A stretch of 64,000 bases of DNA from a bacterium (GTDB lineage Bacteria > Armatimonadota > UBA5829): the NCBI GenBank assembly GCA_021372295.1, contig JAJFUS010000005.1:86759-150758 (forward strand), read 5' to 3'. Below are positions 1 to 64,000 of the stretch, piece by piece; the first letter of the stretch is position 1, and every line of letters begins with the position of its first letter. The position numbers and the translations under genes are program-made. The notes beneath the pieces were generated by a model that saw nothing but the letters and a program-made list of their open reading frames with translations, ran no database searches and had not been told where the DNA came from.

Positions 1-120
1 CTTGCGCGAGGCACAGCTTTACAGTATACTGTGTGTGCGCTTGGTTATTAATCACTCAGGCTTAATATATGCAACATCTATACGCGCTGGAGTTCATCTT
101 TGGTCAAGGAGCAATTCATA

Positions 121-768
121 ATGAAATCACCCAAGTTAACATTAGTCGTTTTATTGCTTTTGTTCTGTGCAACAATGACAAATGCACAGACACCATTTGC
201 AGCGAAAGCCTGTACAAAGCTTGAGTATTGCAATGCAATTATGAGTCTTCCTGCAACGAGTAATGACTGGAGAAGATTGGCTTCCGGGCTCCAAGCAAAT
301 ATTGAAAATGACATTCTAACCTACAATCGATCAATGCAGGATGCAAAAGATGGAACTACAATAAGTTCCGGAGTGGCGACTATGTTGAGCCTGATAGGTG
401 CAGCTATTATAGGCAGCAGCGACTCTGATACGACAAGGAAACATGTTGGATTGGCGACTTCAATAGTTTCCGCCGCGATTGGCCTTTATCAAGTGATTCA
501 AGGCGTCAAAGGAGGACCTGCTGAGTATGTAAACAATGCAAATGCGTTATTACGCAACTGGAATACGGCAGCTCTGAAAGCAACTAATGATGAGGATCTG
601 CAAAAAGCCTATGCCACGTTTTCTTCAGGAGCTTATGACTTGCAGAAATCTTCTTATGCTCACTTCACTATTCCCTCTCCCGTAGACCTCAACTTGGAAA
701 AAAAGACTCCAACACCAGAGCCGAACCCAAAACCTGGACCAACACCAAGCCCGTCACCTGACAAATAA
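121..768 (+). CDS. Secreted protein of unknown function, Pro-rich tail
   Basis: I do not recognise a family. The start at 121 is chosen because AAGGAG lies 8 bases upstream; an in-frame ATG at 100 has no such site. The 215-residue product begins with a signal peptide (Lys, then a Leu/Val-rich core, cut after TNAQ or nearby), so it should be exported. The middle is Ala/Ser/Gly rich with two moderately hydrophobic stretches around residues 85-95 and 115-130. The last 25 residues are a Pro/Thr/Ser/Lys-rich tail (PTPEPNPKPGPTPSPSP), typical of a linker to or through the cell wall. The gene stands alone and converges with the TPR gene downstream. Confidence 0.6.
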   Translation: MKSPKLTLVVLLLLFCATMTNAQTPFAAKACTKLEYCNAIMSLPATSNDWRRLASGLQANIENDILTYNRSMQDAKDGTTISSGVATMLSLIGAAIIGSSDSDTTRKHVGLATSIVSAAIGLYQVIQGVKGGPAEYVNNANALLRNWNTAALKATNDEDLQKAYATFSSGAYDLQKSSYAHFTIPSPVDLNLEKKTPTPEPNPKPGPTPSPSPDK

Positions 769-812
769 AAAACACAGGAGGTGCATTGGAGATTCATTCG
801 CCCTGCACCTCC
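767..812 (-). terminator. Terminator of the minus-strand TPR gene
   Basis: A 9-bp perfect stem, 777-785 with 804-812 (GGAGGTGCA / TGCACCTCC), is followed on the minus strand by a T-rich run (A-run 767-772 on the plus strand). It lies just past the stop of the gene ending at 834. Confidence 0.7.
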
Positions 813-833
813 CACGCTTTGACATCCGCCAGC

Positions 834-2378
834 CTACTTCATTTTTACATCCAGCGCCTGCAGAGCGTCCAGTATATCCTTGGGCGGGTTCAGCACGCGG
901 ATTTTAGCTATCACTTCGGCCGCGTCGGTTTTCTTGCCCTGATCCACCAGAAACGTCGCCAAAGTCATCAAAGCGCGTGGATTTTGTGGCTGTTTTTCGG
1001 CAAGCGTGCGATAAGCCTTTTCGGCTTTCTCTTTATCGCCGGCTTCCTCGTATGTTGAGCCGAGAGCATACCACGCCTCAGGCCATTCTCCGGCCATCTT
1101 GAGCGCTTTACCAATCGAGATCACCGCTTCTTCATACTTTTTCTGCCGCTTCTCGACTCGTGCCAGCAAAAGATAAGCCGAGGGGCTGTCAGAAGCCATT
1201 AAAGTTGCTTTTTGAGCATAAATGAAAGCTTTATCGAAGTTCTTTTCGTCGGCTAAGTAAAAATCGGCGAGCGCAGCCATTGGACGCACATCGCCCGGTG
1301 CTTCTTCAATAGCCTTCAGAAACTCCTTTTCTGCTTCATCCGGCTTTTTCTGGCCGATAAGAGCCATTGCGCGACTGGCGTGAAGGGTCGGAAGCATCGG
1401 GTCGATCCTGGCGGCTTCATCATACTGCGTAATCGCTTCATCGAACCTGCCAACTCCGGCAAGCGCGATCCCAAGCACGAGGTAAGGCTGCGCATCGGAC
1501 GGACGCATTTTCACCAGAGCCTGCGCGCTTTCCAGCGCAAGGTCAGGCCGCGCCGCGCCGATCATCGAGTATATTCTGGCCTGAAGCTGGAATATGGCGT
1601 CGGCATTGTCGTCACGCCTGATCGTCGCTGTCGGCGGAGAATACAGAGACTCTGAGCGCATGCCATGGTCGCCGAGCCATCGCGCGATTGCCGTGGAAAT
1701 AGAACACCTTCCAAACACCTGATCGCTGCTGCCGCCGGTTATGACCAGCCGGTTTAGATACATACCCACCATAAGCGGCCCGCGCGCGATTATCGAGCCG
1801 TTGGGAACAGACTTATCCGGATTGACATCTATCAGGAACATCCAGTGATATTTGTCGATCTCAGTGACGAAGACCTGGCTTGCATTCCACTCTCCGACCG
1901 CCAGCTTGTACGATTCGCCAGACTTCTCGCGGGTTATGCCGTAGATTTCAGTAGGCCAGCGGTTACCTATCGGATCTCCACTCATCAGTTCGCCAAGAGT
2001 CCCGTACGCCGCTTTGGAAAAATCGCTGCCCTGCGCAAACGTCACGGAAGGAAGTCCCGTAACCGGCAATTTCAAAAGCGCGATGTTGAGATCCTTGTCC
2101 TGCGCCTTGAGCTCGCATTGATACGCCGCGCCGGTATATGGGCTGATAAACAGCGGATAGCGGATCAGGCGCGTCGCCTGTGGCCCCACTTTCTCGCTGA
2201 CGGCATCGATTGTCGTCACCACCCAACTGCCGTCACCCACAACGAAGCACGTGCTCATCCAGTTGGACTGGTCGCCAAAAACCCGTATTACCCCGGTACA
2301 ATCGGCCAACCCGCCGGCCCACGCGCCCGTTATCGATATCAAAGCAACAATTGCAAAGAGAAAAAGTACTTTTTTCAT
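834..2378 (-). CDS. Exported TPR protein with degenerate trypsin-like domain
   Basis: The 514-residue product has a signal peptide (residues 1-21, ending AWA). Residues about 27-220 resemble a chymotrypsin/HtrA-type protease fold: CFVVGDGSWVVTT matches the strand before the catalytic His, and DKDLNIALLKL (93-103) matches the HtrA catalytic Asp segment. The His position reads VVTTIDAV, so His is replaced, and no GNSGGP nucleophile motif is visible. The domain is therefore probably a binding or pseudo-protease module. From about residue 262 to the end there are six or so TPR units with typical spacing (for example ALVKMRPSDAQPYLVLGIAL). Inferred role: periplasmic scaffold. No promoter was identified. 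A repeat element lies between this gene and serS, which is divergent. Confidence 0.65.
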   Translation of the reverse strand: MKKVLFLFAIVALISITGAWAGGLADCTGVIRVFGDQSNWMSTCFVVGDGSWVVTTIDAVSEKVGPQATRLIRYPLFISPYTGAAYQCELKAQDKDLNIALLKLPVTGLPSVTFAQGSDFSKAAYGTLGELMSGDPIGNRWPTEIYGITREKSGESYKLAVGEWNASQVFVTEIDKYHWMFLIDVNPDKSVPNGSIIARGPLMVGMYLNRLVITGGSSDQVFGRCSISTAIARWLGDHGMRSESLYSPPTATIRRDDNADAIFQLQARIYSMIGAARPDLALESAQALVKMRPSDAQPYLVLGIALAGVGRFDEAITQYDEAARIDPMLPTLHASRAMALIGQKKPDEAEKEFLKAIEEAPGDVRPMAALADFYLADEKNFDKAFIYAQKATLMASDSPSAYLLLARVEKRQKKYEEAVISIGKALKMAGEWPEAWYALGSTYEEAGDKEKAEKAYRTLAEKQPQNPRALMTLATFLVDQGKKTDAAEVIAKIRVLNPPKDILDALQALDVKMK

Positions 2379-2423
2379 GCCTATACTCTACCACCAAAAC
2401 GCCTTTGGCGCAAAAGAGCAAGA

Positions 2424-2665
2424 GTTCAGCTTTATGAGATTTTCTTGGGGCTCCGCCCCAATCCCAGCCAGTGGCTTTGCCTCTGGACTCCACAAGGAAA
2501 CCAGGTTTCCTTGATCTTCTGACCCGAACTTAATTATCCCCCTTAAGGGGGATAATTAAGTTCGCTACGGGGGTTCAGGGGTCCGGCTCCTGGCGAGGTT
2601 AAGGGGCAGAGCCACTTATGGGAGTCTGAGGGTAAAACCCTCAGATAATTCTCGCAGAACCGAAC
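2424..2665 (-). repeat. Palindromic mobile-like element, copy A (full length)
   Basis: This is a nearly complete copy of a roughly 245-bp family found nine times in the window, here in reverse orientation. Its ends are imperfect terminal inverted repeats: GTTCAGCTTTATGAGATTTT at 2424 and, read on the other strand from 2665, GTTCGGTTCTGCGAGAATTA. Inside are conserved hairpins (GGGGCTCCGCCCC; AAGGAAACCAGGTTTCCTT; CTGAGGGTAAAACCCTCAG). The centre is a perfect 38-bp palindrome at 2526-2563, half-site GAACTTAATTATCCCCCTT. It lies between divergent genes, upstream of both. No coding capacity is seen in it. Confidence 0.85.
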
Positions 2666-2679
2666 TCATCCGCAAAAGG

Positions 2680-2708
2680 TTGCCTGTTCGCGATTGATGC
2701 AATACAAT
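2680..2708 (+). promoter_or_regulatory. Sigma-70-type promoter of serS
   Basis: TTGCCT (2680-2685), a 17-base spacer, and TACAAT (2703-2708). The predicted start of transcription is about 30 bases before the serS ATG. Confidence 0.55.
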
Positions 2709-2734
2709 ATAAGGGACACACTATTGGAAAGTGA

Positions 2735-4018
<1,284 letters not shown>

Positions 4019-4033
4019 TATTTAGTATTTATT

Positions 4034-4108
4034 ATTTTATATTTGCTGTACCGCGTTAGGCAGTGCTTGGAGCGCAGGGACGGTATTGCTCCAAAGCAAA
4101 TATAAAAT
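4034..4108 (+). other. Long composite hairpin between serS and cysteine desulfurase
   Basis: A perfect 14-bp inverted repeat (4034-4047 ATTTTATATTTGCT with 4095-4108) encloses a second 7-bp stem (4067-4073 TTGGAGC with 4088-4094 GCTCCAA). The two stems are directly adjacent on the 3' side, so they can stack, leaving a 19-base bulge (4048-4066). There is no U-run, so this is not a standard terminator. It may be an RNA processing or regulatory structure in the leader of the next gene. Confidence 0.5.
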
Positions 4109-4140
4109 CTAAAATGTTAAATCCAAACATGAGGCAATCC

Positions 4141-5325
4141 ATGAGTGAAATAATATATCTCGACCACGCCGCGACAACCCCGGTCGACCCGGAAGTGCTG
4201 GACGCTATGCTGCCGTATCTGAGGGACAAGTTCGGCAGCGCATCCACTTTGTATTCTCTCGGCCGGGAAGCCCGCGAGGCCGTCGAGACTGCCCGCGAGC
4301 AGGTCGCCGAACTTATTAACGCACAGCCCGAGGAAGTCTACTTCACCGGCGGAGGCAGCGAGTGCGACAACTGGGCGATTTTTGGTGTGGCGGCTGCAAA
4401 AGCCGGTAAGGGCAAGCATATTATCACCAGCGCAATCGAGCATCACGCCGTGCTGGAGCCGTTCCATGCTCTGGAAAAGCAGGGATACTCGGCTACAATA
4501 CTGGGTGTAGACGAAAACGGGTTCGTGAGTGTCGATGAACTCGCCTCAACGATCAACGATCAGACGATCCTCGTTTCGATCATGCACGCCAATAACGAGA
4601 TCGGCACTATAGAACCCGTCGAAGAGATAGGCCGGATCTGCCGGGAAAAAGGCATTCATTTCCACACCGACACCGTACAGACCATCGGTCATATTCCTGT
4701 GGACGTGCAAGCGATAGGCTGCGACTCCCTGGCTATTTCCGCGCACAAGCTCTATGGCCCGAAAGGCGTTGGCGCTATGTATATACGCAAGGGCGCGAAA
4801 GTCGAGAGGCTGATTCGCGGCGGAAGTCAAGAGAACAACCGCCGCGCAGGAACGCATAACGTGCCGGGCATAGTCGGCCTAGGCAAAGCGTGCGAACTTG
4901 CAAAGAAGCGAATGGCCGATGAAGCCGAATACACGACCAATCTCCGCGACGCTCTCATCGAAGGAATCGAGTCGAATATCAAGGATGTGAAGCTCAATGG
5001 CGACCGCATAAAGCGCATTCCGAACAACGTAAACTTCTCATTCACTGGAATCGAAGGCGAGTCGATGATCCTGCTTATGGACATGAACGGGATTTGCGTA
5101 TCGTCGGGTTCGGCATGTACGTCGGGTTCGCTTGATCCGTCACACGTGTTGATAGCTCTCGGTCTCAAGCACGAGCAGGCGCACGGATCTCTCCGCCTAA
5201 CCTTGGGCAAAGACAACACTATGGAGCAAATCGACAAAGTGCTGGACGTTTTGCCGGAGATTGTCGACCGCCTGCGACGGATGTCGCCTATATACGCGGT
5301 CGGCGAGCAGTGCGAAAGAGAATAA
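4141..5325 (+). CDS. Cysteine desulfurase (NifS/IscS family)
   Basis: A PLP enzyme that removes sulfur from cysteine to give alanine and a protein-bound persulfide for Fe-S clusters or thiolated tRNA. With the start at 4141 (GAGGC upstream; product begins MSEIIYLDHAATTP) it has 394 residues, normal for the family. Seen: LDHAATTPVDP at the N-terminus, the HTDTVQ Asp motif, the PLP lysine in SAHKLYGPKG, and the catalytic loop SSGSACTSGS. The start could also be 4129 (MRQSMSE). No iscU, nifU or mnmA is adjacent, so the acceptor pathway cannot be named from context; I therefore give no symbol. Confidence 0.93.
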   Translation: MSEIIYLDHAATTPVDPEVLDAMLPYLRDKFGSASTLYSLGREAREAVETAREQVAELINAQPEEVYFTGGGSECDNWAIFGVAAAKAGKGKHIITSAIEHHAVLEPFHALEKQGYSATILGVDENGFVSVDELASTINDQTILVSIMHANNEIGTIEPVEEIGRICREKGIHFHTDTVQTIGHIPVDVQAIGCDSLAISAHKLYGPKGVGAMYIRKGAKVERLIRGGSQENNRRAGTHNVPGIVGLGKACELAKKRMADEAEYTTNLRDALIEGIESNIKDVKLNGDRIKRIPNNVNFSFTGIEGESMILLMDMNGICVSSGSACTSGSLDPSHVLIALGLKHEQAHGSLRLTLGKDNTMEQIDKVLDVLPEIVDRLRRMSPIYAVGEQCERE

Positions 5326-5339
5326 TCCGCCGGATAGGA

Positions 5340-5585
5340 GTTCAGTTCTGCGAGAATCATCTGAGGGTTTCACCCTCAGACTCCCATAAGGGGCTCCGCA
5401 CCCCTGAACCCGCGCTGGGGCCGCGGGCCCCAGACCCCCATCCCTGAATTGGTTACCCCCGTTTTACGGGGGTAACCAATTCAGGGTCAGAAGGTCCAGG
5501 AAACCGGGTTTCCTTGCAGAGTCAAGAGACAGAGTCTCTGACGGGGTTTGGGGCAGGGCCCCAAGAAAATCCCGCAAGACTGAAC
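5340..5585 (+). repeat. Palindromic mobile-like element, copy B (full length)
   Basis: A full-length copy (246 bp) with both ends: GTTCAGTTCTGCGAGAATCA at 5340 and, read inward from 5585 on the other strand, GTTCAGTCTTGCGGGATTTT. Internal hairpins include CTGAGGGTTTCACCCTCAG and CAGAGACAGAGTCTCTG. The central hairpin is at 5442-5486, with 21-bp arms beginning CCCTGAATTGGTTACCCCCG and a TTT loop. It fills the space between two convergent genes and ends 8 bases from the stop codon of the PfpI gene. Confidence 0.88.
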
Positions 5586-5592
5586 TGTTATC

Positions 5593-6174
5593 TTACCATT
5601 CAACGCCCGCTCTATAGGCATGCGCGTGCTGTGTCTGAGCCAGCTTGTCAACAAGATGCTTGTCGAACTCCGGCAAGTCGCCCGGGTGGCGGCTGGAGAG
5701 GAAATTCTCGTCTTCAACGACGGCTTCATCGACCCATCTGGCTCCCGCGTTTATGAGGTCGTCCTTGATGGTGTGATATGAAGTCATTCTTCGTCCCGAC
5801 ACCAGACCCGCAGAGATCAGCGTCCATGGCCCGTGACATATCACTGCGATGAGTTTGTTCTGCTCGTTAATGTGACGAAGGAAGTTCTGAACTGACTCGT
5901 TTTCCCTCAGCTTATCGGCATTCGCCACACCGCCGGGAAGCAATACTGCGTCATAGTCCTCGGGGTTCGCCTGGTCTATAGGCACGTCTATCTCGAACTG
6001 ATCGCCCGGGCGATTGTGGTGCATGCCTCGAACAAGCCGCTGAGAGGGTGAAACTATATGTACTACGGCCCCTTCGGATACAAGCGCGTCGCGGGGGCTG
6101 GTAAACTCGACCTGTTCAAAACCGTCGGTCATTATTGCAGCCACACGGATGTTCTCAAGTTTGTTTCCATACAT
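5593..6174 (-). CDS. DJ-1/PfpI family protein (YhbO/PfpI-like)
   Basis: A 193-residue cytoplasmic protein of the DJ-1/PfpI superfamily, whose members act as proteases, chaperones or glyoxalase/deglycase-like stress proteins. The nucleophile elbow AVICHGPW holds the conserved Cys-His pair, and VLLPGGVANADKL and the N-terminal RVAAIMTDGFEQVEF match PfpI. The start at 6174 is preferred over 6198 because GGAGG lies 8 bases before it and a TATAAT box at 6199-6204 abuts the upstream ATG, so transcription would begin after that ATG. The -35 element is weak. Function beyond the family is not assignable. Confidence 0.88.
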   Translation of the reverse strand: MYGNKLENIRVAAIMTDGFEQVEFTSPRDALVSEGAVVHIVSPSQRLVRGMHHNRPGDQFEIDVPIDQANPEDYDAVLLPGGVANADKLRENESVQNFLRHINEQNKLIAVICHGPWTLISAGLVSGRRMTSYHTIKDDLINAGARWVDEAVVEDENFLSSRHPGDLPEFDKHLVDKLAQTQHAHAYRAGVEW

Positions 6175-6204
6175 ATCCTGGTCCTCCACATCAGCCATAT
6201 TATA

Positions 6205-6558
6205 ACCGGCGCTTTCTTGTGAGAGCTACCCGCCAACAACCTTCGATAAACACACCCCGTAGACAGAAACAAAGTCAATTGATTCCTTTTGTCGGACCAT
6301 TATCTGTAAATTCGATAGTTAATAGTCAATTTCGAGCAGGATATTGTGTTATGCGCGAGGAAGTATAGCTAAGTTGTAGCAGGCAAGCAGCACGCTGTGT
6401 GAAATGCATGGATAGTAGGTGTCTCCAATAGCATTTCGTTTCAACTGCCGTGCAATACTGACATAAGTCTGCCTGGAAAGTCGTCGGTCTCACGCGTATG
6501 GCGTCTGGCTCCGCGTACCTGATGGGACGTTGTTCACAAACCTGGAGCAAGAGCGTAT
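6205..6558. other. Intergenic stretch without a recognisable gene
   Basis: About 350 bases between the divergent PfpI and heparinase-like genes. I see no convincing ORF, repeat copy, clear promoter for the downstream gene or strong hairpin. It is somewhat less GC-rich than its surroundings. Confidence 0.5.
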
Positions 6559-8847
6559 ATGGTTGAATGGAATCTGGACACCGTAAGCATCTCAGAGAGC
6601 AGCATCAGCGTGGCACAAATTGGGCGCGTAATCAATACCTACCCGAGACCATGCGTGCTGATTAACGAGCGTGAACTCAGCGTGCTGCGGCGAGGACTGA
6701 CTAAGGACGGTTGGAAGAGAACCCTCTATTTGCAACCGGCAGGTCTTCGCCACAAAATTTATGCAGGCGCAGGCATGCTTTCAACAGCAAACCAATGGCT
6801 GGAGAGAGAAATCGACATCCCCAAAGCTGAAGATGACACTCCTTGCGATATGCGTCACAAACAGCTCGCCGGAGCCGCGCTGGCGCTGGCATTAGTCTAC
6901 AACATCGAGAAAGAAAAAACCTATTCCGATAAGGCGGCTGATATCCTGCGCGAATATGCCCACGCCTATCCCGACTTCCAACCAGACGCCGGCGAGAGCG
7001 TGGGAGGAATGATCCGCAGTTCGGGCGATGAGGCTGCTTGCGCAATAGCACTGGCGCAGGCTTATGACCTGATCTATTACTCCAGAAGCCTGAGCGAAAA
7101 AGAAAAAGAGCACATTGAAACGCAGCTCTTCGCACGTATAGCCGAGAGCTTTCGAGACTTAGGCTGCGAAGGCGCGTCCGGCGCGCAGCATATCTCGGCA
7201 ATCGGCGTCATTGGAATGGCCGTCAAAGACGCGAACATGGCCGCTTACGCGTTGGCGCATTATTCCGCGTGGACACACAAGAACCTTTTTGACGGCGGCC
7301 TATACCCGAAGTCTACACACACAACGCATTTTGCCGTGTTGTCTTCATTCCTGCATCTTGCCGAAGCATTTTTCCGAGGCGGGATCGATATATTCTCGCT
7401 GAGATCAAAGGACACCGCATCGCTAAAGGCAATGTTTAGCGCCCCCTTGGGCCTGATGTATCCCTCTTTCCGTCTTCCCGCGAAAGGCTGCGGGGACTAC
7501 GATGCGTTCGTCCCGCTCGACCTATATGAGGTTGCCTACAGGCGGTGGGGCGACTCCGACTTTGCCTGGGCTTTGAGAACAGGCTACAAACTCGCCACAC
7601 AAGACCCCATACGGTTTTCCAGATCAGGATTTTATGCGATGCTATTTGGTCGCGATCTTCCGGGACGCTCAGCCGCACCCATACTCAGGAGCCGATACTA
7701 CCCCGCGCTCGGGATATGTTCTCTCAGGAATGAAAAAGATCTGATGGCAACAGTCAACTGCGCATCCGGCGAGGCAGATGGCCACATGGACAACCTCGGT
7801 TTCACACTCTTTACCGACAATCAGGTCGCGGTTCCCGATTACGGCTCGCCTGAATGTGTGTCGGAGGCTTCCGAGTGGTTTGGCGGCAGTCTCGCTCACA
7901 ACACAGTGGTGGTGGATGGAAAGTCGCAGTTGCTCTCGGGTCAAAATGATCCGCCGACTCTGTGTACTGGAACATTCCTGCAGGGAGTCCAAGTCCGGTC
8001 GAATGATCATTACCCAGGAGTCAGCCACACTCGAAGAATTGTGATGCTCGATGGCGTATGTATTGTCCACGATGTGCTGAAAAGCAACGATAAACATGAC
8101 TACGACTGGATCATGCGCTGCGAAGGCATCCCCAATTTGCGAAGTCATCACGAAACATGCACTGTCGAACAATCTTCTACACCGATGCTGGAATGGGAAA
8201 ATGCTTACAAAATGGGTAAATCATTCAGGATCGATTGGGAACTTGCGTCAAGCGAACTGGCACTGACGATGTGGCATATTGATGGCGAAGGAGAGTTCGC
8301 CATCGGAAACTGCGCAGCCGAAACTGCCAGCCGGAGAGTTAAGATCCTGCGATGCCGCCGGCATGGAAATGAGGCTGGCTTCCTGGCTGTGCTGGTTCCC
8401 TCGCATGTATGCGAAGATGTCCTCCTGAAAAAAGACGGTAACGTGATCACTTTGACGACCAGGAATAGTGTCGATTATCTGTATGTTCGCGGCTGCGGTA
8501 TCGGAGAAGAGTCCATAATGGAAACCGACGGGGAGTTCGCGGCGGTGCGCATGGCGGGAAACGCTATCAAATCGGCAGTGCTCAGTCACGGGTCGTGGTT
8601 GAAATGGAACGGCGCACCCGTGCTCGAATGCCCGTCCGAAACAGGTTGTCTGGAGGTCTCGTTCGAGGACCGCGGGCCCCAAATCAAGTATCGCGGCGGC
8701 ACGACGGGTATCGTGAAGGTGAAAACAAACGCCCGCGCTCTGCGCGTGAACGGCTATCGCGCTCCGACATCCAACTCGGATGGGTACGCCACACTGCGTG
8801 TCGCGGAACACATGATCGAAACCGACCAGCCGCCTGAAAGGAACTGA
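6559..8847 (+). CDS. Heparinase II/III family protein (polysaccharide lyase-like)
   Basis: A large (762-residue) protein of the heparinase II/III-alginate lyase superfamily, which cleaves uronic-acid-containing polysaccharides by beta-elimination. The first ~330 residues form the alpha-helical (alpha/alpha toroid) part. The second half carries the family's signature region GEADGHMDNLGFTLF, DYGSPECVSE and WFGGSLAHNTVVVDG, followed by a beta-rich C-terminal half. No signal peptide is evident at the N-terminus (MVEWNLDTVSISES), so it may be cytoplasmic or use an unrecognised route. Its substrate cannot be named. Start chosen at 6559; only a weak GGAGC precedes it. Confidence 0.85.
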   Translation: MVEWNLDTVSISESSISVAQIGRVINTYPRPCVLINERELSVLRRGLTKDGWKRTLYLQPAGLRHKIYAGAGMLSTANQWLEREIDIPKAEDDTPCDMRHKQLAGAALALALVYNIEKEKTYSDKAADILREYAHAYPDFQPDAGESVGGMIRSSGDEAACAIALAQAYDLIYYSRSLSEKEKEHIETQLFARIAESFRDLGCEGASGAQHISAIGVIGMAVKDANMAAYALAHYSAWTHKNLFDGGLYPKSTHTTHFAVLSSFLHLAEAFFRGGIDIFSLRSKDTASLKAMFSAPLGLMYPSFRLPAKGCGDYDAFVPLDLYEVAYRRWGDSDFAWALRTGYKLATQDPIRFSRSGFYAMLFGRDLPGRSAAPILRSRYYPALGICSLRNEKDLMATVNCASGEADGHMDNLGFTLFTDNQVAVPDYGSPECVSEASEWFGGSLAHNTVVVDGKSQLLSGQNDPPTLCTGTFLQGVQVRSNDHYPGVSHTRRIVMLDGVCIVHDVLKSNDKHDYDWIMRCEGIPNLRSHHETCTVEQSSTPMLEWENAYKMGKSFRIDWELASSELALTMWHIDGEGEFAIGNCAAETASRRVKILRCRRHGNEAGFLAVLVPSHVCEDVLLKKDGNVITLTTRNSVDYLYVRGCGIGEESIMETDGEFAAVRMAGNAIKSAVLSHGSWLKWNGAPVLECPSETGCLEVSFEDRGPQIKYRGGTTGIVKVKTNARALRVNGYRAPTSNSDGYATLRVAEHMIETDQPPERN

Positions 8848-8944
8848 CAGTCCTGCGAGGTTATTGAAAAACACGTATTCTCGCGAGGCTGCGCGGCATC
8901 CCTTATGCAGGCATAATTATTAAACCTGCAGCTGAGGTGATGCC

Positions 8945-9811
8945 ATGATTAGGACTTTATCTATCGTAGTTCTGTTGGGTCTGGTCCTTTGTGACGAGTC
9001 GTCGGCATCGAGCATCGCGTACGCAAAGGTAAAGATGGGCAGGACTGTGGCGCATACCGTCACGGTCAACCTTGCCGACCCGCAAGTGAGAGTCACGGTT
9101 GCGCTCGCCAAAGGCGGGGCAGGATCATCTGAATCGTTCAAATCGATCGTGCGACGCGTGCATCCGGCGGCCGCCATTACAGGCACATTCTTCGACACAA
9201 AAACACTTATTCCCACTGGTGACATTGCTTTGTTCGGCACGGTGGTTCATTCGGGCTGCATCGGCTCCGCGCTGTGCATAGATCACGAAAATAAAGCTTC
9301 TGTAGTGCCTATTCGCAAAGGTAGACAACAAAAGTGGGCAGGCTATGAAACCGTGCTGTGCGCAGGCCCGACTCTGGTCGCCAAAGGCAAGGTCGCTATC
9401 GCGCTCAAGCACGAAGGTTTTCGCAGATCGCTGTGCGCACCAGCGCGGCGCACGGCCGTCGGCATCACTAAAGCCGGGAAACTCCTTATCGTGGCGATTA
9501 ACCGCGACGCATCGCTCTATCAGATTGCAAAGGTGATGGTCAAACTACACACTGTTGACGCAGTCTGCCTTGACGGCGGTTCTTCGACCGGATTTTATCA
9601 TGATGGCAGATTTCTGGCAATGCCTTCCAGATCGCTGACGAATTGCCTGTTGGTCTATGCAACCCCTGCTGATTATCGAATGGCAAAATCGGAGCTTGCT
9701 CCAGCCAGGTTGTTCGCCAGCGCCGAAACCCTGACCCTTGAGGAGCTATTCTCAAATATTCCTCTAGCTATCGGCAATGCCTTTGCGCCGCTTCCTGTGC
9801 GGGGAAGATGA
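8945..9811 (+). CDS. Exported phosphodiester glycosidase (NAGPA-like) domain protein
   Basis: The 288-residue product has an N-terminal signal peptide and then a domain of the NAGPA (phosphodiester glycosidase, DUF2233) family, known for uncovering enzyme and for bacterial exopolysaccharide proteins. Matching segments: AAITGTFFDTKTLIPTGD, RTAVGITKAGKLLIVAI, VDAVCLDGGSSTGFYHDG and SRSLTNCLLVY. The C-terminal ~45 residues look like a low-complexity tail. AGGTGA precedes the ATG. Placed between a polysaccharide-lyase-like gene and a c-di-GMP-type regulator, it may act on exopolysaccharide; this is inference. Confidence 0.85.
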   Translation: MIRTLSIVVLLGLVLCDESSASSIAYAKVKMGRTVAHTVTVNLADPQVRVTVALAKGGAGSSESFKSIVRRVHPAAAITGTFFDTKTLIPTGDIALFGTVVHSGCIGSALCIDHENKASVVPIRKGRQQKWAGYETVLCAGPTLVAKGKVAIALKHEGFRRSLCAPARRTAVGITKAGKLLIVAINRDASLYQIAKVMVKLHTVDAVCLDGGSSTGFYHDGRFLAMPSRSLTNCLLVYATPADYRMAKSELAPARLFASAETLTLEELFSNIPLAIGNAFAPLPVRGR

Positions 9812-9849
9812 ACAATCAAGCACAGGCATTTTTGCTCAGCCTGGCTGCA

Positions 9850-9866
9850 ATGGCATGATTCTTGCA
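9850..9866 (+). promoter_or_regulatory. Sigma-54-like promoter (-24/-12)
   Basis: ATGGCATGATTCTTGCA has the GG and GC dinucleotides in sigma-54 spacing (consensus TGGCACG-N4-TTGCA) with one mismatch in the -24 box. It lies about 135 bases upstream of the response regulator/PilZ gene. Confidence 0.5.
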
Positions 9867-10000
9867 ATATAAACAGTGGATGGCTGTTCCGCATAGTTCA
9901 CCCAGGCACATCATTTACATGACCGAAGAAGTTTGGGCTTGCAATACATTGGGTCGTAGATGATGTCGTTCGTATTGTTTTACTGCAGGAGGCCCACGAC

Positions 10001-10978
10001 ATGGTCACCAAGGGCAATGTCCTTGTTGTTGACGATGAGGTTAATCTGTGCCGCATTCTCGGGGCGAAGCTGGCGAAAAGCGGTTATAGTGTCGTGGCTG
10101 TGCATGATGGCTTGCAGGCAGTTGAGAAGGTTCGTGAGTCACACTTCGATATCGTTCTCCTGGATTTGATCCTGCCGAAGATGGACGGATTGACTGCCCT
10201 GGCCGAGATTCGCAGCACGCATAGTGCGTTGCCCGTAATAGTAATGACGGCATGTGAAAACGCTGAGGCGCTGGCTCAAGCCAGAACGTACGGCGTGCAG
10301 GCTTACGTCAACAAACCGTTCGATCTTGACAATCTGGTTTCGCTGGTCGCAGATACGTCAAAGGCTGAGTCGGCTTCGCGTGAAGCAAAGCTCCCAACCA
10401 CCACAGTTCTGTTCGGCAAGGGTCAGATCGTCACTCTCGACTTTCATAACGGCAACCACTCAAAAGTATACACCGGCCAGGTTTGCAACAAAGATGATCG
10501 TACGCTTTCCGTACTTCTGTCTTGTCAGAACGCCGATATACCGGCGCGTAGCAACGTCAGGTGCTCTCTGTCGGCGTGCGACGCGCATTATACTTTCACT
10601 ACACACGTGCTCAAAACGGTAAACGGTCCTGAGGCGGTAGTGGTCGTCGATAAGCCCGGAGTAATCTACCGGGCACAGCGTCGCGCTCATGCCAGGCGTC
10701 CCGTTCGCATCCCGATTCTTTATGCATCAGCGTCCGACGAGCACTTTGAGCCTAAAAACGGCGAGATCCGTGATTTGAGTCTAGGCGGCCTATCTATAGC
10801 GGTACCGGAAGAGCTGCTGCCGGGAGATATGCTCAGTGTGGAGTTTCATAACACGACACACAGCGTGAAAGCCAAAGCGCAGGTGCTGCATTCAAGGAAT
10901 AACGAAAGTTCTGAATATGTTCTGGGCTGCCGCTTCACCCAGGCAGACGAGTCTCTGCGCGAACTTCTGGATTGCTGA
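10001..10978 (+). CDS. Response regulator with YcgR-like and PilZ domains
   Basis: A 325-residue cytoplasmic regulator. Residues 5-120 are a receiver domain: acidic pocket VDDE, phospho-acceptor Asp in DIVLLDLILPKMDG, conserved Thr in VIVMTA and Lys in YVNKPF. Residues about 138-225 resemble the YcgR N-terminal (flagellar brake) domain, and 226-325 a PilZ domain with both c-di-GMP motifs: RRAHARRPVRIP (RxxxR) and IRDLSLGG ([D/N]xSxxG). It should therefore couple phosphorylation by an unknown histidine kinase to c-di-GMP. GGAGG lies 8 bases before the ATG. A sigma-54-like promoter lies upstream. The NAGPA-like gene just upstream suggests control of surface polysaccharide or motility. Confidence 0.92.
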   Translation: MVTKGNVLVVDDEVNLCRILGAKLAKSGYSVVAVHDGLQAVEKVRESHFDIVLLDLILPKMDGLTALAEIRSTHSALPVIVMTACENAEALAQARTYGVQAYVNKPFDLDNLVSLVADTSKAESASREAKLPTTTVLFGKGQIVTLDFHNGNHSKVYTGQVCNKDDRTLSVLLSCQNADIPARSNVRCSLSACDAHYTFTTHVLKTVNGPEAVVVVDKPGVIYRAQRRAHARRPVRIPILYASASDEHFEPKNGEIRDLSLGGLSIAVPEELLPGDMLSVEFHNTTHSVKAKAQVLHSRNNESSEYVLGCRFTQADESLRELLDC

Positions 10979-11012
10979 ACCCCTCAAGCAAACACCCTTT
11001 ATCTAGGCGCCG

Positions 11013-13424
11013 CTAATCCGCGGGTATTGATGTCCAGTCGTCTTGTGAGTCAGTGATCAGCGTGTATATGGAGTATTCGTCATCGGAGCCTGGAATGCTG
11101 TCGGGATCTATAGCCTCTATTGAGAGAACGCCTGTGGCCGCCAGGTAATCGCCGGTTTTCACGTCATTGTTCCCAACAAGATATACCCTGGTGCCGTGAA
11201 TCGTGCTTTCGGAGTAATCCAGAAGCCTGGAACCATCATCTATATAGGCAACCGTGAACCCCGTGTTGCCATCATAGTAGCCATTGGTGACATTGCCCCA
11301 CAACCGGACACGCGAGCCGACATTGCATACAGAAGACGAGGCGTAAAGCGCGGGTTGATTGTGGGCACTACCGCCGATCCGGCATTGTGGCATTCCAAAC
11401 GGCGATGGCAGCGCAAATGGCCCTTGCGTGACTGTCCAGTCGTATGCATTGACCACAGCCTCTTTGCCGACTGGCATAAGTATGCCTTTAAGTGTTACCC
11501 TATCGCCGACATCCGGCTGATCGTATCCTAACTCACCGAAAATGACCGCAATACCCGCAGGCGAGCCGGAACGTTGAACATAAGCCTTGTTGTAGCTCAT
11601 CCCCTCGTAAGTCAGCGTCTGACCCGCAAGAGTGACGATCACATCCTCAAGCTGGGCTCCAGTGCATCTTTCCTGCTGCTTCAGAGCGCCAACCTCGATT
11701 GCCGCCGGTGAGCCGAATGTAACGTCATCCATGGCGACTATATGTGTCAATATTGGATAATATTGCCTTATATCCAGAAAGACAGTCACCATTCCGGTGG
11801 AACCGGCCGTCGTTGTCACTCCGCCAGGATACCACTTATTATCCTCGGTTGGCGAAAAACCTTTCCACCACACGATACTGCTGCTTGATGGGTCTGTTCC
11901 ACCGTTCGGATCGATCCCCAGGCGCGCGCGCGTGTCGTAATATCCCCCACCCACGCTCACCGTGGCAAAACGTGCGCACAGTGAACATATCTGGCCCGCC
12001 GGCCAGTATATCCTCTGGAATACTCCGCCGTCCTTGTATGCAATACTCGCAGATGCGCCGATGAAGTACGATCCGTCATAAGCCTTTATTCCCGCGCTTG
12101 ACCAACTATCCGTACCGCTCGACGGGTACGGCCCCAACAGGCCGTCAATCGCGGAGCATCCGCTCAGCGATGAAGTGTACTGCACCCACGGATAAAGGTC
12201 GGTGGCGGAAGACTCGAAACTGCCGTTTTCGAGCGATGATTTTGGAACCGGCAGCGTAGTGAATTGATAATCGCCGGAAGACCGGGTGCTACAATTCGGC
12301 GCGCCGGACCAAACTCGGTAACCATAAGTCTCCACCTCATCAAGCCCGGACAAAGTCACTGAGTGGGCAGTGGTCAGAGTGTCGTCCACAGCCGTAGATG
12401 TCGACGCGCCGCTGGAGGTCTTCCAATACTCTACATAAGAAGTCGCCTCAATGTCAGTTGTCCACTCGACAACTACATTGAGACCCTGGGTAGAAGCGGA
12501 GACGTTCGAAAATTGGATAGGCAGTGTGAAGTATTTGGTGCTGGAAGATACGTCATAGGTGTCGTCCGCACTGCTTGTAACCTGAAACATATACTTCTTG
12601 CCGGGAATAAGGTTTTCCAGCCGCACGCTGTGATTTGTAGTAAGCGCGCTATCCGAAACTGTTTGATCGAGCGTGCCGCCGTAGATCCCGTAAGCAACTT
12701 GCGAATTCGAGGATATGCTCGTCGTCCAACTAATAAGGGCTGTGGAATCGACTTGAGCAGGATCGCCGGGAACCGTCGCTGTGATGTTTGATATGGTATT
12801 ATATGAGCACCACTGCACGTTATCCCACAGGGTAGTCGTGAGGGTATCACCGCTGGTCTGATAACCCCGAATGAAGAGAGTGTACGTCCCTGAACCGTAA
12901 ATACTGAGGGTAGCCGTCTGCCACGGCTCATAATCCCCCCAAGGCAACTCGACCCAGCTACTCACGTTGGAAGCATTACTGGTGGCATATCCCACCAGAC
13001 CAACATAAACTCTGCTGCCGTTGTCGTGTTCGTAATATCCATATTCACCGGCAGCCATTGAGTATGCGCGCCCGCTTATGATAATGTCCGCCGCGCCACC
13101 CGCCCATGTAAATGACTGAAAGATGCCGCCGTTACGTGCAGGCTCGCTGGGGGCACCAGCCGATTGCAGCCCGCAGACGTTAACACCGTCGGGAACAGTA
13201 GTATTGGAGAGTATATTGAACGTGCACGACTCACCGACGCATCCGACAACCGGCAACGCGCCATCGCCGCCCGCAACAATATAGGAATACGTGCTCCAGC
13301 CATCCAAACCACAAACGCCCAGCTCAAAACTCGGGTTGATTATTGGACTACCCACGCAGACAACGGACACGAATATGACGAACACAAGGGCCAGATATAA
13401 CGGAAATACCCTCACTTTAGTCAT
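11013..13424 (-). CDS. Large secreted multidomain protein with fibronectin III-like domains
   Basis: An 803-residue exported protein (signal peptide 1-25). Seen in order: a carbohydrate-binding-like jelly-roll starting NPSFELGVCGLDGW (about 30-205); two fibronectin III/purple-acid-phosphatase-N-like domains (215-300 and 303-390; ISWTTSISSNSQVAYG and VEWTTDIEATSYVEY, each followed by a TTxHSVxL segment); a second jelly-roll starting ENGSFESSATDLYPW; and a C-terminal ~210-residue region with OB-fold-like repeats (VGDRVTLKGIL; SRVRLWGNV..YIDDGSRL). No PEP-CTERM or LPXTG tail. The last domain resembles the product of the next gene upstream (13525-13953). Role: extracellular binding or adhesion, inferred. 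Confidence 0.7.
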   Translation of the reverse strand: MTKVRVFPLYLALVFVIFVSVVCVGSPIINPSFELGVCGLDGWSTYSYIVAGGDGALPVVGCVGESCTFNILSNTTVPDGVNVCGLQSAGAPSEPARNGGIFQSFTWAGGAADIIISGRAYSMAAGEYGYYEHDNGSRVYVGLVGYATSNASNVSSWVELPWGDYEPWQTATLSIYGSGTYTLFIRGYQTSGDTLTTTLWDNVQWCSYNTISNITATVPGDPAQVDSTALISWTTSISSNSQVAYGIYGGTLDQTVSDSALTTNHSVRLENLIPGKKYMFQVTSSADDTYDVSSSTKYFTLPIQFSNVSASTQGLNVVVEWTTDIEATSYVEYWKTSSGASTSTAVDDTLTTAHSVTLSGLDEVETYGYRVWSGAPNCSTRSSGDYQFTTLPVPKSSLENGSFESSATDLYPWVQYTSSLSGCSAIDGLLGPYPSSGTDSWSSAGIKAYDGSYFIGASASIAYKDGGVFQRIYWPAGQICSLCARFATVSVGGGYYDTRARLGIDPNGGTDPSSSSIVWWKGFSPTEDNKWYPGGVTTTAGSTGMVTVFLDIRQYYPILTHIVAMDDVTFGSPAAIEVGALKQQERCTGAQLEDVIVTLAGQTLTYEGMSYNKAYVQRSGSPAGIAVIFGELGYDQPDVGDRVTLKGILMPVGKEAVVNAYDWTVTQGPFALPSPFGMPQCRIGGSAHNQPALYASSSVCNVGSRVRLWGNVTNGYYDGNTGFTVAYIDDGSRLLDYSESTIHGTRVYLVGNNDVKTGDYLAATGVLSIEAIDPDSIPGSDDEYSIYTLITDSQDDWTSIPAD

Positions 13425-13470
13425 AGTCGCACGCGAGCCTCCCCGAATTAAGATGGCGGGTACAAGTATA

Positions 13471-13514
13471 GGTTACAGTTGACGGCAACTTCGCACCCAC
13501 GTCATACTGTAACC
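13471..13514. repeat. 9-bp inverted repeat in intergenic gap
   Basis: GGTTACAGT (13471-13479) and ACTGTAACC (13506-13514) are perfect inverted copies 26 bases apart, between two minus-strand genes. It could be an operator for the downstream gene or a weak terminator; there is no T-run. Confidence 0.4.
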
Positions 13515-13524
13515 CATAGCTTAA

Positions 13525-13953
13525 TTAGAAAATATCGATGTCCGACTGCTGTCTGGGTCTCAGGTTGGGTCTAATTACGCTGTTGATCGCAACCGTGCTG
13601 GAGATACATACAACCGTAACATGGTCGCCCACAGACGGGGGGGTGATGGTGTTGCCGGATGCGAGGCTGCCATAACTGACGCGCACGCCCGTATAACCCG
13701 ATCCATCACTGAGATTAGAACCGTCGTTGATGTAGAAGAGGCTATTGGTGGTATCCACCGCGGTCACTTCGCCCCACACCTTGATCAGCAGACCGATATT
13801 GTTTAGCCCTGCTCCATCTTCCACACCAAGAGTGTAACTGTTGAGAGCGCCGCCTCCGATAGCTCGATTGTTCATAGCCAGAGGCTGGATCTCAGTAGCG
13901 CCTACGCACACGGCCAACGCGAAAACCAAACATATAGATATAATCAGCTTCAT
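13525..13953 (-). CDS. Small secreted OB-fold-like protein
   Basis: With the start at 13953 (AGAGGTGA upstream) the product has 142 residues: a signal peptide (MKLIISICLVFALAVCVGA) followed by a short beta-rich domain. LIKVWGEVTAVDTTNSLFYI and NDGSNLSDGSGYTGVRV closely resemble the C-terminal OB-like repeat of the large protein encoded next (11013-13424), so the two are likely partners or paralogous modules. The enzymatic role, if any, is unknown. Confidence 0.65.
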   Translation of the reverse strand: MKLIISICLVFALAVCVGATEIQPLAMNNRAIGGGALNSYTLGVEDGAGLNNIGLLIKVWGEVTAVDTTNSLFYINDGSNLSDGSGYTGVRVSYGSLASGNTITPPSVGDHVTVVCISSTVAINSVIRPNLRPRQQSDIDIF

Positions 13954-14065
13954 ATAGTCACCTCTACTTATTTTATACCCTAAAAACAGCTGTTTGACAA
14001 GTGCGGCAGGCAAGTTTTCTCTTATATGATCTACCCCATAACCCACGCCGCTAAACGCATGGGGT

Positions 14066-14118
14066 GAAAAAACGAAACAAGGGGTGGCTGCTGGGAGCAT
14101 TCTCCTTGCAGCCACCCC
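14066..14118 (-). terminator. Terminator of the tandem-domain secreted protein gene
   Basis: Perfect 11-bp stem GGGGTGGCTGC (14081-14091) with GCAGCCACCCC (14108-14118), followed on the minus strand by a T-rich stretch (14066-14080 is A-rich on the plus strand). Confidence 0.75.
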
Positions 14119-14193
14119 CTATGGGGGAGAAACCCCCTTGAATTCATAGTGGCCGGATTTTTAGTTTACTTACTTAGTTGCCTCTGTCCAATA

Positions 14194-14895
14194 TTACTGA
14201 ACGTCAGCCGGAATTATCAGAGCTAGGTTGTCACGATTAGTATAAACCCAATAGCCCTTGCCAGCGCGCAGATAGTAATCGTCGCAATAGAAATACCCAG
14301 CGTTATACATTGTCTGCGTGTTACCATCATAGTAGGAGAATTGACCACTGATCCATCCAGCAGCCTCCGCCTCTTCAATGGTCTTCATATCGACCCCGTC
14401 GGTTACCTTCAAATAATCGCCAACACCACTGTACTCGTCTGAACCAAACGGAACGTCATGGTTAAACGGGTTTCCAATCAGATTCCATCCTCCAGCGTCA
14501 ACTCCATCAGTCTGATCGCCCGGCAGAGAAATCCACATGTCAGTTTTGACATTATTGGCATCCGGAACACCATCTGCAACTCCATCAAAGCTTACAGAAT
14601 ATGCGGTATCACACCAGAGCCAGTAACCATCGCCAAGCAAAACGCCCCCAAAAGCGGACGTGTTGTAAGGATCGTAGCCAACCATAGTCGCAGTCGCACC
14701 ATCAAAGCGACTTAAACTGGAAGAATAATAATCCAGTCCAACCTGATCAAACACAGACAGCGGATCAGAATTGAGCGGCACTACAGGTGCAGCCACCAGG
14801 TTAAACCCGGAGTAAACATCATAGGCCCCCACCTCAGCGAAAGCACTACAGGACGCCAACACGACGATTGCAAGCACTAAACCTAATGTTTTCAT
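14194..14895 (-). CDS. Secreted protein with two GWNL/GYW repeats
   Basis: A 233-residue exported protein; the start at 14895 is set by a strong AAAGGAGGTG site, and the longer open frame upstream is rejected. After the signal peptide there are two copies of the same module: GFNLVAAPVVPLNSDP ... GDGYWLW (about 28-108) and GWNLIGNPFNHDVPFG ... GKGYWVYT (about 143-226). This module recurs in secreted and surface-layer proteins of many bacteria; its function is not known to me. The product is unusually rich in Tyr, Gly and Asp. No cell-sorting tail is visible. Confidence 0.65.
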   Translation of the reverse strand: MKTLGLVLAIVVLASCSAFAEVGAYDVYSGFNLVAAPVVPLNSDPLSVFDQVGLDYYSSSLSRFDGATATMVGYDPYNTSAFGGVLLGDGYWLWCDTAYSVSFDGVADGVPDANNVKTDMWISLPGDQTDGVDAGGWNLIGNPFNHDVPFGSDEYSGVGDYLKVTDGVDMKTIEEAEAAGWISGQFSYYDGNTQTMYNAGYFYCDDYYLRAGKGYWVYTNRDNLALIIPADVQ

Positions 14896-15008
14896 CTTTT
14901 CACCTCCTTTCAATACTTTGAGATTCGATTTAAGTGTAAACATAACTATCCACCTCCCCCTTTCAGATGATTGAGTTGAGTCAATCCTATTGATATCCCC
15001 TCGCCTGT

Positions 15009-15036
15009 AATATAACAGCCGACAGGAGACTGTCAA
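15009..15036 (-). promoter_or_regulatory. Strong sigma-70-type promoter for the secreted GWNL/GYW protein
   Basis: On the minus strand, TTGACA (15036-15031), 16-base spacer, TATATT (15014-15009), about 110 bases upstream of the 14895 start. Confidence 0.65.
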
Positions 15037-15194
15037 CCTGACAATATACTGCATCAGAATAAGTGCAAGTCTTTATAAACTATTTCCCCTGTAGGTTTGG
15101 ATAAAAACCCTGCGAAAACAGTTTCTTTTGTTTTGCCCTGCTCTTTTGAGCCAACAGCGGCTTGATACCTGCCATAAACTTGTTTTTTCAGTCT

Positions 15195-15257
15195 ATCACA
15201 CCGAACCCATTCATGGCCCGGCCTAGATGCTAAATCAAGTTCGGCATGACGGAAACA
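15195..15257. repeat. REP-like intergenic repeat fragment
   Basis: The segment containing CCGTCATGCCGAACTTGATT (minus strand) followed by AGCATCTAGGCC resembles REP-type intergenic sequences common in many bacterial genomes, recognisable by their HAELD(L/S)ASR translation. The 68-codon open frame that covers it is considered spurious. Confidence 0.4.
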
Positions 15258-15301
15258 CATCTACTGCAATTTCAATACTCCCTCACATTTGGAGGGAAGG
15301 A

Positions 15302-15326
15302 GCCGCCGGTCGATAAAACCGGCGGC
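15302..15326 (-). terminator. Stem-loop downstream of PEP-CTERM gene
   Basis: Perfect 9-bp stem GCCGCCGGT / ACCGGCGGC with a 7-base loop, 37 bases past the stop of the PEP-CTERM gene. There is no clean T-run, so termination is probable rather than certain. Confidence 0.5.
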
Positions 15327-15362
15327 AATAATATTGGTGCACCAAGAATATTCTTGGCTAGT

Positions 15363-15926
15363 TTACTTTCTGCGTCGAATGCCGAAGCCCACGAGGCCAA
15401 CAAGACCACTAAGCATAGCAACCATGCTGCCCGGCTCAGGCACTACCTGTGCAAATGTAAGAGCAATCGGATCACCAGTATATGTAAGTACTTTACTAAT
15501 TACCGGTGTAGCCTGCGCACTGGTTGCAGAAAAGAACTTGCCGCTATAGAGAACCGTCGAACCCTGCTTGAGTGCCCAATTTGAATCAGTAGCAATTGTC
15601 CCCAGATTAGGAGACCATAACTTGAGCAGGATATTACCCTTGGTCCAGCTTGATCCAGCCTTAACGACGAGGTTCCAAGAAGTGGCACCTACAACTGTAT
15701 GAACCTTGAGCCTCTCGGCACCAGTAACGGTGGAGTAGACTTCACTGTTCACACCCGGGTTTACATCAAGCGGATTTGCCTTTGCAGTTCCTGTATCACT
15801 CAGTGTAATTGTGGGCAAACCACCCAAACCATCCGTGGCAGACCCCGTAACAGCCTGCAGGACGTAAGCATTGGCAGCACCACATGCCATCATCAAAACG
15901 ATACCCAAAACGATAACTTTCTTCAT
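15363..15926 (-). CDS. PEP-CTERM sorting domain protein
   Basis: A 187-residue exported protein. The start at 15926 follows GGAGGTGA at 5 bases; the frame upstream is not used. Signal peptide MKKVIVLGIVLMMACGAANA; a beta-rich Thr/Ser/Gly-rich body; then a C-terminal VPEPGS motif, a hydrophobic helix (MVAMLSGLVGLVGFG) and a basic end IRRRK. This is the PEP-CTERM tripartite signal recognised by exosortase (Haft and colleagues), which cuts the tail and probably hands the protein to the exopolysaccharide layer. Neither exosortase nor EPS genes lie in the window. A perfect sigma-54 promoter lies 135 bases upstream. Confidence 0.88.
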   Translation of the reverse strand: MKKVIVLGIVLMMACGAANAYVLQAVTGSATDGLGGLPTITLSDTGTAKANPLDVNPGVNSEVYSTVTGAERLKVHTVVGATSWNLVVKAGSSWTKGNILLKLWSPNLGTIATDSNWALKQGSTVLYSGKFFSATSAQATPVISKVLTYTGDPIALTFAQVVPEPGSMVAMLSGLVGLVGFGIRRRK

Positions 15927-16060
15927 TGTTTCACCTCCTCCTCTCACAATAGAAGATACAATTGAATATTCGCGAATGTCGCGTTTCCCTATGCTCTGCA
16001 ACTGATTTCCCCCTTTCTAGCTCATCTGGCTCTGCAGAATTCTCACTCACTTGCTTATTG

Positions 16061-16077
16061 TGCAAATTTCGTGCCAA
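16061..16077 (-). promoter_or_regulatory. Sigma-54 promoter of PEP-CTERM gene
   Basis: On the minus strand TTGGCACGAAATTTGCA matches the sigma-54 consensus TTGGCACG-N4-TTGCA exactly. The expected transcript leader is about 120 bases. Sigma-54 control of PEP-CTERM genes through the PrsK/PrsR pair is established in other bacteria. Confidence 0.85.
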
Positions 16078-16094
16078 TTCCACAAACTCAGCGG

Positions 16095-16285
16095 TGCACC
16101 TTTGGGGAAATTAGAGCACAAGCCTTAAAACCAGTAATGTTGACGAGCGCTTACGCCTCCAAAGCGTTTGTCACTAGGCTTGGGGTTTCCGGACACCGCG
16201 TGGCCTACGGGCGGAAATCCTTCCTTTCACCACCGCCGCGGCTTCTTCTAATGAGAAGCTCGAAACTCGGCCGGTTGGAACGATA
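16095..16285 (-). other. Structured GC-rich segment, candidate upstream activating region or RNA
   Basis: On the minus strand this stretch holds several short helices: CTTCT/AGAAG around a CATT loop (about 16240-16255), a GGCG..GAAA / TTTC..CGCC helix (about 16210-16238), TAGGC/GCCTA (about 16175-16205) and CGCTT/AAGCG (about 16150-16168). It lies upstream of the sigma-54 promoter, so it is not part of that promoter's leader unless another promoter exists. It may be an enhancer-binding region or a separate small RNA. I could not match it to a known riboswitch. Confidence 0.3.
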
Positions 16286-16479
16286 GTAGTATTGGAATTG
16301 TAGCATCCGATCTGCGAGTTGTCAAGAACTCTTTACTAAATCAGGTAATATTACCTATATAGAAAATAAACCGGACTCGCTGCTACCTCCCACCTAAGTG
16401 TAATGTATCACGGCTTTGATGAGCTGTCAATGGGTATTTTCAGTATATAGAACAGAAAAGAAAGCCCACTAACCGTATA

Positions 16480-16508
16480 TTGACAGCGCAGCTTGTGCGA
16501 TGTACACT
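16480..16508 (+). promoter_or_regulatory. Sigma-70-type promoter of the 16596 gene
   Basis: TTGACA (16480-16485), 17-base spacer, TACACT (16503-16508); about 80 bases before the TTG start at 16596. Confidence 0.65.
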
Positions 16509-16595
16509 TTGTTTAAGTCTTTGCATCTTTTTGGTTCCGACCGCGCCTGGTTATGGCATTCATGTAATACAAAGCACTGGAAAGGAACATAAGAA

Positions 16596-17711
16596 TTGAG
16601 CCACAGAAACAGGCACATTCACAGGCTGGTGAGAGAGCCCAGGCTCGAAGGCGTTGCTCCGCCTCAGATGCTCCGCGACGATTTCGCCGCGCTCGACGCA
16701 AAGACCGTGCTGCGCTGCTCTTATGATGTCGAGCAGCTGGTGCTCCTGCAGTCGATAGAAGGCCACGCCCACATGGGTCACGGCCTGTTTTACGGCAAGA
16801 CTTTCCCCAACACATCGATGGACGACATCGTCCGCTCGCTCAGGCTCGACCCCATAATGGTCAAGGAGGAGCGCCAGGAGCTCATTGACGAGGTAAGCGA
16901 GTTTGCGGAGCGAATCGTGGCCGGAGAAAACTTGAAATCGGCGTGCAACTCGGAAGGAGAGCCGCTCATACGATGCGGCGCGCTTCGTAATATCGAGATC
17001 GACCCCTGCGGCGCTCTGCAAGGCTTGTACCTGGGCGGGCTGCGGGACGAAGCCCAGATCAGGAACCTCGCCAACCGGCGCTACGGCGTGCAGATGGGCT
17101 ATGGCAAGTGTTTCCTGGTCGATCAGGTCGTGCTGAAGCGCCTTGGGATGAACGGCTTCGACCTGGCCAGGGGAGCACACGAGGACGAAGTCGATGAGTT
17201 CGAACGCGCGGGGCTTTTTGCCGAGAATGGCGATCCACAAATATCGTATATGTATGTGCGCTACAAAGCCGGCCCCGGGGCATCGGACGACGCCGCGGTG
17301 GTTATGGCCGGAAAGATGTTCGGCTTGTCGGCCGCCGTGGGATGTTTCCTGGCGGACGCGGTGGACACTCTGGAAAAATACGTGCCCGAGTACTCCGACC
17401 AGGACTACAGCATCGCCGATTATATCGAGCACAACTACGACAAACTGGCCGTCACTAAAGACGACGCCGTAGATCTCGCCTATCTGTGCGCCATCCCGCA
17501 CGAGATGCAGGGCAAAATCCCCGACAGCTCGCTGAGGCACATGCTTCAGATCGACCGCAAGCACGACCAGTGCGCGCTGGAAAGCCATCTGGCGTTCGTT
17601 GCGGGAAATCCGCGTTCAAATATGGAACTCGACCACGGCGAATGCACCAACACAGAGTTTTATCAGTACATAGATCAGCGCCTGAGCAGTTTTCGTGAAA
17701 ACGGAATCTGA
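16596..17711 (+). CDS. Conserved-looking cytoplasmic protein, unknown function
   Basis: I do not recognise the family. The 371-residue product has no signal peptide or membrane segment and is rich in charged residues, with a regular mix of helices. Noticeable segments: GHAHMGHGLFYGKTFP near residue 55-70, MGYGKCFLVDQVVLKRLGMNG, AGPGASDDAAVVMAGKMFGLSAAVGCFLADAVDTLEKYVPEY, and a His/Asp-rich C-terminus (HMLQIDRKHDQC). The TTG start at 16596 is supported by AAAGGA upstream and a strong promoter; no nearer ATG has a good site. It is probably cotranscribed with the lipoprotein gene 32 bases downstream. Confidence 0.6.
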   Translation: MSHRNRHIHRLVREPRLEGVAPPQMLRDDFAALDAKTVLRCSYDVEQLVLLQSIEGHAHMGHGLFYGKTFPNTSMDDIVRSLRLDPIMVKEERQELIDEVSEFAERIVAGENLKSACNSEGEPLIRCGALRNIEIDPCGALQGLYLGGLRDEAQIRNLANRRYGVQMGYGKCFLVDQVVLKRLGMNGFDLARGAHEDEVDEFERAGLFAENGDPQISYMYVRYKAGPGASDDAAVVMAGKMFGLSAAVGCFLADAVDTLEKYVPEYSDQDYSIADYIEHNYDKLAVTKDDAVDLAYLCAIPHEMQGKIPDSSLRHMLQIDRKHDQCALESHLAFVAGNPRSNMELDHGECTNTEFYQYIDQRLSSFRENGI

Positions 17712-17743
17712 CACGGCAACCCGACGGGAGGAAGAACAAAAAA

Positions 17744-18214
17744 ATGCGAATGCTTTACATTTTGTTGATCGCTTTGATCGCACCGGTTTTAGTAGGCTGT
17801 GGTGGAGGGGGCGGCGGAAGCAGTGATAATGACGAAGCTACGGTCGCTCTGACGGTTCCCACCGGAACAACCATTACAGATGGAAGTGGAAACGAGTTAT
17901 CGGAGGCGCCGACGGTAACAATAAAGTCCGCCGACAGTTTCACACCGTCGATGGAGAGTGACTCGTTTGTGGCCGCGGCTACATGCGAACCGGCGGGCGC
18001 GGTTTTCAGCAATGCCGTAACCCTGACATTCCATCTGGCTGCCGCGGTCGAATCCGGCGCGAGTCTGGCTCTGTTTCAATCGAATGCAAGCAACAGTTGG
18101 AACGAAGTGTCCGATTATACTCTCAATGTGTCAGCTGACAGGTTGACACTGACCGTAGAAGTCTCCAGTTTCAGTGCATATGAGGATTATGTAATCCTGG
18201 TGGTACCCACCTAA
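17744..18214 (+). CDS. Small lipoprotein
   Basis: A 156-residue lipoprotein: the N-terminal hydrophobic stretch ends in the lipobox LVGC followed by a run of six Gly, so the mature protein is anchored by the Cys and extended by a flexible Gly/Ser linker. The body is a beta-rich Thr/Ser/Val domain; its C-terminal part (VEVSSFSAYEDYVILVV) resembles ZU5-like or similar Ig-fold domains seen in bacterial lipoproteins. It shares a transcription unit with the unknown protein upstream and ends at a strong bidirectional terminator. Confidence 0.75.
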   Translation: MRMLYILLIALIAPVLVGCGGGGGGSSDNDEATVALTVPTGTTITDGSGNELSEAPTVTIKSADSFTPSMESDSFVAAATCEPAGAVFSNAVTLTFHLAAAVESGASLALFQSNASNSWNEVSDYTLNVSADRLTLTVEVSSFSAYEDYVILVVPT

Positions 18215-18225
18215 AGGTGAAGAAC

Positions 18226-18263
18226 AAAAAAGCGCCCGCACTTGAAAGTGCGGGCGCTTTTTT
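18226..18263. terminator. Bidirectional terminator
   Basis: An 18-bp perfect inverted repeat: an A6 run, GCGCCCGCACTT, GA at the centre, AAGTGCGGGCGC and a T6 run. It serves both convergent genes (lipoprotein on plus, PEP-CTERM on minus). Confidence 0.95.
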
Positions 18264-18287
18264 GTATATTGTGTCCAGTCCGGTAGA

Positions 18288-18977
18288 CTACTTCCTTCTG
18301 CGGATTCCAAAACCGATCAGTCCAATCAGTCCCGTGCCGAACGCAAGCAGACTTCCAGGCTCAGGTGTTTCCGTCATGTAATTGTAAGTAACAGTGGCCT
18401 TACCCAACGCAGACCTGGTTGAATAAAATGCTATGTTACCGGTATCCTCAGTATGACTCGTAGCGCCAGTCGCCGCCACATTCACGTCGAATGTGCCGCT
18501 GCCCTCATAATTCCCAAAGTCAGCCGCACCAATTGATGCGGTTTTCGAATCACTCGCGGAAGTGTTCGTTGAGAACCAAGTCCAATTAGTGTAATCAGGA
18601 ACAATGGTGTTGTCCGGAACAGAAATTGTTCCGCTTGCGCCGCCTGTAGTGCTCACCGAGTAACCACCGGTCACCGCAGTCACGTCGACAGACCATGTAA
18701 AGCCTACGTCACATTTTTTCAGACCAATGTTCGCCGCAGCCGCCAAACAGCTCATCGTGGCATCCAACTGAATGCTGATACCTTCCAACGTAGCGCCGGC
18801 ATACATGCCACCGACACCGTTGTCGAATTTGCTCAGCTGAATAGTCGCATTACCCGGAGTCACCAGCTTCGCAATGTCCGCACTGTAGGAAACCGAGTCG
18901 TGAATTACGTAAGCCTGCGCTGCCCCACACGTGAGAACCACCAGCAAAGCCAAAACAAATATTACGCGTCCTCTCAA
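18288..18977 (-). CDS. PEP-CTERM sorting domain protein (choice-of-anchor E-like)
   Basis: A 229-residue exported protein starting at TTG 18977, which has GGGAGGG 8 bases upstream. Signal peptide (ending GAAQA), a beta-sandwich body rich in Thr, Gly and Ser that resembles the 'choice-of-anchor E' domain (VTYNYMTETPEPG precedes the tail), and a C-terminal TPEPGS motif, hydrophobic helix LLAFGTGLIGLIGFG and basic IRRRK. The tail is nearly identical to that of the other PEP-CTERM protein here, so both should be sorted by the same exosortase. A perfect sigma-54 promoter and a leader hairpin lie upstream. Confidence 0.88.
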   Translation of the reverse strand: MRGRVIFVLALLVVLTCGAAQAYVIHDSVSYSADIAKLVTPGNATIQLSKFDNGVGGMYAGATLEGISIQLDATMSCLAAAANIGLKKCDVGFTWSVDVTAVTGGYSVSTTGGASGTISVPDNTIVPDYTNWTWFSTNTSASDSKTASIGAADFGNYEGSGTFDVNVAATGATSHTEDTGNIAFYSTRSALGKATVTYNYMTETPEPGSLLAFGTGLIGLIGFGIRRRK

Positions 18978-19122
18978 TCTATTTCCCTCCCATCATTAAG
19001 TCATTAAATTCTGGCGCGACCGTCAAGTCGCCCCGACTATACCTCACCCTGATATCGAGTTTGGCCAGTCGACAAGCCGACGCCTTGGGTGGAGGTCATA
19101 AGTACTGCTATCTTGATCCCCA

Positions 19123-19148
19123 TACGCGGGGCCGGCACCGCCCGCGTA
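19123..19148 (-). other. Hairpin in the leader of the second PEP-CTERM gene
   Basis: TACGCGGG (19123-19130) pairs perfectly with CCCGCGTA (19141-19148). It lies within the first 40 bases of the transcript expected from the sigma-54 promoter and may stabilise the mRNA 5' end. Confidence 0.45.
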
Positions 19149-19170
19149 CAGTCATTCCACATGAGAGCTG

Positions 19171-19187
19171 TGCAATTATCGTGCCAA
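19171..19187 (-). promoter_or_regulatory. Sigma-54 promoter of PEP-CTERM gene
   Basis: On the minus strand TTGGCACGATAATTGCA matches the sigma-54 consensus exactly. It lies about 195 bases upstream of the TTG start at 18977. Confidence 0.85.
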
Positions 19188-19268
19188 CCCGCGCAATTAT
19201 GGCTGCCTGAAACAAAAACTTTTTTGCTGGTTTAAAAATAGATGGTTGAGTTTAGATATATGAGGGTA

Positions 19269-20609
19269 TTACCCACCCAAGCGGTGCTGAACTTCGCGGG
19301 CGGCGATAACTCCTGACGCCGATGCCTGCGCTAGCCCTCGAGTGACGCCTGCGCCGTCGCCTATGGCAAAGAGGTTCTCTATAGCGGTTTCGAGTTTGTC
19401 GGTGAGTTCCACTCGTGATGAGTAGAATTTCACTTCCACGCCGTAGATAAGTGTGTGGGGACTCGCGACGCCCGGGGCCAGCCGGTCCATCGCGTGAAGC
19501 ATTTCAAGTATTCCCGAGACGTGCCTGTAAGGCAGCACGAAGCTCAGATCGCCGGGAATCGCGTTTGGAAGAGTGGGTTCGGTCAAACATCTTTCTATGC
19601 GAGCGCCGGTACTCCTGCGCCCGGCCTCCAGGTCGCCGAGCCTCTGAACTATCACGCCTCCCGAAAGCAGGTTCGCAAGGCTCGCCACATAGCGGCCATA
19701 AGCTATCGGTTCATGGAACGGTTCGGTAAACGAGTTCGACACAAGCAGGGCAAAATTGGTGTTGCCGGTCTTCTTGCGAGCATAGCTGTGACCATTTACG
19801 CTGGTGACGCCGTCGTGTTTTTCGATGACGACCTCGCCGTTGGGACACACGCAGAACGAGCGCACTTTATCGTCAAAAGACTTGGAGTAGTAAACGAGTT
19901 TGGGTTCATATACTATATCGGTGATGTCGCTCATAACAGCGGCCGGCATCTCGACCCTCACACCGATGTCCACCGGGTTTGTCATAGTCTTGAGGTGAAG
20001 CCGCCCAGCTTCTTTCGCAAGCCAGTCCGATCCCGACCTGCCGGGCGCAACTATAACATAATCCGCCTTTATGACGTCTCCGGCGGTGGTCTTCACGCCC
20101 GCGATCTTCTTGCCCGAGATCACGAGTTCGTCGATTGGGGTCTCCATCCTCACATCGACCCGTTCTCTGAGAGCGTCGCGCATGCGGGTGAGGATCGACG
20201 GGCACATTTCAGTTCCCAGATGCCTCACCTCGGAATGCACCAGCTTCATACCGGCAAGCTGCGCTTTGTGCCCGATATCGGAGACCTGGTCTTCGTCGGA
20301 CCCGTAGACTTTTTCCGAGCCGCCGTAGTTGACCCATATCTGGTCGACGTACTTCAGCAGTCTGCGGACTTCTCTTTCGGACATGAGATTGTTAAGCTGC
20401 CCGCCCACCTCGGGGGAAAGCGTGAGTTTTCCGTCGGAGAACGCTCCGGCTCCGCCCCATCCCGAAAGCAGTTCGGACTTGCGAACGCGCTGATCTATAT
20501 CGGCTCCCTTATCGACAATACATACGCTCAAATCCTTCATCTTCGACAGATGAAGCGCCGCGAATATTCCCGCCGGGCCCGCTCCCACGATCAGCACGTC
20601 ATATTTCAT
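19269..20609 (-). CDS. FAD-dependent oxidoreductase (COG2509-like)
   Basis: A 446-residue flavoprotein of the family of uncharacterised FAD-dependent dehydrogenases. The N-terminal dinucleotide-binding motif is DVLIVGAGPAGIFAALHL, and IENLFAIGDGAGVTRGLAQA near the C-terminus is the second FAD-contact motif. GWGGAGAFSDGKLTLS after the first strand is typical of this family. The substrate is unknown. Its ATG overlaps the stop of the SRPBCC gene (TAATG at 20609), so the two are translationally coupled, suggesting a shared lipid- or ligand-related task. Confidence 0.85.
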   Translation of the reverse strand: MKYDVLIVGAGPAGIFAALHLSKMKDLSVCIVDKGADIDQRVRKSELLSGWGGAGAFSDGKLTLSPEVGGQLNNLMSEREVRRLLKYVDQIWVNYGGSEKVYGSDEDQVSDIGHKAQLAGMKLVHSEVRHLGTEMCPSILTRMRDALRERVDVRMETPIDELVISGKKIAGVKTTAGDVIKADYVIVAPGRSGSDWLAKEAGRLHLKTMTNPVDIGVRVEMPAAVMSDITDIVYEPKLVYYSKSFDDKVRSFCVCPNGEVVIEKHDGVTSVNGHSYARKKTGNTNFALLVSNSFTEPFHEPIAYGRYVASLANLLSGGVIVQRLGDLEAGRRSTGARIERCLTEPTLPNAIPGDLSFVLPYRHVSGILEMLHAMDRLAPGVASPHTLIYGVEVKFYSSRVELTDKLETAIENLFAIGDGAGVTRGLAQASASGVIAAREVQHRLGG

Positions 20610-21058
20610 TATTTTCGCTCGACCTCCCGTTTTATAGCCGAAAGCATATTGTCCACGTTTTCTTTCATTTTCTTGGCGATCAAGCCCTTGATGAGAGCGC
20701 CCACCAATGGCACATCGTACTCCACTTCGATCTCGGAATCGAATTTAGTAGTCGCGCCTAGGCCGGTAAACGTCCATAAACCCGCATATTTACTGTAATC
20801 GCCCTTGACCAGGGTGAACTTGCAAGTTTTTGCCTGGTCGTCCCATATATCTTCTTCGGTCCATTTGAGCGTTGTCTTGAATTCTTTTACGATTCCTACC
20901 CACTCGGTTATCGTCCGAGCGCCGCCATTACTCGCCTCGACGACCTTCACGCTCTTCAAATCCGGCATAAACTCCGGGAACGCCTCCACGTTTTTCGCCA
21001 GCGCGTAGACATCATCAATCGCGCCGTTTATTTCTATCGAGCTTTTTACTATTGCCAA
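20609..21058 (-). CDS. SRPBCC (START-like) family protein
   Basis: A 149-residue single-domain protein of the SRPBCC/polyketide cyclase-coenzyme Q-binding type: it starts with SSIEINGAIDDVYALAKNVEAFPEFMPDLKSVKVV, the standard first strand and helix, and ends with a long C-terminal helix (VPLVGALIKGLIAKKMKENVDNMLSAIK). Such proteins bind hydrophobic ligands. Coupled to the downstream FAD oxidoreductase by a TAATG overlap. Confidence 0.85.
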   Translation of the reverse strand: MAIVKSSIEINGAIDDVYALAKNVEAFPEFMPDLKSVKVVEASNGGARTITEWVGIVKEFKTTLKWTEEDIWDDQAKTCKFTLVKGDYSKYAGLWTFTGLGATTKFDSEIEVEYDVPLVGALIKGLIAKKMKENVDNMLSAIKREVERK

Positions 21059-21128
21059 TGCTTGACTCCTTTACAGTTTTCGGTTGACAGTTGTGCCCTC
21101 ACCATACTCATATTCTCTGAAAAAGGTT

Positions 21129-21860
21129 CTACACAGCCTCCAACATATCATCATCACATTCCAACGACCTGACCAGCCGCGCAATCACTGTTTGGCCGCC
21201 GTATACCTGCTGGTTGATTTGAACATCAAACTCCACGTCGTCCGTAAATATCACCAGATCGACCTGGCTGCCTCGCTCAATAAACCCGAGCTTCTGCGAG
21301 TAATCCATGTTCTGCCCCGGCTGCACGAAACACCTGATCTTCGCGACGAACTTGTCCGCAATGAGCACCACCGCCATCTTGATTCCGCCGCAGTCCATGA
21401 AAATGGTGTTGCGCTCGTTCTCCAGATGATAGCGCCGGGCGAACATATCCACCATCTTCCTCAGCCACACCACTCTGATATACTCCCACACGTCGAGCAT
21501 GGGCAGATTGAGCTTTGCGCCCACCCGGTGGATTTTCTCCACCACACCCGGCAGCGGCGTGTAATTGAAGTGAACGTCCAGCGGCGACATGTATATGCCT
21601 ATCGCCCAGCCGTTCTTCTGCTCGTAGTCACAGCCGGTAATCTCGGGCAAAGGGATCTTTTCACCGAGCTTTTCGGCGAATATCGAGTTTTCGTCAACCC
21701 GCTTGATGTATACTACCCGGCCATCCGCCGGAGCCACAATCACGCCGTCACGACTTTCAGGCTCGCGCGCCGGGTCGCGATAAAACCACACCCGCCGCAA
21801 AAACATCAGCGCGCCCAGCCAGACTACTATAATGCCCAATATTATGTAAACCCAAGTCAT
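21129..21860 (-). CDS. Phosphatidylserine decarboxylase-related protein
   Basis: A 243-residue protein with an N-terminal membrane helix (VYIILGIIVVWLGALMFLRR) and a PSD domain: FYRDPAREPE, the substrate-loop APADGRVVYI, YMSPLDVHFNYTPLPG, and GFIERGSQVDLVIF, where the Gly-Ser pair is the expected self-cleavage site producing the pyruvoyl group. The short length and sequence favour the archaetidylserine/PSD type II subgroup. The start at 21860 overlaps the stop of the upstream gene (ATGA), which I prefer to the ATG at 21884. It would make phosphatidylethanolamine or a related lipid. Confidence 0.85.
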   Translation of the reverse strand: MTWVYIILGIIVVWLGALMFLRRVWFYRDPAREPESRDGVIVAPADGRVVYIKRVDENSIFAEKLGEKIPLPEITGCDYEQKNGWAIGIYMSPLDVHFNYTPLPGVVEKIHRVGAKLNLPMLDVWEYIRVVWLRKMVDMFARRYHLENERNTIFMDCGGIKMAVVLIADKFVAKIRCFVQPGQNMDYSQKLGFIERGSQVDLVIFTDDVEFDVQINQQVYGGQTVIARLVRSLECDDDMLEAV

Positions 21861-22843
21861 GCCTGCTCTTTGAAACCTTTCCACGCATAATACGGCAGCC
21901 GGGGCACAAAGTACGCCAGGAACCCCAAAGTCCCCCGCAATACATCCGCCCGCTGCTTCTTTTCGACGGGCCTCGGCTCGAAGATTCCACCACGATAACC
22001 GCTGTCCATCGCGCTGTAGGCCGCGACCAGCCCCTCTTTTTCATACAAATCGCGAAGGTCGTCGGATGCGGTGCGCGTAAGCATCTCGACCGGAAAATCG
22101 ACAATCGAGGCGAGTTCGTCCACCAGACCCGCCGTCTCTTCAATAATACCCCTGCGGCAGATTTCGCCGCGCAGAAGGTTGTATTGCTCGATATTCGGCT
22201 CCAGCGATTCGTCCAGTTCAGCTATGGCGCCCACAGCCCGCAGCAGACACCGAATTCTCGCCATGTCCCAACACGTGTCGCACGCCCTCAGTTCGATAGT
22301 GCCCAGTCTTTTTGAAAGAATGACGTCTTGAAACCGGACAGTCCAGTCGTTTCTAATCGGCCCTATTGCAAACGACTTGAACATTCGATACGACTGCCCG
22401 AAATACCTTCCCAAGACCATCGGAGAGTTGGCGGTGAAGAGCGGCAATACCGGCAGAAAGTGGATCAGGTTGTCGTAAAGCCGTTTTTTGTCCTTAATGC
22501 CACCAATGTGAATATGGATCGCGCAGGTGTTGGTTGGGGCGTCGTAATTGATGAGATGCCCCATCGGCACTATAAGCCCCGTCGCAACCGACGCCAACTC
22601 GCTCCGGCGCTTTTCCAAGTCGTCCGCGAGCGATTCAACACCTTCGTGCACTCCAGTGCTGATCTCCACACCGCTCACCCACCCCTGCTTGAGGTCTTTT
22701 CCCCGAGCGAAATTGTGGGCGGAGTGGGTGTAGTAGAACCCGGGGTTTCTGGCAAGCAGCCTGGCCAGATAATAGAACGAGTCGAAAGTGGGTTTCTCCG
22801 GCTCGGTTATAAATACCTCTTCTTCAATTCCATAAGTTGGCAT
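21857..22843 (-). CDS. YbdK-like glutamate-cysteine ligase family protein
   Basis: A 328-residue member of the GCS2 carboxylate-amine ligase family: MPTYGIEEEVFITEPEKPTF carries the GxExE start motif, NTCAIHIHIGG the His-rich metal region and LGTIELRACDTCWDM the core. These enzymes join glutamate (or another acid) to an amine using ATP; the substrate here is unknown. The start at 22843 is supported by a TATAAT box ending 10 bases upstream, which would make the mRNA nearly leaderless; the open frame further upstream overlaps the promoter. It is coupled to the PSD-like gene. Confidence 0.82.
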   Translation of the reverse strand: MPTYGIEEEVFITEPEKPTFDSFYYLARLLARNPGFYYTHSAHNFARGKDLKQGWVSGVEISTGVHEGVESLADDLEKRRSELASVATGLIVPMGHLINYDAPTNTCAIHIHIGGIKDKKRLYDNLIHFLPVLPLFTANSPMVLGRYFGQSYRMFKSFAIGPIRNDWTVRFQDVILSKRLGTIELRACDTCWDMARIRCLLRAVGAIAELDESLEPNIEQYNLLRGEICRRGIIEETAGLVDELASIVDFPVEMLTRTASDDLRDLYEKEGLVAAYSAMDSGYRGGIFEPRPVEKKQRADVLRGTLGFLAYFVPRLPYYAWKGFKEQA

Positions 22844-22853
22844 CGCGATTCCA

Positions 22854-22882
22854 ATTATAGCAGTCGAATCACTGCGTGGCAA
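22854..22882 (-). promoter_or_regulatory. Sigma-70-type promoter, near-leaderless transcript
   Basis: On the minus strand TTGCCA (22882-22877), 17-base spacer, TATAAT (22859-22854). The predicted transcript start is within about 4 bases of the ATG at 22843. Confidence 0.7.
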
Positions 22883-22940
22883 TTGCAGCGATAAGTGGTA
22901 TCATATTAAGACTTCATCAAGCTTAACTGGAGGCCATAGA

Positions 22941-24053
22941 GTGATTGATCCGCGAATGAATAAACTTGCCGACGTGCTCGTCGGATACTCTACAAAAGTG
23001 CAGCCCGGGGACAAAGTCCTGATAGATGCGTCGGGCATTCCGTCAGAGATGGTATCGGTGCTCATAAAACGTGTGGTCGAGGCTGGAGGACTGCCGTTCG
23101 CAGAAGTCCACGATGCGAAAATCTCACGCACGCTCGTCATGAATACGACCGAAGAGCAGGCAAAAATTCTCTGCCGGCGCGATCTAGATTTCATGAAGGA
23201 AATGCAGTGCTATATCGCGCTTCGAGGCGGTTATAACGTCACCGAGATGTCCGATGTCCCGGACGAAAAGATGAAAATCCTTCAGAAACAGATGCGTCCG
23301 GTGCTGGATTACCGGGTCGAACACACCAGGTGGGTCGTGCTGCGCTGGCCGACTTCCTCGATGGCGCAGCTTGCCGGAATGAGCACTGAGCAGTTCGAAG
23401 ACTTTTATTTCGACGTCTGCACTCTCGACTACGCGAAAATGTCCGAGGCCGAAAAGCCTCTTAAGGAGCGAATGGAACGCGCCGACCGCGTGAAGATAGT
23501 CGGGCCGCTGGACACCGATATCGAGTTTTCGATCAAGGGCATACCAGCCGTGCAGTGTGACGGCGACCGCAACATCCCTGACGGCGAACTCTTCACCGCG
23601 CCAGTAAGAGACAGCGTGAACGGAGTCATGCATTTCAACGCCGGGACAATATACCAGGGCAAACCGTTTGATGATATCCGGCTCGTTTTCAAAGACGGCA
23701 AGATTGTCGAAGCGACCGGCTCGGACACAAAAGCGCTCAACGACATACTCGACACCGACGAAGGCTCGCGCTATATCGGTGAGTTCTCACTGGGGTTCAA
23801 TCCGCATATCAAGCGCGCCATGCGGGACATTCTCTTCGACGAGAAGATCGACGGCTCGATTCACTTTACTCCCGGCCGCTGCTACGAAGAAGCCGATAAC
23901 GGCAATCATTCGAAGATCCACTGGGACATGGTACTCATTCAAACCGAGGACTACGGCGGAGGCCAAATATACTTCGACGACGAATTGATCCGCAAAAACG
24001 GCCGATTCGTGCCGGACTACCTGCAGGTGTTGAATCCTGAAAACCTGGCCTGA
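22941..24053 (+). CDS. Aminopeptidase, M29 (thermophilic AmpS/T) family
   Basis: A 370-residue two-metal aminopeptidase that removes N-terminal residues from peptides. The GTG at 22941 has GGAGG 8 bases upstream. N-terminal NKLADVLVGYSTKVQPGDKVLI is characteristic. Metal ligand regions in the C-terminal half: FNAGTIYQGKPFDDIRLVFKDG, GEFSLGFNPHIK, and GRCYEEADNGNHSKIHWDMV with Glu, His and Asp ligands. Length is near the family norm (about 370-410). It is divergent from the YbdK-like gene; a repeat element begins immediately after its stop. Confidence 0.92.
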   Translation: MIDPRMNKLADVLVGYSTKVQPGDKVLIDASGIPSEMVSVLIKRVVEAGGLPFAEVHDAKISRTLVMNTTEEQAKILCRRDLDFMKEMQCYIALRGGYNVTEMSDVPDEKMKILQKQMRPVLDYRVEHTRWVVLRWPTSSMAQLAGMSTEQFEDFYFDVCTLDYAKMSEAEKPLKERMERADRVKIVGPLDTDIEFSIKGIPAVQCDGDRNIPDGELFTAPVRDSVNGVMHFNAGTIYQGKPFDDIRLVFKDGKIVEATGSDTKALNDILDTDEGSRYIGEFSLGFNPHIKRAMRDILFDEKIDGSIHFTPGRCYEEADNGNHSKIHWDMVLIQTEDYGGGQIYFDDELIRKNGRFVPDYLQVLNPENLA

Positions 24054-24262
24054 TTATCTTGAGGGTTTCACCCTCAAACTCCCAGCAGCGGCTCCGCGCC
24101 CCTTCACCCGCGCTGGGGCCGCGGACCCCAGACCCCCGTTCCAGAGTTGAATGGTCCCTTAAGGGACCATTCAACTCTGAGTCAGAAGGTCAAGGAAACC
24201 TGGTTTCCTTGCAGAGCCCAGAGACGGAGTCTCTGGTGGGGTTTGGGGCAAAGCCCCAAAGA
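24053..24262 (+). repeat. Palindromic mobile-like element, copy C (ends lost)
   Basis: Starts with ATTATCTTGAGGGTTTCACC right after the aminopeptidase stop and runs to the CCCCAAAGA before the aroC stop, so both outer inverted-repeat ends are missing. The central palindrome at 24142-24179 is perfect (38 bp; half-site CAGAGTTGAATGGTCCCTT). It occupies the gap between convergent genes. Confidence 0.85.
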
Positions 24263-24264
24263 GA

Positions 24265-25386
24265 CTACCACGGGTGTTCGAATGTCTGCACGGAATCGTA
24301 GCCGCGCCACATCATCAAGTGATCGAGCAAAGTGATCCTGACCATGGACTCGGCGACCGCAACCAGCCTTGCGGTGATTGTCGGATCTCTGCGCGTGATG
24401 GCTTCGAGCTTGGTGTTTTCCATCTTTGCCATGTTCACAGTATCCTGGTCGATGGAGATGGTGGCAGTCGGCTTTACAGCCACTCTCACGACAATCTCCT
24501 CGCCGTTTGAGATGCCGCCTTCTATGCCTCCGGCTCTATTGGTTCGGAAGTGAACCTTGCCATCATCGCCGACATATGGGATGTCGTTGCACTCGGAGCC
24601 TTTCATGCTGCCGACAGCAAACCCCGCGCCGAACTCGACGCCCTTCACAGCACCGATGCTCATCAGGCCGTGCGCAATTGTCGCGTTGAGCTTGTCAAAA
24701 ACCGGCTCGCCAAGCCCAGCGGGAACTCCTCGCGCTATCACCTCGACGATTCCGCCCGCGGTGTCGCCCTCGTCTTTAATTTCAAGCACGCGGTCGATCA
24801 TCTTCTTGGCGGCTTCATCGTCGGGGCAGTTAATCATGTTCGCTCGATAATTCTTTTCAATATCCTCAAATGTGAGCTTGCGAGCCGAGATGCCCATGCA
24901 CTCTTTCACATATCCGAGGACTTTGATTCCCTGCTGCTCCAGTATTTTCTTTGCGACCGCACCTGCCGCGACGCGCATGCACGTCTCTCGACCGCTTGCG
25001 CGGCCCGCCCCGCACCAGTCGGCGTACTTGCCGTATTTGATCATATATGTGTATTCGGCATGGCCGGGTCGAACCATGTCTTTTACGTCAAAATACTGCT
25101 TGACGTGGATATCATGGCGGTCGACATTATAGATTATCAGCCCCAATGGAGCACCGGTAGTAAAACCGTCGCGCATCCCCGCGAAGATATGAACCTGATC
25201 GGTCTCTTTTCTAGGGGAATCCAGCGGCGATGTGCCTGGCCGACGGGCGTCGAGTTCTTTCTGAACATATTCGTCCGAAATCTCAAGCCCCGCCGGGCAG
25301 CCGTCGATAATCGCCACCAGAGCGTCGCCGTACGATTCGCCGCACGCGCTGACCCTGAACATTCTGCCGAAAGTATTACCTAACAC
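24265..25386 (-). CDS. aroC: Chorismate synthase
   Basis: Last step of the shikimate pathway: converts 5-enolpyruvylshikimate 3-phosphate to chorismate using reduced FMN. The 373-residue product starts at GTG 25386 with AGGAGG 7 bases upstream. Family signatures: GNTFGRMFRVSACGESYGDAL, RRPGTSPLDSPRKETDQV, MVRPGHAEYTYMIKYG, and GRASGRETCMRVAAGA. aroA, the preceding pathway step, lies 195 bases upstream on the same strand with a repeat element in between. Confidence 0.97.
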   Translation of the reverse strand: MLGNTFGRMFRVSACGESYGDALVAIIDGCPAGLEISDEYVQKELDARRPGTSPLDSPRKETDQVHIFAGMRDGFTTGAPLGLIIYNVDRHDIHVKQYFDVKDMVRPGHAEYTYMIKYGKYADWCGAGRASGRETCMRVAAGAVAKKILEQQGIKVLGYVKECMGISARKLTFEDIEKNYRANMINCPDDEAAKKMIDRVLEIKDEGDTAGGIVEVIARGVPAGLGEPVFDKLNATIAHGLMSIGAVKGVEFGAGFAVGSMKGSECNDIPYVGDDGKVHFRTNRAGGIEGGISNGEEIVVRVAVKPTATISIDQDTVNMAKMENTKLEAITRRDPTITARLVAVAESMVRITLLDHLMMWRGYDSVQTFEHPW

Positions 25387-25447
25387 TCAATTTCCTCCTA
25401 TTTCTTGCGGCCACTCGCGCAGCCTGTCGGCCGCGGCCCGCCGCTAT

Positions 25448-25650
25448 ATTGAGGGCTTCACCCTCAAACTCCTGACCAAGGGCTCTGCCCTTGGATCCCG
25501 TCAGGAGCCGAGTGGCCCCTGCACCCCCGTTCCATAATTGAATGATCCCTTAAAGGGATCATTCAATTATGAGCCAGAAGGTCAAGGAAACCTGGTTTCC
25601 TTGCAGAGTCCAGAGACAGAGTCTCTGGCGGGATTTGGGGCGGAGCCCAC
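25448..25650 (+). repeat. Palindromic mobile-like element, copy D, overlapping the aroA 3' end
   Basis: Same orientation as copy C, so the two copies flank aroC as direct repeats. The central palindrome, 25534-25570, has 18-bp arms (ATAATTGAATGATCCCTT) around a single A. The right terminal repeat is missing; the element instead merges into the aroA coding sequence and provides its stop codon. Confidence 0.85.
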
Positions 25651-26928
25651 ACACATATCCGCGCCGGCACTCTTCATCAGTTCCACAAAGTTAGGAAACG
25701 TGACGCTCAGAGCCTCGGCGTTATATATATCTGTCTCGCCGTCCAGGCACAAACCTGCAACAGCCAATGCCATTATAACACGATGGTCGCCATGACCGCG
25801 AACGTCAGCCGCATGCAGCTTCGAGCCGCGAATCACCAACCCGTCCGGCAGTTCTTCAACATCGGCTCCCATTTTGGACAACTCCTCAAACATGACTGTT
25901 ATCCGATCGGTTTCTTTCAGCCGAGCCTGCCCGACGTTTATCAGCCTCGTCTCACCCTGGGCAAAACAGGCAGTTACCGCCAGCGCGGGCAGCGCATCGG
26001 GAGTATCGGCCAGATCGAGCGTCGCGCCGCAAAGACATCCGCCCGAAACCACAAGCTCTCTTCGTCCTTCGGTCTCCACTCTCCACTCTATATTCGCGCC
26101 CATCCGTCTGAGCATATCGACAACCGCCTTGTCGCCCTGAGTATCGTTCGGGTCAAGTCCGAGAATGGCAAGTTTACCACCGGTGATTGCCGCAACGCAC
26201 AGGAAGAATGTCGCCGAACTCCAGTCGGCGGGCACAGCCCTGTCGAACGGCTTATACTTCTGCCGACCCGGTATTGCAAACCTCCGAAAATCCTGATTAT
26301 CGACACTTATCCCCTGCTCTTCGATCCAACGAAGAGTCATTTCGACATAGGGTTTCTCGGTCAGATTCGTAACGTTGATGATCGTGTCACCCTGCGCAAT
26401 CGGACAGTTTATGAGTAGGCTGCTGAGATACTGCGACGTCTTGCTCCCATCGAGTTCAATTTCTCCACCACGGAGTGGGCCGCGCACAATAATCGGAGCC
26501 ATGCCGTTATCCCGAGTCGAGTCAATCCCTGCGCCGAGAGCGCTTAGCGCGTCGATTATAGGCCCTGCGGGCCTGCGCCTGATTTGATCGTCGCCGGTAA
26601 AGACGCTCGTCCCGTCGACAAGCGCCGCCATGCCCAGCGCGATATATAATGTCGTGCCTGAGTTGCCGACGTCTATTACGTCATCCGGCACACTCGGCAT
26701 GCCGCTTATTCCGCGCACTATCCAGTCGCCATCGATCTCGTCTATACGAGCGCCGAGCAAGCGGCATGCGTCCACCGCCGACATCGTATCCGACGCGACA
26801 AGCGGCCTGCGTATAATCGATTCACCCTCCGCAAGCGACGCAATCACCAACGCGCGAATGGTATGCGACTTCGACCCTGGAATCTCCACCGACCCCGCTA
26901 TCATAGACTTTTTTACAATCAGTTTCAT
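25582..26928 (-). CDS. aroA: 3-phosphoshikimate 1-carboxyvinyltransferase (EPSP synthase)
   Basis: Transfers enolpyruvyl from PEP to shikimate 3-phosphate. Start at 26928 (AGGAAAGT upstream), giving 448 residues. Seen: substrate-binding PGSKSHTIRALVIASLAEGES, GNSGTTLYIALGMAAL, DGSKTSQYLSSLLINCP, RLKETDRITVM and GHGDHRVIMALAVAGL. The typical end of the enzyme is near FVELMKSAGADM; the last about 20 residues (APNPARDSVSGLCKETRFP) are read from the inserted repeat element, and the stop codon is inside the element. aroA upstream of aroC forms a shikimate-pathway pair. Confidence 0.96.
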   Translation of the reverse strand: MKLIVKKSMIAGSVEIPGSKSHTIRALVIASLAEGESIIRRPLVASDTMSAVDACRLLGARIDEIDGDWIVRGISGMPSVPDDVIDVGNSGTTLYIALGMAALVDGTSVFTGDDQIRRRPAGPIIDALSALGAGIDSTRDNGMAPIIVRGPLRGGEIELDGSKTSQYLSSLLINCPIAQGDTIINVTNLTEKPYVEMTLRWIEEQGISVDNQDFRRFAIPGRQKYKPFDRAVPADWSSATFFLCVAAITGGKLAILGLDPNDTQGDKAVVDMLRRMGANIEWRVETEGRRELVVSGGCLCGATLDLADTPDALPALAVTACFAQGETRLINVGQARLKETDRITVMFEELSKMGADVEELPDGLVIRGSKLHAADVRGHGDHRVIMALAVAGLCLDGETDIYNAEALSVTFPNFVELMKSAGADMCVGSAPNPARDSVSGLCKETRFP

Positions 26929-27225
26929 ACTTTCCTGAGGATACAGGAGACGGCCGGGCGTTGTCAAATCGCTGGTGCGTTTTTCCCCAAATAAGGCGGG
27001 GATTATTGCTCGTTGACATGGCGCTTTTTGGGGGGTAGAATTGTCAAGCAATGCCGACGGAACGGCTTCGCGTGGAAACAGCATGGAAGCAAATCCGGCG
27101 GACTCCGGCTGTTTGTCCGTGTCCCCGATTATCCGCGTAGTAACCAAGTTGCAATTGCTCAAACCGGTATTTTATTCAGTGTAAACGGCACGATGATTGC
27201 ACGTAATTCCCTTAAGAGGGTGGAT

Positions 27226-28521
27226 ATGAAAACAGTCAGAGATTTAATGACACCTGATGTGGTATGGGTCACGCCTTCGACACGAGTCAAGGTTGCGATC
27301 ACATTTATGAAAGGCCACAGTATAGGCGCGCTCCCCGTGCTCGTAAACAGCGGGCTGGTGGGCATCGTCACCTTGTACGACCTCCTGGGCGAGCCTCAAG
27401 ACGCGCCCGTCGAAGAACTGATGACCCGCAGGTTTACTTCGGTCGACCCCGATATGACCGCCTACGATGCCGCGCGGCTTCTCCAGGAGACCGGCGACAA
27501 CCATCTTCTTGTAACCCAGGACGACCAGCTCGTAGGAATTCTTTCCCAGGGCGACCTGATGCCGGAACTCGGACGCACATTCGACCCTCTTACCGAGCTT
27601 CCATGGTCAGACAGCTTCCGCGAGTGGTCGATGAACGCTCTGAAGCGCGGCCTTGAAATCACGATTATCCTCTTTGACCTGGACAAATTCGGCATATTCA
27701 ATAAGAAATACGGCCACGTGGTCGGCGATACCGTTATAAAAGAAGTCGCGGGCGTGCTCAAGAGAGGCGTCGATCCAGACCTGGAACTGTTGTGCCGCTA
27801 CGGCGGCGACGAGTTCGGCCTGGTGACCGTCCGCCGAGCCGATGAGGCAGCCGCACTTGCAGAAGTGCTAAAGGAAAGAGTTTCTCAGATCAAGATTGAC
27901 GAGGTTCCCGAGGGGGTCTCGATGACCTACGGAATGTTCGGCGGCAGGCGAACCAAAGAGCGCGAAGATATGCACTACGCCGCCACCATCGACGATCTGA
28001 TCACGCGCGCCAGCAAAAACTGCACCGCCAACAAGCCTAACCGCATAGAAGAGGCTCTGCCTGCTCTTGCTTCGGCGGCATCTCTGCTCGAAGCTGCGTC
28101 CAGTGACGGCTCCGCGCGCGCGCCGAGGCTTAAAATCGAGACCATCAGCTTCATCAGTTCCGGCACTGAAGCTAAAGTGGGCGTCACGCTTGCAAGAGGC
28201 GGAAATGAGTTTATGCGAGAGTCCAGCGGTTACGCGGTCGGCGAAGAAAGTATTCTTCGCCTGTTTGCCGAAGCTGCCGCCGGGGCAGTGTGCAAGTCGC
28301 TTGCGCCCGATCATGGAATCGTTGTGGAAGACGCTTCCCTGCAGGAGAGCGGCAAGGACGACGAAATAGTCACTGTGGTCGCGATGTATGTCCATCCCCG
28401 ATCCAGTGTCAGGCTGACCGGCAGTGCTCTCGTGCGTCGAGGTGACCACTATCGCGCCGCAGCAGCCGCTCTGCTCGATGCGGTCAACAGACAGGTCGAG
28501 CTTGCTCCATCACGCGAATAA
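27226..28521 (+). CDS. CBS-pair and GGDEF domain protein with extra C-terminal domain
   Basis: A 431-residue cytoplasmic signalling protein. The start at 27226 follows GAGGGTGG closely; the open frame extends upstream but without features. Residues 1-120 hold two CBS motifs (MTPDVVWVTPSTRVKVAI...; MTRRFTSVDPDMTAYDA...) that usually bind adenine nucleotides. Residues ~140-290 are a GGDEF domain with an intact RYGGDEF and DLDKFGIFN, so it should make c-di-GMP; I see no RxxD inhibitory site before it. A further ~135 residues (IETISFISSGTEAKVGVTLARGG to the end) form a separate alpha/beta domain that I do not recognise, slightly reminiscent of the LeuA C-terminal regulatory fold. Confidence 0.85.
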   Translation: MKTVRDLMTPDVVWVTPSTRVKVAITFMKGHSIGALPVLVNSGLVGIVTLYDLLGEPQDAPVEELMTRRFTSVDPDMTAYDAARLLQETGDNHLLVTQDDQLVGILSQGDLMPELGRTFDPLTELPWSDSFREWSMNALKRGLEITIILFDLDKFGIFNKKYGHVVGDTVIKEVAGVLKRGVDPDLELLCRYGGDEFGLVTVRRADEAAALAEVLKERVSQIKIDEVPEGVSMTYGMFGGRRTKEREDMHYAATIDDLITRASKNCTANKPNRIEEALPALASAASLLEAASSDGSARAPRLKIETISFISSGTEAKVGVTLARGGNEFMRESSGYAVGEESILRLFAEAAAGAVCKSLAPDHGIVVEDASLQESGKDDEIVTVVAMYVHPRSSVRLTGSALVRRGDHYRAAAAALLDAVNRQVELAPSRE

Positions 28522-28599
28522 TCAAAAAATGGGAGCGGCGACTTCAAAAATCGCCACCCCCATCATCATGCACGAAAGCACAGCGGCGAAAGGAGAGGG

Positions 28600-29604
28600 T
28601 TATCGGACCGCTGCGCACTCCCTGCCGATGGCCGCTCTTTCAAACGTCTTCATATTTTCAATGCTGGTCCCGGGAGCAACATCGCAGCCGGACGATATTA
28701 TAAACCGGTCACAGTCCGCCATCCGATCCAGAAGGCGTCTCGTCTGGACGCATACTGTCTCCGGCGTGCCGAAACGCAGGACTTCGGTCGGGTCGATGTT
28801 GCCCATCAAGACTACATTCTCCGGCAGCCTGGGGTATATCTCGTAAGGATCTGTAACCGATCCCACATGCAGAGCCTCGATTCCGGTGGCGCACAGGCTT
28901 TCAATCATATGAGTGATGTTGCCACAATTGTGAAGAGCCGGCGTCCTGCCCCGACTTTTGATCAGATCGACCAGTTCCTTCACGTAAGCATTCGAAAACT
29001 CGTTGGCATCATCTTCGCGCAGCATCCCCGACGCCGGTTCGAGAATCATTACGCCGTCCACACCGGTGTCCAGCAGCGCGCCGATATATTTCTTCAGGAG
29101 AGCATTTGCTTTGGCGAGCACTACGCGCACTGTCTCTGGTTCCAGCTTTACACCGATGGCGATTTCGGTCATGCCCATCAGCCTGCCCGCTATAGAGAAC
29201 GGCCCCAGCACATATCCCCACACAAGTTTGTCGGGGAAGGCGTTTCGCATTTCACGGCAGACATCCACGTATATATTTAACCGATTGCCCTCGCCGATCT
29301 CGGGGATCACGAGCGCATCGGCGGCTTCTTTTGTTTCTACGGATATACCGTGAATAGTCGGCATTTCGTCGGTTTCCCAGTTCACCGTCGCGCCCAGCGC
29401 CTCGGTTTCCACGGTGAGGTCCATCATCGGAAAGATTATATCAAAGCTCAACGCCTTGTTTAGAGCAATCAGGGTCGCGGCCTGAACTGAACCGTCAGTC
29501 AAATTTTGAGCGACTGTCGTGTTTGTCAACTCAGTACCGGGAAAACCCGAAAGCGGCGCGGCCAACTGTCTGCCTGCGTTCTTTACATATTCACTAAACG
29601 TCAT
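28600..29604 (-). CDS. UroD-family protein (MtaA/CmuA-like methyltransferase)
   Basis: A 334-residue protein of the uroporphyrinogen decarboxylase superfamily. Start at 29604 (AGAGG 9 bases upstream), because the promoter -10 lies at 29657-29662. ALHNCGNITHMIE supplies a His-x-Cys pair and IISSGCDVAPGTSIENMKTF a second Cys, the zinc-thiolate site pattern of MtaA/MtbA/CmuA corrinoid methyltransferases, rather than the heme-pathway enzyme. GNIDPTEVL and the N-terminal region agree. Probably a methylcobamide-dependent methyltransferase of unknown substrate; a true heme UroD is less likely. A second family member lies at 40604-41719. Confidence 0.8.
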   Translation of the reverse strand: MTFSEYVKNAGRQLAAPLSGFPGTELTNTTVAQNLTDGSVQAATLIALNKALSFDIIFPMMDLTVETEALGATVNWETDEMPTIHGISVETKEAADALVIPEIGEGNRLNIYVDVCREMRNAFPDKLVWGYVLGPFSIAGRLMGMTEIAIGVKLEPETVRVVLAKANALLKKYIGALLDTGVDGVMILEPASGMLREDDANEFSNAYVKELVDLIKSRGRTPALHNCGNITHMIESLCATGIEALHVGSVTDPYEIYPRLPENVVLMGNIDPTEVLRFGTPETVCVQTRRLLDRMADCDRFIISSGCDVAPGTSIENMKTFERAAIGRECAAVR

Positions 29605-29656
29605 TTGAAAAACCTCTTGCTTAATCAGATCCCGAATCATCGGCTTCATTATTTTC

Positions 29657-29685
29657 ATTATATCCCCGCATGTAGGCGTTCACAA
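29657..29685 (-). promoter_or_regulatory. Sigma-70-type promoter of UroD-family gene
   Basis: On the minus strand TTGTGA (29685-29680), 17-base spacer, TATAAT (29662-29657). Confidence 0.65.
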
Positions 29686-29729
29686 TGGCTGCGCGCCACT
29701 TTGCTACGAGGTTACAAAGAGCACGGATT

Positions 29730-29773
29730 TACCACAACCGACAATCTTCTTGATTTTCAGGTCGATTGTGGTA
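29730..29773. promoter_or_regulatory. Inverted repeat overlapping a promoter (candidate operator)
   Basis: TACCACAACCGA (29730-29741) and TCGATTGTGGTA (29762-29773) match 11 of 12 positions in inverted orientation, 20 bases apart. The right arm covers the spacer and start of the -10 box of the promoter at 29750-29777. Confidence 0.5.
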
Positions 29774-29777
29774 TCAT
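29750..29777 (+). promoter_or_regulatory. Sigma-70-type promoter, near-leaderless transcript
   Basis: TTGATT (29750-29755), 16-base spacer, TATCAT (29772-29777). The ATG at 29786 lies at about the predicted transcript start and has no Shine-Dalgarno sequence. Confidence 0.6.
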
Positions 29778-29785
29778 TGGCTTAT

Positions 29786-30436
29786 ATGGACGACATCAGG
29801 TCAAAAGCTGAATTCGACAAGCTCATCACGGCGGCACACGTCCACAGGCGGCGCGGAGATTATGCCGAGGCCGATCGGGCGATCAGGCACGCTCTCGATA
29901 TGTGCCCGAACGATATGGATGCCCGCGAGTTCGCTGCGGACATGCTCTTCGCCCGAGGCAGGTTGGAGCAGGCCGCAAAAGAATACAAAGCGATTCTCTC
30001 GGAGGACGCCTCGCGTACCTATGCGGAGGAGCAATACGCCAGAGTGATCCTGCAAATATCCGAAGGCAAGCGGCAACAGGAACTGCTCAAAGACATGCTG
30101 GAGAACCCGTCAAAGTATCGAGCTCCGGCGCGGTCTCCATTGGTGGCGGCAATCCTTTCGATAGCTCCCGGCTTCGGCCAGATATATAACGGTCAGTTCG
30201 TGAAAGGGGCCGCGCTCTTTACCACTACTATGATCCTTTGGTTCTTCTTTTATCTCATGAGGCCCGACGTGAGCGCGTACCGGCCGGATGTCAGAATGAT
30301 GCAGTTCGTGCAAAACCTCAGTCCGCTGGCGGTGATCTTTGCGCTGTCGGCATTCTTTCTGCAAGTGTACGCGTTCGTGGACGCTCCTGTCGTTGCCGAC
30401 AAGCAAAAGAAAAACCAGGACGCGCAGCCGGGTTAA
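29786..30436 (+). CDS. TPR protein with TM2-like membrane domain
   Basis: A 216-residue protein. Residues 1-110 contain about two TPR units (AAHVHRRRGDYAEADRAIRHAL; MLFARGRLEQAAKEYKAIL). From about 118, SPLVAAILSIAPGFGQIYNGQFVKGAALF matches the PGxGQxYxGxxxxG pattern of TM2/DUF5683-type membrane hairpins, followed by two or three membrane helices and a short basic tail. A membrane-anchored assembly role is plausible. The start at 29786 is chosen from the promoter, which would give a leaderless mRNA. It is convergent with the RND pump gene. Confidence 0.72.
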   Translation: MDDIRSKAEFDKLITAAHVHRRRGDYAEADRAIRHALDMCPNDMDAREFAADMLFARGRLEQAAKEYKAILSEDASRTYAEEQYARVILQISEGKRQQELLKDMLENPSKYRAPARSPLVAAILSIAPGFGQIYNGQFVKGAALFTTTMILWFFFYLMRPDVSAYRPDVRMMQFVQNLSPLAVIFALSAFFLQVYAFVDAPVVADKQKKNQDAQPG

Positions 30437-30443
30437 AACAATG

Positions 30444-30565
30444 GTTCAGTCTTGCGGGATTTTCTTGGGGCTCTGCAAGGAAACCAGGTTTCCTCCACAT
30501 TCTGACCCGAACTTAATTATCCCCTTAAGGGGATAATTAAGTTCGATATGGGGCTCAGGGGCGAC
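30444..30565 (-). repeat. Palindromic mobile-like element, copy E (internally deleted)
   Basis: Reverse orientation. It begins with the intact terminal repeat GTTCAGTCTTGCGGGATTTT at 30444, then loses about 45 bases, keeps the AAGGAAACCAGGTTTCCT hairpin, and has the central palindrome at 30509-30544 (36 bp, half-site GAACTTAATTATCCCCTT), and degrades after GGGGCTCAGGGG. Its palindrome is the copy A palindrome with one C/G pair fewer on each side. It lies between convergent stops. Confidence 0.8.
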
Positions 30566-30572
30566 CCCAAGA

Positions 30573-33500
30573 TTACCTTTCCAGGTCGTTTCCAGCCCCT
30601 ACGTAATCGGTATCGAGATCAAGCTCTCCCATACCGGACAGGTCGTCCTTTCGACTGGATCCCGGCGCGATTTTCTTAAGCAGTCCCTGCCAGGCGTCGT
30701 CCACGATCGTGTAGGTCACGGGAATTACGATCAAAGTAAGCAAGGTCGATACGATAAGACCACCGATAACTGCAATCGCCATAGGCGAGCGCATCTCGGA
30801 ACCCTGGTCCAGAGCCAAAGCAGTCGGCATCATACCACCGATCATGGCCAGAGTGGTCATCATAATAGGCCTGAGCCTGGTCTGGCCCGCCCCCAGAAGA
30901 GCGTCATGCCGATTAGTGCCTCTCTCCCGCAGGGTGTTCGTGTAGTCGATCAGCAGGATGGCGTTCTTTGTAACAAGACCCACCAGCATGATGATACCGA
31001 TCATTGCGACCACACTGAGCGACTTGCCCGTAACCAGCAGAGCAAGCAGCGCACCAATCATAGCCTGAGGCAGTGCGAACATAATGACCAGTGGCGTCAG
31101 GAACGACTCAAACAGCGCTCCCATCAGCATATACACCAACACGATAGCCAGAATTATTGCCGAGAACATATAACCGAAGCTCTCGTTCATCATCTTACCC
31201 ATACCGCCGGTTGCAATCGTAGTGCCCGCAACTTTGGGCATATCCTTCATGCGCTGGTTGATTGCGGCTTCCACATTACCCAGGTTCGCGCCGCTTTCCA
31301 GGTTCGCAGTCACTTTTACGAGCCTCTGATTGTTCTTACGGTCGATCTTGGTAGGTGAATAGTCGCGTGTTACCTGTGCGACGTCTTTGAGATACACCGG
31401 AACGCCGTATTTTGACCCGATGATGAGATTCTCGACATCCGACGGTTTGTTTCGGTCAATATTAGCGTAGCGCACCCTTATGGGATACTCTGTGCCGCTG
31501 TCACGCAGCTTGGCGTCGTCATTGCCGTCGATAGCAATCCTTGCAGTGGTCGCCACCTGAGCCAGCGTCATATCCCACTTGGCAGCGCGAAGCCTGTCCA
31601 CAATAATTCGCCTCTCGGGCTTGCCGGCCTTGTAAGAAATATCCACGTCCATACAGCCCGGCGTCTTCTTCATAACCTCAGCCAGTTGATTGGCCTGCTT
31701 GAGGATGTCGTCCATATTCTGTCCCATGACTTCCTTGGTGACACCCTGAGTTCCCATGTCGCTGCTTATTGCAGCCGTAATCTGTTCTGCTCCGGGAATA
31801 CTGGCAGTGCGAGCGGATACCGCGTCAATTACTTCCTGTACACCGCGTTTTCGCAGGTTCTTGTCCACGATCTTACAACTGATGACCGCATAGTTGGTGC
31901 CTGTATTGCCACCCGAATGCGAACCGGCACTGTCCGTACCGACAACGCTCACATAATACCCCTGCTGAACCAGTTTACGCTCCATCTTGCCGTTGTCGCC
32001 TTTGACTTCTTCATAGACCGGCCTAAACTCCGGCACCTGGTCAAGCACTTTCTCGATTTTTCTCGTCACGACATCAGTCGCTTTGAGGGAGGTTCCGGGA
32101 GTGGTGCGAACTTTGATTTGAAACTGGCCTTTGTCTGTGTCTGGAAACATACCGAACCCAAACGGCAGGTAAATAGTCAGCGCGATCACCACCATCATGG
32201 CGCCAAATATAATCGCGACTTTCTTACTCTTTTTGTCAATGAGCATTGCAGCCGCGCACGCGGCTACAGCCACCAGGGCAATTACAACCCTGGGTCCCGT
32301 AAAGGCGACTTTGCCCCCCGGAATGGGCATAGCCATCGCAAACACGACCAGCAGGGACACACACCCGATCACAATAGTCAGGAACCGGTTGTGCAGAGCC
32401 CATTCCAGCACGCCTCGATAGGCGGCAGTGACAGCCGAAATGCCGCGTTCCAGCCCACCAAACAGGACGCCGGCGACTCTATCAACTCTGTCCTTATACG
32501 TCGGCCTGCCTTCGGCAATGCGCTTTGCAGAGAGTTCGTCATCACGATCCTTTTCGTCTTCGGTCTTCATCCATCGCGAAGCAAGCATAGGGGTCAGGGT
32601 AAACGACATAAGCAGCGAGAACGCTGTGGCACACGCAACTGTAATACCGAACTGTCTGAAAAACTGTCCGATGATCCCGCCCATAAACGCAATCGGCACG
32701 AACACAACGATGTCCACCATAGTGATTGCTACAGCCGCAAGGCCGATCTCAGAACGCCCGTCGACTGCGGCAGCCTCTCTGCCCTTGCGCATTTTCAGGT
32801 GTCGCTCGATATTCTCCAGAACGACGATGGAGTCGTCGACAAGAATACCTACAACCAACGACAAAGCCAGAAGAGTCATCGTGTTGAGAGAAAACCCAAA
32901 CGAACCGATCGGCAAAAACGTCGCAACGATAGAAGTCGGGATAGCGATTGCAACAATAAACGTCGCCCTTGCCGTATGCAGGAACAAAAACACTATTATA
33001 ACAACCAGCAAAATACCTTCGTAGAGGCTCTTGTTCACGGCCTCAAGCGAGTCCTCCACGGTTGTCGCAGCATCATTGATGATGGTTGGTTCGACACCAG
33101 CCGGAAGCAGTGGTCTCATCTCTTCGAGCTGTTCTCTGACACCTTTGGAGATCTCCACTGTGTTTCCGTCCGACTGCTTCTGAACAGTGATAACAACACT
33201 GGGATCGCCGTTTATTCGGCTCAGATAGTCTGGTTCTACAATCGTGTCATTGACTTTTGCAATGTCCCCGATCCGCACAACCGCGTCCGGCTCGCCGTTT
33301 CTGCCTTCGATAAACATCCGGGCATCGGCTACCTGCTCGGCACTTTGGAACTCGCCGACGGTTCGCACGGAGTAATCACGCGCCCCTTCCTTGATGGAGC
33401 CTGCAGGAACATTCATATTGGCTCCAGCAACCGTAGAAACGACCTTGCTTATACCTACGCCGTATGCCTGAAGCCTGTCCTTGTCGACATCAACCGCTAT

Positions 33501-34046
33501 TTCGCGCTCATCGCCGCCGGTGACCTCCACTGCAGCCACACCGCCCACTTTGGACAACCTGTCGACAATGACATCATCAGCAAGAATGCGCATCTCCTTC
33601 GAGGACACATTGCCCGAAAGGCCGATTGTGACAACAGGATCGGATGAAATGTCCGCTTTCCTAATAATCGGTTTTTCTGCGTCTTCAGGCAGATCGGACT
33701 CGATTGCCGCCACCTTGTCGCGCACATCAGCAGCGGCAGCATCGAGGTCGGTTCCCATCTCGAATTCCATTATGACAGTAGAAATGCCGTCCTGCGAGCT
33801 GGAAGTGACGTTGCGCAGGTTGCCCACCGACATAACGGCCTTCTCGACAGGTTCGCTGACGAGCGTTTCTATTTCATTGGGTCCTGCGCCTGCGTATGTT
33901 GTGATGACTCCCATATACGGAATGTCGATGTTGGGGTTCTCTTCAGCAGGCATTTTCTGCTTGGTCTGCATTCCCAGCACGATCAGCGCCAACACAAACA
34001 TTACTATGAATATTGGACGCCGTATTGATACGTTAGTTAGCCACAT
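30573..34046 (-). CDS. RND efflux pump inner-membrane subunit (HAE1/AcrB type)
   Basis: A 1157-residue proton-driven pump, part of a tripartite efflux system with the adaptor and TolC genes upstream (order tolC, adaptor, pump). AAGGA lies 8 bases before the ATG. N-terminal MWLTNVSIRRPIFIVMFVLALIVLG is TM1; the proton-relay Asp pair is in LVVGILVDDSIVVLENIER (TM4); the C-terminal repeat ends with GGMMPTALALDQGSE and a TM12. It is about 100 residues longer than AcrB. Part of the excess is an additional hydrophobic hairpin near residues 582-629 (VVIALVAVAACAAAMLI, a short DKKSKK loop, VAIIFGAMMVVIALTIYLPFG), before the pore domain GMFPDTDKGQF. Substrates are unknown. Confidence 0.93.
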   Translation of the reverse strand: MWLTNVSIRRPIFIVMFVLALIVLGMQTKQKMPAEENPNIDIPYMGVITTYAGAGPNEIETLVSEPVEKAVMSVGNLRNVTSSSQDGISTVIMEFEMGTDLDAAAADVRDKVAAIESDLPEDAEKPIIRKADISSDPVVTIGLSGNVSSKEMRILADDVIVDRLSKVGGVAAVEVTGGDEREIAVDVDKDRLQAYGVGISKVVSTVAGANMNVPAGSIKEGARDYSVRTVGEFQSAEQVADARMFIEGRNGEPDAVVRIGDIAKVNDTIVEPDYLSRINGDPSVVITVQKQSDGNTVEISKGVREQLEEMRPLLPAGVEPTIINDAATTVEDSLEAVNKSLYEGILLVVIIVFLFLHTARATFIVAIAIPTSIVATFLPIGSFGFSLNTMTLLALSLVVGILVDDSIVVLENIERHLKMRKGREAAAVDGRSEIGLAAVAITMVDIVVFVPIAFMGGIIGQFFRQFGITVACATAFSLLMSFTLTPMLASRWMKTEDEKDRDDELSAKRIAEGRPTYKDRVDRVAGVLFGGLERGISAVTAAYRGVLEWALHNRFLTIVIGCVSLLVVFAMAMPIPGGKVAFTGPRVVIALVAVAACAAAMLIDKKSKKVAIIFGAMMVVIALTIYLPFGFGMFPDTDKGQFQIKVRTTPGTSLKATDVVTRKIEKVLDQVPEFRPVYEEVKGDNGKMERKLVQQGYYVSVVGTDSAGSHSGGNTGTNYAVISCKIVDKNLRKRGVQEVIDAVSARTASIPGAEQITAAISSDMGTQGVTKEVMGQNMDDILKQANQLAEVMKKTPGCMDVDISYKAGKPERRIIVDRLRAAKWDMTLAQVATTARIAIDGNDDAKLRDSGTEYPIRVRYANIDRNKPSDVENLIIGSKYGVPVYLKDVAQVTRDYSPTKIDRKNNQRLVKVTANLESGANLGNVEAAINQRMKDMPKVAGTTIATGGMGKMMNESFGYMFSAIILAIVLVYMLMGALFESFLTPLVIMFALPQAMIGALLALLVTGKSLSVVAMIGIIMLVGLVTKNAILLIDYTNTLRERGTNRHDALLGAGQTRLRPIMMTTLAMIGGMMPTALALDQGSEMRSPMAIAVIGGLIVSTLLTLIVIPVTYTIVDDAWQGLLKKIAPGSSRKDDLSGMGELDLDTDYVGAGNDLER

Positions 34047-34145
34047 ATTCGATATCCTTGATGTTTACAATCTTTGGAGCCTGCCGTCCGAATGTGTAAT
34101 GCACTATTGGATGCCATGCTCCACTAAGTTATACTAGACAGTGAG

Positions 34146-35600
34146 CTAACGCTCGATTTCGACTTTGGAGTTATCCTGCAAGTTCTGTCGACCCGACGTC
34201 ACCACGATATCACCAACATTCAGGCCTTCCGGGTTAGCGATCTGCGTATAAGCGCTGTTTTCTCGCAACACTTCGACATCCATGCGCTTCACTTTATCCT
34301 TGCCGTTCATTATGAATACCATTTTAGTTCCTTTGCGCTCTTCAATGGCATCCTTGGGTACCAGTACTACGCTGCGTGACATTCCAATAACGATGCTTCC
34401 ACGCGCAAACATTCCGGGCCGGATCGCGCCGGTCTTGTCGGTTATTCTAATACGCACAGGGAAATTCCTACCCGAAACGCTGGCGGAAGGATATATCTTG
34501 TCCACTATACCCTGGAAAGTTTTTCCCTGAATGGCATCTATGCGCACTTTGACATTTTGACCCATCGAGACATTGTCGATCTCAGTTTCGGAGACATCTC
34601 CCTGGAAGTAGAGCGAACCCAGGTTTACCACGCTTCCCATCGACTGTCCGGCCGCCACGACCTGCCCCGGCTCGGTATTGCGTGATGCCAACAAACCCGA
34701 TATGGGCGACTTCACCGATGTATACGAGAGCTGCTGTCTGGCAAGCGAAACGTTCGCCCTGGCCTGTTGCACAGAAGCCTGGGCCGACTTTATGTCCTCC
34801 TGCCGAAGCATATTCTGAGCGGCATTTGCCTTGGCTGATCGCAGCTGCTCTTTTGCGACCCGCACGTTTGCCTGAGCGGTATCCACGTCTTCGGCCCTGC
34901 CGCCTTCCTTGATTACGGAAAGTTGTTCTTGCGCGGATCTGTAGTCTGTCTGGGCGATCTTGTATTGAGTCTCGACCAGATCCAGCGTCGACTGCGAGAT
35001 TGCGCCCTGATCGGCCAGCTTCTTGTTTCGCTTGTAATCGGCTTCCTTGTTGTCCAGCGTCGCCTTTGCGGCGGCCACTCTATTTTCAGCCACGAGCCGG
35101 TCTTGGCTGCGTGTCGGTGTCTTTGCCACAGCCAGTCTGGATTTTGCGGCTTCCAGAGACGACTGTGCCTGTTCTATTGCCGCGTCGGTCTGGATTTTAG
35201 TCACTTTGGCATTTGTTCTGGCTTGCGACAGACGCGAAAGAGCCGATTCCAGGCTCGCCTCAGCCGATCTGAGATTGCTCTGAGCGTCGTCCGCATCGAG
35301 AGCCACCACGGTCATCCCCTTGCTTACGGAGTCACCTTCCCTAGCATATACGCCGGCCACTCTCCCGGGAATCTTTGCCGATAGAACCATTTCGTCGAGA
35401 GCTTTAATGTCGCCGGTCACCTCAACAGTCTGCTCCATGTCGCCACGAACTATTGCCGCGGTCTCTACCGGAATGCCCTCTTTGGCCCATATTTCTTTGC
35501 TGTTGGGCGGCGGCGTTTTGGGTGCGCGCGCACTTTTCGCCGCATACAATCCGCCCAGTGCGAGTATTATTATGATTAATGCGATTATTGTCTTTTTCAA
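34146..35600 (-). CDS. RND efflux periplasmic adaptor (membrane fusion protein)
   Basis: A 484-residue adaptor linking the RND pump to TolC. The TTG start at 35600 has GGGGG upstream. N-terminal anchor TIIALIIIILALGGLYAA; lipoyl/barrel half-motifs VLSAKIPGRVAGVYAREGDSV and SYTSVKSPISGLLASRNTEPGQVV flank a long Ala/Gln/Arg-rich coiled coil (about 110-300), longer than in AcrA. The C-terminal beta-barrel and membrane-proximal domains follow. The gap to the pump gene (99 bases) contains no terminator; the upstream gap to tolC holds repeat copy F. Confidence 0.92.
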   Translation of the reverse strand: MKKTIIALIIIILALGGLYAAKSARAPKTPPPNSKEIWAKEGIPVETAAIVRGDMEQTVEVTGDIKALDEMVLSAKIPGRVAGVYAREGDSVSKGMTVVALDADDAQSNLRSAEASLESALSRLSQARTNAKVTKIQTDAAIEQAQSSLEAAKSRLAVAKTPTRSQDRLVAENRVAAAKATLDNKEADYKRNKKLADQGAISQSTLDLVETQYKIAQTDYRSAQEQLSVIKEGGRAEDVDTAQANVRVAKEQLRSAKANAAQNMLRQEDIKSAQASVQQARANVSLARQQLSYTSVKSPISGLLASRNTEPGQVVAAGQSMGSVVNLGSLYFQGDVSETEIDNVSMGQNVKVRIDAIQGKTFQGIVDKIYPSASVSGRNFPVRIRITDKTGAIRPGMFARGSIVIGMSRSVVLVPKDAIEERKGTKMVFIMNGKDKVKRMDVEVLRENSAYTQIANPEGLNVGDIVVTSGRQNLQDNSKVEIER

Positions 35601-35640
35601 TTACCAGACCCCCAAAATTAGTTTTAGATTTAGGTAAAAA

Positions 35641-35877
35641 TTCAGTTTTGCGAGAATTATCTGAGGGTTTCACCCTCAGAATCCCGAGCAGGCGCCTCCG
35701 CCCCTGCACCCCGCTGGGGACGCGTTCCCAGACCCCGTTCCAGAGTTCAGCAGTCCCTTAAGGGACTGCTGAACTCTGAGTCAGAAGGTCCAGGAAACCC
35801 GGTTTCCTGGCAGGATCCAAGGACAGTGTCCTTGGCGGGGTTTGTGGCAGAGCCACAAAAATCCCGTAAGACTGAAC
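35641..35877 (+). repeat. Palindromic mobile-like element, copy F, inside an efflux operon
   Basis: A full-length copy: TTCAGTTTTGCGAGAATTAT at 35641 and AATCCCGTAAGACTGAAC ending at 35877. The central palindrome at 35741-35778 is perfect (half-site CAGAGTTCAGCAGTCCCTT). It fills the space between the tolC stop (35883) and the adaptor start (35600), i.e. inside an apparent operon. Confidence 0.88.
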
Positions 35878-35882
35878 TTTTA

Positions 35883-37253
35883 TCAGGGTTTCGTCTCGAC
35901 CGGGTTGAGCAGCGCCAGCCTTTCAAGCTCCGGTATACATGACGTAGCTCGCTGCAACTGCGCCTGCGCCGTGGCGTAGTCATATTGAGCGTTGACATTA
36001 TTGAACCTCGCCTGAGTAAGCTGACTCTCGGCGTTGGTCACTTCCACAAGAATGGCGATCCCCGCGTCATAACGAACGTTCGCCAGCCTTAAAGCCTCTT
36101 CGGCCAGATCGACGTTCTGCTGCGTGGTGGATACCCGCTTTGCGGCCTCCTCCAACGTCAGGGCTGCCGTGCGAACGTCCAGCGACACGGCAAGCTGCGT
36201 CTGATCGAGTGTATCCTGAGCGTTCTGGAAATCCGCCTGAGCCTGCTCGACACGCGCCCTGGTGATCCCGCCGTTCCAGATGGGAATATTCGCCGTGAGC
36301 GCAGTCTGATACTCGGGAGTTCCCGTGTTCAACCCCGTAGTCGCGAAGGTATAGCCGTAACTCGAACTCAGGCTCAAGGTAGGATAATAAGCCGATTTCT
36401 CCAACCTTATGCCTTTTTCGCGAGCCTTTATGACCGTTTCTTGCGCAATGACCTCAGGGCGCTTGGCATATGCGGTTTCAATCGCCGCTGGAACATCGAC
36501 AGGAACACCCTGTATGGCGGGAGTCTCCTTGACGATTTGAGTGGGAATATTCACGTCCACACCCAACACGCGGTTCAGAGCCGCCTGCGCCACCAAAACA
36601 CGATTCTGCGCCTGAATGAGCGACTGGTTCAAATTGGCAAGATCGGTTTGAGCGGTCGTGACATCAAATTTGGCCACGGTTCCGGCATTGAACCTCGCGG
36701 TGGTGTTGTCCAGACGGGTCTGCGCCACGTCCACGGCAGCCTGAGCCACGTCCTTTTGCCCGCATGCGCGAAGCAGATCATAATACGCCGTCTTGACGCT
36801 CAGTATCAAGTCTTCTGACACACTCAGCAGGCTTAAATACTGAATATCGAACTGATACTTGGCAATGTCCCTGGTATAACCCAACTGTTTGTTGACATCC
36901 AGCGGCAGCGCCATCGTGAGCCAGCCTTCATTGCTGATCGGCTTCTGAAACGTCAGATTAGTGCCTCCGCCAAGATCTATAATGACCTCGGTCTGCCTGC
37001 TGTGCTGCCCAACGGCGCTGAACTTGGGATTGAACGCGGCTCTTGCCTCATTAACCGATCCTCTGGACCTCTGCAGTTGATCCACTGCTATCTTGATATT
37101 CGGATTGTACCGAAACGCCAGTTCCAACGCCTGATCCAGATTGATACATTTATCAAGCTCGGGCGGATGTGGGGGCTCGGGCTTGCACTGCTGCGCCCAA
37201 GCGCCAGATATGCAAATTAAAGAAATGAGTAATGTCGGAATGAACTTCTTCAA
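35883..37253 (-). CDS. TolC-family outer membrane efflux protein
   Basis: A 456-residue outer membrane channel of the RND system. I choose the TTG at 37253, because AAGGAGG lies 9 bases upstream and the product then starts with a clean signal peptide (KKFIPTLLISLICISGAWAQ). Two repeats of the OEP fold with long helices are visible (RAAFNPKFSAVGQHSRQTEV, ARFNAGTVAKFDVTTAQTDLANL, RYDAGIAILVEVTNAESQLTQARFN). A short AbrB-like regulator gene lies 70 bases upstream on the same strand. Confidence 0.92.
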   Translation of the reverse strand: MKKFIPTLLISLICISGAWAQQCKPEPPHPPELDKCINLDQALELAFRYNPNIKIAVDQLQRSRGSVNEARAAFNPKFSAVGQHSRQTEVIIDLGGGTNLTFQKPISNEGWLTMALPLDVNKQLGYTRDIAKYQFDIQYLSLLSVSEDLILSVKTAYYDLLRACGQKDVAQAAVDVAQTRLDNTTARFNAGTVAKFDVTTAQTDLANLNQSLIQAQNRVLVAQAALNRVLGVDVNIPTQIVKETPAIQGVPVDVPAAIETAYAKRPEVIAQETVIKAREKGIRLEKSAYYPTLSLSSSYGYTFATTGLNTGTPEYQTALTANIPIWNGGITRARVEQAQADFQNAQDTLDQTQLAVSLDVRTAALTLEEAAKRVSTTQQNVDLAEEALRLANVRYDAGIAILVEVTNAESQLTQARFNNVNAQYDYATAQAQLQRATSCIPELERLALLNPVETKP

Positions 37254-37276
37254 AATCCATTTCCTCCTTCGTATAA

Positions 37277-37292
37277 AGCTGAGAGCGGAGAG
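37277..37292. repeat. Short shared repeat (second copy at 45617-45632)
   Basis: AGCTGAGAGCGGAGAG here is the exact reverse complement of 45617-45632. Both are intergenic, just upstream of a gene start. Chance identity of 16 bases is unlikely, but the unit is small. Confidence 0.4.
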
Positions 37293-37323
37293 TTCAAAAC
37301 TGTCGCTGCCCAATTGTTATTAT

Positions 37324-37590
37324 TTAGTCACCGTTGTGCTCATCAGCAAACTCCGCAACCTTGGTCTCAAGACGGGTTATGTCTTCAAGCATTGCGGCAA
37401 ACATTTCGCTCATAGCCCCAATCTTAAAAAGCGCTATGACTTGAGCATGAGGGTGCTTCAATACCAGGACTTTATCTCCGGGATTTATATCCAATTGTTT
37501 TCTGGCCTCTGCCGGAATTACCACCTGGCCTCTTTCGCCTACCGTGGCTGAGCCATAGAAGTTTTCGTCCAAAAACATTTTTTCACTCAA
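37324..37590 (-). CDS. AbrB/MazE/SpoVT-type DNA-binding protein
   Basis: A swapped-hairpin transcription factor: YGSATVGERGQVVIPAEARKQLDINPGDKVLVL is the AbrB domain; a C-terminal helix (EDITRLETKVAEFADEH) could dimerise. I propose a TTG start at 37590 (AAAGGTGAT upstream; 88 residues); an ATG at 37578 is the alternative. It lies directly upstream of the tolC-adaptor-RND operon and is probably cotranscribed, so it may regulate that pump; inference from position. Confidence 0.82.
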   Translation of the reverse strand: MSEKMFLDENFYGSATVGERGQVVIPAEARKQLDINPGDKVLVLKHPHAQVIALFKIGAMSEMFAAMLEDITRLETKVAEFADEHNGD

Positions 37591-37643
37591 TGTAAGATCA
37601 CCTTTGCTGGGATAATGTGCCAAATCATACAAATCACACATAT

Positions 37644-37672
37644 ATACTATCGGCAAAGAATGTGATTGTCAA
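37644..37672 (-). promoter_or_regulatory. Sigma-70-type promoter of AbrB-like gene and efflux operon
   Basis: On the minus strand TTGACA (37672-37667), 17-base spacer, TAGTAT (37649-37644). It probably drives the AbrB-like gene and the tolC-adaptor-pump genes behind it. Confidence 0.65.
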
Positions 37673-37722
37673 TAGATGCGATGATGGAGATAGGAAACCG
37701 GAGGTTGGCATGCGGCAACTTG

Positions 37723-37752
37723 ATCGCGCGCGAGTTTGAACTCGCGCGCGAT
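37723..37752. other. Perfect 14-bp inverted repeat with CG run
   Basis: ATCGCGCGCGAGTT (37723-37736) and its exact complement (37739-37752) with two bases between. It is located just past the stop of the 37763 gene. It lacks a T-run on either strand, so it may be a rho-independent-like stem without tail or an mRNA end protector. Confidence 0.55.
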
Positions 37753-37762
37753 ATAAAATAGT

Positions 37763-38197
37763 TCACATCGGAGGTCTGTCCGAAGGTTGTTCGTAGTCGT
37801 CCGAAGGATGCGTTAGCGTCTGAGAACTGCGTCCGGTTGGCGGCATCGGCCTGGGAGCCGGAGGCGGTGTGCCGGGCGCTACTATGGACGCTCCAGGTGG
37901 GTTGATGGTCGGCCCCGGCGCATGCTGCACCTGATTACCCACAGGAGGGGGTGGCGGCCCGCTCGGCCTTGCGAAAACCACAAAATACGCGATCACTATC
38001 AGCACAACCGCCGCCGCCGCTATTATTACAGCGGACAACTGCCGCGTTTTCGCTTTTTCGACGGATTTTGCTTCCGCGACTTTATCGGAGTCACGCCGTT
38101 TCTTTACCGCCTCGGTGGCGGCTTTGACGTCTTTAAGCAGATCATCGCCGATCTTATCAACATCCACACTCAGATCAAGTCTATTATCATCCGGCAT
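37763..38197 (-). CDS. Single-pass membrane protein with Pro-rich tail, unknown
   Basis: A 144-residue protein that I do not recognise. Residues 1-50 are charged and helical (DLLKDVKAATEAVKKRRDSDK), 53-75 form one membrane helix (LSAVIIAAAAVVLIVIAYFVVF), and the remainder is a Pro/Gly-rich, presumably periplasmic tail. GGAAGGTAG precedes the ATG. It follows the gltX-trxA pair but has no obvious functional tie to them. Confidence 0.6.
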   Translation of the reverse strand: MPDDNRLDLSVDVDKIGDDLLKDVKAATEAVKKRRDSDKVAEAKSVEKAKTRQLSAVIIAAAAVVLIVIAYFVVFARPSGPPPPPVGNQVQHAPGPTINPPGASIVAPGTPPPAPRPMPPTGRSSQTLTHPSDDYEQPSDRPPM

Positions 38198-38303
38198 AAC
38201 AAATACTACCTTCCACGAAGACTATCGAACGCACCATATTTCTTAGACGATCACAACGCGTCTTTTGCTCCCGATATCAGGCGAACCGGCTCTTTCTATT
38301 TAC

Positions 38304-38627
38304 TTAAAGCAGCTGATCAAGGCGCGTCGTAATATTACCCTTGGGCTGCAGACCGACCATTCTGTCGGCGACTTCTCCGCCCTTAAAGATCAGAAGAGTA
38401 GGGATGCTCGATACACCGTATTTGCTTGCGATTGTGGCTTCGGTCTGCACGTCCAGTTTAAACACTTTCATCTTGCCCGCGTAGTCCGCGGCCAACTCGT
38501 CGATGGTAGGCCCGAGAGCCTTGCACGGCCCGCACCACTCCGCCCAAAAATCCACTAATACCGGGATATCGGACTTGAGAACTTCTTCTTCGAACTTGTT
38601 GGCTGTAATTGCCGGTGCTGCTGACAT
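38304..38627 (-). CDS. trxA: Thioredoxin
   Basis: A 107-residue cytoplasmic disulfide reductant; the active site WAEWCGPCKALGPTIDEL and the cis-Pro segment SSIPTLLIFKGGEV are intact. The start at 38627 has AGGAGG 8 bases upstream. It lies 39 bases after gltX, on the same strand, so the two are probably cotranscribed. Confidence 0.95.
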   Translation of the reverse strand: MSAAPAITANKFEEEVLKSDIPVLVDFWAEWCGPCKALGPTIDELAADYAGKMKVFKLDVQTEATIASKYGVSSIPTLLIFKGGEVADRMVGLQPKGNITTRLDQLL

Positions 38628-38645
38628 AATAAAAACCTCCTGTTT

Positions 38646-38677
38646 GAAAGTCAAAAAGTTAGAAAGTCAAAAAGTTT
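38646..38677. repeat. 16-bp tandem repeat forming the gltX stop
   Basis: Two adjacent copies of GAAAGTCAAAAAGTT(A/T). The gltX stop codon (38667-38669) lies in the second copy, so the last residues of GltX are encoded by the repeat. Confidence 0.6.
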
Positions 38678-40130
38678 GAGATGCGGCTCTTTGCAGACGG
38701 GCTACGCACTTTTTCTGACCGATGACCTGCATCAGATCGAAAAGGCCAGGCCCCCACGTTCGTCCCGTAATCGCCATCCTTACCGGATGGATGATGTGCC
38801 CGCCTTCGAGGCCGTGCTCGACACCCGCCGCGCGAACCGCTGCGTCAATTGACTCTACATCCCACATCTCCAAGCCAGCCAGTTTCTCACTGACCGACTT
38901 CAACGCCGGAGGCGTCGTCTCCTTCGATAAATGCTTCTTTGCGCCCTTTTCGTCATACCCGAAATCATCGTTGTAGAAGAATTCCACCATCTCGGGCGCT
39001 TCCGCCAGTGTGACCAGTCGATCTCGAATAAGCGATGTCACGCTCTTGAGATATGCCAATTCCTCCTCGGACGGCATGCCGTTGATATACCCGGCCGCAT
39101 GCAGTCTGGGTCGGATCATATTCGCCAAATCGTCCACGCTCAGCATTCGTATATATTCGCCGTTGAGATCGTTGAGTTTGGCGATGTCGAATATCGCGGG
39201 ATGATTCGCGATGCCCTCCAGGCTGAACTTCTCGACGAGCTCTGCTCGGCTGTAGAGTTTTCGGTCTTCTCCTGAACCCCAGCCCATCGTAGCGAGGAAA
39301 TTGAGCATTGCCTCGGGCAGATAGCCGTTCTCAATATAATCGTAAAACGCCGTCGATACGCCGCTGCGCTTCGAAAGCTTCTTGCCGGAAGTGTCCATAA
39401 TCAGCGGCAAATGCACCCAAACGGGCGGTTTCCATCCAAAAGCGTCATAAAGTTGGACGTGCTTTGGCGCGCTGGAAAGCCATTCTTCGCCTCGAATTAC
39501 GTGTGTGATCTCCATCAGGTGGTCGTCTACAATCGACGCAAAGTGATACGTAGGAAAGCCGTCGGCTTTAATCATTACGAAGTCGTCCTGCAGCGAATTG
39601 TCGAACCCAACTCTGCCGCGCACTATGTCATCGAACTCAGTGCGGCCATCTAGCGCCATCTTGAACCTGATTACCGGAGCGGGACACTCGCGTGCGCGCT
39701 CTTCGCGCTCTTTGGGAGTGAGGTCGCGACATTTTCGATCATATCCGGTGTGAGTTTTTGCGGCCTCCTGAACTTTGCGCATAGCCTCAAGACGCTCTCT
39801 GGAGCAGTAGCAATAATACGCTTTGCCCTCGTCGAGAAGCTGCTGAGCGTATTTGTGATACAGATTGAGCCTTTCGGACTGGAAATACGGCCCATGAGCG
39901 CCGTCGGCTTCGGGGCCCTCGTCCCACTGCATTCCAAGCCATCGCAGGCCAGCCATCATTTCTTCCAGCGAATTTTCGACGTATCGCGTGCGGTCGGTGT
40001 CTTCCACTCGAAGTATGAATGTGCCGTTTGTGTGCTCGGCGAACAAATAATCGAACACGGCAGTGCGGATATTTCCTATATGCGGCGAACCTGTTGGGCT
40101 CGGCGCGAATCTCACTCTCGGATTGCTCAA
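38667..40130 (-). CDS. gltX: Glutamyl-tRNA synthetase
   Basis: Charges tRNA-Glu (and possibly tRNA-Gln in organisms with the amidotransferase route). Class I signatures: RVRFAPSPTGSPHIGNIRTAVFDYLF with HIGN, and KKLSKRSG (KMSKS). The TTG start at 40130 (GAGGT 7 bases upstream; 487 residues, beginning SNPRVRFAPSP) fits the normal GluRS N-terminus better than the ATG at 40148, which would add six residues. The extreme C-terminus (SQTF) comes from a small tandem repeat. A promoter with TATAAT lies just upstream, and trxA follows. Confidence 0.96.
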   Translation of the reverse strand: MSNPRVRFAPSPTGSPHIGNIRTAVFDYLFAEHTNGTFILRVEDTDRTRYVENSLEEMMAGLRWLGMQWDEGPEADGAHGPYFQSERLNLYHKYAQQLLDEGKAYYCYCSRERLEAMRKVQEAAKTHTGYDRKCRDLTPKEREERARECPAPVIRFKMALDGRTEFDDIVRGRVGFDNSLQDDFVMIKADGFPTYHFASIVDDHLMEITHVIRGEEWLSSAPKHVQLYDAFGWKPPVWVHLPLIMDTSGKKLSKRSGVSTAFYDYIENGYLPEAMLNFLATMGWGSGEDRKLYSRAELVEKFSLEGIANHPAIFDIAKLNDLNGEYIRMLSVDDLANMIRPRLHAAGYINGMPSEEELAYLKSVTSLIRDRLVTLAEAPEMVEFFYNDDFGYDEKGAKKHLSKETTPPALKSVSEKLAGLEMWDVESIDAAVRAAGVEHGLEGGHIIHPVRMAITGRTWGPGLFDLMQVIGQKKCVARLQRAASQTF

Positions 40131-40164
40131 AACAGATACCTCGTACATAAAGTAAGCCCGCGGT

Positions 40165-40193
40165 ATTATACCATGGGCCGGTAAATTTGATAA
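40165..40193 (-). promoter_or_regulatory. Sigma-70-type promoter of gltX
   Basis: On the minus strand TTATCA (40193-40188), 17-base spacer, TATAAT (40170-40165). Confidence 0.6.
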
Positions 40194-40235
40194 GAACGAA
40201 TCCAGGCAGGGGTGCTTGTCAAATGTGAAGAAGGT

Positions 40236-40442
40236 GATCTGAGGGTTTCACCTTCAGGCTCCTGACCAAGGGCTCTGCCCTTGGATCCCGCCAGAGGCCG
40301 CGGGCCTCTGGACACCCAGTTCAGACTTTAATAATCCCGTGTGGGATTATTAAAGTCTGTGTCAGAAGGTCAAGGAAACCTGGTTTCCTTGTGGAGTCCA
40401 GAGGCGAAGCCTTTGGCAGGGTTTGGAGCAAAGCCCCAAATC
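40236..40442 (+). repeat. Palindromic mobile-like element, copy G (ends lost)
   Basis: Lies between divergent gltX and the UroD-family gene. Conserved internal hairpins are present; both terminal repeats are degraded. The central hairpin has 17-bp arms (CAGACTTTAATAATCCC at 40322-40338 with 40343-40359) and a GTGT loop: a different sequence from all other copies but fully complementary. Confidence 0.82.
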
Positions 40443-40603
40443 TCTCCATTTTTGACATGCACCCTCTCGATGGGAACGTTTACGCAAAAACAATCCGCAC
40501 ACCAGAAGGAGTAACCCAAAGCATTCCAGAACAATGATGAGGTAAAATAAGCTGTACACAGTGAAATAGCAGTAAATCATTTTTTGCGAAAGGAACTTTT
40601 GCT

Positions 40604-41719
40604 TTGACATCCAAAGAACGTATGCGCCGCGCTATGTCCGGCGAGAAGCCTGATCGTGTGCCGCTGATGTGCCAGCTGTCGCTGGGGCACATATATAAAC
40701 ACGCCGGTATCGCGCCCGAAGAATACTGGTATACTTCACAGGGTATGGCCGAGGGATATATTCGCCTGGCGGATAGATATCATTTCGACGGCATATTGAT
40801 GAATGTTCTGGGAATTGATCCGGGCATACGAGCGAAAATTAAGAGCGTCGAGAAAGTCGACAACGGCCACATTGTCACCTGGGATAATAATTCGAAGACT
40901 CTCTGCCCACCTAATGATGATCCTCGTCCTGTCGAGCATGTCGCGGAGGAGATAAGAAATCCGCTGATATCGGAGATCGATATCGACGCGATTCCCGTGA
41001 TTGAATCGGCGTCCGATCTGCCTCCATATACTCTGGATATCGTCGATTATGTAATGGAGCGCAGGGGTGACACGCTGTCGATCCACGGTGAAATCGGGAC
41101 GGTGTTCGAGTGGTTTCTCGGGCTAATGGGTTCCCTCACCGATGGGTTGATGGCCCTTATGGATGACCCCGACAAATGCAAGAAGATAATGGAGCGTATG
41201 AACCGGGAGGTTATCGCTTATGCGAATGCTCAGTGCGCGCGTGGAATCGATGCGTTCAAGCTGAGTTCTCCTTACGTGGGCGCAGGATTCCTCTCACGAG
41301 ATATGTATGAGGAGTTCGTGCTTCCATTCGAGAGAGATCTAATCAGCGAGGTTCATTCAAATTACGGCATTCCTTGCTACATACACACGTGCGGAGCCAT
41401 CGGTGACAGGCTGGACTTGATGCTTGAGACCGGAACCGACGGCCTCGAGTGCCTTGATCCTCCTCCGCTCGGCACGGTCGATCTGGAGCAGGCGATAAAT
41501 GATATCGGCAACAAGATATTCATAAAGGGCAATCTGGATTCGGTGAATGAGCTCTTGGGTAACAGCCCGCAGGTTGTGAAAGAGATCGCCAGAAAACGCA
41601 TCGAACTGGGCAAGAAAGCAAAGGGCTTTATACTGAGTTCGGCGTGCTCCGTGGCTCCCCTCGTGCCGCCTGAGAATATGGATGCGCTTTACGAGGCCGT
41701 CGAAACGTATGGGTATTGA
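40604..41719 (+). CDS. UroD-family protein
   Basis: A 371-residue member of the uroporphyrinogen decarboxylase superfamily, starting at TTG 40604 with AAAGGA upstream. MTSKERMRRAMSGEKPDRVPLM is the typical N-terminus; PCYIHTCGAIGDRLDLMLETG gives the His-x-Cys pair of the zinc-dependent methyltransferase branch, and ILSSACSVAPLVPPENM the distal Cys. As with the protein at 28600-29604, a corrinoid-linked methyltransferase role is more likely than heme synthesis, and the true substrate cannot be read from the sequence. It stands alone with a bidirectional terminator behind it. Confidence 0.82.
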   Translation: MTSKERMRRAMSGEKPDRVPLMCQLSLGHIYKHAGIAPEEYWYTSQGMAEGYIRLADRYHFDGILMNVLGIDPGIRAKIKSVEKVDNGHIVTWDNNSKTLCPPNDDPRPVEHVAEEIRNPLISEIDIDAIPVIESASDLPPYTLDIVDYVMERRGDTLSIHGEIGTVFEWFLGLMGSLTDGLMALMDDPDKCKKIMERMNREVIAYANAQCARGIDAFKLSSPYVGAGFLSRDMYEEFVLPFERDLISEVHSNYGIPCYIHTCGAIGDRLDLMLETGTDGLECLDPPPLGTVDLEQAINDIGNKIFIKGNLDSVNELLGNSPQVVKEIARKRIELGKKAKGFILSSACSVAPLVPPENMDALYEAVETYGY

Positions 41720-41739
41720 GTTGTAGCTCACAGAACAAA

Positions 41740-41772
41740 ACAGCGCTCATGTCTGTAAGACATGAGCGCTGT
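41740..41772. terminator. Bidirectional terminator
   Basis: Perfect 15-bp stem (ACAGCGCTCATGTCT at 41740-41754 with 41758-41772). On the minus strand it is followed by TTTTG; it separates the convergent UroD-family and TPR genes. Confidence 0.8.
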
Positions 41773-41797
41773 GTAATTCACAAATGTAACGTTCAGG

Positions 41798-42697
41798 CTA
41801 CAGCCTTTCCAGCCTTTCGCGCGCTTCGAGGTTGCCCGGATCGATAGCGAGCGCTCGTTTATAGAACCCTGATGCCTCTTCGGGAATTTTCATCATCTCG
41901 CAGGCTATTCCCGCATTGATTACCGCGCCGGTGAAGTTCGGGTTGACTTCCAGCGCCTTCTGGAACTCCTCGAACGCCCGCTTGGGTTCGCTGCACGCCA
42001 TCAGCGCCAGGCCGTACCAGTTTCGGATGTCGGGATAGTTTTGCGCCAGACTCAGAGCCTGTTCGAACGATTCCGCCGCCTCTTTGTATTCGCCGGATCG
42101 ATATAATTTCTTGCCGATGCCGAAGTGGAACGATATGTCGTCCACATTTGTCGCCAGTATCTCCTGGAACAATGTCAGCGCCCCGCGATGGTCGCCTTTT
42201 TTGTGCGAAGCCAGCGCTTCTCGGTATGTCGAAGTGTCGTATCGAGGTTCCTGCTCGACGGCATGCGCGATGTGCCCGGCTCCGGCCTTGTATTCGCCGA
42301 CTTCATAAGCCAGCACGCCAAGCATCACGAGCGCTTTGGCATAGTTGGGGTTAAGCTCCAAGGCCGCTTCGAGTTCCACCATAGCCTCATGTATCGCGCC
42401 TGACTCGGCTATGATCTGGGCCAGTTGATAGTGCAGGTCAGGGAATTTCGGATTTTTGACGATTGCTTCTCTCAAGTGTTCTTCGGCGCGCTGCCTTGCC
42501 CCGCGATTGAGGTTATCCTCAGCCAGCGTGGCATGCGCCTGGCCCACGTAGAACGCGGCCAGTTTCGCTTCGGGGCTGCCCGGCGCCGCCGACGCCAGCA
42601 CTTCCTCGAATGCCGCGATGGCGTCAACCAGCAATCCCTGGTCATAGAACTCCAGGCCTTTTTGATATGATTTGCTCAGCTCTCGAACTCCCATCAT
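41798..42697 (-). CDS. TPR repeat protein
   Basis: A 299-residue protein made almost entirely of TPR units (around seven; for example AIVKNPKFPDLHYQLAQIIAESGAIHEAMVELEAAL, here spanning residues 74-109). It has no signal peptide, so it is likely a cytoplasmic protein-protein interaction scaffold. GGGAG precedes the ATG weakly. No partner can be named from its neighbours. Confidence 0.8.
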   Translation of the reverse strand: MMGVRELSKSYQKGLEFYDQGLLVDAIAAFEEVLASAAPGSPEAKLAAFYVGQAHATLAEDNLNRGARQRAEEHLREAIVKNPKFPDLHYQLAQIIAESGAIHEAMVELEAALELNPNYAKALVMLGVLAYEVGEYKAGAGHIAHAVEQEPRYDTSTYREALASHKKGDHRGALTLFQEILATNVDDISFHFGIGKKLYRSGEYKEAAESFEQALSLAQNYPDIRNWYGLALMACSEPKRAFEEFQKALEVNPNFTGAVINAGIACEMMKIPEEASGFYKRALAIDPGNLEARERLERL

Positions 42698-42762
42698 GCC
42701 GCATAAGCTCCCGTGTGGTGGTTATCATTGATACCATCAACATTATCGGTTGCCCCGCGCCA

Positions 42763-42793
42763 TAAAAAGAGGCGGAACCCGTGAGGTCCCGCC
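42763..42793 (-). terminator. Terminator of the DUF5679 gene
   Basis: Nine-pair stem 42771-42779 with 42785-42793, G-U pairs allowed, followed on the minus strand by TCTTTTTA. It lies 28 bases past the DUF5679 stop. Confidence 0.7.
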
Positions 42794-42820
42794 AACTAAA
42801 AAATGCTTATAGGAACAGGG

Positions 42821-42964
42821 TTACGATGCTTTGCCGATCTTGAACATTTTGGTGCCGCATGTCGGACAGATACCCTGGGTCGCTGGCTTGCCGTTTTTCA
42901 TAGTGACAGCCTTCGCGTCCTTCATTTCCCTCTTTGCCTTACACTTAACGCAATATGCTTCCAT
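42821..42964 (-). CDS. Small zinc-ribbon protein (DUF5679-like)
   Basis: A 47-residue protein. Translation begins MEAYCVKCKAKREMKDAKAV and ends ICPTCGTKMFKIGKAS: two CxxC knuckles that should bind one zinc, matching the DUF5679 pattern of small proteins related to topoisomerase C4 zinc fingers. AAGGAAGGTG lies about 8 bases before the ATG, and a good terminator follows. Function unknown; nucleic-acid binding is a guess from the fold. Confidence 0.8.
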   Translation of the reverse strand: MEAYCVKCKAKREMKDAKAVTMKNGKPATQGICPTCGTKMFKIGKAS

Positions 42965-43094
42965 GTTGCCGTTCACCTTCCTTTTATTAGTTCGGGGCAT
43001 TGAATGACTGCCCCCTGCGCTGTCTTAAACGTGCTGCATGAGAAATCCTTCCTGAATACGCCTAGTTGCTGGAAAATTCTTGAATGTTTCACTC

Positions 43095-43211
43095 TCAGAC
43101 CTATACCGGTGTCTGAAAATGCCTTGACAACGCAATCGACAACCTGCTACAATCGCCAATAATGGTAATATGGCAATGATGTGTAATGAGACGATCAGAC
43201 TCCATACCGGT
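43095..43211 (+). promoter_or_regulatory. Repeated motif flanking the arginine-operon promoter
   Basis: TCAGACCTATACCGGT (43095-43110) and TCAGACTCCATACCGGT (43195-43211) are near-identical direct repeats, one upstream of the -35 box and one in the leader. They may be a bipartite operator (looping) for an arginine regulator. They do not resemble the ArgR box. Confidence 0.4.
43124..43153 (+). promoter_or_regulatory. Sigma-70-type promoter of the arginine operon
   Basis: TTGACA (43124-43129), 18-base spacer, TACAAT (43148-43153). Predicted transcript start near 43160, giving a leader of about 210 bases before argB. Confidence 0.8.
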
Positions 43212-43292
43212 TTTACAGCAAGTGCAGAGATGCGTAGACTGCGCTCTAGACGTGTGTACTTGCCGCGGCCGGATGGGATGCGTCTGTTTTAG
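43179..43292 (+). CDS. Putative arginine leader peptide (attenuator)
   Basis: A short open frame between the promoter and argB. The in-frame ATG at 43179 gives 37 residues; the ATG at 43230 gives 20. Its core is MRRLRSRRV, five Arg codons in seven (43233-43253: CGT AGA CTG CGC TCT AGA CGT), plus two more Arg later. This is the composition expected of a leader peptide sensing charged tRNA-Arg. Neither start has a strong Shine-Dalgarno site, the main weakness. The stop at 43290 is 27 bases before the antiterminator/terminator region. Confidence 0.55.
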   Translation: MCNETIRLHTGFTASAEMRRLRSRRVYLPRPDGMRLF

Positions 43293-43353
43293 GGTTTTAC
43301 CAAGCCGATGACGACACCGGGCCGCGGAATATACTCCGCGGCCTTTGCTGTTT
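43263..43353 (+). promoter_or_regulatory. Transcription attenuator of the arginine operon
   Basis: Terminator: GGCCGCGGA (43320-43328) pairs perfectly with TCCGCGGCC (43335-43343), loop ATATAC, followed by TTTGCTGTTT. Antiterminator: CCGCGGCC at 43263-43270 (inside the leader peptide) is exactly complementary to 43320-43327, so both structures cannot form together. This is the standard attenuator arrangement. A riboswitch in the same leader cannot be excluded. Confidence 0.65.
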
Positions 43354-43369
43354 CATGAGGGGTTTCAAT

Positions 43370-44227
43370 ATGAACTATACAAGCGAAGAAGCAAATATTC
43401 TCGTTCAGGCGCTGCCGTATATTCAACGATATGCCGGAAAGATCATCGTGATTAAATACGGCGGCAATGCCATGATCGACGATGATCTCAAAATCGGTGT
43501 GTGCAGGGATGTCGTGCTGATGCATTACGTGGGCATGAAGCCGATTCTTGTGCACGGCGGCGGGCCTGAGATCAGTGCGGTGATGCAGAAGCTGGGCAAA
43601 GAGCCTGAGTTTGTGGACGGCAGACGCGTGACCGACGCAGAAACGATGGAGATTGTCGAGATGGTGCTTGCGGGCAAGACCAATAAGGGCATAGTATCGA
43701 TCATTAACAATCTTGGTGGTCGGGCTGTCGGATTATCCGGTAAGGACGCCAATCTGATTGTCGCGGAAAAGGCCGATGGTGATGTCGATCTGGGGTTCGT
43801 TGGGCAGGTGGCGAAGGTCAACCCGATGATCCTTACCGATCTTTTGGAGCACAATTATATTCCTGTGGTTTCGTCAGTAGCGATCGGGCCTAATGGGGAG
43901 AGTTTTAACGTCAACGCCGATCATATCGCCGGAGAAATAGCGGCCGAGGTCGGCGCAGCCAAGCTCATGATGATGACCGACGTGCCGGGGATATACTCCG
44001 ACTTTGCGGACAAATCCACGTTCATATCCGAGTTGAAGGTGGCTGACGCGAAGCGGATGATTCGGTCGAAGCAGATAGGTAGGGGTATGATCCCGAAGGT
44101 AGAGGCTTGCATGACGGCTCTGGCGGGTGACGTCGAGCGCACGCACATCATCGACGGCACCATGTCTCACTCGCTTCTGATGGAGATTTTTACCGATACA
44201 GGGATCGGCACGATGATTGTGCCTTAG
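43370..44227 (+). CDS. argB: Acetylglutamate kinase
   Basis: Second step of arginine synthesis: phosphorylates N-acetylglutamate with ATP. The start at 43370 follows AGGGG with correct spacing; the ATG at 43355 is part of the terminator tail region. 285 residues, normal. Seen: KIIVIKYGGNAMIDDDLK (nucleotide loop), LVHGGGPEISAVMQKLGK (substrate), GLSGKDANLIVAEKADG, and GMIPKVEACMTALAGDVERTHIIDG. First structural gene of the cluster argB-argD-argF-argG-argH; argC and argJ/argA are not here. Confidence 0.97.
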   Translation: MNYTSEEANILVQALPYIQRYAGKIIVIKYGGNAMIDDDLKIGVCRDVVLMHYVGMKPILVHGGGPEISAVMQKLGKEPEFVDGRRVTDAETMEIVEMVLAGKTNKGIVSIINNLGGRAVGLSGKDANLIVAEKADGDVDLGFVGQVAKVNPMILTDLLEHNYIPVVSSVAIGPNGESFNVNADHIAGEIAAEVGAAKLMMMTDVPGIYSDFADKSTFISELKVADAKRMIRSKQIGRGMIPKVEACMTALAGDVERTHIIDGTMSHSLLMEIFTDTGIGTMIVP

Positions 44228-44266
44228 AAAAATAGAAAGCGAATAGCCTGGAAAGGAATCGCGGCC

Positions 44267-44297
44267 AGTCATTCCGAGCACAGCGAGGAATCATGCC
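44267..44297. repeat. REP-like intergenic fragment
   Basis: CAGTCATTCCGAGCACAGCG followed by AGGAATCATGCC resembles the widespread GTCATTCCGAGC..GCGAGGAATC intergenic repeat. It lies between argB and argD. Confidence 0.4.
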
Positions 44298-44358
44298 AAT
44301 GGTGGAATGGCGTATCATTGGCTTTCGTGAAATGGCAAGAACTGAGAGAAGGTAATCG

Positions 44359-45561
44359 ATGAAAACACAACAATTAGTATCCAGCGCCGAAACAATCGCG
44401 CTGTACGATCAATACGTAATGATGACTTACGGCAAGCAGCCTGTCGTGCTGGTTCGGGGCGAGGGATGCTTGGCCTACGATGCCGAGGGCAAGGAATATC
44501 TCGATCTTGTTGCGGGGATAGCAGTAAACGGCCTGGGGCACTGCCCGCCGAAAGTGGTCGAGGCCATTCGCAAGCAGGCCGGGATCCTCATGCACACAAG
44601 CAATCTGTATTATGTGCCTGGCCAAGCGCAACTAGCCAAGCTTCTGTGCGAAATATCGGGGATGAGCAAGGCGTTCTTCTGCAACTCCGGTGCGGAGGCA
44701 AACGAAGCCGCTATGAAACTCGTCAAAAAGGCGGCGAAAGTGTCGGGTCACCCAGAAAAGTGCGAGATAGTGACGGCATTGAAGTCGTTTCACGGTCGAA
44801 CTCTTGCGGCCATCACTGCAACGGGTCAGCCTAAATACCAGAAATCGTTCACTCCGTTGGTTCCCGGCTACAAATATATACCCTATAATGATATGGAAGC
44901 GCTCAAGGATGCAGTGGACGAGCAGACCTGCGCCATCATGATGGAACCTGTGCAAGGCGAAAGTGGAGTGCATCCGGGGACGGTCGAGTTTATGCAGACC
45001 GCTCGCGAGCTTTGCGACAAGTATGGCGCGGCACTCATTTTCGACGAAGTGCAGACCGGCCTTGGGCGAACGGGCAAAATGTTCGGGTTCCAGCAATTCG
45101 GGGTCGTCCCGGATGTGATGACCCTTGCGAAGACTCTCGGAGGCGGGTTCCCGATTGGGGCGTGCCTTGCGCGAGACAATTGGGCGGATGTATTCGAGCC
45201 GGGCGATCACGCGGCTACGTTTGGCGGGAATCCTCTCGCATGTGCGGCGGCCATAGCGGCGGTTACTGAGATTCGAGACGGCGGATGGGTCGAAAACGCG
45301 GATAAAGTGGGGGCGTATTTCAGGGAGCGGCTTGCCGATCTGCCTGGCGTGACCCAAGTCCGCGGACTTGGGCTGATGATTGCAGTCGATTTTGCCCAGC
45401 CGATTGCGAAGACTCTCGTAGCCAAGGCTCTCGAAGCCGGGCTGATTATTAATGCGACGAGCGATAATACGCTGAGGTTCGTGCCACCGCTTATTCTTAC
45501 GAAAGAACTGGTGGATCGAGCTGTTGGCGCTATCGCGGGAATTTTGAATTCTGAATTTTGA
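44359..45561 (+). CDS. argD: Acetylornithine aminotransferase
   Basis: PLP enzyme making N-acetylornithine. 400 residues. Signatures: YDAEGKEYLDLVAGIAVNGLGH, FCNSGAEANEAAMKLVKKA, FHGRTLAAITATGQPKYQ, LIFDEVQTGLGRTGKM with the PLP-contact Asp, and the PLP lysine in MTLAKTLGGGFPIGA. AAGGTAA lies before the ATG. The native C-terminus runs into a 2 x 14 base repeat (AATTTTGAATTCTG), and the stop is provided by it. It could also act in lysine synthesis (succinyl-DAP), as known for E. coli ArgD. Confidence 0.95.
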   Translation: MKTQQLVSSAETIALYDQYVMMTYGKQPVVLVRGEGCLAYDAEGKEYLDLVAGIAVNGLGHCPPKVVEAIRKQAGILMHTSNLYYVPGQAQLAKLLCEISGMSKAFFCNSGAEANEAAMKLVKKAAKVSGHPEKCEIVTALKSFHGRTLAAITATGQPKYQKSFTPLVPGYKYIPYNDMEALKDAVDEQTCAIMMEPVQGESGVHPGTVEFMQTARELCDKYGAALIFDEVQTGLGRTGKMFGFQQFGVVPDVMTLAKTLGGGFPIGACLARDNWADVFEPGDHAATFGGNPLACAAAIAAVTEIRDGGWVENADKVGAYFRERLADLPGVTQVRGLGLMIAVDFAQPIAKTLVAKALEAGLIINATSDNTLRFVPPLILTKELVDRAVGAIAGILNSEF

Positions 45562-45570
45562 ATTCTGAGT
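45541..45570. repeat. 14-bp tandem repeat at the argD end
   Basis: Two copies of AATTTTGAATTCTG, containing the argD stop. A related fragment (AATTCTGAATTTTGAG) occurs at 54541-54556 between the MacB-type permease and ATPase genes. Confidence 0.55.
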
Positions 45571-45653
45571 TATGGTATATCAGAGCGATCACTGAGTCTG
45601 AGCTCTCTGCTCTCCACTCTCCGCTCTCAGCTATCTTAAGAGGAGATTAAAAC

Positions 45654-47069
45654 ATGTGGCAACGATTTACCGACCACGCTAAGCGGGTCATTTTCTCGGC
45701 TCAGGAAGAAGCCGGCAAGTTTGGGGACAATAACGTTTCCATCGAGCACGTGCTGCTGGGGCTTACAAGAGATCGCGGGTGCGGCGCGGCTCAGGCGCTG
45801 ATTTCGATGGGTGTGGACTTGAAAGAGCTTCGCGCCGATCTGGAGCAGAATACCGCCAGAGGGTCGGGTAAGCTCGGTGGAGATATGCAGCTTACGCCTC
45901 GGGCCAAGCGCGCAATCGACTACGCCTATGAGGAAGCCAGTGATTTGCAGGCCGACAAACTCTGCTCGGAACATCTGCTTTTGGGCGTAATTCGCCAAAA
46001 AGAAGGCCTGGCCGCTCGGACTCTCGCTAAGTTTGGGGTCGATCTGGATGCCGCGAGGCAGGCGGTTCGTGAGCAGCAGAGCGGCAAGTTGTTTGACGGA
46101 GTCGTATTCAAGAGCGAAGAAAGGCCTGAGGCGGCTGTCGAGCTGCGTGGAAAGAGCCTGCTCGACATCGCTCAGCTCAGCCGGGCGGAGATCGATGTCA
46201 TATTCGATATGACGCGCAAGCTCAAGGATGGAGTGATTCCTCCGTCAAGACAGCGCAGGATTCTCGCGGGCAAGACTCTGGCAATGATATTTGAGAAGCC
46301 GTCGCTGCGGACCCGGGTATCGTTCGAGACGGGCATATTCCAGCTCGGCGGGCACGGTATATACTTGGGGCCGAATGACATTGCCCTGGGCAAGCGCGAG
46401 AGCGTCGCTGACGTGGCGCGAACAATCGGCCGCATGTGCGACATCGTGATGGCTCGAGTCTTCGAACATGAGAAAGTGACCGGCCTGGCAGAATACGCCG
46501 GGGTTCCGGTGATCAATGCGCTGTCCGACCTTGAGCACCCGTGTCAGGCTTTAGCCGACTTTTACACGATTATTGAGCATAAGGGCAAGCTCGAAGGGCT
46601 TAAACTGGCGTTTATCGGCGACGGAAATAACGTTGCGCATTCGCTTATGCTACTTGCGGCTAAAGTTGGAATGAACTTTGCCATTGGTTGCCCGAAAGAC
46701 TATGAGCCTGACGAAAACGTCACGGCGAAGGCTCGCGAGTTCGCCAAAGAGACCGGCGCGACAATCGAGATTACAAACGATCCGATTGAGGCGGTGAAGG
46801 GCGCGGATGTGGTTTACACGGACGTATGGGCGAGCATGGGCCAGGAGGCCGAAGCTGAGGAGCGCGCGAAGACATTCGCCGATTTCCAGGTGAACAGTGA
46901 TCTTATGAGTCATGCCAAGCCCGACGCGATATTTGAGCACTGCCTGCCTGCGCATCGTGGATCGGAAGTCACTGACGAAGTGATCGACAGCAAGCAGAGC
47001 GTGGTCTTTGATGAAGCCGAGAACCGATTGCACGCGCAGAAAGCCGTGATGGTTCTGCTGGCGGGTTGA
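45654..47069 (+). CDS. argF: ClpC-type N domain fused to ornithine carbamoyltransferase
   Basis: Ornithine carbamoyltransferase (ornithine plus carbamoyl phosphate to citrulline) with an unusual N-terminus. 471 residues, about 160 more than normal. Residues 3-143 are a two-repeat Clp N domain (WQRFTDHAKRVIFSAQEEAG; EHVLLGLTRD; LTPRAKRAIDYAYEEA; EHLLLGVIRQ). The catalytic part begins near 163 and is complete: KPSLRTR (216-221, carbamoyl phosphate), EHPCQALADF (HPCQ 295-298), EHCLPAHRG (Cys430). The frame is uninterrupted, and the only strong ribosome site (AAGAGGAG) precedes the Clp part, so this is a true fusion. Thr6, Glu31, Thr81 and Glu106 match the residues that in Bacillus ClpC bind phosphoarginine (from memory). 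Confidence 0.93.
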   Translation: MWQRFTDHAKRVIFSAQEEAGKFGDNNVSIEHVLLGLTRDRGCGAAQALISMGVDLKELRADLEQNTARGSGKLGGDMQLTPRAKRAIDYAYEEASDLQADKLCSEHLLLGVIRQKEGLAARTLAKFGVDLDAARQAVREQQSGKLFDGVVFKSEERPEAAVELRGKSLLDIAQLSRAEIDVIFDMTRKLKDGVIPPSRQRRILAGKTLAMIFEKPSLRTRVSFETGIFQLGGHGIYLGPNDIALGKRESVADVARTIGRMCDIVMARVFEHEKVTGLAEYAGVPVINALSDLEHPCQALADFYTIIEHKGKLEGLKLAFIGDGNNVAHSLMLLAAKVGMNFAIGCPKDYEPDENVTAKAREFAKETGATIEITNDPIEAVKGADVVYTDVWASMGQEAEAEERAKTFADFQVNSDLMSHAKPDAIFEHCLPAHRGSEVTDEVIDSKQSVVFDEAENRLHAQKAVMVLLAG

Positions 47070-47093
47070 GTTTGAGAGTGGAGGATTAGTAGA

Positions 47094-48281
47094 ATGTCAA
47101 AAACAGTAGTTCTAGTTTATTCAGGCGGGCTTGACACGTCCGTTTGTATCCCGATGATGCGCGAAGATTATGGTTTCGACCATGTAGTGACGGTGACGGT
47201 GGACGTGGGTCTGCCCGCCGCCGAAATCAAGCAAGCTGAGGAAAAGGCCAAGATGCTCGGCACCGAGCACTATACAATCGACGCCAGGCAGGAATTCGTG
47301 GACGAATACATCTTCCCCGCGATCAAGGCCAACGGCGATTACCAAGGTTATCCGATTTCTACGTCAATCGCGAGGCCGCTTATCTCGCTGAAGGCGGTCG
47401 AGATCGCAAAAAAGGTTAAAGGCGATGCATTCTGCCACGGCTGCACGGGCAAGGGCAACGACCAGTTCCGCATCGAGTTCGTGATGCGCGCGCTTATGCC
47501 CGACATGCCTATCATCGCCCCGATGCGCGAGCACACGATGACCCGCACATGGGAGATCGAATATGCAGAGAAGAAGGGCATACCTATCGGGCAGAGCAAG
47601 GACAAGATCTGGTCTATTGACGAGAACCTGTGGGGTCGCTCGATTGAGGGCGGTCACCTGGAGGAGCCTGATTACGCTCCGCCGGAAGAGATTTTCCATT
47701 GGACAAAGAACCCAGTCGATGCGCCAAACACTCCGACTGAGATCACTCTCACTTTCGATAATGGCGTGCCAGTGGCGCTTAATGGCCAGAAGATGAACTC
47801 TCTCGACCTGGTTCTGAAAGTGCATGAGATCGCCGGAACCAACGGCGTGGGCCGCGTGGACATTATGGAGGATCGAATCATCGGCCTCAAGGTCCGCGAA
47901 AACTACGAGTGCCCGGCTGCCCGCGTGATAATCCCGGCGCATAAGGCTTTGGAAGACTTGGTCTGCACGGCTGAGGAGCGCGCGTTCAAGATGCTGGTCG
48001 ACCAGCAGTGGGGCAAGCTGGCCTACGAGGGTCTGTGGTACGATCCGTTCAAGGACGACCTTGAGGCGTTCATCAACCGGATTCAGACCAGGGTCACCGG
48101 CGACGTCAAACTGCGGCTTTTCAAGGGGAGCTGCACTGTGATCGGCCGGGCGAGCAAGTACGCGCTCTACAACGAAGACCTGGCGTCGTTCGACTCCAAG
48201 ACGTTCGACCAGAGCGAGGCTGTAGGGATTGTGAAGACTCACGGCATGCAGGCGAGGATGTACCGGACGGTGAAAGACTAG
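47094..48281 (+). CDS. argG: Argininosuccinate synthase
   Basis: Joins citrulline and aspartate using ATP. 395 residues, normal. Signatures: VVLVYSGGLDTSVCIPMM (PP-loop), AFCHGCTGKGNDQFRIE (substrate loop), and SIDENLWGRSIEGGHLEEP. GGAGG lies 9 or so bases before the ATG. 24 bases separate it from argF, and a GNAT gene remnant follows at 5 bases. Confidence 0.97.
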   Translation: MSKTVVLVYSGGLDTSVCIPMMREDYGFDHVVTVTVDVGLPAAEIKQAEEKAKMLGTEHYTIDARQEFVDEYIFPAIKANGDYQGYPISTSIARPLISLKAVEIAKKVKGDAFCHGCTGKGNDQFRIEFVMRALMPDMPIIAPMREHTMTRTWEIEYAEKKGIPIGQSKDKIWSIDENLWGRSIEGGHLEEPDYAPPEEIFHWTKNPVDAPNTPTEITLTFDNGVPVALNGQKMNSLDLVLKVHEIAGTNGVGRVDIMEDRIIGLKVRENYECPAARVIIPAHKALEDLVCTAEERAFKMLVDQQWGKLAYEGLWYDPFKDDLEAFINRIQTRVTGDVKLRLFKGSCTVIGRASKYALYNEDLASFDSKTFDQSEAVGIVKTHGMQARMYRTVKD

Positions 48282-48286
48282 CTAGC

Positions 48287-48737
48287 ATGGAAGATTTAAT
48301 CGTTAGGCGCTATGAGCCTGAGGACAAGGATCAAGTCGTTGAGCTTTGGAGGCAGTGCAGCCTCATAGTGCCTCAAAATGACCCGAAACGTGATATCGAG
48401 CTCAAGATACGTCTCCAGCCGGAGCTGTTACTTGTCGGCGAGATCAATGGCCGTGTGATCGCCACTGTAATGGTCGGCTACGATGGTCATCGTGGGTGGA
48501 TCGACTACCTGGCCGTTTCACCCAGCCTGCGGCGCCGCGGAATAGGGACGGGCCATTATGAAAGCTGCGGAGGAGCGACTCAGAGCGCTGGGCTGTCCTA
48601 AGATAAACCTGCAGGTGCGAAACTCGAACAAGGGAGTAATCGCCTTTTATGAGCGAATCGGCTTTAAAGTCGATGATGTGATAAGCATGGGAATGCGGCT
48701 TTGGGAACACATTCGTGAAGCTCAGGAGACTGTATAA
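48287..48737 (+). pseudogene. GNAT acetyltransferase with single-base frameshift
   Basis: The first frame gives a YpeA-like GNAT start (VRRYEPEDKDQVVELWRQCS ... LAVSPSLRRRGIG); it then runs out of frame and stops at 48601. The C-terminal half (IMKAAEERLRALGCPKINLQ, VRNSNKGVIAFYERIGFKV, DDVISMGMRL) continues in another frame to a TAA at 48735-48737 that overlaps the argH ATG. The total length 451 = 3 x 150 + 1, so one base is extra, most simply in the GGG at 48550-48552. It may be a recent mutation, a sequencing error or programmed shifting. The intact protein would be about 149 residues. Confidence 0.75.
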
Positions 48738-50389
48738 TGACAAAAAAACTCTGGGGCGGAAGATTTTCAAAATCAACGGATAAGGCCGTGGAGGCATTCA
48801 CGGAGTCTATCTCGTTCGACTGCCGGTTGATCGAGCATGACATCCGCGGCAGCATCGCGCATGCGAAGATGCTCGGCAAATGCGGGATTATCCCCGAAGA
48901 TGACGCCAAAAAAATCGTAAGCGGGCTGCAGTTCATACTCGATGACGCGCTTTCGGGCAAAATCGTCTTCGATCCCAGTGCGGAAGACGTACACATGAAC
49001 GTTGAGAAGCTCTTATTCGAGCGAATTAGGGAGAGCGCGGGCAAGCTCCACACCGCTCGCAGCCGGAACGACCAGGTCTGCACGGATATTCGCCTGTTCC
49101 TCAAGGACGAGATCAAACGGATCGTCGGGCTGATTGTGGAGTTGCAGAGGGTGATTGTCGACCAGGCCCAGGCTAACGCCGAAGCGATCCTGCCGGGGTA
49201 TACGCACATGCAGCACGCGCAGCCGGTGCTGCTGGGTCATCACATGATGGCATGGTTCTGGATGATCGAGCGAGACAAAGCTCGCATGCTCGACTGTCTG
49301 AAGCGCGTCGATGTGCTGCCGCTCGGCTCGGGCGCTCTTGCTGGGACGACTTTTCCCATAGACCGGCAGATGGTCGCCGATGCGCTCGGGTTTACGGCCG
49401 TATCGGATAACAGCATGGACTCCGTTGCGGACAGAGATTTTATCTCCGAGTTCCTCGCGGCTGCGGCGATTTTGATGACGCATCTCTCGCGGTTTAGCGA
49501 AGAAATCATTATTTGGAATACGTCCGAGTTTAGGTTCATCGAGCTGGACGATTCGGTGACAACCGGCTCGTCGATCATGCCGCAGAAGAAGAACCCAGAT
49601 GTGGCCGAACTGGTGCGCGGCAAGAGCGCGAGGGTTATTGGCGACTTAATGAGCCTGCTGACACTACAGAAGGGACTGCCTCTGGCTTATAATCGAGATT
49701 TGCAGGAAGACAAAGAGCCGTTATTTGACGCCGTCGATGCCGTGCAGGGGTCGCTTGTGTGTTTTGCGCTGATGGTGAAGACCGCTAAATTCAACCTCGA
49801 ACGCATGCACTCGGCTGCAGGTGAAGCTTATTCGACCGCGACCGACCTCGCAGACCACCTGGTGCGGCGGGGGGTGCCGTTCAGAACCGCGCATGAGCAG
49901 GTTGGGTCGCTCGTGGCATATTGCGTGGAACAAAACAAAGAGCTTTTCGATCTCACGATAGCCGAAATAAAACAATTCGCGCCCGATGCGGCTGAAGATG
50001 TGGCGGCGGCGCTGACGGTGGAAGCGAGTGTCGCTGCCAGAAGCGCTGACGGAGGGACGGCGCTTTCCCAGGTCAATCGGCAGATCGAAAAGGCCCGTGC
50101 GATTCTTACTTGTGCGTTTTCATCTGAGGGTTTCACCCTCAGACTACCAAAAGGGGCTCCGCCCCTTAACCCCACCAGGAGCCGAGTGTCCCCTGGACCC
50201 CCGTTCCGAAGTTTGGTTCCCCCAAACGGAGGAACCAAACTTCGAGTCAGAAGGTCGAGGAAACCTGGTTTCCTTGCAGAGTCCAGAGACAGAGTCTCTG
50301 TAAATCAAAATACACAAGACTCAGTTGCCAGCCGAACATTTTACGAAAAAACCAGAAACATTTGTAGCTCTCGAGCGTCATGTATATGA
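48737..50389 (+). CDS. argH: Argininosuccinate lyase with repeat-derived C-terminal extension
   Basis: Last arginine step: cleaves argininosuccinate to arginine and fumarate. The ATG overlaps the GNAT stop (TAATG). Catalytic signature GSSIMPQKKNPDVAELVRGK; also KLHTARSRNDQVCTD and LPGYTHMQHAQPVLLGHH. Normal length is about 460 residues, and the enzyme ends near VNRQIEKARAIL. The frame then reads on through repeat copy H for another ~90 residues of low-complexity sequence (SSEGFTLRLPKGAPPL onwards) to a stop at 50387-50389. The extension is probably dispensable or disordered; the stop is two bases before the next ATG. Confidence 0.95.
   Translation: MTKKLWGGRFSKSTDKAVEAFTESISFDCRLIEHDIRGSIAHAKMLGKCGIIPEDDAKKIVSGLQFILDDALSGKIVFDPSAEDVHMNVEKLLFERIRESAGKLHTARSRNDQVCTDIRLFLKDEIKRIVGLIVELQRVIVDQAQANAEAILPGYTHMQHAQPVLLGHHMMAWFWMIERDKARMLDCLKRVDVLPLGSGALAGTTFPIDRQMVADALGFTAVSDNSMDSVADRDFISEFLAAAAILMTHLSRFSEEIIIWNTSEFRFIELDDSVTTGSSIMPQKKNPDVAELVRGKSARVIGDLMSLLTLQKGLPLAYNRDLQEDKEPLFDAVDAVQGSLVCFALMVKTAKFNLERMHSAAGEAYSTATDLADHLVRRGVPFRTAHEQVGSLVAYCVEQNKELFDLTIAEIKQFAPDAAEDVAAALTVEASVAARSADGGTALSQVNRQIEKARAILTCAFSSEGFTLRLPKGAPPLNPTRSRVSPGPPFRSLVPPNGGTKLRVRRSRKPGFLAESRDRVSVNQNTQDSVASRTFYEKTRNICSSRASCI
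50121..50300 (+). repeat. Palindromic mobile-like element, copy H, inside the argH frame
   Basis: Starts CATCTGAGGGTTTCACCCTC and ends at CAGAGACAGAGTCTCTG; the outer ends are lost. The central hairpin has 14-bp arms CGAAGTTTGGTTCC (50207-50220) and GGAACCAAACTTCG (50231-50244) with a 10-base loop. The copy is read in frame by argH. Confidence 0.85.
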
Positions 50390-50390
50390 G

Positions 50391-51833
50391 ATGAGCTTGT
50401 ATTTACACCTACATTACGCAAAGAAATCCTCCGGACGCATTAGGATAACAGCTTTTTTGCTGGCGTTTGCTGTTGTGTTTGCATGCGGGGCTTGCCTGGG
50501 CGATGATGATGCGCTGAAGCTCTCGCTGGCGGATGCCGTAAACAAGGCTCTTGGAAGCAACGCCAATCTGCAAAGCGCCAGGAGTTCGCGGTCGAATTCG
50601 CTGTCGAGTCTGAAAATAGCCAGCCTCAGGACAAGCCTGGACTTGGGAACCACATCATTCGTCGAGCGCACTTCTTACGATAATAGCCGGTCGAGCCAGC
50701 TTTTCGGTACGGTCGGATACGAAAACTTGATGGGCACTCAAGCGTCTCTCAGTCTGACTCCTATGGCCACTGGGGACGACACAAACACGGTCTCGTTCGG
50801 GCTGACGCATCCTCTGGGAAAAGGCAGGGGTCTGCTTTCATCTAAGGCCGACTCGGTGCTGGGAGCGCGCAGTAGCGCATCCATTGAAGAAAAGCAGCTG
50901 TATCTCACCACTCAGTCGACCGTGCTTGGAGTGGTGGAAACTTATTACAGCGCGGTGCTCGCCCGCGAGCAGGTAATGGTGCAGGAGCAGGCGGTGGCCA
51001 TCGCCAAAGCGGCCGCTGACGGCGCGAAAAAGCGCGCGGCCGAGGGCTTGGTTGCCGAGATCGAGGCGTCAAGGGCAGAGATCAGAGTTGCTCAGACCGA
51101 AAACGAGCTTAACGTGCAGAAACAAAACGCCAATGCTGCTCTTGATTCGCTGATGATTGCAATCGGCTCTGGGGTCGGAGAAAAGCCCGAACTCATCGAG
51201 CCTATTCCGGAACCGGAGAGCCTCGGAGAAGTGCCGGGTTTGGCTGCGGCAATAGAAAACGCTCTTGCGAACCGCTCGGAACTGGCGGTATATGACACAA
51301 ACCTCTCCGAACAGGCGCGCGCGCTCGCCATTGCCAAAGACAATCTCAAACCGGGGTTGGATCTGGTGGCGAGTTTTAGTTCGTCGTCGGGCGATTCGGG
51401 GCTGCTGTCGCGCTCCATCTGGGACGCAGGCGATCTCACCGCGGGCTTGGAGTACACATTCCCTCTGGACAAGCGGGCGCTGACTGAAAAACAGCATGTT
51501 GCCGAAAACAATTTGGAAATTACACGCAAGATGCGAGTCTATAAAATGGAGCAGATCGCTCAGGAAGTGAGAATTGCATATCGCCAGTTGCAGACGGCCA
51601 AAACGACGGTTGAAATTTACGGCCAGAACATGGCGGTGGCTGAAGACAACTTGCACATGGCTCAAATACGAGTGGACGAAGGTATCAGCAGTAACCAGGA
51701 AGTGCTGGATGCCCAGGAAGCGCTGACGATAGTACAAAACTCGCTTATATCGGCAAAAGTTTCTCTCTATCTTGCTGGAGTGAACCTTAAAAGCGCCATG
51801 GGCGAAAATCTGACGACTATGGGGTTGAAATGA
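50391..51833 (+). CDS. TolC-family outer membrane efflux protein
   Basis: A 480-residue outer membrane channel for the following MacAB-type system. I start at 50391, where the product has a recognisable export signal (RITAFLLAFAVVFACGACLG); an ORF start at 50325 would add an odd N-terminus. OEP features: long Ala/Ser/Gln-rich coiled helices, EGLVAEIEASRAEIRVAQTENEL, DEGISSNQEVLDAQEALTIVQNSLISAK. The ribosome site is weak, perhaps because the element insertion changed the region. Its TGA overlaps the adaptor ATG (ATGA). Confidence 0.85.
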   Translation: MSLYLHLHYAKKSSGRIRITAFLLAFAVVFACGACLGDDDALKLSLADAVNKALGSNANLQSARSSRSNSLSSLKIASLRTSLDLGTTSFVERTSYDNSRSSQLFGTVGYENLMGTQASLSLTPMATGDDTNTVSFGLTHPLGKGRGLLSSKADSVLGARSSASIEEKQLYLTTQSTVLGVVETYYSAVLAREQVMVQEQAVAIAKAAADGAKKRAAEGLVAEIEASRAEIRVAQTENELNVQKQNANAALDSLMIAIGSGVGEKPELIEPIPEPESLGEVPGLAAAIENALANRSELAVYDTNLSEQARALAIAKDNLKPGLDLVASFSSSSGDSGLLSRSIWDAGDLTAGLEYTFPLDKRALTEKQHVAENNLEITRKMRVYKMEQIAQEVRIAYRQLQTAKTTVEIYGQNMAVAEDNLHMAQIRVDEGISSNQEVLDAQEALTIVQNSLISAKVSLYLAGVNLKSAMGENLTTMGLK

Positions 51834-53230
51834 ATCGACAGATAAAACTCTGGACAGGCAGGACTTTTATGTTGGTGGCTGTGGTTTTTGCCGCTCAACA
51901 CTGGGCAGTGCCTGCGTATAAACAATATTTGACTCCGAAAAAAGTCGAAGCGTTCGTGCCGACCACGAAAGTCAGGTCGGGGAAGTTTATTATAAGTTTC
52001 CATGAGATCGGCACGCTGGAAGCCGAAAAATCGGTTCAAGTGGACAGCGAGGTCAACGGCAAGATTATATATATTGCTCCCGACGGCAAGAATGTCACTC
52101 CCGGAGAGCGACTCGCCCAGCTGGATACGTCGGAAATACAGCGAGAAGCCCACACCCAGGAACTCAACTATCAGAATGCGCTTGCCGATGTGAAACGAGC
52201 CAAGTCCGAAATGGAACTCCTGATAAAGTCCAACGAGACCGAAGTCGCCCAGCAGCAAGCCGAATTCGATTTCAACAAGACCGAACTTGAGCGAGCCGAA
52301 GAACAACTTAAAAAGAAAGAAAGGCTTGCGAGCGAGAAACTGATTCCTCGCGAACAGGTGGATCAGGCCGAGATCGAACTGCGTTCAAAGAAACTTGTCG
52401 TCACAAAGGGTCAGATGACCCTTGAGCTCAAGCAGAAGGAAGTCGCCAATAAGCAGACTCAGAAAGAAGCTGAAGTGCACAACAAGGAGTTTGCGGCGAC
52501 TATGGCCAAGTCCAGCATGGACGAGGTGAAGGGCCGTATTGCGAAAGCCCTGATTATCGCTCCCGCCGCGGGAATGGTCGTCATATCGAAAGGTTGGAAC
52601 AGCGACGGCCGCACATTGCAGGCGGGTGATATGGTTAACCCCCGGCAGACTATTTGTAAGCTTCCCGATTTATCGAGCATGCAGGTCAGGCTGAAGATCG
52701 GTGAGTCCGATGCGCCCAAGATGAAACTGGGCATGCCGGTTTTGGTGAAACTGGAAGCCGTACCCGACAGCACGTTTCATGGAAGCGTAAAAGACATTTC
52801 CAGCCTGGCGGTGGAATCGAACTGGTGGGAAGGCGGCACGCCCGGACGCAAGAACTTCGAGGTAGTCATAGCTGTTAAAGAAAGCAATCCCAAGATAATC
52901 AAGCCGGGTATGAGTGCGGATGCCGAGTTTATCTGTGATTCCGAGAAGAACGCGACATTCGTGCCGATGGAATCGGTAACAGAGCACAACGGCAAAACTT
53001 ACGTGTTCGTAAAAGAAGGCAAGCGATTTGCGCGCACCCTGGTCAAGACCGGCAAGCATAACGACAATTTCATCTGCATCCTCAGAGGCCTCAAGGCCGG
53101 ACAGACAATTGCGCTGCGAGACCCCACCAAGCCTCTCGATCAGCAGGAAGCGGGCATGAAGGGCCCGGGGGCGAAATCGAAAAAAGACAGAAAGAAACCT
53201 GCTCCTGTGCCGAGGGCATCTAAGGACTGA
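51830..53230 (+). CDS. MacA-like periplasmic adaptor
   Basis: A 466-residue membrane fusion protein with an N-terminal anchor (FMLVAVVFAAQHWAVPAY). Seen: lipoyl half VQVDSEVNGKIIYIAPDGKN, a long charged coiled coil (about 95-240, KSEMELLIKSNETEVAQQQA...), the second lipoyl half IAPAAGMVVISKGWNSDGR, then the barrel and membrane-proximal parts. A Lys/Pro-rich C-terminal tail (GAKSKKDRKKPAPVPRAS) is unusual. Its start overlaps the tolC stop. It should link the ABC transporter encoded next to the channel. Confidence 0.88.
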   Translation: MNRQIKLWTGRTFMLVAVVFAAQHWAVPAYKQYLTPKKVEAFVPTTKVRSGKFIISFHEIGTLEAEKSVQVDSEVNGKIIYIAPDGKNVTPGERLAQLDTSEIQREAHTQELNYQNALADVKRAKSEMELLIKSNETEVAQQQAEFDFNKTELERAEEQLKKKERLASEKLIPREQVDQAEIELRSKKLVVTKGQMTLELKQKEVANKQTQKEAEVHNKEFAATMAKSSMDEVKGRIAKALIIAPAAGMVVISKGWNSDGRTLQAGDMVNPRQTICKLPDLSSMQVRLKIGESDAPKMKLGMPVLVKLEAVPDSTFHGSVKDISSLAVESNWWEGGTPGRKNFEVVIAVKESNPKIIKPGMSADAEFICDSEKNATFVPMESVTEHNGKTYVFVKEGKRFARTLVKTGKHNDNFICILRGLKAGQTIALRDPTKPLDQQEAGMKGPGAKSKKDRKKPAPVPRASKD

Positions 53231-53231
53231 T

Positions 53232-54536
53232 ATGGGAATCTTCGACGCAATACAAACCGGACTTTCGGAGCTTTTGTCGCATAAAATGCGTTCGATGCTG
53301 ACCATGCTCGGAGTTATCTTCGGTGTATCGGCAGTGATCGCGATGGTCTCCATTGGAGAGGGCGCAAAACAGGAAGCCCTTGATCAGATCAAGCTGATGG
53401 GGATCGATGTGGTGAACGTCAGACGTGCCGTGATTGCAGGCGAATTGCTGCAAAAGGCCGAGGAACGTTCGCCATACGGCCTGAAATACTCCGATGTGGA
53501 CGGCATCAGTGAAGTCTGTTCGTATGCGCGGCGCGTGGTTCCGGTGCGAGAGGTTTTCGCCGACGTAAGGGTCGGTGACGAGCCGGTGCCAGTGAAAGTG
53601 GTCGGCACAACCGCCGGTTACGATATCGCGACGCGCTCCAATCTTTTGCGCGGGCGATTTCTGGTCAAACGGGATATTGCGGATCACTCTCCCGTATGTG
53701 TGCTCGGCGCGGCGGCAAAACACGAGCTGTTCGGGTTCGATGACCCCATCGGGCGCACCGTAGAGATCGGAGACCGCGTCTTTCGTGTAGTGGGGCTGAT
53801 GGAAGCAAAAGAAATCGGTTCAGCGAAAGCTCTCTCTGCCATGCGAGACCTCAACTCAGACATTTATATCCCGATCACGATATCGTTCAGTGATTTCCAG
53901 ATGTATTCGCAGCAAGCTATGCCTGCGAGCGTCAGCTCGTTTAAGACGATAATCAACAAGATGCAAAGCCACCATTCGCTGGCCGACGGCACAATAACCG
54001 AGGTAATCGTGCAGACCAGCGGAGACGATGCCGCTGTGCAGACGGCTTCGGTTATAAGGTCGATCCTGAACAGACAGCACCGCGGAATTCGCGATTATGA
54101 GATCATTATACCTGCCGAACTGCTTCGTCAAAGCCAGCAGACCCAGCGTATATTCAACATAGTAATGGCGGCGATTGCGAGTATCTCGCTGCTGGTGGGC
54201 GGGATCGGTATTATGAACATTATGCTTGCCACAGTGAGCCAGCGGACTCGCGAAATAGGCGTGCGAAGGTGCATCGGCGCCACCCGTTGGGACATCGTCC
54301 GGCAGTTTATGCTGGAGGCGCTGGTGATAACGTGTCTGGGCGGCCTAATTGGGGTGGCGCTGGGAATCGGAGGAGCGCGGGCAATATCGGTCTATGCCGA
54401 CTGGCGCACGGTGGTCTCCACTCAAGCGATTGTGCTCTCGTTTGGAGTGTCGGCCATTGTTGGAGTGGTCTTCGGGTTGTACCCGGCGGTGCGAGCCGCT
54501 ATGGTCGACCCTATAGAAGCGCTCAGATATGGCTGA
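53232..54536 (+). CDS. MacB-type ABC transporter permease (FtsX family)
   Basis: A 434-residue membrane protein starting 2 bases after the adaptor stop. N-terminal SELLSHKMRSMLTMLGVIFGVSAVIAMVSIGEGA is TM1 with the MacB signature; residues ~60-290 are the large periplasmic MacB_PCD domain; three C-terminal helices follow (LLVGGIGIMNIMLATVSQRTREIGVRR, IGVALGIGGARAIS, VSAIVGVVFGLYPAVRAA). In E. coli MacB the ATPase is fused; here it is a separate gene. Substrate class (peptide, lipoprotein, macrolide or polysaccharide) is not identified. Confidence 0.92.
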   Translation: MGIFDAIQTGLSELLSHKMRSMLTMLGVIFGVSAVIAMVSIGEGAKQEALDQIKLMGIDVVNVRRAVIAGELLQKAEERSPYGLKYSDVDGISEVCSYARRVVPVREVFADVRVGDEPVPVKVVGTTAGYDIATRSNLLRGRFLVKRDIADHSPVCVLGAAAKHELFGFDDPIGRTVEIGDRVFRVVGLMEAKEIGSAKALSAMRDLNSDIYIPITISFSDFQMYSQQAMPASVSSFKTIINKMQSHHSLADGTITEVIVQTSGDDAAVQTASVIRSILNRQHRGIRDYEIIIPAELLRQSQQTQRIFNIVMAAIASISLLVGGIGIMNIMLATVSQRTREIGVRRCIGATRWDIVRQFMLEALVITCLGGLIGVALGIGGARAISVYADWRTVVSTQAIVLSFGVSAIVGVVFGLYPAVRAAMVDPIEALRYG

Positions 54537-54570
54537 GAGAAATTCTGAATTTTGAGTTGGGGAAAAATTT

Positions 54571-55284
54571 ATGCCTCTTATAGAGGTTAGGAATCTTAAG
54601 AAGACGTATAAGATCGGCAGCGTGGACGTTCCCGCGCTGCGGGGCGTGTCGTTTAGTGTGGAGACGGGGGAGTTCGTGGCTATTATGGGGCCGTCGGGGT
54701 CGGGCAAATCTACCCTTATGAACATAATCGGCTGTCTGGACCGCCCTACGTCAGGCACGTATATGCTCGACGGCACGGATGCAAGCAAGCTCAGCGACCC
54801 TCAGCGCGCGGGCGTGAGAAATCGCAAGATCGGGTTTGTCTTCCAGAGCTTTAACCTGCTGCCGAGGATGTCCGCGCTGAAAAACACTATGCTGCCTATA
54901 ATGTATGCGGGGGAGAGGCGGGATCGAAAGCTCGCGACGCATGCGCTGGAATCGGTGGGATTGGCCGGACGCATACATCATACCCCGATGCAGCTTTCGG
55001 GGGGAGAGCAGCAGCGTGTGGCTATTGCACGCGCTTTGGTGAACGATCCTCCGGTTATGTTCGGCGATGAACCCACCGGCAACCTCGATACCGCGACCGG
55101 AGAGGAAATCATGGCCATCTTTCAGAAGCTGAACAACGAAGGCAAGACGGTCATAATTGTTACGCACGAGCCGGATATAGCGCAGCATTGCAAAAGAGTC
55201 CTGCGGTTTCGCGACGGCCTACTGGAGTCGGACGAGACTGTAGAAAACCAGTTGATCGCAGCGCTCGGATCGCGAAAGGATTAA
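54571..55284 (+). CDS. MacB/LolD-type ABC transporter ATPase
   Basis: A 237-residue ATP-binding subunit pairing with the preceding permease. Walker [18 protein letters not shown]-loop [11 protein letters not shown], signature [15 protein letters not shown], Walker [13 protein letters not shown]-loop [12 protein letters not shown]. The intergenic gap of 34 bases contains a short repeat. An alpha/beta hydrolase gene follows immediately. Confidence 0.95.
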
Positions 55285-55287
55285 TAG

Positions 55288-56124
55288 TTGATGAGAGACT
55301 GGCAGATGCCGATCGAACCGACATCGGATTCCATCTATTTGTGGAAAGATGGCGAATATAATGTCGATTCCGACGGCAGCTTCAAACCGTGGCTGGATAC
55401 ATTTCTCATCGACGCCGATACTCCGAAACCGGCGATATTGATCTGCCCAGGCGGCGGTTATGCTTTTCGATCCGCGCGAGAGGCCAATCCTGTCGCCAGG
55501 CGGTTCAACGAACTCGGTTTTCACGCATTTGTGGTGCACTACAGCATCGCCAAACACCCGCAGCCGGTTATGGACATGTCCCGGGCAGTCCGCATCGTGC
55601 GCTCGCGCGCCGGCGAGTGGATGGTCGATCCGTCCAAGATCGCTGTCTGCGGATTTTCAGCGGGAGGGCACCTGGCGGCAAGCATTGGAGTCCATTACGG
55701 AAAAAACTATCTGCGCGAGACCGGCGAGTTCGCGAACTTCAGCAACCGCCCGGACGCTATGATTTTGAGCTATCCCGTAATCACTTCAGGCGAATATGCG
55801 CACCGGCCTTCATTCGACTATCTCCTGGGCGAAAACGCTTCAGATGCCGCTTTAAGAGAAATGTCGCTGGAGCTGCATGTGGACTCTAGCACTCCGCCCG
55901 CATTTCTATGGCACACCGCGGACGACCCGGCAGTGCCGGTGGAAAACAGCCTTATGTTTGCCTCCGCGCTTCGCAGGCACAGTGTTGCGTTTGAGATGCA
56001 CATTTTTGGCACCGGCCCGCATGGCTTTTCACTTGCAACCGAGGAAACTCGCGATCATGGGATGCCCAACGATCCTCACGTGGCCACTTGGATTGAGCTG
56101 TGCGCCGAATGGGTGCGAAAATAA
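55288..56124 (+). CDS. Alpha/beta hydrolase, acetylxylan-esterase-like
   Basis: A 278-residue esterase/lipase with the full triad: Ser in CGFSAGGHLA, Asp in HTADDPAVPVENS, His in GTGPHGFSLA; the oxyanion segment is ILICPGGGYAFRSAREANPVA. This pattern matches BD-FAE/acetyl-esterase type proteins acting on polysaccharides. The start is TTG 55288 or ATG 55291; AAAGGA precedes. No signal peptide, so it is cytoplasmic. It ends the transporter operon. Confidence 0.88.
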   Translation: MMRDWQMPIEPTSDSIYLWKDGEYNVDSDGSFKPWLDTFLIDADTPKPAILICPGGGYAFRSAREANPVARRFNELGFHAFVVHYSIAKHPQPVMDMSRAVRIVRSRAGEWMVDPSKIAVCGFSAGGHLAASIGVHYGKNYLRETGEFANFSNRPDAMILSYPVITSGEYAHRPSFDYLLGENASDAALREMSLELHVDSSTPPAFLWHTADDPAVPVENSLMFASALRRHSVAFEMHIFGTGPHGFSLATEETRDHGMPNDPHVATWIELCAEWVRK

Positions 56125-56144
56125 ACTTCCAGGTTCGGTCAGAC

Positions 56145-56185
56145 AAAAAAAATGAGCAGGTGGCATGGTCAGGATACCACCTGCT
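56145..56185 (-). terminator. Terminator of the YHS protein gene
   Basis: Perfect 9-bp stem (AGCAGGTGG 56155-56163 with CCACCTGCT 56177-56185), followed on the minus strand by CA and a run of eight T. Confidence 0.8.
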
Positions 56186-56287
56186 TGGGGCAATAGAGGA
56201 CGGCTATCTTGCCAGGTCGGCACCGTCCCGTAGGCAAGGCGTTTATACCCGCCCGCTATCTATGCCAAACACACATCCGATTGCCAC

Positions 56288-56467
56288 TCAGTCCTCTATT
56301 TCCGCGCGCTCGGCTCTAGGCTCCTCGATCATTATGTAGTCTTCAGAGTTGATGTCGAACTCTTCCGCACAAGCCGCGCTGCAGAAGTAGTACATTTCAC
56401 CCTCGTATTCGCACTTGTATGGGGTGCCGACGGATACATACTGCCCGCACACAGGATCTTTCGGCAT
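56288..56467 (-). CDS. YHS domain protein
   Basis: A 59-residue protein. It begins MPKDPVCGQYVSVGTPYKCE and continues YEGEMYYFCSAACAEEFDIN; DPVCG and YFCSxxCxxxF are the YHS-domain signature (metal-linked, seen in copper and other metal transport proteins and oxygenases). The last 15 residues are acidic. AAGGAGG lies 7 bases upstream, and a strong terminator follows. It is possibly cotranscribed with the zinc-ribbon/TPR gene beyond repeat copy I. Confidence 0.85.
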   Translation of the reverse strand: MPKDPVCGQYVSVGTPYKCEYEGEMYYFCSAACAEEFDINSEDYIMIEEPRAERAEIED

Positions 56468-56545
56468 ATCGTCCGCCTCCTTTTGCTTGGGTTAACGATA
56501 TGATCTTACCAGTGCCGAGACAGTTATAAACACAAGGCAGCGTAA

Positions 56546-56663
56546 TTGAGGGTTTCATCAAAGATTCCTATAAGGGGCTCTGTCCCTTAACCCCGCCAGG
56601 AGCCGAGTGGCCCCTGGACCCCCGTTCCAGAGTCCTCTGTGGGGTTTGGGGAAAGCCCCAAAA
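56546..56663 (+). repeat. Palindromic mobile-like element, copy I (central palindrome deleted)
   Basis: Retains the TTGAGGGTTTCA start, the AAGGGGCTCTGTCCCTT hairpin and the CCAGGAGCCGAGTGGCCCCTGG region, then jumps from CCCCCGTTCCAGAGT to CTCTGTGGGGTTTGGGG. The whole central hairpin and the AAGGAAACC hairpin are gone. It ends at the stop of the zinc-ribbon gene. Confidence 0.75.
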
Positions 56664-57704
56664 TTACTTAATCTGAGGGTTCCACCACAGACCAGTAAAT
56701 GACGCTTCTATCTGGTCAGCGGTGGCGTTTGTTCCAAGGGCTTGCACGGCTTGTCTGGATATATCGCCCACAAACGCAATCTGCGTGCTTGATGAGCCGG
56801 TATGGGTTACAATGCAGCGGGCGGTCACGAACTTGACCTCTTGATTGGATGCAAACGCAGCTCTCGCGACCGCTTCGGCGGCGCTGATAACTGCGCTCTT
56901 TGTAAGCGTCGAGTCTGGAATTGAATACGTGACTACCGCGATTTTCTGGCGCGGGTCGGCTATAACGTCGTCAATTTTCGCGCTGCCGATACCCTCCGCC
57001 TCGGACACATCCTGCCTGATCTTAACCTCGGCTGGAGTCCTGGACGACGAACCGCCCGCCAAACTGGTCGCGTCAGAGCTTCGCGAGCGCGTAGTCTGCT
57101 GTGAAGCCGTCCCGGATGACGGCATCGGAGGAGCGAAAGGTTCGTTAGTAGAAACGGGAGCGGCCTGTCTTACTCCGCGGTCGAGGCTCACCGACTTGGT
57201 AACATCATCCTGATTGCGCTTTCCTGCGGCAAATATCAGAGCCAGCACCACCACAACGACAAACAACGCCGCCATTCCTATTGCCCACATGCGAGTTCGC
57301 TTCTCGATAGTTCTGAATCGGTCACGCGACCCGGGATGCTGTCGAGCCGACGCAATCCGGGCTTTCACATCGTTGAGCCGCGCTCGGTCGGACGTGCTGG
57401 CGGGGTTCATTTCAAGCGCCATCTGGAACCAGATAACTGAGTCCTCAAGCATTCCACGTTCCTGGTATATAGTGCCCAGGAGCGAGGCGATATCGGCGTT
57501 TTTGGGATCGAGGCGAAGGGCTTCGGTTGCATCATTGACAGCTTCGTCCCATTCACCACGAATGCGATGAAGATTGGCCGACGTGAGATAAGCTCCCACC
57601 TCGAGAATGGGCATGCCCTCGCCCGGCTGGATTTCCTTACCGCACTTTGGGCAAAAATGGACATCGTTGTCAAGAATTATGTTGCAGTCTTCACACTTAC
57701 GCAT
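56664..57704 (-). CDS. Zinc-ribbon/TPR membrane protein
   Basis: A 346-residue protein. The start at 57704 overlaps the end of folD by 8 bases; the frame runs further upstream but is not needed. N-terminal MRKCEDCNIILDNDVHFCPK gives a double-CxxC zinc ribbon; residues ~40-110 hold two TPR units (IRGEWDEAVNDATEALRLDP; LGTIYQERGMLEDSVIWFQMALEMNP); 145-166 form one membrane helix (WAIGMAALFVVVVVLALIFAAG), followed by a Ser/Thr/Pro-rich linker and a C-terminal beta-rich domain (about 240-340). Unknown function. Confidence 0.7.
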   Translation of the reverse strand: MRKCEDCNIILDNDVHFCPKCGKEIQPGEGMPILEVGAYLTSANLHRIRGEWDEAVNDATEALRLDPKNADIASLLGTIYQERGMLEDSVIWFQMALEMNPASTSDRARLNDVKARIASARQHPGSRDRFRTIEKRTRMWAIGMAALFVVVVVLALIFAAGKRNQDDVTKSVSLDRGVRQAAPVSTNEPFAPPMPSSGTASQQTTRSRSSDATSLAGGSSSRTPAEVKIRQDVSEAEGIGSAKIDDVIADPRQKIAVVTYSIPDSTLTKSAVISAAEAVARAAFASNQEVKFVTARCIVTHTGSSSTQIAFVGDISRQAVQALGTNATADQIEASFTGLWWNPQIK

Positions 57705-58569
57705 ATTTCTCAGCGGCTTTAACGGTCTGCGAAAGCAGCATTGCAATGGTCATCGGGCCTACGCCTCCAGGAACCGGCGTGATGTAACTGGCTCTCTTGG
57801 CGGCCGCATCGTATTCCACGTCTCCCACATCGTGCGAGGCGCCTTCGACTTTGTTATACCCGGCATCTACAACCACCGCGCCGTCTTTAATCCAGTCGCC
57901 CTTGATAAACTCGGGTTTGCCTATCGCCGCGACGAGTATATCGGCGCGTCTTACGACTTCCGGCAAGTCCTGCGTTCGAGAGTGGCAGATAGTGACGGTG
58001 GCATGACGTTCAAGCAGAGCCAACGCGACAGGTTTGCCCAGAATAATGCTTCGCCCGACAACCACCGCCTCTTTGCCTTTAATCTCGATGCCGTATCGTT
58101 CAAGCAGGGTGATGATCCCAAGCGGCGTGCACGACACAAAATCGGCAGTCCCGAGCACCAGCCTGCCAAGGCTCAGAGCGCTTATGCCGTCCACGTCTTT
58201 TTCCACCGCGACGGTCGCCAGAATATCGAGCTCGTCCAGGTGCGACGGAACCGGGTGTTGAACCATAATGCCATGCACGGATGTATCGGCGTTGAGCTTC
58301 GCGATTACGCCCTTGACCTCGTCCTGAGTGCTGCTGGCCGGCAGTTCGATCAAATCCGATATCATACCCGTAGCCTCGCAGGCTTTCTTTTTCATCCGGG
58401 TATATGTCACTGAGGCCGGGTCTTCACCCACCAATATCACGGAGAGTCTGGGAGTGACACCTTTTTCAACCTTGAGCTTTTCCACACGCTCGGCCAGTTC
58501 GCCGCGAATCTGTTTTGCCAGCGCGCCGCCGTCAAGAATCTTTGCTTCCAACGCCGTCCCCTTCAACAT
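57697..58569 (-). CDS. folD: Methylenetetrahydrofolate dehydrogenase/cyclohydrolase
   Basis: Bifunctional one-carbon enzyme that makes 10-formyl-THF from methylene-THF. 290 residues with the start at 58569, which overlaps the 3' end of nusB by 38 bases. Seen: VGEDPASVTYTRMKKKACEATG (catalytic Lys in YTRMKKK), GIMVQHPVPSHLD, VVVGRSIILGKPVA (NADP loop), and ITPVPGGVGPMTIAMLLSQT. An earlier start at 58608 is less likely. Confidence 0.95.
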   Translation of the reverse strand: MLKGTALEAKILDGGALAKQIRGELAERVEKLKVEKGVTPRLSVILVGEDPASVTYTRMKKKACEATGMISDLIELPASSTQDEVKGVIAKLNADTSVHGIMVQHPVPSHLDELDILATVAVEKDVDGISALSLGRLVLGTADFVSCTPLGIITLLERYGIEIKGKEAVVVGRSIILGKPVALALLERHATVTICHSRTQDLPEVVRRADILVAAIGKPEFIKGDWIKDGAVVVDAGYNKVEGASHDVGDVEYDAAAKRASYITPVPGGVGPMTIAMLLSQTVKAAEKYA

Positions 58570-59008
58570 CCTGGCCTTGTTCCCGCAGATACCCCGCCAG
58601 GACACCATTTATAAACTTGCCCGACTCCGCAGTGCTGAATTTCTTAGCCATTTCAATAGCTTCGTCGACAGCCACCACCGGCGGAACCGAGTCAACATAG
58701 TCGATCTCAAAAATGGCGATGCGCAGTATATTGCGATCCACCGCGGGCTGCCTGTCGACAGGCCACCCTTGCGCCAGTCGGGCGATGTGCCCGTCCAACT
58801 GAGCAAGATGCTCCTTGACACCGGTCGCCACCGTTGCTGCGTGAGACCTTGCCTGCTCGGCCATTTCGGGATGCTTCGCCTCCAGGCCGCTCAAGTCGGC
58901 AAACTCAAGCGCAGTCGCCAGCGCCTCGTCAAACGGCAGGCCACACGTATCCCACTGATACAATATGTTAAGCGCGAGTTCCCTCGCCGCTCTTCTGGAT
59001 TTTTTCAT
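58532..59008 (-). CDS. nusB: Transcription antitermination protein NusB
   Basis: An RNA-binding helical protein that, with NusE/S10, forms the boxA antitermination complex for rRNA. SRRAARELALNILYQWD is the conserved arginine-rich start; VDRNILRIAIFEIDYVDSVPPVVAVDEAIEMAKKF is the conserved C-terminal core. 158 residues, slightly long because of an acidic, glycine-rich tail that overlaps the folD start. nusB-folD is a common arrangement. Confidence 0.92.
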   Translation of the reverse strand: MKKSRRAARELALNILYQWDTCGLPFDEALATALEFADLSGLEAKHPEMAEQARSHAATVATGVKEHLAQLDGHIARLAQGWPVDRQPAVDRNILRIAIFEIDYVDSVPPVVAVDEAIEMAKKFSTAESGKFINGVLAGYLREQGQDVEGDGVGSKDS

Positions 59009-59057
59009 AATTCGATTGACGGTTGTCGTCTAATGCTTTGCCGACAACCATACTGCT

Positions 59058-60404
59058 CTATCCCCCATTCATCCTTCGAGGGATAAAGCTGGTGGACAGT
59101 TCACCCTTTTTGAAATACGGGTTGGAGAGGATCTCCATCTGATACGATATATTGGTTGTGATGCCGTCGATCTCATACTCGGCCAGACACCGCATCATTC
59201 GCGCGATGGCTTCGTTTCGATCCTTGCCCCACACGATCAGTTTGGCGATCATGGCGTCGTAATATGGCGGAATCTCGTAGCCGCCGTATATATGCGTGTC
59301 CAAGCGCACGCCGATGCCTCCGGGAGCCGCCATGTGACGGATCGTTCCGACACACGGCGCGAAATTGCGCGAAGGGTCTTCGGCAATGATCCGGCATTCG
59401 ATGGCATGACCGTCGATCTTAATGTCTTTCTGGGTAACCGAGAGCTTCTCGCCCGCCGCGACTCTGATCTGCTCCTTAACGATATCCACACCTGTCACGA
59501 ACTCAGTCACGGGATGCTCGACCTGCACGCGGGTGTTCATCTCCATAAAATAGAAATCGCCGTTTTTGTCCAGCAAATACTCCACCGTTCCCACGCTTGA
59601 GTATCCTACGGCTTTCGCGAGCTTGACCGCGGCCTCGCCCATCTTGTTGCGGATTGCGGGAGTGACCGCCACCGACGGCGCTTCTTCGATCAGCTTCTGA
59701 TTTCTTCGCTGGATCGAACACTCGCGCTCGCCGAGATGGACATAATGCCCGTGCTCATCGCCAATAATCTGAACTTCTATATGCCGCGGTTCTTCGATTT
59801 CTTTTTCCATATAGAGTTCGCCGTTGCCGAACGCCGATTCGGCCTCAGTTGTCGCGATCCTGAGCTGGCTGGAGAGATCGTCCTGGCTGTGAACCACTCG
59901 AATCCCACGTCCGCCGCCGCCTGCGGTCGCCTTGAGTCTGACCGGGTAGCCCATCTTCGATGCCGTCTTGAATGCTTCCTGCTCGCTTTGAATAATTCCC
60001 TTGCTGCCGGGAATTACGGGAACTCCGGCCTTCGCGGCAGTATCTTTGGCACGAGCTTTGTCTCCCATAAGTTCGATAGCGTTTGCCTTCGGGCCGATAA
60101 ACTTGATATTGCACGCCTCGCATGCCTCGGCAAAACCGGCATTCTCCGAGAAGTAGCCGTAACCGGGATGTATTGCCTCGGCACCGGTGATTGTGGCGGC
60201 CGAGATGATATTAGGCATGTTCAGGTAGCTTTCCCTGCTGGCTGGCGGCCCGACGCAAATCGCCTCATCCGCCAGACGCATGTGCAGGGAATTTTTGTCG
60301 GCTTCGGAGTAGATCGCGACAGTCGCGATTTTCATCTCCTTGCAAGCCCGTATTATTCTAACAGCTATCTCGCCGCGATTAGCGACCAGTATTTTCTTAA
60401 ACAA
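59058..60404 (-). CDS. accC: Biotin carboxylase, acetyl-CoA carboxylase subunit
   Basis: Carboxylates biotin on BCCP using ATP and bicarbonate; first step of fatty acid synthesis. I choose the TTG at 60404 (GGGGG 7 bases upstream), which gives the family-typical start FKKILVANRGEIAVRIIRAC; the ATG at 60410 lies too close to the site. 448 residues. Seen: HPGYGYFSENAGFAEACE, GGGGRGIRVV (ATP loop), EKEIEEPRHIEVQI, FYFMEMNTRVQVEHPVTE. It is cotranscribed with accB and the small prepilin-like gene upstream. Confidence 0.96.
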   Translation of the reverse strand: MFKKILVANRGEIAVRIIRACKEMKIATVAIYSEADKNSLHMRLADEAICVGPPASRESYLNMPNIISAATITGAEAIHPGYGYFSENAGFAEACEACNIKFIGPKANAIELMGDKARAKDTAAKAGVPVIPGSKGIIQSEQEAFKTASKMGYPVRLKATAGGGGRGIRVVHSQDDLSSQLRIATTEAESAFGNGELYMEKEIEEPRHIEVQIIGDEHGHYVHLGERECSIQRRNQKLIEEAPSVAVTPAIRNKMGEAAVKLAKAVGYSSVGTVEYLLDKNGDFYFMEMNTRVQVEHPVTEFVTGVDIVKEQIRVAAGEKLSVTQKDIKIDGHAIECRIIAEDPSRNFAPCVGTIRHMAAPGGIGVRLDTHIYGGYEIPPYYDAMIAKLIVWGKDRNEAIARMMRCLAEYEIDGITTNISYQMEILSNPYFKKGELSTSFIPRRMNGG

Positions 60405-60432
60405 GAGCATACCCCCAACTAGGAGTCAATAA

Positions 60433-60828
60433 TTAATAACTAGAGTGTCCCGGATACTGGCAATGCACATCGCCTGTCGCCGGATCGTACACATAAGGTT
60501 GATTGCTGACTGGACAATTCAAATATCCCGCCGGAAGATCGACTTCGGAAAGCGACTTCGGGTTGCCCTCAGTCTCTCCCATCGCTTTCCGGCTCTGGAT
60601 TGCCATCCTCACCTGATTGAGCCTCTGTCGGCAGTCTTCACCCTTGGCAGTGTCCATAGCCTTGCCGTATACTGTCTTCTTTGTGCTGGACTGATCGAGC
60701 AACTTGCTGCCTTTGTCCACGCTTGACATCTTATTGCCGGTAAACATCCACGCCGCCGCCAAACACACGATGACCACGGCCGCCAGCAATCCGATCAGGC
60801 TCCAGTTGCCGCGATTGTTAAGCCTCAT
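60433..60828 (-). CDS. Prepilin-like membrane protein between accB and accC
   Basis: A 131-residue protein. The ATG at 60828 overlaps the accB stop (TAATG). N-terminus MRLNNRGNWSLIGLLAAVVI is similar to a type IV prepilin/type II pseudopilin start, with G before N as the possible cleavage point and a hydrophobic helix, but the conserved Glu at position 5 is Gly. The C-terminal domain has four Cys, one pair near LNCPVSNQPYVYDPATGDVHC, similar to the small GspG/H-type C-terminal region. Translational coupling to accB is curious; no role in fatty acid synthesis is evident. Confidence 0.62.
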   Translation of the reverse strand: MRLNNRGNWSLIGLLAAVVIVCLAAAWMFTGNKMSSVDKGSKLLDQSSTKKTVYGKAMDTAKGEDCRQRLNQVRMAIQSRKAMGETEGNPKSLSEVDLPAGYLNCPVSNQPYVYDPATGDVHCQYPGHSSY

Positions 60829-61241
60829 TACGCCGCCTCGACCTTGCACAGCGGCTGGCCGTATTCCACCGGCGTGCCGTCATCAACCATAACCTCGACC
60901 ACGCTGCCGGACACCTCGGAGATAACGTCGTTCAACAGTTTCATCGACTCAATAGAGCCTACGACCTGCCCCTTGGTCACAGTGAAGCCCACTTTCGCGA
61001 TTCCGTCGACGGCATGGAATATCCCGACCATCGGAGCCAGTATATGATACTGGCCGTCACCGGCATCTGGCACATCTGGCCTGGCTTGGTCGACTTTCAC
61101 GGCATGTTTTGACTGCACCGCGGGTTTCACTTTTCTGCCTTTCACGATGCGCACCCCAAAGCCGCCCTTACGCACTGAAAGCTCCTCCGTGCGGGAGCTT
61201 TCCAGAACCCCAATCAGTTGTTCGATTTTTTCGATATCCAT
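60828..61241 (-). CDS. accB: Biotin carboxyl carrier protein
   Basis: Carries CO2 on biotin between AccC and the transferase. 137 residues with the start at 61241 (GGTGA upstream); a longer frame begins at 61256. The biotinyl lysine is in GSIESMKLLNDV; ILAPMVGIFHAVD and GDGQYH are typical lipoyl/biotinyl-domain pieces. The N-terminal ~75 residues form the usual flexible linker with an ELSVRKGGFGVRI motif. Confidence 0.95.
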   Translation of the reverse strand: MDIEKIEQLIGVLESSRTEELSVRKGGFGVRIVKGRKVKPAVQSKHAVKVDQARPDVPDAGDGQYHILAPMVGIFHAVDGIAKVGFTVTKGQVVGSIESMKLLNDVISEVSGSVVEVMVDDGTPVEYGQPLCKVEAA

Positions 61242-61285
61242 AAAATGTTTCACCATGAGCTCAGTGCGAAACGCATCCGTTGCGT

Positions 61286-62386
61286 TTAGACCTGCAAATC
61301 AAAAATCATATATTCAAGAGTACGTAAAGCGTAGCTTATAGCGATAATCCCCAACCACACTACGGCGAGAATCGTAATCATGCGTTCGTCGGCAGCAAAC
61401 GAGTAATCCGCCACTGTCTTGTTAGACAGAAAGCTGATGAACTTATCAGTGCTGTGCAATGCAGTTTGAATGTATATCGTTATCTGACCATAAAAGACGT
61501 ATATTGCGAATATCACGGCTGGAAAGACCATCGGACTCAGCAGCCGGTACTTTTGCCTCTGATGCTCGGCGTAAATTCCACACCTGCGGCATCTCATTCT
61601 TTTCGCTTTAGCGCTGACTTTTGGTTTTTTGCTCTGGCCATCGATGCCGAGGCTGTGCAAAATGCCCTTGTAGCTCTCATTGCCGTTACCCTTGCCCGCC
61701 ATCGCCATCAGGATTGTATGCTCGTCGCAGTAACACCCCGTTTTAATTCGCCAGCACGCCTTCTTTGATTTAAAAGCCGGGCAAACCTGACGCACAAATT
61801 CCCGACAGTACGCCATGTCCCAGCATTTCCCATAAAACTTCGGCTTTTTGCGCCTTTCCCGCTCGCGTTCGTCTCCCCAGCGCGATTCCAGAATGCGCCT
61901 GACGGAAATGCCTCGCCATATACGCAGTATGCAGTCCCTGATAACCAGCACCAGTCCGGGAACCAGGCAGATTGCTCCAACCAGGCAAGCCTCACGCACG
62001 ATTGACGCTACAACCCATGCCGCCTGCTGGTTTGGCGCATTTACAAATCGCCCGAACGCCTCCGGCGCGCCGAAATAGACAAGCGCTCCGAATACCGACA
62101 GAGACTGGCCGACAAATTCCTCGTAATAGAAGCGGATGATGATCGAGATCACCACCACCGCGCTTGCGGCCGTCAGCCCGGTCGCGGCAACTTTCAGACT
62201 GTTGAAAAAGTATGCGCTGTCTTCAGCTGCGAGCTTATCAAGTTCTTTTATGCGCGAGCCGAACAAGACCGACACAAAATATCCGACAGCCACTATCGCA
62301 ATCGGTATTCCGACTTTCAAACCCAGTGAGCTGATGCCGTCCAGAAAAGCATACAGTCTGCTACTGAAACGCACTTTAGACGCCAA
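61286..62386 (-). CDS. Multi-pass membrane protein with Cys-rich (two-CW-like) segment
   Basis: A 366-residue protein with three N-terminal membrane helices (about 22-44, 64-88, 122-152) and two or three near the C-terminus (about 280-302, 335-356). The cytoplasmic middle holds CWDMAYCREFVRQVCPAFKS, then KKACWRIKTGCYC, a spacing resembling the two-CW domain, and later RMRCRRCGIYA, another metal-knuckle. Together this suggests iron- or zinc-binding in a redox or sensing role. Located between efp and accB in one apparent operon; function unknown. Confidence 0.65.
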   Translation of the reverse strand: MASKVRFSSRLYAFLDGISSLGLKVGIPIAIVAVGYFVSVLFGSRIKELDKLAAEDSAYFFNSLKVAATGLTAASAVVVISIIIRFYYEEFVGQSLSVFGALVYFGAPEAFGRFVNAPNQQAAWVVASIVREACLVGAICLVPGLVLVIRDCILRIWRGISVRRILESRWGDERERERRKKPKFYGKCWDMAYCREFVRQVCPAFKSKKACWRIKTGCYCDEHTILMAMAGKGNGNESYKGILHSLGIDGQSKKPKVSAKAKRMRCRRCGIYAEHQRQKYRLLSPMVFPAVIFAIYVFYGQITIYIQTALHSTDKFISFLSNKTVADYSFAADERMITILAVVWLGIIAISYALRTLEYMIFDLQV

Positions 62387-62415
62387 AATGGCCCGCCCTC
62401 CCTTTGGCCAGGAAG

Positions 62416-62976
62416 TTAGTCTTTCACTCTTTCAAGATAGTCGTTACTGCGCGTATCTACTTTAATTTTATCCCCGATATTGATGAAGAACGGAACCTGC
62501 ACCACAGCGCCCGACTCAATGGTCGCGGGCTTGCTGCCGCCGGAAGCAGTGTTGCCTTTTTCGCCCGGCTCGGTTTCGGTCACTACCGCCTCAATGGTAT
62601 ACGGCAATTCCACGTTTATTAGTTCGCCGGCATGCGAAAGGGCTGTTACTTCGAGGCCTTCTTTTAGATACTTCACCCCGTCGCCGATTTTTTCCTTGGC
62701 GACAGGCATCATTTCGTATGATTCCGTATCCATGAAAAAGTACTCGCCGTCCTGTGCGTAGCTGAACTGAAGCGGGTAGCGCTCCAGGATCGCCTGATCC
62801 ATCTTTTCACCGGCTCGCCAAGTCTTCTCGATCACACCACCAGTGCGGACGTTCTTGAGTTTGCTTCTCACGAAAGCGCCGCCTTTGCCGGGCTTCACGT
62901 GCTGAAATTCTACAATGGTGAATATGTCGTTATCGACTATAATCGACACACCATTTCTGAAATCACTGGTATCCAT
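62416..62976 (-). CDS. efp: Elongation factor P
   Basis: Relieves ribosome stalling at polyproline by entering the E site. 186 residues, three OB domains, normal. The conserved loop EFQHVKPGKGGAFVRSKLKN carries the modifiable residue (Lys in PGKGGAF). GGAGG is 5 bases before the ATG. Several proteins here have proline runs (for example the protein at 37763-38197), consistent with a need for EF-P. The gene for the modification enzyme is not in the window. Confidence 0.97.
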   Translation of the reverse strand: MDTSDFRNGVSIIVDNDIFTIVEFQHVKPGKGGAFVRSKLKNVRTGGVIEKTWRAGEKMDQAILERYPLQFSYAQDGEYFFMDTESYEMMPVAKEKIGDGVKYLKEGLEVTALSHAGELINVELPYTIEAVVTETEPGEKGNTASGGSKPATIESGAVVQVPFFINIGDKIKVDTRSNDYLERVKD

Positions 62977-63016
62977 CTATCCTCCGCTTACTTACCTTTA
63001 CAACTTCTTCGCTCGA

Positions 63017-63046
63017 ATTATAGCATAAGGGTGGCTGTGGCGGCAA
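63017..63046 (-). promoter_or_regulatory. Sigma-70-type promoter of the efp-acc cluster
   Basis: On the minus strand TTGCCG (63046-63041), 18-base spacer, TATAAT (63022-63017); about 40 bases before the efp ATG. Confidence 0.6.
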
Positions 63047-63079
63047 ATCCGATGGGGTTGTGGAGCTGAGAATGTTGTG

Positions 63080-63454
63080 CTAGCTGCGCAGCTTGCTGTC
63101 TTGCTTGAGTTCCGTGTCAATTTGCCTAGCTAACTCATTCCACTTTCGGAATGACACAATTATCCAAATTAACATTACGAGTAACGGAATGTCTTGAACC
63201 AGACTAATCAGTCTAGTTGTGTGAGGCGACCATACTCGCTGATGCAAATAGAACGGCGCGACTTTTATAGCAGTTCCAAGTGCCATGACAACTAAATTGA
63301 TCAAAGCGATCCACCAGAATGGCTTCAATATTTGCAGAGCTTTTGGCATGCTTATGCGCAAAGCCGTGATGACAGTAAATAGGCCTAACGCCACGATTAC
63401 ACATACTGGAATCCACATTGCAAATAACGCGTGCCGTAATGAACTCGCAAGCAT
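63080..63454 (-). CDS. Small membrane protein, unknown
   Basis: A 124-residue protein with about three membrane helices (AMWIPVCVIVALGLFTVITAL; WWIALINLVVMALGTAI; LLVMLIWIIVSF). The start at 63454 has GGAGG 9 bases upstream; the alternative ATG at 63463 abuts that site. I do not recognise a family. It lies immediately downstream of the acyl-CoA dehydrogenase gene with a weak terminator between. Confidence 0.6.
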   Translation of the reverse strand: MLASSLRHALFAMWIPVCVIVALGLFTVITALRISMPKALQILKPFWWIALINLVVMALGTAIKVAPFYLHQRVWSPHTTRLISLVQDIPLLVMLIWIIVSFRKWNELARQIDTELKQDSKLRS

Positions 63455-63490
63455 GTTTACCATCCTCCAATAAAGAAACGGCTATCATGT

Positions 63491-63524
63491 AAAACAGGGG
63501 TCAAGATGCAAATCCCGGCCCCTG
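63491..63524 (-). terminator. Terminator-like hairpin after acyl-CoA dehydrogenase
   Basis: CAGGGG (63495-63500) pairs with CCCCTG (63519-63524), followed on the minus strand by TTTTAC. Short stem, modest support. Confidence 0.5.
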
Positions 63525-63537
63525 AACAGCGAAATGA

Positions 63538-64000
63538 TTAATCTTTCTTTCTTGCTGCCTCGGCGATCAGGCCGCGGCCTATCTCGTCGCGCTGAATCTG
63601 GTTTGTGCCTTCGTATATCTGCGTGATCTTGGCGTCGCGCATCATCTTCTCGACCGGATACTCCTTCATATAGCCGTATCCACCGAAGACTTGCACGGCG
63701 TTGGTGGTAACTTCCATCGCTACGTCGGATGCGAAGCACTTGGACATCGCCGAAGCTACTGTTACCTTCTCATCCGGCTTGGAGTCGATCCAGCGGGCTG
63801 TGCTGTATACGAGTGCGCGGGCCGCTTCCACCTTCATCGCCATATCAGCGAGCATGAAGCGGAGCCCCTGGAATGCAGATATCGGCTGGCCGAACTGCAC
63901 GCGCTCGCGAGAATAGTTAATAGAAAGATCAAGAGCACCTGCGGCGATACCCAGGGCCTGGGCGGCTACACCTGGGCGGGATTGATCGAAAGTTTTCATT
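63538..64000 (-). CDS. Acyl-CoA dehydrogenase, C-terminal part (cut by window edge)
   Basis: The frame enters from beyond 64000 (5' end not in the window). The ~154 visible residues are the C-terminal helical domain of an acyl-CoA dehydrogenase: [65 protein letters not shown], and [12 protein letters not shown] with the FAD/substrate contact region, ending in KKD. It flavin-dependently oxidises acyl-CoA thioesters; chain-length preference (butyryl- or branched-chain type) is not clear from this part. Confidence 0.92.

Follow-up and report, generated by a model that had tools for sequence, protein, structure and literature searches.

A ClpC-type N-terminal domain fused to ornithine carbamoyltransferase in Armatimonadota

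The N-terminal domains (NTDs) of ClpC and ClpC1 from Bacillus subtilis, Staphylococcus aureus and Mycobacterium tuberculosis are built of two Clp_N repeats and carry phosphoarginine-pocket and groove residues. According to PMC12583610, residues T7, E32 and E106 of S. aureus ClpC are named at two phosphoarginine pockets, which act together with a hydrophobic groove that forms a second entry portal, and free phosphoarginine activates ClpC through the NTD (half-maximal at ~0.22 mM) while arginine does not. PMC9604228 gives a KD of 1.4 uM for phosphoarginine binding by the mycobacterial ClpC1 NTD. Cyclic peptides are reported to contact F2, F80 and E89 of M. tuberculosis ClpC1 (MtClpC1) in PMC10030653, and V14, Q17, H77, K85 and L92 in PMC7193532. 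The small mycobacterial Clp_N proteins ClpC2 and ClpC3 are reported to share ligands with ClpC1 (PMC10030653 and PMC10864484).

The window analyzed here, a stretch of 64,000 nucleotides from an Armatimonadota genome whose first nucleotide is position 1, encodes a protein that combines such a domain with a complete ornithine carbamoyltransferase (OTC). It resembles the ClpC and ClpC1 NTDs in its two Clp_N repeats and its pocket and groove residues but has no AAA+ modules, the domain sitting instead covalently on a metabolic enzyme. Like ClpC2 and ClpC3, it presents a ClpC-like receptor domain without an unfoldase and with groove-type positions kept, whereas those proteins are separate small decoys or self-repressors rather than part of an OTC. 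The anabolic OTC of Pyrococcus furiosus (1a1s; 56% identity) shares the whole catalytic fold, to which the window enzyme adds 164 N-terminal residues. Other Armatimonadota have ArgD-OTC fusions (704 and 737 aa; PF00202 plus OTC) that are alike in phylum and in being N-terminal fusions but join OTC to a pathway enzyme instead of a receptor domain and contain no Clp_N. No description of a Clp_N-OTC fusion was found in the open-licence PMC literature, nor was any paper there that pairs Armatimonadota with OTC or Armatimonadetes with arginine biosynthesis, and among the matches listed for OTC and ClpC degradation in that literature no fusion appeared in titles or abstract openings.

The fused argF gene and its neighbors

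The features of the arg region of the window are as follows.

43355..44227 (+): argB, acetylglutamate kinase (TIGR00761 over cut-off)
44359..45561 (+): argD, acetylornithine transaminase (TIGR00707 over cut-off)
45639..45645 (+): Shine-Dalgarno-like AGAGGAG upstream of the Clp_N-domain ATG (sequence, scan)
45654..47069 (+): Clp_N-OTC fusion gene (argF), 471 aa plus stop (open frame, Pfam, NCBIfam)
45654..46079 (+): ClpC-type N-terminal domain, residues 1-142, two Clp_N repeats
46080..46145 (+): linker, residues 143-164 (pLDDT <50 at 145-156)
46089..46091 (+): internal TTG, start of database record P0122 (record comparison)
46146..47066 (+): complete ornithine carbamoyltransferase, residues 165-471 (SLRT, HPCQ, HCLP and DVWASMG motifs)
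47094..48281 (+): argG, argininosuccinate synthase (TIGR00032 over cut-off)
48737..50389 (+): argH, argininosuccinate lyase; a dispersed repeat makes up the C-terminal end of the frame (TIGR00838 over cut-off)

The frame of the fused argF runs without a frameshift from the ATG at 45654 through 471 codons to the stop at 47067-47069. Pfam placed two PF02861 (Clp_N) stretches (4.7e-25) ahead of both OTC domains (4e-66 and 2.4e-47), and the OTC half scored 435.7 bits against NCBIfam TIGR00658 (cut-off 280.85; residues 167-469), in agreement with a first-pass annotation, made from the sequence alone, that had read a Clp N domain before a complete OTCase. A sub-threshold ACT match was disregarded. 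SLRT, HPCQ, HCLP and DVWASMG are motifs of OTC. By these models the protein is ArgF, with ornithine carbamoyltransferase activity predicted, and it is not a ClpC unfoldase because the AAA+ modules D1 and D2 are missing, Pfam finding Clp_N and OTC only.

Alignment with ClpC NTD structures, which the first-pass annotation had suggested as a check, gave a sequence match of the Clp_N half without large gaps (5gui, 8xqu and others; best 8.3e-30), and 79 of 141 aligned residues were identical to the N domain of the same genome's ClpC. An AlphaFold2 model from an 18-row alignment had a mean pLDDT of 84.5 and a pTM of 0.67, with low confidence at 145-156 (the linker) and 393-396; these figures bear on the single domains and the linker, not on the relative placement of Clp_N and OTC. 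All 50 Foldseek matches listed were ornithine or putrescine carbamoyltransferases, headed by the P. furiosus OTC at 56% identity.

The Clp_N domain is hidden in database record P0122 (326 aa; 100% identical across the OTC part), which starts at the internal TTG (46089); no strong Shine-Dalgarno sequence was found at that TTG. By the same scan, a Shine-Dalgarno-like motif stands at the domain start in 28 of the 37 fused loci described below, the window included. Starts within the linker that have a Shine-Dalgarno sequence of at least 5 bases occur in six of the 37, the window not among them, and some genomes might therefore also produce a short form. Two other assemblies of the same genus (G242 and G244) encode the same full-length architecture at 87% identity, ruling out a chance assembly join; together with the unbroken frame, this disposes of the frameshift or assembly error that the first-pass annotation had listed as a possible refutation.

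The neighboring genes lie on the same strand in the order argB, argD, fused argF, argG, a short GNAT frame and argH. ArgB, an acetylglutamate kinase (NAGK), seems to have what we take to be the N-terminal helix of arginine-inhibited NAGKs, and end-product feedback is probably present already in the arginine pathway. Beyond residue 456, where the lyase model ends, the argH frame continues for ~93 residues into a ~180 bp dispersed repeat, a copy of which occupies 50122-50300; two further copies lie at about 2469-2646 (-) and 5357-5540 (+) of the window, and the genome has at least ~40 among the matches listed. The GNAT frame (48287-48601, in the argG-argH gap) seems cut short, perhaps by a frameshift, because it matches only model positions 6-91 of 147.

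Distribution and history of the fusion

Matches to the query occurred in 283 of 291 Armatimonadota genomes, and the OTC locus was inspected in the 110 with stronger matches. Thirty-seven loci were fused, 4 had a separate upstream Clp_N gene, 63 had neither and 6 were ended by a contig edge. The fused loci, which include one that begins at a contig edge within the domain (G053) and one that is frameshifted (G024), spread over 12 families within the phylum. The architecture, of which the first-pass annotation knew no described example, is that of a large Armatimonadota family.

In the search of protein databases that had been recommended, 69 of the 120 database OTCs nearest to the OTC half were fused. 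Either half used by itself as the query, N domain or OTC, retrieved fused proteins (444-817 aa among the matches listed). With longer fusions as queries, 119 of 120 matches listed were fused, under a length window that shuts out plain OTCs; the six fused entries with an organism name belonged to Chthonomonadaceae, Chthonomonadales or Armatimonadetes. Altogether 240 database OTC proteins were gathered, and the fused share (189) is inflated by the way sequences were collected; a single Clp_N domain was present in 163 of the fused proteins, two in 22 and three in 4. P0123, whose OTC half is 87% identical, is named Armatimonadota. Among the best 80 loci of a genome-contig scan, one (L150, Chthonomonadia, its OTC identical to that of G180) had a Clp_N domain in its flanks. 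The names attached to P0123 and L150 place the window in Armatimonadota. Across 20 Armatimonadota genomes, Clp_N matches fell in frames that were ClpC-, ClpB- or OTC-like by size and place, with few others unassigned.

Variant arrangements were also seen. Three genomes of one family (G203, G204 and G205) have a Clp_N gene directly upstream of the OTC gene, and in another family a stand-alone Clp_N gene of 165-173 codons directly precedes a Clp_N-OTC gene (L025-L028; G226, G223, G225 and G224). ArgD (PF00202) is fused straight to OTC at L106 1770-3881 (+) and L100 1288-3498 (+), the two frames scanned being Clp_N-free. Long frames of 704-866 aa are present in 8 of 9 loci of family f20, and P0302, P0304 and P0333 have a stretch resembling the N-part of T2SSE (PF00437) between Clp_N and OTC. 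P0082 joins four Clp_N stretches to a cytidine deaminase-like domain, an architecture which implies that the receptor domain may be able to move onto other enzymes.

The fusion is patchy even among near relatives. The closest genus members comprise two fused (G242 and G244) and one unfused (G243), and seven genomes of the same family (G234-G240) are unfused. Unfused homologs in relatives, which the first-pass annotation had thought could count against its reading, are thus real, but so are fused ones; the absence of the fusion from G243 and several same-family genomes indicates that the domain is dispensable for OTC catalysis, not that it is an artefact. The only Clp_N matches of G243 are four, in its own ClpC and in a ClpB-like frame. 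We therefore rejected a move of the domain to a free-standing gene there and conclude, since there is no further Clp_N match, that it is gone from G243.

A quick maximum-likelihood tree built on the OTC part requires 15 changes of the fused label, and well-supported branches force at least 9 of these. Resolution of the Clp_N tree is poor (11 of 66 inner branches starred); the fused domains of G210, G023, G025 and G227 fall among ClpC domains in it and most fused domains fall outside. Either repeated capture from ClpC or a single capture followed by many losses could have produced the pattern. Pairwise dN/dS was 0.024-0.119 for the Clp_N part and 0.016-0.166 for the OTC part (6 of 7 pairs computable in each case), values that are rough since several dS exceed 1. 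Judged by these ratios, the Clp_N domain is under purifying selection and is no decaying passenger.

Pocket and groove residues

The following codons specify the residues that matter most for the comparison with ClpC.

45669..45671 (+): Thr6, counterpart of T7 in S. aureus ClpC (phosphoarginine site 1)
45744..45746 (+): Glu31, counterpart of E32 in S. aureus ClpC
45894..45896 (+): Thr81, taken as a pocket residue
45906..45908 (+): Lys85 (K85), AAA1 contact in the ClpC resting state and cyclic-peptide contact in the groove
45969..45971 (+): Glu106, E106 of S. aureus ClpC

Thr6, Glu31, Thr81 and Glu106, which the first-pass annotation had picked out as ligand contacts, are all present (codons at 45669, 45744, 45894 and 45969). 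T81 we take to be a pocket residue. Thr6, Glu31 and Glu106 stand as contacts through their counterparts T7, E32 and E106 in PMC12583610; T81 was not found as a phosphoarginine-site residue in the accessible portion of that source. Residues R4, T6, E31, T81, K85 and E106 of the window give the string RTETKE, shared by 30 of 30 ClpC domains from the same phylum, which marks the domain as ClpC-type, as had been supposed, rather than merely generic Clp_N.

Of the 218 distinct domains nearest OTC, 167 have the same RTETKE set. If the pockets count as retained when positions 6 and 81 are T or S and positions 31 and 106 are E, both are present in 200 of these 218, a set that includes sequences retrieved via their Clp_N part, in 56 of 68 domains retrieved through the OTC half alone, and in 32 of 35 genome-locus domains. 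Random sets of ClpC-invariant positions were retained as highly in 2325 of 20000 draws for the 68 domains and in 1002 of 20000 for the 35. The genome's own ClpB N domain also matches three of the four pocket positions (Thr6, Glu31 and Glu106), so these residues are weak evidence taken alone. Pocket conservation as proof of phosphoarginine binding was rejected, because ClpB shares the residues and their retention is unexceptional. In McsB-negative genomes with a separate Clp_N gene the pockets have decayed: D, H or E replaces T81 in G203-G205, and in G054 E106 has become R and K85 has become Q. They are lost in the fused, McsB-positive family f16 (G059 and G060) and kept in the fused, McsB-negative G182 and G227 (assembly completeness 89-92%).

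For the groove we used positions 2, 14, 17, 80, 85, 89 and 92, drawn from the cyclic-peptide contacts of MtClpC1 and chosen after per-position retention had been viewed; position 77 was dropped because it varies in the ClpC set. Retention was 0.97 in the OTC-half sample (random ClpC-invariant sets as high in 14 of 20000), 0.94 in all 218 domains nearest OTC (163 of 20000) and 0.78 in the 35 genome-locus domains (1658 of 20000). The domain nearest OTC keeps the pocket positions at 0.98, and extra upstream Clp_N copies in the same proteins keep groove and pocket at 0.64 and 0.86. Groove retention falls to 0.45 in separate upstream Clp_N genes and to 0.42 in 300 Clp_N domains of OTC-less proteins, the phylum of which is mostly not known. 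The lower values in all three comparison groups suggest that it is the OTC-adjacent copy that retains the ClpC binding surface. The ClpC groove is a better preserved and more distinctive surface than the pockets.

Proposed role and alternatives

In the window's genome, a small CxxC-rich frame, a McsB-like kinase gene and clpC lie side by side (L038 4799-8788, -). The kinase matches PF00217 at 1.6e-50, and its best NCBIfam model is protein arginine kinase (306 bits against a cut-off of 385); its motif LTASPSNVGTG carries a Ser where we would expect the Cys of McsB. The CxxC-rich frame is McsA-like by position and by eye and had no family match in profile searches. PF01451 phosphatases, which we take to be the family of YwlE, gave 0 matches in this 98.7% complete genome, the control search being positive in 11 of 14. 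The reading of the first-pass annotation is supported in part, by a ClpC-type domain with its phosphoarginine-site residues on an intact OTC and by an McsB-like kinase gene beside clpC.

A McsB-family kinase was found in 169 of 291 genomes. Counts with and without it were 31 and 6 for fused, 33 and 30 for neither and 0 and 4 for separate-gene loci across all examined genomes, and 29 and 1, 30 and 19, and 0 and 3 when completeness was 90% or higher. The association between fusion and McsB was not significant when tested on independent pairs of the OTC tree (median p 0.5-0.625). Strict linkage was consequently rejected, and with the association lost on independent pairs the McsB link is suggestive only.

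The most economical account is that the OTC carries a working copy of the ClpC receptor surface, because the residues of that surface are retained; that the domain works like a ClpC receptor is suggested by residue retention only. We tentatively propose, at a probability of about 0.4, that the domain binds ClpC-like client or phosphoarginine ligands and tunes the enzyme, coupling arginine synthesis to protein quality control. Being in one chain with a complete anabolic OTC, the ClpC-type receptor domain would likely bind the ligands of the cell's own ClpC, which may be unfolded segments marked with phosphoarginine, and ligand level would tune arginine synthesis. More speculatively, occupancy might change OTC activity, assembly or location via the flexible linker in the OTC trimer. 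In a bolder and distinctly doubtful form of the proposal, the Armatimonadota OTC would be a phosphoarginine-gated enzyme whose captured ClpC receptor reads the McsB damage mark and switches arginine synthesis.

An unlikely but serious alternative is that the domain is a docking handle by which ClpC or its adaptors McsA and McsB recognize the OTC and bring it to arginine phosphorylation or ClpCP degradation, so that the level of the enzyme and not its activity would be controlled. In PMC12583610 the ClpC NTD is reported to mediate binding of the McsA/McsB complex and to touch the M-domain and AAA1 at rest; K85, one of the resting-state contacts, is kept in 94% of domains nearest OTC, and the McsB-like gene and ClpC are encoded together. 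Against this, other resting-state contacts are less well kept, the window having His in place of R9, a position where about 71% of domains have Arg, and R122 being mixed, and client binding explains the phosphoarginine and groove residues equally well.

Less probable still is a structural role, in which the domain stabilizes or changes the OTC oligomer or helps folding and its ligand sites are just inherited from ClpC. In other bacteria, OTC oligomers are altered by N-terminal extensions of the enzyme. Of the four pocket residues, three occur in ClpB too and are hence partly a fold signature, family f16 kept the domain after losing the pockets, and unfused relatives exist without it. In the OTC-half sample, however, groove positions are retained well beyond random ClpC-invariant positions, and retention next to OTC is far better than in the extra copies; the low-confidence linker argues against a rigid scaffold.

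Sensing of free arginine as end-product feedback on OTC, which the first-pass annotation had entertained, would suit a gene for arginine biosynthesis and a ClpC pocket that binds guanidinium with phosphate, yet it is disfavored as very improbable, given that phosphoarginine and not unphosphorylated arginine is reported to have activated ClpC through the NTD (PMC12583610). The resemblance of ArgB to the feedback-inhibited type likewise speaks for an input from stress or proteostasis rather than for simple feedback by arginine. That the fusion is an assembly, frameshift or start-site artefact has a negligible chance and was rejected, the internal start of P0122 and the Shine-Dalgarno-bearing linker starts in 6 of 37 loci being outweighed by an intact frame, the same architecture in many independent assemblies of 12 families, and the domain-start motif in 28 of 37, with none at an internal start in the window.

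Armatimonadota have placed a protease receptor domain on a core biosynthetic enzyme and, by the ratios above, keep it under selection across a phylum, while automatic annotation names the fused protein plain ornithine carbamoyltransferase and sometimes trims the domain. The coexistence of fused, adjacent-gene and domain-less relatives makes its role testable by comparison. If the domain still reads ClpC ligands, it would link protein damage, through arginine phosphorylation, directly to arginine supply, and it would offer a soluble reporter of natural origin, coupled to an enzyme, for the ligands of the ClpC NTD. If the enzyme is phosphoarginine-gated, an amino-acid pathway would be wired to a mark placed on its own product residue.
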